This document shows, piece after piece, positions 1 through 25,563 of a stretch of DNA of 25,563 nt. Source of the stretch: a virus; IMG/VR virus record IMGVR_UViG_3300037353_000020, positions 1-25,563 of that record; one strand, written 5' to 3'. Positions within the stretch are counted from its first letter, which is position 1, and each line of letters begins with the position of its first letter. Position numbers and translations under genes: made by a program. The notes beneath the pieces are model-generated. The model was not told the DNA's origin, did no database searches, and saw only the letters and a list, made by a program, of their open reading frames with translations.

Positions 1-147
1 CTTTGCCGCCGCCCGCTCGAGGCGCAGCCGCATCGTCGAGACGACGTGGCCGCCCTCGAGAAACTTTCGCGCGGTGCGGAGGTCGCAGATCGCCTCGGAC
101 GCAAGCGCGTACGCGACGATCCGCTGTTGATGTTCGGTGCTTGCCAT
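1..147 (-). CDS. Small helix-turn-helix DNA-binding protein, 3' end cut off by window edge
   Basis: Reading leftward from an ATG at 145-147 gives 49 codons that stay open to the window edge, so only the N-terminal part is visible. The segment from about residue 12 to 32 (ALASEAICDLRTARKFLEG) has the form of a helix-turn-helix: a first helix, a short turn at C21-D22, and a recognition helix R24-T25-x-R27-K28. The remaining residues are Arg-rich (RLRLERAAAK). Small phage and bacterial regulators of the Xre/LacI-like kind use this arrangement to bind palindromic operators, and a perfect 24-bp palindrome lies 15 bp upstream of this start. I infer an autoregulated repressor or Cro-like protein. 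The rightward reading frame over the same bases looks like a shadow. The gene lies downstream of the ATPase gene on the same strand. Confidence 0.6.
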   Translation of the reverse strand, partial: MASTEHQQRIVAYALASEAICDLRTARKFLEGGHVVSTMRLRLERAAAK

Positions 148-161
148 CGCCCGACGCAACC

Positions 162-185
162 TGACATCCGTGCGCACGGATGTCA
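162..185. promoter_or_regulatory. Perfect 24-bp palindrome, probable operator of the HTH gene
   Basis: TGACATCCGTGC at 162-173 is followed directly by its exact reverse complement at 174-185, with no mismatch and no spacer. It lies 15 bp upstream of the leftward ATG at 147. On the minus strand its outer edge reads TTGACA (186-181), a good -35-like hexamer, so a protein bound here would compete with RNA polymerase. No convincing -10 was found at normal spacing. Palindromes of this size are typical targets of dimeric HTH regulators. Binding by the adjacent gene product is inference. Confidence 0.6.
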
Positions 186-220
186 ACCTTTCTTTGCGAG
201 GTTTCCGTCCCGGTCCGGGG

Positions 221-252
221 TGTACGCGCGCGCACGCGCGCACGCGCGTATA
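221..252. other. 32-bp alternating pyrimidine-purine tract (Z-DNA or cruciform prone)
   Basis: Every step from 221 to 252 alternates pyrimidine and purine, mostly CG with CA/TA/TG interruptions. The ends TACGCGCG (223-230) and CGCGCGTA (243-250) are self-complementary. The tract is centred almost exactly between the inverted 12-mers at 200-211 and 263-274. Such tracts can adopt left-handed or cruciform structure under negative supercoiling; whether this one does cannot be seen here. Confidence 0.6.
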
Positions 253-338
253 GATTTACCCCGGGACGGAAACCTCCTACCCCACCCAAGACCACGTAAT
301 CGCTGTCTTTTGTTGCGGTAGGTTTCCGTCCCGAAAGG

Positions 339-362
339 GGTTTCCGTCCCGGGACGGAAACC
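339..362. repeat. Perfect 24-bp palindrome made of two fused 12-mers
   Basis: GGTTTCCGTCCC (339-350) is immediately followed by its reverse complement (351-362). It begins 2 bp beyond the stop codon of the leftward ATPase gene. It is unrelated in sequence to the other 24-bp palindrome at 162-185, so two different binding proteins (or one binding protein plus an RNA hairpin) are likely. Confidence 0.75.
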
Positions 363-364
363 TC

Positions 365-1546
365 TCAGAGAGCGCCGTAAATCGTGCGCGGCCGGCCGCC
401 CGTTTTGCCCGCCGCTTCGACGGTCGCCGTGATGGCGTCCCCGGCATTCATTACGGCGAGCTCCGCGACCGTACGTCGACGGTGCATGCGGATCCCGAGC
501 TGCTCGACCGTCAGCCCCGGATGCTCGCGCAACGTCGCGATGGCCAGCGCAACGTTATCCCGATCTTCCTGAGCGAGCTTCGCCGTCGCGAGTGCCCGGC
601 GACGATCGAGGAGCTTGTCGATTGCCGTGACGTGCGTCTTCAGACCCCACTTGACGTCGCCCTCGCCGTGAACGTCGAGGATCGAGAAGACAAGCGGCGC
701 GACGGTCTCGCCGTTCGTTCGCGCCTTCGCGTTGACGAATTCCTTCTCGTCCTCGCCGTCCTCGCCATTGAGGATCCATACGCAGTCGAGCGCCTCGAAG
801 ATCGCCGAGCTACCGCGAAGCTTCTCGTGCAGTCGCCCGGCGTCCTCCTTCCCTCGCTTGCGCACGTGATGGATCAGCAGCGCGCGACACGACGTTTCCT
901 CGGAGAGCGACGTCAGGAAATCGATCGCGTCACGGAATCCCGATTTGTTCTCGTCGAGTCCGGCCGCCGCTACACGCAGCGAGTCGATCAGCAGCAGATC
1001 TCGCCCCTGCATGATCGCGAACCACTTCGCGCGATCGTCCGGGTGCAGGCGGAGCGCGGGCAGACATGACACCGCGAGCCGTCCCGTGGCTTGAAGCGCA
1101 ACGAGGTCGATCCCTCTCGCCCGCGCCAGTCTTCGATACCGACGTCGCGTCAGGCGTGTTCCCTGCTCGAGGTCGACGTGCATCACCCTCCGCGGCATGG
1201 CACGGAGGCTCCCGAACACGGCCGTTCCTGACGCGAGCGCGAGAAGGAGATCTTGACAGAGCACCGACTTTCCCGAGAAACCGGAGCCGGCGATCATGTG
1301 CGGCGCGCCGCCGCCGTCCGTCAGAGCGAGCCGTTTGACGAGGTACGAGAGCGGGCCGTCCTCTTCGAGCATATCCACGAGCGCTGCACCCCCCGGCGGG
1401 GCGACGATCGCCTTCGGCGACCTCGACAGCCGCTTTGGCTTCGGGAGCGGCTCCGGCTCGACTGCGGCCATCTTCGCGTCGACGGCCGTCTTGGCGGCGG
1501 CCATGATCTCGTTCAGCCCTGTGGGCACTCGCCTCGGCGCGCTCAT
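365..1546 (-). CDS. RepA/DnaB-like RecA-fold ATPase (AAA_25 type), probable replicative helicase
   Basis: The product (393 aa from the ATG at 1546) has a RecA-like ATPase core: a Walker A GSGFSGKS at residues 87-94, an acidic strand VDLEQG with the probable catalytic glutamate near 127, a Walker B LLLIDSL at 184-190, and an LLIHHVRK sensor-type strand at about 223-230. The N-terminal 50 residues are Lys/Pro-rich and probably unstructured. The C-terminal part (about 325-393) resembles a winged helix, with LTVEQLGIRMHRRRTV as the likely HTH. This layout is that of plasmid/phage RepA-like hexameric helicases that act at a replication origin. The frame is open 48 codons further upstream, but those codons overlap the zinc-ribbon gene in another frame, so the start overlapping that gene's stop (ATGA at 1543-1546) is preferred. 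The repeat cluster just downstream could be its origin. A DNA-repair RecA-fold ATPase is a less likely alternative. Confidence 0.82.
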   Translation of the reverse strand: MSAPRRVPTGLNEIMAAAKTAVDAKMAAVEPEPLPKPKRLSRSPKAIVAPPGGAALVDMLEEDGPLSYLVKRLALTDGGGAPHMIAGSGFSGKSVLCQDLLLALASGTAVFGSLRAMPRRVMHVDLEQGTRLTRRRYRRLARARGIDLVALQATGRLAVSCLPALRLHPDDRAKWFAIMQGRDLLLIDSLRVAAAGLDENKSGFRDAIDFLTSLSEETSCRALLIHHVRKRGKEDAGRLHEKLRGSSAIFEALDCVWILNGEDGEDEKEFVNAKARTNGETVAPLVFSILDVHGEGDVKWGLKTHVTAIDKLLDRRRALATAKLAQEDRDNVALAIATLREHPGLTVEQLGIRMHRRRTVAELAVMNAGDAITATVEAAGKTGGRPRTIYGAL

Positions 1547-1761
1547 CGGGGCACCGCCACGACGATATGATGGCCGTACGTCGCGACGTTGCTGCACCAG
1601 ACCTGGATCTTGCCGCCCGGCTGCACGGTGCTGTTGCCCGTGCACCTCGCGGTGCCCGTGTCGGCCGGGCACCCTCCGCACTTGGGGCATCGCTCTCTTT
1701 GGGAATGGGTGAACTCTCGCCCCCCCGTGACGGGTGAGGGGAACGCGAACGCATTGGCCAT
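1543..1761 (-). CDS. Small zinc-ribbon-like protein
   Basis: The 72-aa product has cysteines at 25, 28, 31, 40 and 56 (CPKCGGC, then ARC and VWC), consistent with a zinc ribbon. The ATG at 1761 has GGAG six bases upstream, and the stop overlaps the ATPase start by 4 bp, so the pair is translationally coupled and may share a replication role (for example a primase-like or loader zinc finger); that role is only inferred. The frame stays open upstream, with a possible ATG at 1887 (114 aa) and GTG at 1950 (135 aa); the stretch before 1761 reads plausibly as protein but lacks a convincing ribosome binding site. Confidence 0.6.
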   Translation of the reverse strand: MANAFAFPSPVTGGREFTHSQRERCPKCGGCPADTGTARCTGNSTVQPGGKIQVWCSNVATYGHHIVVAVPR

Positions 1762-2054
1762 GGGTGACTCCGGATCGTTGAGGGTTGCCCGCGTGACGGC
1801 GGGGCTGGCGTCTGGTGGACGAACGAGGCGATCTCGGAGGTCGTCACACCCAACCTCGTACGCCCGCCAGGCGCCAGCGCGATCCATCAAGCAGAGCCGT
1901 GGCCATGCCGTCAAGTTCGCTCCGTTGACCTGAGCGCAATTCGGGATCACTGTAGCCGTGCGACCTCGTAGCGGGCGGAGTGTAGGGCCTGGTTCCCCCC
2001 ACTCCGCACTCCGCCCACTTCGAGGCCGCAGAGGCCGCAGAGAGAACGGGAGCC
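1762..2054. promoter_or_regulatory. Divergent intergenic region with inverted and direct repeats
   Basis: This gap separates the leftward replication pair from the rightward operon and must hold start signals for both. GGGCGGAGTG at 1973-1982 is matched by its exact reverse complement CACTCCGCCC at 2007-2016, and a second partial copy CACTCCGC lies at 2000-2007. A 9-bp unit GAGGCCGCA is repeated in tandem at 2022-2039. TTGACC at 1924-1929 is a -35-like hexamer for rightward transcription, but no clear -10 follows. Part of the region (to about 1950) could instead encode an N-terminal extension of the zinc-ribbon protein. Confidence 0.4.
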
Positions 2055-2282
2055 ATGAGCGACGACGACACGAAGATCCCCATGGGAGTTGTCTTGAAGC
2101 TGTACGCCTATCGCGATGCACGACGAGAGGCGCGGGCGACGTTCCTTGCGTGCGCGGAAGCGAGCCGCGTCGGGGATCGCAAGAAGGCGCTGTCGCTCGA
2201 GAAGCAGCGCGACGCGAAGAGCCTGGCGATCGGGCGCGCGCGCGTCGACCTCGACGAAGCGATCGGGGCTTGGACGCCATGA
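2055..2282 (+). CDS. Small hypothetical protein, charged and helical
   Basis: The 75-aa product is Ala/Arg/Asp/Lys-rich and probably mostly alpha-helical (heptad-like spacing from about residue 18 to 70). I recognise no family. The start is supported by GGGAG five bases upstream (gggagccATG). The stop overlaps the next ATG (ATGA at 2279-2282). It is the first gene of the long rightward operon, in an early/recombination-type position ahead of a zinc-finger protein and a resolvase. Confidence 0.65.
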   Translation: MSDDDTKIPMGVVLKLYAYRDARREARATFLACAEASRVGDRKKALSLEKQRDAKSLAIGRARVDLDEAIGAWTP

Positions 2283-2452
2283 ACCGAGGCGTTGCGGCGG
2301 CGGAGCGAGCGGCGAAGACTCCGATCGGTCGCTGCGGTCGCTGCGGGAAGCTTCGCCCGATCCATCGCGTCGAGATCAAGGGCGAGCTCGGAGGGCCGCG
2401 GCACCGCAAATACTGCGCGCTATGCCTTGGCTGGCATGAGACGAAGCGATGA
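2279..2452 (+). CDS. 57-aa zinc-finger protein
   Basis: The product has two CxxC knuckles, CGRC near residues 19-22 and CALC near residues 47-50, separated by a basic linker, which is a classic four-cysteine zinc ribbon. It begins at an ATG overlapping the previous stop by 4 bp and ends overlapping the next ATG by 4 bp, so it is coupled on both sides. A nucleic-acid-binding accessory role next to the RusA-family nuclease is likely but unproven. Longer in-frame versions starting upstream would overlap the previous gene completely and were rejected. Confidence 0.68.
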   Translation: MNRGVAAAERAAKTPIGRCGRCGKLRPIHRVEIKGELGGPRHRKYCALCLGWHETKR

Positions 2453-2910
2453 GCGGCGATCCCGTTCTACGCTTCATCGTGCCAGGCCCCCCCGTCCCCT
2501 GCGGAAGACCTCGCGTGGTCAACGGGCACGCGTTCACTCCACCGAAGACGGAGGCCTATGAGCAGGCGGCCGGGCTCTGCATCATGCAGGCGATGACGCG
2601 GTGCCGCTGGACACTGGGAACGCGCGGCCCCTTCCGTGTCGAGCTCGACGTCTATCGTGCCGCCGAGCGTGGCGACGTCGACAATTACGCGAAGTCGATT
2701 CTCGATGCGGCCACACGTGCTCGAGCATGGTCGGACGATGCGAGGGTGACGGAGCTCGAGGTAAGGCTGTTCGTGGATCGCGTGAAGCCGCGCGTTGAGG
2801 GGCGGATCCGCGTGGAGGTGGTGCCGGCGGAGGGTATCCGGTCGGGCCACGCAATCGCACTGGACTCGGGGGTCGAGGACTACTCGGCAGGCTGGAGACC
2901 CGATCGATGA
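2449..2910 (+). CDS. rusA: RusA-family crossover-junction (Holliday junction) endonuclease
   Basis: The 153-aa product begins with the typical RusA opening (FIVPGPPVPCGRPR, residues 9-22) and carries the signature GDVDNYAKSILDA at 75-87, followed by SDDARV at 95-100. The acidic residues D76, D78 and D96/D97 match the metal-binding aspartates of RusA, and K82 matches the conserved lysine. RusA proteins cut four-way DNA junctions as dimers; in phages they resolve recombination intermediates or branched DNA before packaging. E. coli RusA is about 120 aa, so this one has a C-terminal extension of about 30 residues with no recognisable motif. Start and stop both overlap neighbours by 4 bp. Confidence 0.9.
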   Translation: MSGDPVLRFIVPGPPVPCGRPRVVNGHAFTPPKTEAYEQAAGLCIMQAMTRCRWTLGTRGPFRVELDVYRAAERGDVDNYAKSILDAATRARAWSDDARVTELEVRLFVDRVKPRVEGRIRVEVVPAEGIRSGHAIALDSGVEDYSAGWRPDR

Positions 2911-3140
2911 TCTTCCGTTGTCCGACGTGCGGTCACCACACCCTCGACCGCGATCCGGGCGACATTGATTTCGGCGACGTCGCTGCGGCGATCGATCGTT
3001 GCATCGAGCTTAGCCGTGAGGGCCTCTCCGCCCGCGAGATTTCCGCAAGGCTCGGGTGGCCAATCGACACCGTCCTGTATGCAATCGCCCTCGACGGAGT
3101 GGAAGTGGTGGGGGAGATACACCGGGGACGGACATCTTGA
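2907..3140 (+). CDS. Small HTH protein, candidate small terminase subunit
   Basis: The 77-aa product starts with a half zinc-knuckle (CPTCGHH, residues 5-11) and then has a helix-turn-helix at about 36-60 (EGLSAREISARLGWPIDTVLYAI). It sits directly before the large terminase and its stop TGA overlaps the terminase TTG start. Small terminase subunits are HTH proteins that recognise packaging sites and are usually encoded here, so that role is a reasonable guess; at 77 aa it would be short for one. A simple transcription regulator is the alternative. Confidence 0.6.
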   Translation: MIFRCPTCGHHTLDRDPGDIDFGDVAAAIDRCIELSREGLSAREISARLGWPIDTVLYAIALDGVEVVGEIHRGRTS

Positions 3141-4621
3141 GCGACCCGGCCGAGCCCGCACCCGTGCCCGTCGATCCGCTCGAGCGCTTCAGGCACGAGG
3201 GCGATTCGGGCCCCGGCGTCCTCGCGCACCTGGACGCGCTGGAGCGCGCACTTCAGTCGCGCGGCTTCCCGGCGATGTCGACATGGTGGCGAGAGTGCCT
3301 GACCGCGTTCTATTCCGGCCGGATCACGTGGCACCAGCTCGTCGTTCGCGTCGGACGTCGAGGCGGGAAAAGCTCGACGCTCTCCCGTATTGGCGTACTC
3401 GAGGCGCTCTTCGGCGATCACGTGAAGAGCGAAGGCGATCTCAACGTCGTCGCGATCGTGAGCGTGAGCCGTCCCGAAGCCATGCGCCGGCTCCGTCTGA
3501 TCCGAGCGATCCTTCGCGCGCTCGGGATCGAGCCGAAGTCGATCGAGCAGGGCGCGGGGCTCGAGCTCGAAGGGCGCGGCGTCGCGTTTATTGTGTTCGC
3601 TGCCTCGATTGCGGGCGTCTCCGGCTTCTCGTGCATCTGCGCGATCTGCGACGAGGTCTCGAAATGGAAGGATCTCGACACTGGCGTAAACCCGGCAACG
3701 GAGGTGCTCGCGTCGCTCCGTCCGACGCTCGCGGGCCAGGCGAACGCACGGATCTTCTTGTCGAGCTCGGCGACGGGCACGAAGGACGCGCACGCGATTG
3801 CCTTCGATCTCGGTGACACGGACTTTCAGATGGTGGCCGGCGCCGTCACTTGGGTTGCCCGGCCATCGCTCACCGAGGCGGAGTGTCGCGCGTTCGAGCC
3901 GGACGAAGAGGTGTTCTGGCGCGAGTATGGGTGCATCCCCTTCGATGGCTCGACTGCGGCAATCTTCACGACGCCGATCCTCAAGTCGATCGCGCGCCCG
4001 GGACCGCTCCTTCTGCCGCCCGCGCCCGGCACCGCATACTATGCCGCACAGGATCCGGCGAACCGCGGGGGCAACGGCTGGACGCTCGTGATCGCATTCC
4101 AGCACGTGATCGGCGACGGGCTCACCAAGGTCACAGTCGCCTATCACTGGCAGTGGCGCGCAAAGAAGGGCGTGCCGCTCGACAGCGACGCAACGCTAGG
4201 GGAGATTGCGAAGGTGCTCGAGCAGCATGGGATCCGCGAGCTGTGGAGCGACCAATGGAGCTTCGACGCGCTCGCCGCTCTCGCCCTCCGTCACGGGATC
4301 GAGCTTCGCCTCGACGCCGCGACGCAGGCGAGCAATGTCGAGGACTACGACGCGGTTCGGAGGCGCGCGATCGACAAGACGCTCGAGCTCCCCGACGATC
4401 CGGTGGTGCGCTCCGATCTGCTCGGCGTAAGCAAGTGGATCGGCAAGGGGGGCGCCTTCTCGATTGAGCTCGAGAAGAGCGGCGGCCGACATTGCGACTT
4501 TGCGCCGGCCGTCAAGCTTGCCGTCAAACGAGCCGCTGAGGGCGGCGTCGTGGCCCCATGGATCGGACCGGAGCCGGCGATTCCAGCAAGCGAAATGAGG
4601 GAGCTATGGGCGCCGATCTGA
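3137..4621 (+). CDS. terL: Terminase large subunit (packaging ATPase and nuclease)
   Basis: The 494-aa product has the TerL layout. The ATPase domain shows a Walker A VGRRGGKSS at 72-80 (with the extra arginines usual in TerL), a Walker B ICAICDEVSKW with D172-E173, and the coupling motif FLSSSATG at 207-214. The RNase H-like nuclease domain shows AAQDPANRG with D306, LWSDQWS with D372, and CDFAPAVKLA with D454, a suitable metal-binding triad. It cuts and pumps genomic DNA through the portal. The longest frame begins at 3056, but that part overlaps the HTH gene; the TTG at 3137, overlapping the upstream stop (TTGA) with GGGGA about 10 bases ahead, is the better start. Confidence 0.93.
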   Translation: MSDPAEPAPVPVDPLERFRHEGDSGPGVLAHLDALERALQSRGFPAMSTWWRECLTAFYSGRITWHQLVVRVGRRGGKSSTLSRIGVLEALFGDHVKSEGDLNVVAIVSVSRPEAMRRLRLIRAILRALGIEPKSIEQGAGLELEGRGVAFIVFAASIAGVSGFSCICAICDEVSKWKDLDTGVNPATEVLASLRPTLAGQANARIFLSSSATGTKDAHAIAFDLGDTDFQMVAGAVTWVARPSLTEAECRAFEPDEEVFWREYGCIPFDGSTAAIFTTPILKSIARPGPLLLPPAPGTAYYAAQDPANRGGNGWTLVIAFQHVIGDGLTKVTVAYHWQWRAKKGVPLDSDATLGEIAKVLEQHGIRELWSDQWSFDALAALALRHGIELRLDAATQASNVEDYDAVRRRAIDKTLELPDDPVVRSDLLGVSKWIGKGGAFSIELEKSGGRHCDFAPAVKLAVKRAAEGGVVAPWIGPEPAIPASEMRELWAPI

Positions 4622-5031
4622 TCGAGCGACGGCGCCGGGACGACATCCTTCTGCTTGAGAGCTGCTGGAAGCACTATCTCAAGTTGACGCAGACTCAACG
4701 CAATCGAATCTCGTTTCTTCTGGATGCGTTACGCCGCAGCCATTCCGGAGAGACATTGGCTTCGCCCATTAGAAAATATTTAAGCCGACTCTCCGTCCTC
4801 CTTGCGTCAGGCCTAGACCCGAGCGCGCTGCAGGCCGAGCGCGAAGCGATGAGGCGGGAGGCCGAACGCGCTCGATGGCAACGCGAGGCAGATGACCATC
4901 GGAGGCGCATGGCCGAATGGGATGCGGCGAGGCCCCCTGTTTCACGATGCTCGGGATGCGGGGCCGCGTCGCCCATGTGGCTGTGCAGACCATGCCGTGA
5001 TGAGCTTCTGGGCGACGACGAGTACGCCTGA
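4606..5031 (+). CDS. Hypothetical protein with coiled coil and C-terminal zinc ribbon
   Basis: The 141-aa product has a helical N-terminal half, a highly charged coiled-coil-like stretch at about 78-108 (rich in E, R, A), and a C-terminal four-cysteine motif CSGCG...LCRPC near 115-132. The ATG at 4606 is chosen because GGGAG lies just before it; an ATG 48 bp upstream lies deeper inside the terminase gene. It overlaps the end of terL by 16 bp. No family is recognised. Codons around 4740-4790 are less GC-rich than the surroundings, with an AT-rich patch (agaaaatatttaa), which may mark recent acquisition or an internal signal. Confidence 0.62.
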   Translation: MGADLIERRRRDDILLLESCWKHYLKLTQTQRNRISFLLDALRRSHSGETLASPIRKYLSRLSVLLASGLDPSALQAEREAMRREAERARWQREADDHRRRMAEWDAARPPVSRCSGCGAASPMWLCRPCRDELLGDDEYA

Positions 5032-5729
5032 TGCCCGCTGACCTGAACATCGGCCGATTTCTCGTCGTCGTCGGCCTGGCTGCGCCGAGCGTCGTCGCGA
5101 TCTTCGAGCGTCATCCCGTCAAGCTTCCGCGCGATCCCGACCCGCGCGAGATCCGGGCGCGCGATCGATGGGCGCTCCACCTGACGTGCCACTCGCTCCA
5201 AGAGATCCCGATCGACGACGTGATCGAGCGCGTGAAGCTGCGCGTCGCCCAGGGCGTACTCGAGCGTGACTCCACGGTCGCCGTGGACGCGACGCTCTCT
5301 GGCGCACTCGCGATTCGCCGTGCGCGCGTGCTCGGCGGTCTCGTGATTCGCGTGAGCGACATCATGCTCGCCGATCAGGGCGTGGACGTGGCGAGCGCGC
5401 GCATGATCGCACTAAAGGACGTGGCGGATGCCGCGCGCCATGCCGGCGAGCGCCTCCGCTATTCGGCGCTCATCCCTCGAACCGTGCGCGCCAAGCTCAC
5501 CGCCGACGCGAGAGAGGGCACGTTTTCGCCCCAAACGCGCGTGCTCGCGATCGGTCTCTGGCATGCGCAGCGGTACGGAGCGAATGAGTTCGTCTCGCGC
5601 CGTCCGTCGCCGGAGCTCGCTTCGCAGCAGTGGATCCGAGAGTGCGTCGAGCGTGACGAGGACGCCCGGGATGAGAAGCGGCGCGAGGATCGTGAGTTGC
5701 AAGCCCTATTTGGCGATGGTACCTCTTGA
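5031..5729 (+). CDS. Hypothetical protein, 232 aa, between terminase and portal genes
   Basis: The ATG shares one base with the previous stop (TGATG), so translation is coupled. The N-terminal 25 residues are hydrophobic (FLVVVGLAAPSVVAIF) but contain no clear signal peptide; the middle is a helical charged protein with several D/E-R pairs, and the C-terminal 35 residues are very acidic/basic (RDEDARDEKRREDRE). I recognise no domain. Its place suggests a packaging- or head-related accessory protein; a small terminase or a DNA-binding role is possible but nothing in the sequence proves it. Confidence 0.65.
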   Translation: MPADLNIGRFLVVVGLAAPSVVAIFERHPVKLPRDPDPREIRARDRWALHLTCHSLQEIPIDDVIERVKLRVAQGVLERDSTVAVDATLSGALAIRRARVLGGLVIRVSDIMLADQGVDVASARMIALKDVADAARHAGERLRYSALIPRTVRAKLTADAREGTFSPQTRVLAIGLWHAQRYGANEFVSRRPSPELASQQWIRECVERDEDARDEKRREDRELQALFGDGTS

Positions 5730-5732
5730 CAC

Positions 5733-6104
5733 GTGAGCCAAGAGGAAGCGGCGACGGTGGGGACGAGCACTGCACCCGAGCCCGTCAACTTCGGCATTCG
5801 CCCCGGCGTCCCCTCTGACCATGCCTTCGTCGTCGACACCTGGGCGCACGGCATCTCCCCGGCCGCGCGCGCCCTCCTCTGTCTCGGCTTCGGCGGACGC
5901 GAGGACGGCGGCGAAGATTCGCTCTTCGCGGTCATCAAACGCGGGGCCTATCGCGCGCTCTTGAGGGCCGATCTCCGGATTGCCCATCTCGCCGGAGAGG
6001 TCGACGCGATCCTCGGATGGTCGATCCGCAACGGCGCGGGCGGGCGATTCGTGTACGTGAGGCACGGGGTGCGTTCCCAGGGGATCGAAAGGGCGCTGTC
6101 GTGA
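5733..6104 (+). CDS. Shortened GNAT acetyltransferase-like phage protein
   Basis: The 123-aa product begins at a GTG (no other good start nearby, weak ribosome binding site). It carries N-terminal IRPGVPSDHAFVVDTW (about 22-37), the usual opening of GNAT-fold proteins, a strand pair ending in EVDAILGWSIRN, and VYVRHGVRSQGIERAL at about 107-122. The last segment matches the GNAT motif A strand and acetyl-CoA pyrophosphate loop (R-x-x-G-I). The protein stops right after that loop, so the C-terminal half of a normal fold (about 140-160 aa) is missing and activity is doubtful. Its stop overlaps the next GTG start. Similar GNAT-like proteins occur near phage head genes, with unknown purpose. Confidence 0.6.
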   Translation: MSQEEAATVGTSTAPEPVNFGIRPGVPSDHAFVVDTWAHGISPAARALLCLGFGGREDGGEDSLFAVIKRGAYRALLRADLRIAHLAGEVDAILGWSIRNGAGGRFVYVRHGVRSQGIERALS

Positions 6105-6331
6105 AGCTCGCCTACGCCACTTTCACGGTCGCCGTCCTCAACCCTCGCACGGGGCATCGTGAGAACCATATCCGCGCAGAGGGGGGCGTCGACATCGATC
6201 TCGACGTGAAGACGGGTCTCGTCTACCTGCGCAAGGAGCCGGCCGACGAGGAGGCGCATGTCGTCAGCGCGTCTTGCCTGTGCGACAGTAAGACCCTCAA
6301 GACCCCCACGACCAAAGGAAAGAAGCCATGA
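6101..6331 (+). CDS. Small hypothetical protein, 76 aa
   Basis: It starts at a GTG overlapping the previous stop (GTGA), with an AAAGGG-like ribosome site about 9 bases upstream, and ends overlapping the next ATG by 4 bp. The visible pattern is beta-rich (KLAYATFTVAVLN; GLVYLRKEP), ending in a Lys/Thr-rich tail (TPTTKGKKP), with two cysteines near the end of the fold (CLC). No family recognised. The tight coupling on both sides supports it as real. Confidence 0.6.
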   Translation: MKLAYATFTVAVLNPRTGHRENHIRAEGGVDIDLDVKTGLVYLRKEPADEEAHVVSASCLCDSKTLKTPTTKGKKP

Positions 6332-6651
6332 CCGAGCCCCTCTCGAGAGACCAGCCCAGTGACCGCGACTACACAAGGGCGCTGCGCGCCGAGATCCGTC
6401 GACTCGAGGACGCCTACGAGCCCGCGGTCAAGGTCGAGGCTGCCAAAAAGGCGATCACGGATCGCCTCGAGAAGTTCCCCGACGAGAAGGAGGCATTCGC
6501 GACCTTCCAGGTCAGCGGAGAGGCGCGGCTCCGTGGGATTCGCACCGCAGAGGGAAAGATCTCCTTTGAAAGAGTCGGTCCGGCAGCCGAAGCGGAGATG
6601 CCCGATCTCGCGCCAGCGCGCTTCAAGTCGAGTCACCCGGCCGCGAAGTAG
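6328..6651 (+). CDS. Small hypothetical protein, helical
   Basis: The 107-aa product is strongly charged, with a helical N-terminal half (YTRALRAEIRRLEDAYEP, about 15-32) that looks like a coiled coil and a Pro/Ala-rich C-terminus. A strong ribosome binding site (AAAGGAAAG) precedes the ATG, which overlaps the previous stop. Its position just ahead of the portal suggests a head-assembly or packaging accessory, but nothing specific is recognised. Confidence 0.62.
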   Translation: MTEPLSRDQPSDRDYTRALRAEIRRLEDAYEPAVKVEAAKKAITDRLEKFPDEKEAFATFQVSGEARLRGIRTAEGKISFERVGPAAEAEMPDLAPARFKSSHPAAK

Positions 6652-6897
6652 ATGACCGCGTCGGAGCTCCAGGCGCTCCTTCTCGCGCTTCGTGAGAAGG
6701 GGGCGACGAAGATCTCGATCGAGATCTTCGCGAACGTTGGGGATCCGCGCGCGCCCGCGCCGCACCTGCTTGTCGAGTTTGGCCCACAGCCCGAATTGAA
6801 GCCCGCAACCCTCGCGACGAGAGAGCCCGCGACAGAGCCGAGTGCGGAGGAAGTGGAGCGCGCCGATGACGGGCTCCTCTATGCCAGCGTCTCTTAG
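6652..6897 (+). CDS. Small hypothetical protein, 81 aa
   Basis: The ATG follows the previous stop with no gap (TAG ATG). The N-terminal half looks like a helix followed by a strand (LQALLLALREKGATKISIEIF), and the second half is Pro/Glu/Thr-rich and probably disordered. No family recognised. It ends with a TAG that abuts the TTG start of the portal gene. Confidence 0.58.
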   Translation: MTASELQALLLALREKGATKISIEIFANVGDPRAPAPHLLVEFGPQPELKPATLATREPATEPSAEEVERADDGLLYASVS

Positions 6898-8859
6898 TTG
6901 GGTCTTGCACGACGGATAGAGCCCGAAGAGAGCCCGGTCGCGCAGGACTCGCGCTGGTGGCTCAGGGAGCGCGAGGACGATCGCGCGTCGATTCTCGAGT
7001 CGACGGCCGAAGAGATCTGGAAGCAGCTCGCGAACATTCGCCAGGAAATGTTCCGCTACGGCAACCTCTACGAAAACATGCCAATGGCGTGGATGTCGTC
7101 GAGGGTGCTGCGCCGTCGCTCCGTCTCCGCCGCGCTCGCCCCCAAGCTCTCGCTGAACGTGTGCAAGAGCGTCGTCGACACCTACGGCGCGCTCATCACG
7201 AAGGACAAGCCCAAGGTCTCCTTCGTCACCGACCGGGGCGACTGGTGCCTACAGCGCAAGGCGAAGCTGCTCGAGCGCTTCACGCACGGCATCATGGTGG
7301 CGGCCGACCTCTACGGACTCGCGCCGCAGATCGTCGCCGATTCGGCCAAGTTTCCCTTCGGCGTGGTGAAGATCTACGCCGAGGAGAACGCGACCGGAAA
7401 GAAGAAGGGGAAGGACGCGCAGCCGAAGATCCGGATCGATCGCGTACTGCCGTGGGAGCTACTGGTCGATGAGTTCGACGCGATCTATGGCAACCCGCGG
7501 AGCTGGTACCACCTTCGCTACGTCGATCGACTCGCGCTCATGGCGGAGTACCCGAAGCTCGTGAACGACATCAAGACGGCGAGCGGCGTCGGTTTCTCGG
7601 ATGCCTCGGAAGGCGCCGTGTCCGTGGAGGGCTCCGACATCGTCGTTGTGATCGAGGCGTGGCGGCTCGCGCGCTACGAGGGAGGGACGGACGGGCGGCA
7701 CACGGTCATCTGCGGCGAGGTCGTGCTCGTCGACGAGGTCTATTCGCACGCGTTCTCGCCCTTCGTAGTGCTGCATCGTCAGACGCCGACGACTGGAATC
7801 TATGGGCTCTCTCTTTTGAAGGAGCTCGCGCCGATTCAGCTCGCGATCAACCGGATCCTTCGCGACATCCAGCGCGCGTACCAGCTGATCGTCGGTCACT
7901 GGATGGTCGAGAACGGCAGCTCGGTCAACACGGGCTCGATCGACGATCGTATCGGCTCGATCCTTCGCTACAGCGGCACGCCTCCGACCTACAACGCGCC
8001 GCAACCCGTCAACGGGAGCGCGCAGGAATGGCTCGAGTACCTGGTGTCGTCGGCCTATGCGCTGATCGGCATTTCCCAGATGGCTTCGCAGAGCGAGAAG
8101 CCGGCCGGGCTCAACTCGGGCAAAGCGATCAACGCCTACGCCGACGTGCAGAGCCAGCGCTTCGAGCCCAGCTACAACCTTTACCAGAGCTGGTTTCTGC
8201 AGTGCGCGCGCCAGATCCTTGCGGTCGCGCGCGACATCTCCGATGCGCACCCCGGCTTTGAGGTGAAGGCGATCGGCAAGGCATCGATGTCGATCATCAA
8301 GAGCTCGGACGCGCTCCTTGATGACAGCGAGTTCGAGCTCCAGCTTTTCGCGACAAACGCCTTCGCCGACGAGCCCGCCGCGAGACTTCAGCAGGTGCAG
8401 GACATGCTCGCCGCGGGCCTGCTCGATCCGTCGAGCGCGAAGCGGCTCCTCGATATGCCCGACCTCGACACGGAAGCGGACAATGAGAACGCCTCCTACA
8501 ATCTCGCAATGAACATGATCGAGCGCATGCTCGACAAGGGCGAGTTTGTGGCGCCGGAGCCGTTCATGCAGATCGGCGATCTCCCCGACGGCGGCCCCGG
8601 CGCGCGCTCGCTCTGTCAGCGCGAGTATCTCAAGGCGAAGCTCGGCGGCGCTCCCGAGGATCGGCTCAAGCTCCTTCGCACGTGGATGGTGCGCTGCAAC
8701 GCGCTCCTTCGGCCTCCGCCGCCCCCCGTCGATCCGCGCCTCGCCGCGCAGCCCGGTCAGGCCGGCAACGCCGCCACGGGCGGCGCTCCCCTTCTCGCTC
8801 CTCCCCCTCCGCCGCAAACCCCTTCGCCCCCTTCACCCGTGCAACAGGAAGCCGCATGA
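6898..8859 (+). CDS. Portal protein (head-to-tail connector)
   Basis: The 653-aa product fits a podovirus-type portal in length, position (after terminase, before scaffold and capsid) and content. It has an N-terminal helical segment with NLYENMPMAWMSSR (about 58-71), a LSLNVCKSVVDTYGALITKDKP segment near 83-104, a long core with the APIQLAINRILRDIQRAY helix (about 313-330, typical of the portal stem region), and a Pro-rich disordered C-terminus from about 600. Portals form the dodecameric ring through which DNA is packaged and ejected. The start is a TTG directly after the preceding stop; no strong ribosome site is seen, so coupling is probable. The stop overlaps the scaffold ATG. Confidence 0.88.
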   Translation: MGLARRIEPEESPVAQDSRWWLREREDDRASILESTAEEIWKQLANIRQEMFRYGNLYENMPMAWMSSRVLRRRSVSAALAPKLSLNVCKSVVDTYGALITKDKPKVSFVTDRGDWCLQRKAKLLERFTHGIMVAADLYGLAPQIVADSAKFPFGVVKIYAEENATGKKKGKDAQPKIRIDRVLPWELLVDEFDAIYGNPRSWYHLRYVDRLALMAEYPKLVNDIKTASGVGFSDASEGAVSVEGSDIVVVIEAWRLARYEGGTDGRHTVICGEVVLVDEVYSHAFSPFVVLHRQTPTTGIYGLSLLKELAPIQLAINRILRDIQRAYQLIVGHWMVENGSSVNTGSIDDRIGSILRYSGTPPTYNAPQPVNGSAQEWLEYLVSSAYALIGISQMASQSEKPAGLNSGKAINAYADVQSQRFEPSYNLYQSWFLQCARQILAVARDISDAHPGFEVKAIGKASMSIIKSSDALLDDSEFELQLFATNAFADEPAARLQQVQDMLAAGLLDPSSAKRLLDMPDLDTEADNENASYNLAMNMIERMLDKGEFVAPEPFMQIGDLPDGGPGARSLCQREYLKAKLGGAPEDRLKLLRTWMVRCNALLRPPPPPVDPRLAAQPGQAGNAATGGAPLLAPPPPPQTPSPPSPVQQEAA

Positions 8860-9845
8860 ACGTCGCATCTCTCCCGCCCCCCGCAAACCCCACCGCAAAC
8901 CCCAGCACGTCGAACCTCGTCGTCACCCCTTCGGCCGGCGCCGCGGGCTCGACGAGCACGCAAGGCGAGTCGCTCCAAGTGAAGGCGGCGCCGGCGGGAC
9001 TCCAGATGGATCCCGCAAAGGTCGCCACACCTGCGAAGGTCGAGGCGCCCAAGGTCGAGACCCCGAAGGTCGATCCGCTCGCCGCTGCAAAGGCCGTGGC
9101 TGCCGCGAAGAGGGGCGCGGTCCGCTACCGAGAACAAGCCGCAAGGCAGATCGCGCAGACGGAGTCGCGCGCGAGCCAGACGGCCGCGCAGCTCGCCATT
9201 CGCGACGCGGAGGCGAAGTCGGCCCAGGCGCAACTCGACGCAATCAAGAAGGATCCGCTTGCCGCACTGAAGACGCTCGGGATCTCGAAGGAGGATCTCT
9301 ACAGATCCGCCGTCCTCGACGGCACGCCGGAAGCGCAGCTCGCGCAGCTCCGCAAGGAGGTGCAGGAAGAGCGTGAGGCGCTCCGAAAGGACCGCGAGAC
9401 CGAGAGGGCCGCGCGCGACAAGCAGGCCCTTAGTGAGCGCGTGGCGAACGCGGAGAAGGCCTACTTGGCCGATGCCAGGGATCCCGCTGCATACCCTCAC
9501 ATTCAGGGGCTGCCCGACCATGTACTGCTGCTCGTAACGAAGGACATGCTCGACAACGCTCGCAAGCGCGGCGTGAATGTGTCAGGATTCACGCATCCGG
9601 AACTACTTGGCGCAGTCGACAAGTACTTCGAGAGCCACAAGAAAACGGCCGAGACCCCGAGCGCAGCCGCGCCCCCTGGTGCGAAAGAAAGCGGAAACCA
9701 GGCACCGCCCCGAACTGTCACGAACGACCTTGCGAGCTCCTCATTCTCCCGCGCAGGCAAAGCACCGAGCGCCGCGCAGGACGACTGGGGAAATCGAAAG
9801 CATCTCGCAGCCATGATCAAGGGTCGATTCACGAGGAGCGCGTAG
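8856..9845 (+). CDS. Probable scaffolding protein
   Basis: The 329-aa product starts at an ATG overlapping the portal stop, with AGGA upstream. Residues 1-75 are Pro/Thr/Ser/Ala-rich with a repeated K-V-E-x-P-K-V pattern. About 76-205 is a long charged coiled coil, and the C-terminus is basic (KHLAAMIKGRFTRSA). Extended acidic/helical proteins between portal and capsid genes are capsid scaffolds that shape the procapsid and then leave or are degraded; the basic C-terminal tail would bind the capsid shell. Identification rests on position and composition rather than a conserved motif. A longer in-frame version that begins inside the portal gene was rejected. Confidence 0.78.
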   Translation: MNVASLPPPANPTANPSTSNLVVTPSAGAAGSTSTQGESLQVKAAPAGLQMDPAKVATPAKVEAPKVETPKVDPLAAAKAVAAAKRGAVRYREQAARQIAQTESRASQTAAQLAIRDAEAKSAQAQLDAIKKDPLAALKTLGISKEDLYRSAVLDGTPEAQLAQLRKEVQEEREALRKDRETERAARDKQALSERVANAEKAYLADARDPAAYPHIQGLPDHVLLLVTKDMLDNARKRGVNVSGFTHPELLGAVDKYFESHKKTAETPSAAAPPGAKESGNQAPPRTVTNDLASSSFSRAGKAPSAAQDDWGNRKHLAAMIKGRFTRSA

Positions 9846-9944
9846 CCGCTCGACAGCTTCGCGGGGCAGCCAAGGGCTCGCTCCGGTCGATCGAAATAAT
9901 TCGCACGCCTGGACGCCGGGCCCGCCAATTCCGCGGAGCCTCCC
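9846..9944 (+). other. Leader before the capsid gene
   Basis: This 99-bp gap is the largest non-coding interval in the rightward structural block apart from the lipoprotein locus. It holds an AT-rich core with a short inverted repeat (CGAA-ataa-TTCG, 9892-9903) that stands out in GC-rich surroundings, and a GGAG ribosome site before the capsid ATG. A separate capsid promoter or an mRNA-processing site is possible. No convincing -35/-10 pair and no terminator were found. Confidence 0.3.
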
Positions 9945-11183
9945 ATGGGCGTTTTCTATTTTGACCAGACCAGCGCATCGGCGATCACGAAGGAGCGGTA
10001 CACGAAGGACTACGTCGAAATGCTGGTGTTCAAGTCACCCGCATTCGCGATGATGCCGAAGAAGACGGACTACGGGGGCCAGTCCTTCATCGGCGCGACC
10101 GGCTACGCGCCGCCCGCATCGACGTCGCCGAGCGATGCGACCGCGTTCACGACCGGAGGTCCGAGCCAGTACAGCCAGTGGAATTGCCCATGGGTGCAGC
10201 TATTCGGGTCCGCGAACGTCACCGGCTTCGCGATCGACGCGACGAAGGGCGACGAGAACGCGATCGTAGACGTGATCGTTCGCGAGTCAGACAACGCCTA
10301 CGAGTCGCTTGGGCAGGATCTAGGATACGGGATCTGGAGCAACGGCGGCGGCGCGCGTGGCAAGCTGTCTGCGGGGACTGTCGCGGGAACGGGGCCATTC
10401 ACGCTCCTGAACCCCAACGACATCGTGAAGTTCATGGCGGGGATGATCGTCAACGCCGCCACGACGGACGGCACGAGCGGAGCGGTGGAGACCGGCTCGG
10501 CCATCATCCAATCCGTCGACGTCAACGCGGGCACGTTCACGACGACCGCGAACTTGTCGACGGGGATCCCCACCGTGTCGAACACTGACTTCCTGTTCTC
10601 TCAGGGATCGTTCGGCGCGACGATGAAGGGCGTCCCGGCCTGGATCCCCGACGTCAATCACAGGCCGACGGGCGGCGACAGCTTCAACGGCGTTAACCGT
10701 TTCAACACCGACCCCGCACGGCTCGCAGGCATCTACTACAACGGCGGCGGCGGACCGAAGGAGGAGTCGCTCTTTCAGGCGATGATCCTCTCGAACCGGC
10801 TTGGCGGAAAGCCGGACAGGTGCTTCTTGAACCCGGTCGACTATTCCGACGTGGTCAAAGGGCTTCAGTCGCGCTCGATCTACGCGATCACGGGGACCGC
10901 GTTCGGAAGCCCCACGATCGGATTCGACGGCGTCAAGGTGGTTACGCCGGGCGGCACGCTGGAGATCTACGAGGATCCCTTTGTGCCGAGCGGCGACGGC
11001 TACCTCCTGCAAATGAACACGTGGCTCATTCCGAGCATGGGCCCGGTCCCCAAGGTGCTTGACGAGGTCGACGGGATCACCTGGCTTCGCCAGGCCGGTC
11101 TCGACGCATATCAGATGCGCATCGGGGCGCGCTTCACCACCTACTGCAAGTCGCCGGGGTCCAACGCCGTCGTGACGTTCTAG
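9945..11183 (+). CDS. Major capsid protein
   Basis: The 412-aa product is Gly/Ala/Thr-rich with no coiled coils, directly after the scaffold gene, and has features of HK97-fold capsid proteins of podo/siphoviruses: an N-terminal arm (about 1-40), a conserved-looking FDQTSASAITKERYTKDYVE opening, long beta regions, a central IYYNGGGGPKEESLFQAMILSNRLGG segment (about 264-290) that looks like the spine helix, and a C-terminal strand ending in VVTF. It has a GGAG ribosome site and is separated from the upstream gene by 99 bp. It would be the most abundant virion protein. The HK97 fold is inferred from context and pattern, not from a specific motif. Confidence 0.87.
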   Translation: MGVFYFDQTSASAITKERYTKDYVEMLVFKSPAFAMMPKKTDYGGQSFIGATGYAPPASTSPSDATAFTTGGPSQYSQWNCPWVQLFGSANVTGFAIDATKGDENAIVDVIVRESDNAYESLGQDLGYGIWSNGGGARGKLSAGTVAGTGPFTLLNPNDIVKFMAGMIVNAATTDGTSGAVETGSAIIQSVDVNAGTFTTTANLSTGIPTVSNTDFLFSQGSFGATMKGVPAWIPDVNHRPTGGDSFNGVNRFNTDPARLAGIYYNGGGGPKEESLFQAMILSNRLGGKPDRCFLNPVDYSDVVKGLQSRSIYAITGTAFGSPTIGFDGVKVVTPGGTLEIYEDPFVPSGDGYLLQMNTWLIPSMGPVPKVLDEVDGITWLRQAGLDAYQMRIGARFTTYCKSPGSNAVVTF

Positions 11184-11192
11184 GAGGCCACC

Positions 11193-11588
11193 ATGGATCG
11201 CATGATCGGCATCACGGCAAAAACGCAGGTCCGCTATCCGGTGGACCTGTCGTTCATCATTCTCCCAAACGGCGCCGGCACTCCGACGCTTGGCGAGGGC
11301 GACCCCAACGCCAGCTACATCACGGGGCTGACACGCACGGGCACGGGCGTCTACACCTTCGTGACGAAGGACCCCTTCGTCGCGCTCAACAACTCGGACG
11401 CGTCGGTCACACTCGCCGCTCCAGCGGGCCAGTGGAGCGCGATGCTCGGCGCCGTCAAAAACGCGAACGGGACCTTTACGTTCACGCTCTCGATCTTCAA
11501 CGGCGCCGCTGCCGCCGACATCGCCGCAAACGCCGCGAGCTACATCTCCGTGTGGCTCCGATTTCGCAACTCCAACCTCGTGCCGTAG
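11193..11588 (+). CDS. Small beta-rich capsid-associated protein, possible decoration protein
   Basis: The 131-aa product is Thr/Ala/Asn-rich with alternating hydrophobic strands (VDLSFIILPNG; GVYTFVTKD; GTFTFTLSIFNG; ASYISVWLRFRN) and no charged coiled coils. It follows the capsid gene by 9 bp with a strong AGGAGG ribosome site, which suggests high expression. Head decoration or cement proteins are usually encoded here and are small beta proteins, so that is my best guess; a head-closure protein is the alternative. Confidence 0.65.
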   Translation: MDRMIGITAKTQVRYPVDLSFIILPNGAGTPTLGEGDPNASYITGLTRTGTGVYTFVTKDPFVALNNSDASVTLAAPAGQWSAMLGAVKNANGTFTFTLSIFNGAAAADIAANAASYISVWLRFRNSNLVP

Positions 11589-11597
11589 GAGGCGACC

Positions 11598-11855
11598 ATG
11601 GCGAATCCCAAAAGCGCAATCGTCGCCCTTCTCGGCAAGGACCCCGACGCCGGCGTTGGCGACGACGGAAGCGGGGACACTGAGCCCGGCCCCGAGGACA
11701 TGCACAAGGCGAAACTGGACGCCGCGCGCGTGATCCTTGAGGCCATTCGCGCCGACGACGCCGAGCAGCTCGTCGACGCGCTCGGCACGTTCTGCGACAA
11801 CCACGAAGCGATGCCCGACGACGACGGAGCCGGGGGCGAGACCACGAGGGGTTAG
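11598..11855 (+). CDS. Small acidic hypothetical protein, 85 aa
   Basis: It has a strong ribosome site (TAGGAGG) and a 9-bp gap from the previous gene. It is Asp/Gly/Glu-rich with a helical middle (HKAKLDAARVILEAIRADDAEQLVDAL, about 36-62) between flexible acidic ends. No family recognised. Its place between capsid-associated and connector genes suggests a head-assembly accessory. Confidence 0.6.
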   Translation: MANPKSAIVALLGKDPDAGVGDDGSGDTEPGPEDMHKAKLDAARVILEAIRADDAEQLVDALGTFCDNHEAMPDDDGAGGETTRG

Positions 11856-11858
11856 CGC

Positions 11859-12539
11859 ATGTACGCCGTCACGCTCGCGTCGCTCATTCAGAGCGTGAGG
11901 CAGCGCTCCAATCTCGAGGGCGCGACGGCGTTCATTCCCGACACCGAGATCATCGACTACGTCAACAAGGGCCTTTCCAAGTGGTACGACCTGGTGGTCG
12001 GGTCCACATGGGGAGGCCAGTACTACCGCACCGCGTGGCCCATCACGACCGCGAGCGGCGTCGCGAGCTACGGGCTGCCGCAGAATATGAAGGCCGTCAT
12101 CTCGGTCGACGTGCTCTTGAGTGGCGGCATCCAGTGCAACGCGTACGCGTACCAGGAAGAGCAGCGCAATTGGTTCAAGCTCGCGCAGCTCTTCGGCTGG
12201 ACCTACAACCAGCCCGTCTACTACCAGCTCCAGGGCGCCAATATCGTCTTTGCGCCCGTGCCGCAGGGAGCGTTTGCCGCGACGGTCAACTATGTGCCGG
12301 TCGCCCCGATCCTCTCCAACTCGACGGACACGCTCGACTCGATCGACGGATGGGAGGAGTTCATCATCCTCGACGCCGCGATCAAGTGCGCGCTCAAGGA
12401 GGCGGAGCTCGACGTGATCGGAGAGCTCCGCTCGAGCAAGACGGAGGAGGAGGCGCGCATCCGGGCGAACGCTCCGCAGCGCGACATGAATCAGACGGAA
12501 GCGGTGCACGAAACCGGGCGCTGGGGTTGGGAGGACTGA
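11859..12539 (+). CDS. Head-tail connector/adaptor-like protein
   Basis: The 226-aa product opens with LASLIQSVRQRSNLEG and then IPDTEIIDYVNKGLSKWYDLVV (about 28-49), a helical opening characteristic of podovirus head-completion/adaptor proteins (P22 gp4 / T7 gp11-like role), followed by an aromatic beta region (YYRTAWPITTASGVASYGLP, NYVPVAPIL) and a C-terminal helix (DAAIKCALKEAE). Its position between capsid and nozzle genes agrees. Such proteins form the ring linking portal to tail. The assignment is by pattern and position and is not certain. Confidence 0.7.
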   Translation: MYAVTLASLIQSVRQRSNLEGATAFIPDTEIIDYVNKGLSKWYDLVVGSTWGGQYYRTAWPITTASGVASYGLPQNMKAVISVDVLLSGGIQCNAYAYQEEQRNWFKLAQLFGWTYNQPVYYQLQGANIVFAPVPQGAFAATVNYVPVAPILSNSTDTLDSIDGWEEFIILDAAIKCALKEAELDVIGELRSSKTEEEARIRANAPQRDMNQTEAVHETGRWGWED

Positions 12540-12543
12540 CCCC

Positions 12544-12981
12544 GTGACACGCACCATCAATGCCCCCGTCGCTCTCGGCGCGCCACTGCCAGGGCGAATC
12601 CAGAATGCCCCCTTCGGCTCAACCAACGTCGCGGCTGGCGCACGCGCCGTACCGCGTCCCATCATCGCACAGCCGGGCCCGGCGTTCGCACTCGCGCAGA
12701 CGGACGATCGCCAGGTAAACGAGCTCCAGCAGAACGCCCGCAGGGCCGGGGCGCAGGCTCGCGCCAATCCCATGGCGAACGGCAGGCTGCTCGAGGGGAT
12801 CGTCCTCGTGAACGGAACCACTACGATCAGCCACGGACTCGGCCGGCCGATCCGCGGCATGATCATGTGCGCGATGAGCGCGGAGGCCCTGTGGGCCTTT
12901 TCCAAGGGCCTGACGCCGGCACAGAACTTCGTCATCTCCGCGAACAGCGGAACGACGGTCGACATCTGGGTCTACGCGTGA
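12544..12981 (+). CDS. Small virion protein with glycine-motif C-terminal domain
   Basis: The 145-aa product starts at a GTG with a GGGAGGAC ribosome site upstream. The N-terminal half is Pro/Ala/Asn-rich and flexible. The C-terminal part (about 84-145) is a compact beta domain with ISHGLGRPIRGMIM and the ending GTTVDIWVYA; the HGLGR-type loop followed by a beta-strand pair is common in small structural proteins of diverse phages, often tail- or fibre-associated. I recognise the pattern but cannot name a function. It ends 2 bp from the convergent lipoprotein gene. Confidence 0.62.
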   Translation: MTRTINAPVALGAPLPGRIQNAPFGSTNVAAGARAVPRPIIAQPGPAFALAQTDDRQVNELQQNARRAGAQARANPMANGRLLEGIVLVNGTTTISHGLGRPIRGMIMCAMSAEALWAFSKGLTPAQNFVISANSGTTVDIWVYA

Positions 12982-12983
12982 AT

Positions 12984-13277
12984 CTACGGCGTGCAGCAGA
13001 GCCGCATCGTCTCGCCGACGATACTGGCGACGACGCATGCCGATGTCGTGCCCGTCCAGTCGAAGGGTCCGTTTGTGCAGGTCCACGCCGCGCGCGCGAG
13101 CCCGTCGCCGGGGACAAGATAGTTTGCTCCCGCGTCCGCACATTCGGGATCGAGCGCGGGCGTCGGGGCGCACGCCTCAGCAAGATCCTCGCGGGCAGTG
13201 GCCTTCGATTCGGGCCCGGGGTCGGCGATACACGAGCAGAGCAAGGCGGCGGTGAGCAGCGATCCGATGGTTCCCAT
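12984..13277 (-). CDS. Cysteine-rich lipoprotein on the opposite strand, candidate superinfection-exclusion moron
   Basis: The 97-aa product is the only complete leftward gene within the rightward block and has a very strong ribosome site (GGAGGAG, about 7 bases before ATG). It begins with a short signal peptide (MGTIGSLLTAALLCSC). The best lipobox is L-C-S-C with lipidation at C16; the +2 residue is Ile, which by the E. coli rule would favour the outer membrane. After cleavage six cysteines remain (36, 46, 67, 81, 94, 95), enough for three disulfides. The C-terminal part (TWT-like C67, later C81 and a final CC near residue 94) recalls small secreted domains of Myxococcota. Phage lipoproteins (T5 Llp, phi80 Cor) block receptors against superinfection; this role here is inference. 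An Rz1-type spanin is less likely because there is no partner i-spanin nearby. Confidence 0.72.
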   Translation of the reverse strand: MGTIGSLLTAALLCSCIADPGPESKATAREDLAEACAPTPALDPECADAGANYLVPGDGLARAAWTCTNGPFDWTGTTSACVVASIVGETMRLCCTP

Positions 13278-13330
13278 TTTGTAACTCCTCCAGTCACCAA
13301 GTCTGGACTTGCGCGCGCTGGAGTCAACTG
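13278..13330. promoter_or_regulatory. Divergent gap between lipoprotein and nozzle genes
   Basis: The 53-bp gap carries ribosome sites for both divergent genes: GGAGGAG leftward and GGAG rightward before 13331. CAAGTC-TG-GACTTG at 13298-13311 is a short inverted repeat, possibly an operator or part of a promoter. On the minus strand TTGACT at 13327-13322 is a -35-like hexamer for the lipoprotein gene, but no good -10 follows. The presence of an independent leftward promoter is likely from the gene layout rather than from these motifs. Confidence 0.35.
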
Positions 13331-16300
13331 ATGGGCCAAACGACGGTGCTTCAGCTCCCTTTTGCTGGCGGGCTCGATCAGAAGGCCGCGAAATATTACC
13401 TCGATCCGGAATCGAAGCTCGCCACCATCACCGACGGCAACTTCGTCAAGACGGGCGCGGTCGACAAGCGGCAGGGGATCTCGCATCTCACCTCGGTGTC
13501 GGCGACTGGCGGCAAGCTGTCGTCGTGGAGCAAGTCGGAGCTTACGGTCGCGACTCCGCAGGGGCTCTACTCCTATTCGGGAGCGCTGAATGCGCTCGTT
13601 GGCGCTGGCCCACTGCCCCCATGCCGCGCGATTCGGCGCCCCCTCCTGGCGGCCTCGCCCGCACTCGGAACGACATTTCCGAGCACCGCGGCTCAGAGTC
13701 CGAACCTCTGCGACATCCCCCTCGGCACGTCAACGCTCCGCCTCGCGGTCTATCAGGGAGCGCTCACGTCAACGGGCAAGTCGACGATCTATGCGAGCGT
13801 CTCCGACGCGACCACCGGCGAGTTGGTCCTCCCTCCGAGCCTGCTCTACGTCGGTGCCGGCGCCCCCGGACGACTCACGGGCGCGGTGGTCGTCCAGGCG
13901 TTCTACCAGCCGACCGCGACGTCCGGGCAGCAGGTCACGATCGCCTATGCGGATATGGCTCAGCTCGCGCTCTATGCGCGCAACTACAACCCGGCCACGA
14001 ACGTGATCAGCGCGCAGACGACGATCCTCGCGGCAGGCGGATTCACGATACAAGCGCTCGATCTCGTCCCCTACACGGGCGATCCGAGCGGCGGCTCGCT
14101 GCTCCTCTACTCGGACAATGGATCGCGTGTCGTCTACAAATACCTCTCGTCGGCGTTCGGGACGATCACGAGCGCTGTGATCGACACGGCGCCCGGCGGC
14201 CAATTCGTCGCCGGGGACATGTACGCGCTGGGGGTCTACGGCGATTCCGTTTGGTTCATCTACGCGTTCGCCAACTCAACAACGACGTGGCACGCGAAGT
14301 GGACGAACTATTCCGCGGATCACCTGTTCCTGTTCGTTGGCAGCAGCAGCATTGCGAATTTCGCGGGGGGGAACGCCTTCAAGCTGATCCCTCCCGTGGG
14401 TATGGGCTCGAAGCTCGCCTTCACCGGATTCGTTCAGGATACGGCGCTCACGGCGCCGAGCGTTCCCGGTCCAGGCACGACGAGCATCCACTCGTTCAGC
14501 GGCCAGTGGCAGACGCTCTCCGCCGCGACCACTGGCGCCGTCGACCAGGGGAATTGGCCGCTGGGCCTGAGCCCGGTGTCGCGAGGATTCGTGACGGGCG
14601 GCACGCTCTACCAGCCCGCAGAGCTAGCGCTGTGCGGCGCCAACGCGATCGGGACGGCGCTCGCTGGATCCGGCGTGATCTCGATCGAATCCCAGCAAGG
14701 CACGCTCTTCCTACTGCAGCTCCAGTCCAATACATCGCTGCTCTCCCGTATGCTCCCCGTCGCCACCATCGCCCCGCGACAAAAGCTGATCGGCGCGCAG
14801 CCCATCTTTCCGTTGACGAGCACCTTCCCCGAGCCGAGCACTCCGCTCCCCAGCGGCCAGCCCGGAGCTACGAGGCAAGCGGTCGCGCTTCGCGTGGCCG
14901 GTGTCGACACGGCGGCAGAGTCGGGCACGATCGCCTCAACGTGGGCGAACGACTTCTACTTCGACACGGGCTCGCAGGCCCTCCTCTATCAGGCGAACGA
15001 GCTGGGCCAGGAGCTTCACCTATCGAGCGCGACCCCGTTCGTGTTCGACGGTGGCCTCGCGCTCGAGGACTCGTTCGCCTATTACCCTGAGTTTTCGTAC
15101 GCCTCGCAGAGCGGATCCGGGTCGACGCTCACGGGCACGTATACCTATGCAGTGGTCTACACGTACGTCGACGCGTCCGGCCTCCTGCATCGGAGCGTGC
15201 CGGCGTTCACGAACGCGGTCACGCTGAGCGGCGCACAGAATCCGGTGTGCAACATCCTCTCTCTCTCGATGACGTGGCGCGATCTGGCGGTCACGGGCCA
15301 GTCATTCCCCACGGTCCCGCAAGGCGCCGTCTACGCGGAGATCTACCGGACGCTCTCGACGCCCGCGACGCCCGTCTTCTACTTCGTCGATCGCGTTTCC
15401 GTCTCGAACACCAACGCGTTCCCCTGCGTACCCTACATCGCATACGTGGACACGACGCCGGACAGCGCGATCTCGGTCGCGTCGCAGCTCTACACAACGG
15501 GCGGCGTGCTCGACAATCCGTGCCCGCCCGCGCTCGCGATGCAGTGCGTCCACAAGGGGCGCCTCTGGGCGATCGACGAGACCTTGCGGACGATCTGGTT
15601 CACACAAACCTTCTCGTCGGGGCTCGCTCCCACGTGGAACGAGCTTATGACGATCCAGCTTCCCGACGGCGGGGACATCACTGCGATCGCCGAGCTCGAC
15701 GACAAGCTCATCGTCTTCAAGGCTGGATCCATTTGGGTGGTCTACGGCGGGGACGGACTCTCGATCACGGGGACCGGGTCGGACATCACGAACCCGCAGA
15801 GGATCGCGAGCGACGTCGGCGCCGTTGATTGGCGGAGCGTCGTGCTGATGCCCGAGGGGCTCATGTTTCTCGCGGCGAACGGCATCTATCTGCTCGATCG
15901 CTCGCTCGCGGTCACGTGGATCGGGAAGGAGGTAACCGACTCGCTTGCGCAGTTCCCGACCGTCGTGGGCGCCACGCTCATCCCGACGGCAACGCAAGTG
16001 CGGTTTACGTGCGTGGGGGCCGGGGGCTCGGCCGCGCTGGTTTTCGACTATGAGCTGAAGTGGTGGACGGTGCACACTTACCCGCGGCTTTCGGCGCCGC
16101 TGGCAAGCTCGAGCCTCGCGCAAAGCGGTGCGTACTCGCTCCTCTCCACGGACGGGCAGCTCTGGCAAGAAGGCTCGACGTTCTTCGATCAGGACAGCAC
16201 GGGAACGCCGCACTTCGTTCCGACAGTCATCACAACCGCGGCACTCAAGCTTCAGGGCGTCCAGGGCTATCAGCGGTGCCGCCGCGCGCTTCTGAGCTTC

Positions 16301-16594
16301 GCGGAGCAGGACGATTGCGGGCTCTCGATTGGGCTCGCGGTCAATTACCAGCCGACGATCGTCCAGACCGGGATCTACTCCGCCGCCCAGGTCGACGTGC
16401 TGCCCCCCGGCGTCCCTGTGGATATGCACCTCGCGGGGGCCTACAATAAGGGCATGGCCGTGCAGTTCACTTTCTCCGACTCGCAAGGACCTGGCGCGAT
16501 CACCGGTCAGGGCGCGCGCTTCGCGAGCTATGCCGTCGAGCTCGACGCGATCGGCGGTCGCTATCGCCAGGTGCCGCCGCAAGGGAGGTCGTAG
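13331..16594 (+). CDS. Large tail nozzle/stabilisation-type protein
   Basis: The 1087-aa product opens with LQLPFAGGLDQKAAKYYLDP and NFVKTGAVDKRQGI (about 7-50), the usual opening of podovirus tail nozzle/stabilisation proteins (P22 gp10, T7 gp12), and is beta-rich throughout. About residues 785-870 hold LDDKLIVFKAGSIWVVYGGDG and then GLMFLAANGIYLLDR, the repeated propeller-blade motifs of this group. It is far longer than P22 gp10 (about 470) or T7 gp12 (about 790); the extra length lies in the Ser/Thr-rich part before residue 600. It would close the tail tube below the connector. Its stop overlaps the next GTG by one base. Confidence 0.8.
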   Translation: MGQTTVLQLPFAGGLDQKAAKYYLDPESKLATITDGNFVKTGAVDKRQGISHLTSVSATGGKLSSWSKSELTVATPQGLYSYSGALNALVGAGPLPPCRAIRRPLLAASPALGTTFPSTAAQSPNLCDIPLGTSTLRLAVYQGALTSTGKSTIYASVSDATTGELVLPPSLLYVGAGAPGRLTGAVVVQAFYQPTATSGQQVTIAYADMAQLALYARNYNPATNVISAQTTILAAGGFTIQALDLVPYTGDPSGGSLLLYSDNGSRVVYKYLSSAFGTITSAVIDTAPGGQFVAGDMYALGVYGDSVWFIYAFANSTTTWHAKWTNYSADHLFLFVGSSSIANFAGGNAFKLIPPVGMGSKLAFTGFVQDTALTAPSVPGPGTTSIHSFSGQWQTLSAATTGAVDQGNWPLGLSPVSRGFVTGGTLYQPAELALCGANAIGTALAGSGVISIESQQGTLFLLQLQSNTSLLSRMLPVATIAPRQKLIGAQPIFPLTSTFPEPSTPLPSGQPGATRQAVALRVAGVDTAAESGTIASTWANDFYFDTGSQALLYQANELGQELHLSSATPFVFDGGLALEDSFAYYPEFSYASQSGSGSTLTGTYTYAVVYTYVDASGLLHRSVPAFTNAVTLSGAQNPVCNILSLSMTWRDLAVTGQSFPTVPQGAVYAEIYRTLSTPATPVFYFVDRVSVSNTNAFPCVPYIAYVDTTPDSAISVASQLYTTGGVLDNPCPPALAMQCVHKGRLWAIDETLRTIWFTQTFSSGLAPTWNELMTIQLPDGGDITAIAELDDKLIVFKAGSIWVVYGGDGLSITGTGSDITNPQRIASDVGAVDWRSVVLMPEGLMFLAANGIYLLDRSLAVTWIGKEVTDSLAQFPTVVGATLIPTATQVRFTCVGAGGSAALVFDYELKWWTVHTYPRLSAPLASSSLAQSGAYSLLSTDGQLWQEGSTFFDQDSTGTPHFVPTVITTAALKLQGVQGYQRCRRALLSFAEQDDCGLSIGLAVNYQPTIVQTGIYSAAQVDVLPPGVPVDMHLAGAYNKGMAVQFTFSDSQGPGAITGQGARFASYAVELDAIGGRYRQVPPQGRS

Positions 16595-18546
16595 TGGCTG
16601 GATCCTTCGTGAGTCCGACCGGATCCGGTGTCGTCGTTGGCAATGGATCCAACGGTGAAGTCGGCTATCAGCAGAATCCGGTCACGGGTGCGTGGTCCGT
16701 CGTCCAGACGCCCGACGGCCCCGCCCTCGACGCGAACGGCAACGTCACGGCGGCCGGTCTCGCAGCCGGACTCTTCCCGCCCGGCACGAAGGTCGGCCAA
16801 AATTCGGCCACGGGCGGGGTTGGCCTCAACGGGCCCACCGGTGGCGGCATCGGCTTCTCGGGTGAGCCGACGATCACGTACACGCCGGGCAAGCCCGCGG
16901 TCGCAACGGCGGCGGCCAACTCCGCAACGCCAGGCGCGCCCACCCCGACGAGCGCAGGGACGGGCGCTCCGGCAGCGGCCTCGACCGGAGACCCATTTAC
17001 GGGCACGCCGGCCGCGCTCACGCCGGGCGGCGTCGATGGCGGCTTCGGGATCTACAGCGCGGGACCCACAGTCCCCGTCCCTGACCAGCTCGCTTTCGAG
17101 CAGCAGATCGCCAATGCGGGCGGTCTCGCGAAGGCCTACGGGCAAGACGCTGGCGCGGCGCTGGGTCGAGCGGCCCCGCAGATCGCCGGACTCACCAATT
17201 ACGACCGCTCGATGGGGGCCTTGGGCGCCCAGTACGGAGCCCTCGCACAGAACGACCCGCTCGCTCAGGGCGAGTACGCGCAGGCGCTCGGGCAAGACAT
17301 CAACTCACAGACGTCGATGGCCCGCTCGGCCACGGGCGGCGCGATCGGGCAGGCCGGCGCGGAGCGCGCCGCGCTCGCCAATTCGGCCGGGCTCGCAGCA
17401 GGGCAGGCGGGCAACGCGGGCCTTCTGCAAGGGCAGCTTCAGGGGCAATTCCTCACCGATCAGGGGCAGGCATACAGTCAGCGCGAGGCGGCGAACGCGC
17501 AGCAGGCCGGGCTCAATGAGCAGCAGGTCGGGCAGAACTACGGCCTCGCCCAGTCCCTCTACGGTCTGCAAAACAACTCGAGCCAGGGCGAGCTTGCGGG
17601 CCTCTCGGCCTACACGAATGCGCAGAACCAGAGCGCCCAGAGCCAGATCGCGAGCAACCAGCTTGAGGCGGCAGTGAGCGGACAGCTCCTCAACACCGCG
17701 ATCGGCGCGGGTGCGGGCATTGCGGGCATTGCCGGTCAGGGCTTCAACGGATCGGGCAGCTATACGAGCCCCGCCACAACCGACACCGGCGTGCCGACGG
17801 ACGCGGGCACGACGGCGCCTGCGCCGACCACGGGCGCGCTTGCCGGCGCGCCGACGCCCGATCCGGGCGGGGGTCTTGCGCTCTCCGCCCCGCAAAGCCT
17901 TACGGGATCAGGGATCCAGCTCAACGGAACGGGCGCATTCAATTCTGACGAGAACGTCAATTCTGACGAGAACGCCAAGATCCCGATCGGCGACCTCGGC
18001 TCGAACGGGCTCCCTCCCCTCCTCAGCCCGGATCAGCAGACGCCCGCGCAGCAGGTGCAGGCGCAGGCAAACCAGGGTCTCGCCGCGAACTATGCGCCGA
18101 AGCCCGTACAGGGGCCGCAGCCGCAGAACGATCCGGGGCTCAGTACGCTCGCGTCCGTGCTCGGCGGCGTCTCGGGTCTCGCGGGCCCCGGTGGCTCGCT
18201 CTTCGGCGCCGCGCTCGGCGCTGGCAATGCGGGATTCAACTCCGATGAGAACGCGAAGCACGAGGAAGGCGACGCGCCGAAGCTCGCGGATGTTTTCCTG
18301 CACAGCCTCGATCCGAAGTCGTACGCGTACAGGTCGCCGAAGGATGAGCCTGTTCCGAATCCGCACGGCGGAGAGTATCTGGGCGTCATGGCACAGGATC
18401 TCGAGCGCGTGCCTGACATCGGCCCGCAGCTCGTCTCGCAGCAGCCCGGCCAGTACAAGCGCGTGAACACGGGCGCGGCCATCTCCGCGCTGCTCGCGGG
18501 TATGGGGCGGCTCAACCAGAAATATGAGGAGCTCCGTCGTGGCTAG
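16594..18546 (+). CDS. Ejection/internal virion-type protein with C-terminal S74 chaperone domain
   Basis: The 650-aa product starts at GTG after a strong AGGGAGG site. Residues 1-160 are Gly/Ala/Pro/Thr-rich and flexible; 160-365 are Gln/Ala-rich helices (repeated GQ, AQ, QAG patterns) typical of podovirus internal virion proteins that form a DNA-ejection channel; 366-384 is hydrophobic (AIGAGAGIAGIAG). Residues 550-650 are an intramolecular-chaperone (Peptidase_S74) type domain: SDENAK at 550-555, LHSLDPKSYAYR, GEYLGVMAQDLERVP, and a closing helix LLAGMGRLNQKYEEL. In this family the peptide bond before the conserved Ser is cut after trimerisation. Two extra SDEN copies lie at 451 and 457. 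It could instead be a fibre/spike precursor. Confidence 0.72.
   Translation: MAGSFVSPTGSGVVVGNGSNGEVGYQQNPVTGAWSVVQTPDGPALDANGNVTAAGLAAGLFPPGTKVGQNSATGGVGLNGPTGGGIGFSGEPTITYTPGKPAVATAAANSATPGAPTPTSAGTGAPAAASTGDPFTGTPAALTPGGVDGGFGIYSAGPTVPVPDQLAFEQQIANAGGLAKAYGQDAGAALGRAAPQIAGLTNYDRSMGALGAQYGALAQNDPLAQGEYAQALGQDINSQTSMARSATGGAIGQAGAERAALANSAGLAAGQAGNAGLLQGQLQGQFLTDQGQAYSQREAANAQQAGLNEQQVGQNYGLAQSLYGLQNNSSQGELAGLSAYTNAQNQSAQSQIASNQLEAAVSGQLLNTAIGAGAGIAGIAGQGFNGSGSYTSPATTDTGVPTDAGTTAPAPTTGALAGAPTPDPGGGLALSAPQSLTGSGIQLNGTGAFNSDENVNSDENAKIPIGDLGSNGLPPLLSPDQQTPAQQVQAQANQGLAANYAPKPVQGPQPQNDPGLSTLASVLGGVSGLAGPGGSLFGAALGAGNAGFNSDENAKHEEGDAPKLADVFLHSLDPKSYAYRSPKDEPVPNPHGGEYLGVMAQDLERVPDIGPQLVSQQPGQYKRVNTGAAISALLAGMGRLNQKYEELRRG
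17941..17976 (+). repeat. 18-bp in-frame tandem repeat encoding two NSDEN units
   Basis: Two copies of aattctgacgagaacg plus two bases (gtc or gcc as the last codon) lie head to tail at 17941-17958 and 17959-17976. They encode NSDENV and NSDENA. A third, diverged copy (aactccgatgagaacgcg) lies at 18238-18255 at the start of the chaperone-like domain. The shared residues are those around the predicted self-cleavage serine. Confidence 0.8.
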
Positions 18547-20224
18547 CCCCTACGCCTCGCCCACGGACGCTCTTCTTGGGCCGCAGATCGACCCCGACGC
18601 AGTACAGAACGCGCTCGCCGCATACTACGCGCCGCAACCGGCCCCGATGGCCCACGGCGCCGCAGCCGGGCCGTCGCCTGCCGATCTTACTGCGTACGCC
18701 GCGGAGAGCGGAGGAGGAGGGGCGTTGCCCGCTGCGCCTCCGCCGCTCGCGCCCCCGATCCCTGCGCCCCCTTCGCCGCAGGGAAACCTCCCCGCATATG
18801 CGGCGTCGCTCCGCGCGCTGCCGCAGGCCGCGCCGCCGCCCGCATCCGGTGACATCGTACGGTTCGCGCCCAACGCTGGCGACGCGCTTCCAGCGATCCC
18901 GCAAGCGCGGACGGTTCACGTGCCCGCGAGTAACACGCCACTGGCCGATCCGAAGCTCATCGCTCAGATCGACGCGAACGCGCAGCGTCAGGCGGGCGCG
19001 GTCGATCAGGAAGCGGACGCCGCGAGGCAAGTGGCGAGCGCGGAGGCCGGCGTGTCGTCGGCGAGCGCGGCCGGCAAGGAGGCGGAGGCGACCGAGCTTG
19101 ATCGGCAGGCGGAGGAGGCGAAGACCGCGGCAGCGAAGCGTGAGGATCTCTCGCGTGCGCGCCTCGATCAGATCGACGCGGCCTCCAAGAATCTCGCCGA
19201 TCAGAAGATCGACCCGGACCGCTACTGGTCCTCGCGCTCGACCGCTTCGAAGGTGAGCTACGGCATCGCGGCGATTCTTGGCGGCTTTCTCGCGGGAGCG
19301 AAGGGCGGCGCCAATTCGGGAATCGAGATGCTCAACACGGCAATCGATCGCGACATCGCGGCGCAGAGGCAAGAGCTCGAGACGAAGAAGGACCGCGTCG
19401 CCGACATGAACTCGCTCTATGCGCGCGCCTATCAGGCGACCGGCGATCACGAGGAAGCGGATCGGCTCGCACGTGGCGTGCTTCTCGAGGGGATGAAGGC
19501 GAAGACGATGGCTCTCGCCGAGACGGCGGGCACGCCGGTCGCGCTCGCGAAGGGCGACGAGCTCTCCGCGAAGCTGCAAGAGGAGAAAGAGAAGGTCGTG
19601 CGCGGCGGCCTCGAAGACGACGTGAAGCTCCACAAGTATTCGCCCGGCGGCGATGTCACAGTCGGCGGCGGCGCTCCCGTCCCGAAGGAAGACGTCGCGC
19701 GCGCCGTCAACGTCGCGGGCGAGACGTACCTCGCGCCCGACAAGGAGGCGGCGGCGAAGCTTCGCCCCGAGATCGCGGCCTACACGAACGCGGATCGGAT
19801 GCTCAAGCGCGCACAGGAACTCCGCCAGGATCCGAACTGGAGCCCGTTCACGCCAGGCAATCCGCAACAGCGCGATCTCGAGGACATCGCCGCCCGGTTG
19901 CCGCTCGCGATCCATGCGGACGGCGTACGGCTCCAACCGGAGATCATCTCGCGTCTCGAGCAGACGACGAAAAACATCGCATCGTCTCGGCTCAACCCGG
20001 GCGCGTGGGGGATTGACGCCGCGCTCGCCGCGCATCGCCGGATGCTGCAAGACGAGCTCGGGACCACGCTCGCCGCACAGCCGCTCGAGCACGTCAAACG
20101 CGGCGTCGCCGCCAACCCCACGACGGGCGGAATCATGCGCACGCAAGCGGACACGGGCCGCGACTTTATCCCCGCGAAGACGGGGCGAGGGGCGCCGCCG
20201 CCGAGCTTCACGCCCATCCAATGA
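18539..20224 (+). CDS. Second ejection/internal virion-type protein
   Basis: The 561-aa product starts at GTG 18539, eight bases after GAGGAG, rather than at the ATG 15 bp upstream, which lacks a ribosome site; it overlaps the previous stop by 8 bp. Residues 1-130 are Pro/Ala-rich and probably unfolded. About 135-225 is a long Ala/Glu/Lys coiled coil. Residues 236-262 (YGIAAILGGFLAGAKGG) are a glycine-rich hydrophobic helix that could insert in a membrane, followed by further helices (AAQRQELETKKDRVADM) and a Pro-rich end. This coiled-coil plus glycine-rich membrane helix is typical of proteins that leave the head with DNA and build a channel through the cell envelope. No enzymatic domain such as lytic transglycosylase is seen. 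Confidence 0.65.
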   Translation: MASPYASPTDALLGPQIDPDAVQNALAAYYAPQPAPMAHGAAAGPSPADLTAYAAESGGGGALPAAPPPLAPPIPAPPSPQGNLPAYAASLRALPQAAPPPASGDIVRFAPNAGDALPAIPQARTVHVPASNTPLADPKLIAQIDANAQRQAGAVDQEADAARQVASAEAGVSSASAAGKEAEATELDRQAEEAKTAAAKREDLSRARLDQIDAASKNLADQKIDPDRYWSSRSTASKVSYGIAAILGGFLAGAKGGANSGIEMLNTAIDRDIAAQRQELETKKDRVADMNSLYARAYQATGDHEEADRLARGVLLEGMKAKTMALAETAGTPVALAKGDELSAKLQEEKEKVVRGGLEDDVKLHKYSPGGDVTVGGGAPVPKEDVARAVNVAGETYLAPDKEAAAKLRPEIAAYTNADRMLKRAQELRQDPNWSPFTPGNPQQRDLEDIAARLPLAIHADGVRLQPEIISRLEQTTKNIASSRLNPGAWGIDAALAAHRRMLQDELGTTLAAQPLEHVKRGVAANPTTGGIMRTQADTGRDFIPAKTGRGAPPPSFTPIQ

Positions 20225-22653
20225 AGCTCTATGACGACAAGGGGCAGCCGATCGAAGTGCCGGTCGATCAGGCGGCCGAGGCGCTTGCGTCGGGCAAGTA
20301 TGGGCTCCCGAAGGGCGCGCGTGTCCCGGTCAAGCTTGAGGACGGTCAGGCGGGCACGGTCGCCGCCGAAGATCTTCAGTCAACGCTCGAAGGAGGCGCG
20401 AAGATCCTTTCGCCCGAAGAGCACGCCGCCGCGGTGCAGCAGGCGAAGTACGGCGGGGCTGGCAGCCAGGCCGTAGCGGGGCTTGCCGGCGCGGCACGAG
20501 GGGCGTCGCTCGGCACATCAGACATCGCGGCCCGAGCGCTCGGGGGCACAGACACCGCCGACTACCTCCGCAACATTCAGGAGGCTAACCCCATCACCAG
20601 CGGCGTCGGCGAACTCGCCGGGGCGGTCGCCCCGGCCTTGCTCACGGAAGGCGGCAGCGCGGCCGAAGAGTCGCCCGGCATCATCTCCACGCTCGGCAGG
20701 GCGGTCGCCGCGCCCGGGCGCGCTATAGAGGCGGCTGGCGGCCTTGGTGAGGCTCTCGCGAGCGGCATCCTCCCCGAGGAGGCCACATCGCTCGCGGGCC
20801 GGCTCGGGAGCGCAGCGGCAAAGGGGGCGGCTCGTGCTGGCGCGGAGGGAGCGGTCTACGGCGCGGGGGACTACGCGAGCGAGCAAGCGCTGTCGCAAAA
20901 TCCCGACCTTGACGGCGAGAAGTTCCTCTCGGCAATCGGACACGGCGCGCTCCTTGGCGCGGCAACGGGGGGGCTGCTCAGCGGCACGGGGCAGGCGGGC
21001 CGTGAGGTGCTCGGCGCCGTCTCGCCGCACCTTCGGGGGCTCGCCGAAGAGCAGGCGGCGCACTTCGTGGGCGGTACGCAGAAGTTCGCGCGCGAGGCGG
21101 AGCACGTCGAAGGCGGCGCGAAGGCGATCGGGCGGGATCTGCTCGACGCGGGGCTCGTTCAGGCCGGGCAGACGATCGAGGACGCGGCACCGAAGATCGC
21201 GGCGGCGCGTGAGGACGCGGGCAAGGCGGTCGAGTCGATGCGCGCGGACGCGGACGCGAAGGGCTTTGAGGGGCCGAAAGTCGGCACGATCTTGAGCACG
21301 ATCGACGAGAAGATCCGCCCGGATCTCGACCTGCTGCCGTCACTCAATAAGCCCGCGATCGAGCGCGTCGAGGCGCTGCAGGACGATATCCGCAGGATTG
21401 CCGGGCAGCCGACGCGCGCAGAGGCAGCCGCGGAAGGGCTCGGCGAGCTCCCTCCGATCCCCGACGACGCGCGCCTTGGCTTTCAACAAGCGGCCGAGAT
21501 TCGTAAGCGGATCGACGCAGAGGCGAAGTGGGCGAGCAACCCGCTCGCGCCCGTGCCCGAGCTCGCGAAGGCGATGCGCACGATGCGAGGCGCGATCGAG
21601 GATGAGATCGAGCGCGCGGGCGACGAGGCGAGCAAGAGGATCGGTGGCACGTTTCTCGAGGACTACACGAAGGCGAAGGTTCGCTTTCAGCGCCTGGCCG
21701 TCGCCGACGACGCGGCGCAGGCCGCGGTCGCGAAGCGCACGGCATCGGGCCTGCCGGGCGCGCTGGACACGCTCGGCGCCGTCGCGGGCATTGCGAGCGG
21801 TCACCCGCTTGTCGGAGCGGCAAGTCTTGCGTCGAGCTATGCGCGCAAGCAGGTGCGCGAGCGCGGAGCGGCAACAGCCGCCGCGTGGCTCGACAAGCTA
21901 GGCGCTCTCGGCGGGGTCGAGCGCGCGACGGGCGCGGTCGACCGGCAGATCTCGCGCGGCGTGGCGCGCGCTACAGGGGATGAGGGGATCGCCAAGGTGC
22001 GTATGCGCGCTCCCGTCGAGGGGGGCTTCGAGGGGATGAGGAAGAGCGTCGAAGAGGCGGTCGCGCACAGCGACGAGCACATGCGCGCGATCGATGCCGC
22101 TGCAGGGCCCATCGCTCAGCACTCTCCGAAGGTCGCCGCCGCGTTCCAGAAGGCGGCGGTACGCGCGACGCTGTATCTCGCGAACCAGCTCCCGAAGACG
22201 CCGCCCGAAGAGCATGGGCTCGCGCACGATCACGAGGTCCTCGCCGTCTCCGACTACGAAAAGGATCGGTTCGAGCACATCTACCAGGCCGTCCACGATC
22301 CGCCCTCGGTCCTCTCGCGCGTAGAGGAGGGCACGGTCACACCCGACGAGGTCGACGCGATCGAGGCGACGGCGCCGGAGACGTATGCGAGCATGTGCAC
22401 GCAGCTAAAGGACGCGCTCGCGAGCTCGAGAGCGGATCTGCCCTATGATCGACTCCTCGCGATCTCGACATTCCTGAAGGAGCCCGTCGACCCCACCATG
22501 ACCCCCGTATTCGTCGCGACGATGCAGGCGCAGGCGAGCGCAAAGAAGGGTGGGTCGCCGCAGGGACAGACGAAGCGCGGCGGCCACGCGAAGGCTGCTA
22601 ACCTGCACTTGGCCGATACGACGAAGCTCACCACGCAAGGACCCCACTCATGA
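20221..22653 (+). CDS. Third ejection/internal virion-type protein, large
   Basis: The 810-aa product starts at an ATG overlapping the previous stop by 4 bp. Residues 1-75 form a small globular opening (YDDKGQPIEVPVDQAAEAL, then GYG/GARVPVKLEDGQAG). Then come alternating Gly/Ala-rich hydrophobic segments (about 80-105, 237-256 SAIGHGALLGAATGGLLSG, 513-540 TLGAVAGIASGHPLVGAASL) and long charged helices (about 285-345 and 390-510). The C-terminal 200 residues are helical with a basic end (KKGGSPQGQTKRGGHAK). The pattern of amphipathic helices and glycine-zipper segments fits the largest internal virion/ejection protein of podoviruses. No lysozyme or protease motif was found. Function rests on layout and position. 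Confidence 0.65.
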   Translation: MKLYDDKGQPIEVPVDQAAEALASGKYGLPKGARVPVKLEDGQAGTVAAEDLQSTLEGGAKILSPEEHAAAVQQAKYGGAGSQAVAGLAGAARGASLGTSDIAARALGGTDTADYLRNIQEANPITSGVGELAGAVAPALLTEGGSAAEESPGIISTLGRAVAAPGRAIEAAGGLGEALASGILPEEATSLAGRLGSAAAKGAARAGAEGAVYGAGDYASEQALSQNPDLDGEKFLSAIGHGALLGAATGGLLSGTGQAGREVLGAVSPHLRGLAEEQAAHFVGGTQKFAREAEHVEGGAKAIGRDLLDAGLVQAGQTIEDAAPKIAAAREDAGKAVESMRADADAKGFEGPKVGTILSTIDEKIRPDLDLLPSLNKPAIERVEALQDDIRRIAGQPTRAEAAAEGLGELPPIPDDARLGFQQAAEIRKRIDAEAKWASNPLAPVPELAKAMRTMRGAIEDEIERAGDEASKRIGGTFLEDYTKAKVRFQRLAVADDAAQAAVAKRTASGLPGALDTLGAVAGIASGHPLVGAASLASSYARKQVRERGAATAAAWLDKLGALGGVERATGAVDRQISRGVARATGDEGIAKVRMRAPVEGGFEGMRKSVEEAVAHSDEHMRAIDAAAGPIAQHSPKVAAAFQKAAVRATLYLANQLPKTPPEEHGLAHDHEVLAVSDYEKDRFEHIYQAVHDPPSVLSRVEEGTVTPDEVDAIEATAPETYASMCTQLKDALASSRADLPYDRLLAISTFLKEPVDPTMTPVFVATMQAQASAKKGGSPQGQTKRGGHAKAANLHLADTTKLTTQGPHS

Positions 22654-23135
22654 GCGATCAGTTCCCGCTTGCCGCCCGGCGCTACTTCTACCAGTCGCCA
22701 CCGCGCTCGAACCAGAACACGAAGACTGTGGGCAGCGTTGTGACGCTCGCGACGAGCGCCGTCGCGATCTCCGTCAATCTCGCGCTCCTGCTTGCCCAGG
22801 TATTCAACCAGACCGACGCGAACTCGCGGCAGCCTGCCGGCGTGCTCGGCAACGACGGAAATTTTCTATCGATCTTCGCCGACACCACCGACATCGGGCT
22901 CATCTTCGGCGAGACACAGGCGCTCGTGACCGGAGCGAACGCGCCCGTCCTCGCGACCGTCGACACGGTAAACGGGTCCGGCGTCGTTACCGCGGTCGCC
23001 GGGGTCTGCTACCGGATCCCGGCCGGGAAAGAAGAGCGCTATCACCTGCAGCCCAATAAGGATCTTTGGGTCGCGATCGTGGCGACGGGCGCGGGCCTCG
23101 TGCGGCTCTTTCAGTCCAACCCGCCCGACCCGTAG
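22650..23135 (+). CDS. Small tail-associated structural protein, unknown
   Basis: The 161-aa product starts at an ATG overlapping the previous stop, with AAGGA upstream. After a basic opening (ARRYFYQSPPRSNQNTK) it has a hydrophobic helix at about 28-50 (GSVVTLATSAVAISVNLALLLAQVF interrupted by polar residues) and a beta-rich C-terminal part (YRIPAGKEERYHLQPN). It may be a virion protein lying between ejection and fibre genes. No family recognised. Confidence 0.58.
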   Translation: MSDQFPLAARRYFYQSPPRSNQNTKTVGSVVTLATSAVAISVNLALLLAQVFNQTDANSRQPAGVLGNDGNFLSIFADTTDIGLIFGETQALVTGANAPVLATVDTVNGSGVVTAVAGVCYRIPAGKEERYHLQPNKDLWVAIVATGAGLVRLFQSNPPDP

Positions 23136-23146
23136 AAGGAGGCGTC

Positions 23147-23545
23147 GTGTCCGCTCTGCTCGTTCGCGCAATCGAGGTCTGTCAGAACGAGGACTTCTCG
23201 AACGTCTATGGCTTCGCGAACGCGGACCCGTCCGGAAACCCGTCGCTCGCCACACCGGTCTCCTTCGCCGGCTCGAGCGCGCAGATGCAGATCCGGCAGG
23301 GCCCGCTGTCGACGTCGACACAGCTGCTCGCGCTGACGACGGGCGGCGGAGGCCTCACGCTCGGCGGCCCGACGACGCTCGCCGGCGTGTCATGCGGCAC
23401 GATCACGATCGCCTTGACGAACGCACAGACGGCGGCGCTCACGCCCGGCACCTGGTTCTATGACTGCATCGTCACCACAGGGGCGGGACAGAAGGCCGTG
23501 TATCTGCAAGGGGCGCTGATCGTAAACCCCTCGGTGACTCGCTGA
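23147..23545 (+). CDS. Small fibre-upstream structural protein with VTR end motif
   Basis: The 132-aa product starts at a GTG with AAGGAGG six bases upstream; a longer frame beginning inside the previous gene was rejected. It is beta-rich, with SFAGSSAQMQIR (about 44-55), a Gly/Thr-rich middle, and a C-terminus reading TWFYDCIVTTGAG then YLQGALIVNPSVTR. The W-x-YD ... G ... V-x-P-x-VTR ending is a pattern I recognise from many small phage proteins encoded just before tail fibres or in tail/baseplate clusters; their exact role is not settled. It may connect the fibre to the tail. Confidence 0.65.
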   Translation: MSALLVRAIEVCQNEDFSNVYGFANADPSGNPSLATPVSFAGSSAQMQIRQGPLSTSTQLLALTTGGGGLTLGGPTTLAGVSCGTITIALTNAQTAALTPGTWFYDCIVTTGAGQKAVYLQGALIVNPSVTR

Positions 23546-23548
23546 CCC

Positions 23549-25563
23549 ATGGCCGACGTCGTCATCGTTCAGCCCGCGCCGCCGAGCTACGTCATTGTGG
23601 CGGCGACACAGGGGCCAGGCGGAGCGGCGACCGTCGCCGTCACCGGCACGGGCTTCCTGCACGCAACGGGCGGGACGCTGGACCCTGCAGCGCGCGCGGT
23701 CAATCTCGCGAGTGCGGACGTCACCGGCACGCTCGGCGTCTCGAACGGTGGCACGGGACTTACCGCGACGGGAGCGGTGGGGACATTCCTCAAGACCGTC
23801 TCGACGGGCGTGCTCGGATTCGCTCTGCTCGCGGCGGCGGACCTGCCGACGATCACGCTCACGGGCGACGTCGTGGGCGCGAACGCGGGCGGATCCATCG
23901 CGACTCAGGTACAGGGGATTCGCGGCGTGTCGGTGCCGACACCCCCCGGCGCGGGCACCACGGTGCTCACCGACGTCTCGGGCGTGCTCTCGTGGACAGC
24001 GCCGACGCTTGCGAGCGTCACGGGGACGGGCCTCTGGTATTCGGCTGGCGGAGCACTCAACGCGGCGGCGGTGACCCTCGCGGGCGACGTCACTCAAGGC
24101 GCGCTGTCAGGCAGCAACGTCCCGCTCACCGTGACAGGACTGCAGGCTAAGGCACTGCCCTCGCTCACGGCTGGCGTACTACAATACAGCGGATCCGCAT
24201 GGTCGCTCGCGGCGGTTGCCGCGGCATCGATCGCGCCCGGCACGTCGGGGCAGATCCTACAGAGCAATGCGACGCCTGCGACAGTATGGGTCACGGTTAC
24301 CGGCGACACGACGATCGGCGCGACGGGCGTTACAACCACGGCGAAAATCAACGGCACCTCGGTGCCGGCCGGCGGCGCACTGACGACGGGCAACCAGCTC
24401 ATCGTGAGCGGCGCGAGCTCTGCGACGTGGCAATCGCTGAACCTTGCGGGCGGAGCGAACTTCGTCACCGGCAATCTCCCGATCGGGAACATCGCGCCGG
24501 GCACGAGCGCGCAAGTGCTGATGTCCAATGGGACGCCGGCGACGACGTGGACGACACTCTCTGGAGACACGACGGTCGGAGCCACCGGGATCACGACCAC
24601 CGGCAAGATCAACGGCGCCAGCGTCCCCGCTGCGGGTGCATTGACCACCGGCAACGTGCTTCAGGTCACAGGCGTCTCAGCGCTCTCCTATGCGGCCGTG
24701 AATCTCGCGGGCGGCGCGAACTTCGTGACGGGGACGCTCCCGGTCGGAAATCTTCCCTCGCTCTCTGGAGATGTGACGGGCGCGATCAACGCGAATACCG
24801 TCGGTAAAATCCAGGGCAACACCGTGACGTCCGGGGCTCTCACCAAAGGCCAATTCTTCGTCGCGACGACGGCATCAAACTGGGCCGCGACGACACTGAG
24901 CGGTGACATCTCAGAGTCCGCGACGACGGCTGGCCTACTCACCGTCACACAATGGCAGGCCGGCGTAGGTGTCTTCGACACGGCCGGCACGGTCACATGG
25001 GCATCCACGGCGACGCCGCAGTTGCGGCAAACGAGTACGGCCTCTGCGGCCGGCGCGGCCATGTCGGCCTTCCCTCAGCAGTCGTCGAACACGAATGCCA
25101 CCGGGGGCAGCTTCAACATCCAGCTTCAGACTCCGACGGGCACGGGGACGGAGGCCTCGCTTGGGATCTTCCGAGGCGGTACCGCTCGGATTCTCATGGG
25201 GGCCTATCCCGGCGGCAGCTACAATGCGATTTGGTTCGGCGCGAATGCTGTGTCGCCGAGCGCAACAAACTATGCGTTTCTGGGAGACCAAGCCGGATCG
25301 CTGACGATCCTCAACGGTAATACTGCTGTCGATGTGGCGATCGGCGGCACCATAATCACGACCAGTTCATCGTCCGGATGGCAATTCGGTCAGACCACAA
25401 GCTTTGGCGGCGGCGTCGGAGTCATCGGAATCACGGCGGCAACGACGGTGCCCTCCTCGAACCCGGCCTCCGGCTGCTCGATTCTCTATGCGGCCGGGAC
25501 GACGTTTGGCAATGGATTCAACAGTCTCTCGTGTCGCGGGTCCGCCGGCGCCGTGACCAATAT
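23549..25563 (+). CDS. Tail fibre/receptor-binding protein, 3' end beyond window
   Basis: The frame opens at ATG 23549 and stays open to the right edge (671 codons visible), so the C-terminal tip is missing. It is Gly/Thr/Ala/Ser-rich and contains repeats of the tail-fibre kind: LSGDVTG, KIQG or KING followed by a VP or VT strand, NLAGGANFVTG, LPxGN. Two exact-length 87-residue units occupy residues 228-314 and 315-401. The part after about residue 460 changes composition (more aromatic residues, FGANAVSP, YAFLGDQAG) and may begin the receptor-binding region. These features indicate a long trimeric beta-helical fibre. Its receptor is unknown. The start has no strong ribosome site and is 3 bp after the previous stop. 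Confidence 0.82.
   Translation, partial: MADVVIVQPAPPSYVIVAATQGPGGAATVAVTGTGFLHATGGTLDPAARAVNLASADVTGTLGVSNGGTGLTATGAVGTFLKTVSTGVLGFALLAAADLPTITLTGDVVGANAGGSIATQVQGIRGVSVPTPPGAGTTVLTDVSGVLSWTAPTLASVTGTGLWYSAGGALNAAAVTLAGDVTQGALSGSNVPLTVTGLQAKALPSLTAGVLQYSGSAWSLAAVAAASIAPGTSGQILQSNATPATVWVTVTGDTTIGATGVTTTAKINGTSVPAGGALTTGNQLIVSGASSATWQSLNLAGGANFVTGNLPIGNIAPGTSAQVLMSNGTPATTWTTLSGDTTVGATGITTTGKINGASVPAAGALTTGNVLQVTGVSALSYAAVNLAGGANFVTGTLPVGNLPSLSGDVTGAINANTVGKIQGNTVTSGALTKGQFFVATTASNWAATTLSGDISESATTAGLLTVTQWQAGVGVFDTAGTVTWASTATPQLRQTSTASAAGAAMSAFPQQSSNTNATGGSFNIQLQTPTGTGTEASLGIFRGGTARILMGAYPGGSYNAIWFGANAVSPSATNYAFLGDQAGSLTILNGNTAVDVAIGGTIITTSSSSGWQFGQTTSFGGGVGVIGITAATTVPSSNPASGCSILYAAGTTFGNGFNSLSCRGSAGAVTN
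24230..24751 (+). repeat. Two phased 261-bp tandem repeats in the fibre gene
   Basis: Unit 1 (24230-24490) and unit 2 (24491-24751) have identical length, both encoding 87 residues from IAPGTS to LPxGN with most positions conserved (for example GDTT, KING, ALTTGN, NLAGGANFVTG). A third, partial and diverged copy (SGDVTG ... KIQG ...) continues after 24757. The exact phasing shows duplication of a folding unit. Confidence 0.85.

What the first reader, a model, noticed from the sequence alone, without database searches (positions are those of the whole stretch)
12984..13330. Leftward lipoprotein gene inside the rightward virion operon
A complete gene with an excellent ribosome site, signal peptide with lipobox, and six further cysteines is oriented against more than 20 virion genes and has its own divergent control gap. 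Expression from its own promoter, independent of late genes, is the mark of a moron: candidate functions are superinfection exclusion at the cell surface or altered host envelope. The cysteine pattern also gives a possible host clue (Myxococcota-like).
Basis: partly seen in the sequence, partly recalled or inferred. Interest (0 to 1): 0.65.

Follow-up and report, generated by a model that had tools for sequence, protein, structure and literature searches.

The report
Backwards lipoprotein gene in phage operon
An uncultivated bacterial virus carries, inside the long row of genes for its particle, one small gene pointing the other way that probably makes a cysteine-rich protein anchored in the host's cell envelope; five related viruses carry different genes of the same kind in the same stretch, which suggests a swap-in spot for genes that change the infected cell.

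Summary
A 97-codon leftward ORF (12984-13277) starts 8 nt after GGAGGA and encodes a hydrophobic N-terminus, a permissive lipobox (L-C-S-C16) and six further cysteines. Weak points: no Lys/Arg in the n-region, modest coding score, no promoter-like site, and no homolog in any library searched, including 3.7 Mb of related phage loci.

The window is an SU10-like podovirus fragment. In relatives the tail-adaptor-to-internal-virion-protein interval is variable: of 121 distinct junctions 45 are closed and 76 carry inserts, mostly rightward fibre-like genes. Five other phages carry leftward cysteine-rich lipoprotein genes there (L170, L031, L050, L108, L160), with no detected homology to the window protein; the nearest relative, L248, has a leftward HNH endonuclease ORF. 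About 0.65 such ORFs are expected by chance across those junctions. A tree needs at least five gains or losses. Relatives, including L170 and L108, carry tyrosine integrases.

Best explanation: a moron-type gene for an envelope lipoprotein in a recurrent cargo slot, most likely acting in lysogens, superinfection exclusion being the leading but untested role. The Myxococcota host clue could not be tested.

The parts
12984..13277 (-). 97-aa cysteine-rich probable lipoprotein gene
   Evidence: SD, codon-based call, lipobox
13233..13277 (-). codons 1-15, proposed signal peptide MGTIGSLLTAALLCS
   Evidence: no Lys/Arg in n-region; permissive lipobox LCS-C
13230..13232 (-). codon of Cys16, proposed lipid-modified residue
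   Evidence: inferred from the lipobox
13286..13291 (-). Shine-Dalgarno GGAGGA of the leftward gene, 8 nt from its ATG
13278..13330 (.). 53-bp divergent gap between the leftward gene and the internal virion protein gene; no promoter-like site found
12544..12981 (+). 145-aa gene (g12544), tail-side neighbour; its stop lies 2 bp from the leftward gene's stop
   Evidence: 31% identity to L248 homolog
13331..16594 (+). 1087-aa internal virion protein / tail-side structural gene (ivp)
   Evidence: phrog_511 E=1.4e-14
11859..12539 (+). SU10-like adaptor protein gene, left border of the variable interval
   Evidence: PF24175 E=1.1e-14
9945..11183 (+). probable major capsid protein gene
   Evidence: weak SU10_MCP match (below cut-off); relatives with the same gene order
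6898..8859 (+). portal protein gene
   Evidence: phrog_156; nearest relatives at 37-45%

Best explanation
The leftward ORF is a real accessory (moron-type) gene of a probably temperate SU10-like podovirus. It sits in a recurrent cargo interval between the tail-adaptor gene and the large internal virion protein gene. It encodes a small exported lipoprotein whose six mature-domain cysteines probably form disulfides in the periplasm or at the cell surface. Because it is transcribed against the late operon, it must use its own promoter and could be made when late genes are off, i.e. in the lysogen. There it most likely alters an envelope component used by phages, excluding superinfecting relatives. 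Shown: the ORF, its ribosome site, its position and orientation, and other lipoprotein genes in the same interval of relatives. Inferred: lipidation, disulfides, lysogenic expression, exclusion function.
For: ORF, SD and lipobox. Gene caller picks it. Closed junctions in nearest sisters L167, L171, L172 and in 45 of 121 distinct junctions. Leftward Cys-rich lipoprotein genes in the same interval in L170, L031, L050 and L108 and L160; 0.65 expected by chance, Poisson P(5 or more)=5e-4. In the first 158 loci, the leftward genes called inside virion modules were lipoproteins in 2 of 11 (3 of 11 with an alternative start, window excluded) against 2 of 314 small rightward ones, Fisher P=0.006 (0.0003). 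At least five gains or losses on the tree. Integrases in L170, L108, L172, L151, L251, L175, L192 records. Precedents for small phage lipoproteins as exclusion factors: T5 Llp (PMC9586334), Rtp45 (PMC12685063), TP-J34 Ltp (PMC3952083). Genes antisense to lytic genes are described as characteristic of moron loci (PMC7067206).
Against: No homolog of the 97-aa protein anywhere searched. No Lys/Arg before the hydrophobic stretch. Modest codon score. No promoter found. No integrase family was searched in the window itself beyond the proteins scanned, and none was found in the L248 record. Exclusion is analogy only; AlphaFold gave no usable model (pLDDT 43.5).
Confidence: 0.52

Rival explanations
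1. Same moron lipoprotein, but its job is lysogenic conversion of the host envelope (surface masking, adhesion, protease inhibition or cell-cell interaction) rather than exclusion of phages.
For: Cargo in this interval varies in sequence while keeping export and cysteine richness, which fits any envelope trait. Lambda Bor, an outer-membrane lipoprotein involved in serum resistance, is cited among known prophage genes (reference list seen).
Against: No homology to any lipoprotein of known function.
Confidence: 0.25
2. A chance ORF in a non-coding insert; the lipobox is a coincidence of GC-rich sequence.
For: Codon score at the 1.4 percentile of true windows and reached by 34 of 715 wrong-frame windows; no charged n-region; no homolog.
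Against: 0.004 such ORFs expected in the gap; strong SD; GC3 phase correct; independent gene call; the same kind of gene in the same interval in five other phages.
Confidence: 0.12
3. A lysis gene: an outer-membrane spanin (Rz1-like) lipoprotein.
For: Small lipoprotein in a phage that presumably infects a Gram-negative host (inference).
Against: No inner-membrane spanin partner nearby; six cysteines; orientation against the late operon; absent from relatives with otherwise conserved order.
Confidence: 0.04

Closest known systems
T5 Llp (and Cor of T1-like phages)
   Same: Small phage lipoprotein with a disulfide acting in the periplasm of a Gram-negative host (PMC9586334)
   Different: No sequence match in the phage collection; virulent phage; receptor of the window phage unknown; six mature-domain cysteines besides the lipid-modified one
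Rtp45 superinfection-exclusion lipoprotein
   Same: About 6-kDa lipoprotein with a disulfide that blocks a receptor from the periplasmic side (PMC12685063)
   Different: No homology found; context and host unknown
Ltp of Streptococcus phage TP-J34
   Same: Prophage-expressed lipoprotein, transcribed apart from the lytic genes, argued to be a moron (PMC3952083)
   Different: Gram-positive host, lies in the lysogeny module, no homology found
Leftward lipoprotein genes of L170, L031, L050, L108, L160
   Same: Same adaptor-ivp interval, leftward, exported, Cys-rich
   Different: Not detectably homologous to the window protein: pairwise phmmer for L031, L050, L108, tblastn of the window protein against all loci

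Membership tests
Phage moron | Extra gene absent from relatives at an otherwise conserved junction | tested here: met
   Closed adaptor-g12544-ivp junctions in L167, L171, L172 and 45 of 121 distinct junctions
Phage moron | Own promoter and terminator, transcribed in the lysogen | tested here: inconclusive
   Opposite orientation requires its own promoter, but no sigma-70-like promoter or intrinsic terminator was found; the host's promoter type is unknown; no RNA data
Phage moron | Temperate phage | tested here: inconclusive
   Integrases in several relatives including L170 and L108; none seen in the window fragment
Bacterial lipoprotein (type II signal) | Hydrophobic stretch followed by lipobox Cys | tested here: met
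   SLLTAALLCS-C16 fits the permissive pattern used
Bacterial lipoprotein (type II signal) | Positively charged n-region | tested here: not met
   MGTIGS has no Lys/Arg, so membership is called probable, not proven
Superinfection-exclusion lipoprotein | Blocks adsorption or injection of related phages | not testable with these tools
   needs expression and phage challenge
Superinfection-exclusion lipoprotein | Sequence relation to known exclusion or defence families | tested here: not met
   No hit in Pfam, PHROGs, NCBIfam, PADLOC or the phage collection
Myxococcota lipoprotein | Homologs in Myxococcota genomes | tested here: inconclusive
   Pattern scan of genome contigs found none, but it reaches close relatives only; no Myxococcota genome could be made a search centre
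Outer-membrane spanin | Adjacent inner-membrane spanin partner | tested here: not met
   Neighbours are a tail-side gene and ivp

The most novel reading that the evidence does not exclude
The adaptor-to-ivp interval of temperate SU10-like podoviruses is a dedicated cassette slot in which non-homologous, leftward, cysteine-rich envelope lipoproteins replace one another, a hotspot of phage-versus-phage exclusion genes that could be mined by position instead of by sequence.
Probability: 0.3. Interest if true: 0.65.

Novelty: new member of a known kind. Interest (0 to 1): 0.48.

Why it matters
Moron genes are hard to recognise from DNA alone, and small lipoproteins without homologs are usually left as hypothetical. 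A position and orientation that recur across an uncultivated phage group give a way to find candidate envelope-modifying genes by synteny, and a small set of six to test.

Tried and rejected
Homolog searches of the 97-aa protein in IMG/VR, GTDB contigs, phages, plasmids, PDB, Pfam, PHROGs, NCBIfam and PADLOC gave nothing useful. AlphaFold without an alignment was unusable, so no fold search was run. Promoter and terminator scan empty. Inverted repeats upstream of the six genes: no consistent signal; five are well within shuffles and L050 reaches 18 of 300. RNA folds of the gap are not significant. L031 versus L027 gives no selection signal, since the lipoprotein lies in an identical block. The leftward ORF in L141 was dismissed as antisense to a fibre-like gene with 2 Cys. 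Clade-specific MCP and ivp alignments were too divergent to scan with. An o-spanin role was rejected for lack of a partner.

Full report
What is there. On the minus strand of 12984-13277 lies a 97-codon ORF, with GGAGGA 8 nt upstream of its ATG. The protein is MGTIGSLLTAALLCSCIADPGPESKATAREDLAEACAPTPALDPECADAGANYLVPGDGLARAAWTCTNGPFDWTGTTSACVVASIVGETMRLCCTP. Cys16 follows L-C-S, a permissive lipobox, and six cysteines follow it. The n-region has no Lys or Arg, which weakens the signal-peptide call. The stop lies 2 bp from the stop of the rightward gene 12544-12981; 53 bp separate its start from the start of the rightward 1087-aa gene at 13331.

Is it a gene? A codon-usage gene caller trained on the phage's own genes selects it. 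Overlapping ORFs on either strand have the wrong GC phase. Its codon score is modest: 0.14 per codon, near the bottom of true-gene windows and reached by 34 of 715 wrong-frame windows. As a chance ORF it is unlikely: leftward lipobox ORFs of at least 60 aa occur at a rate that predicts 0.004 in a gap of this size. No homolog was found in any library or in 3.7 Mb of related phage DNA.

The phage. The window is an IMG/VR record with RusA, large terminase and portal, an SU10-type adaptor (PF24175, E=1.1e-14) and a weak SU10-type capsid match, and an internal virion protein (phrog_511). Its structural proteins have almost no match among 50,697 cultivated-phage records. IMG/VR relatives were collected with capsid, internal-virion-protein and portal alignments; the nearest with the full region is L248 (portal 45%, capsid 45%, adaptor 48%, internal virion protein 37%). 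The tool notes that records very near the window may be left out.

The interval. Across 121 distinct relatives with both flanking genes, the adaptor-to-ivp interval is closed (under 600 bp) in 45 and enlarged in 76, mostly by rightward genes; of those scanned, L046 carries a tail-collar domain and most match nothing. Leftward genes here are rare, and those found encode exported proteins apart from the HNH ORF in L248: L170 15916-16344 (142 aa, MRRFAILAVFVLGC..., 11 Cys), L031 10523-10801 (92 aa, 12 Cys), L108 6219-6617 (132 aa, MKTMIPISLLLALAVIGC...), L050 4167-4658 (alternative start gives a lipobox) plus a second exported-looking Cys-rich gene at 3816-4163, and L160 6208-6537 (MRHFIFIILFFVGC..., found by the lipobox scan and not by the gene caller). 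In the window, L108 and L160 the gene is immediately upstream of ivp; in L170, L031 and L050 it follows the adaptor directly. L248 has a leftward HNH endonuclease ORF at the same g12544-ivp boundary (PF13392, E=7.6e-8).

Is the recurrence more than chance? At the antisense control rate, 0.65 leftward lipobox ORFs with 7 or more Cys are expected over all junctions, against 5 seen without the window (Poisson P=5e-4). In the first 158 loci, leftward genes called inside the virion module were lipoproteins in 2 of 11 (3 of 11 with the L050 alternative start) against 2 of 314 small rightward genes (Fisher P=0.006 and 0.0003). Pairwise comparison of the window, L031, L050 and L108 proteins gives scores too low for homology. 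On a tree of adaptor plus ivp, starred branches force at least five gains or losses. The controls were chosen after the pattern was seen, so these P values are guides.

Lifestyle. Tyrosine integrases occur in the L170, L108, L172, L151, L251, L175 and L192 records and not in several other long ones; the L170 match is below the family cut-off, but its 569-aa frame shows the HxxR, H and Tyr motifs by eye. The group therefore probably includes temperate phages; the window is a fragment and shows none.

How it most likely works. Orientation against the late operon means the gene cannot be made from the late transcript and needs its own promoter, which fits expression in the lysogen; this is inferred, since no promoter was recognised. 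The protein would be exported, lipidated on Cys16 and disulfide-bonded. Small phage lipoproteins with a disulfide are known to block receptors from the periplasm (T5 Llp, PMC9586334; Rtp45, PMC12685063), and prophage lipoprotein Ltp blocks DNA injection (PMC3952083). Superinfection exclusion is therefore the leading function, with other envelope conversion as the main rival. Membership in an exclusion family is not claimed.

Host.

Noticed in passing
L248:16712-17293 (-) and L248:14165-14638 (-): Leftward HNH_3 endonuclease ORF at the same g12544-ivp boundary as the window gene, and a second leftward ORF with a helix-turn-helix tail that looks HNH-like right after the capsid gene; homing endonucleases may open this interval.
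   Followed up: partly
L013:3707-4171 (-), L081:9969-10400 (+), L059:9236-9625 (+): Lipoproteins with an HExxH-type motif (PhageMetallopep above cut-off in L013, weaker in L081, motif HEFVH by eye in L059); L059's lies directly before ivp. A second kind of lipoprotein in this phage group.
   Followed up: partly
L074:6439-7032 (+): Rightward lipoprotein with a trypsin-like start (GTGFVI...NAHVC, by eye) near virion genes.
   Followed up: no
L031:12659-13399 and 13407-13988 (+): Glycosyltransferase-like and methyltransferase-like genes (by eye; no Pfam hit for the first) next to the fibre-like gene in the same variable interval.
   Followed up: no
L031:7992-11200 against L027: Two contigs that differ by 8-29% per gene upstream are identical over about 3.2 kb spanning capsid to the lipoprotein gene: recent exchange or assembly artefact.
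   Followed up: partly
L138:1369-1893 and 1913-2827 (-): Two leftward collagen-like (GPQG repeat) genes between capsid and adaptor.
   Followed up: no
window 365-1690 (-): Leftward AAA_25 ATPase gene at the left end (PF13481, E=1.7e-21); the family was not found in 11 related records.
   Followed up: partly
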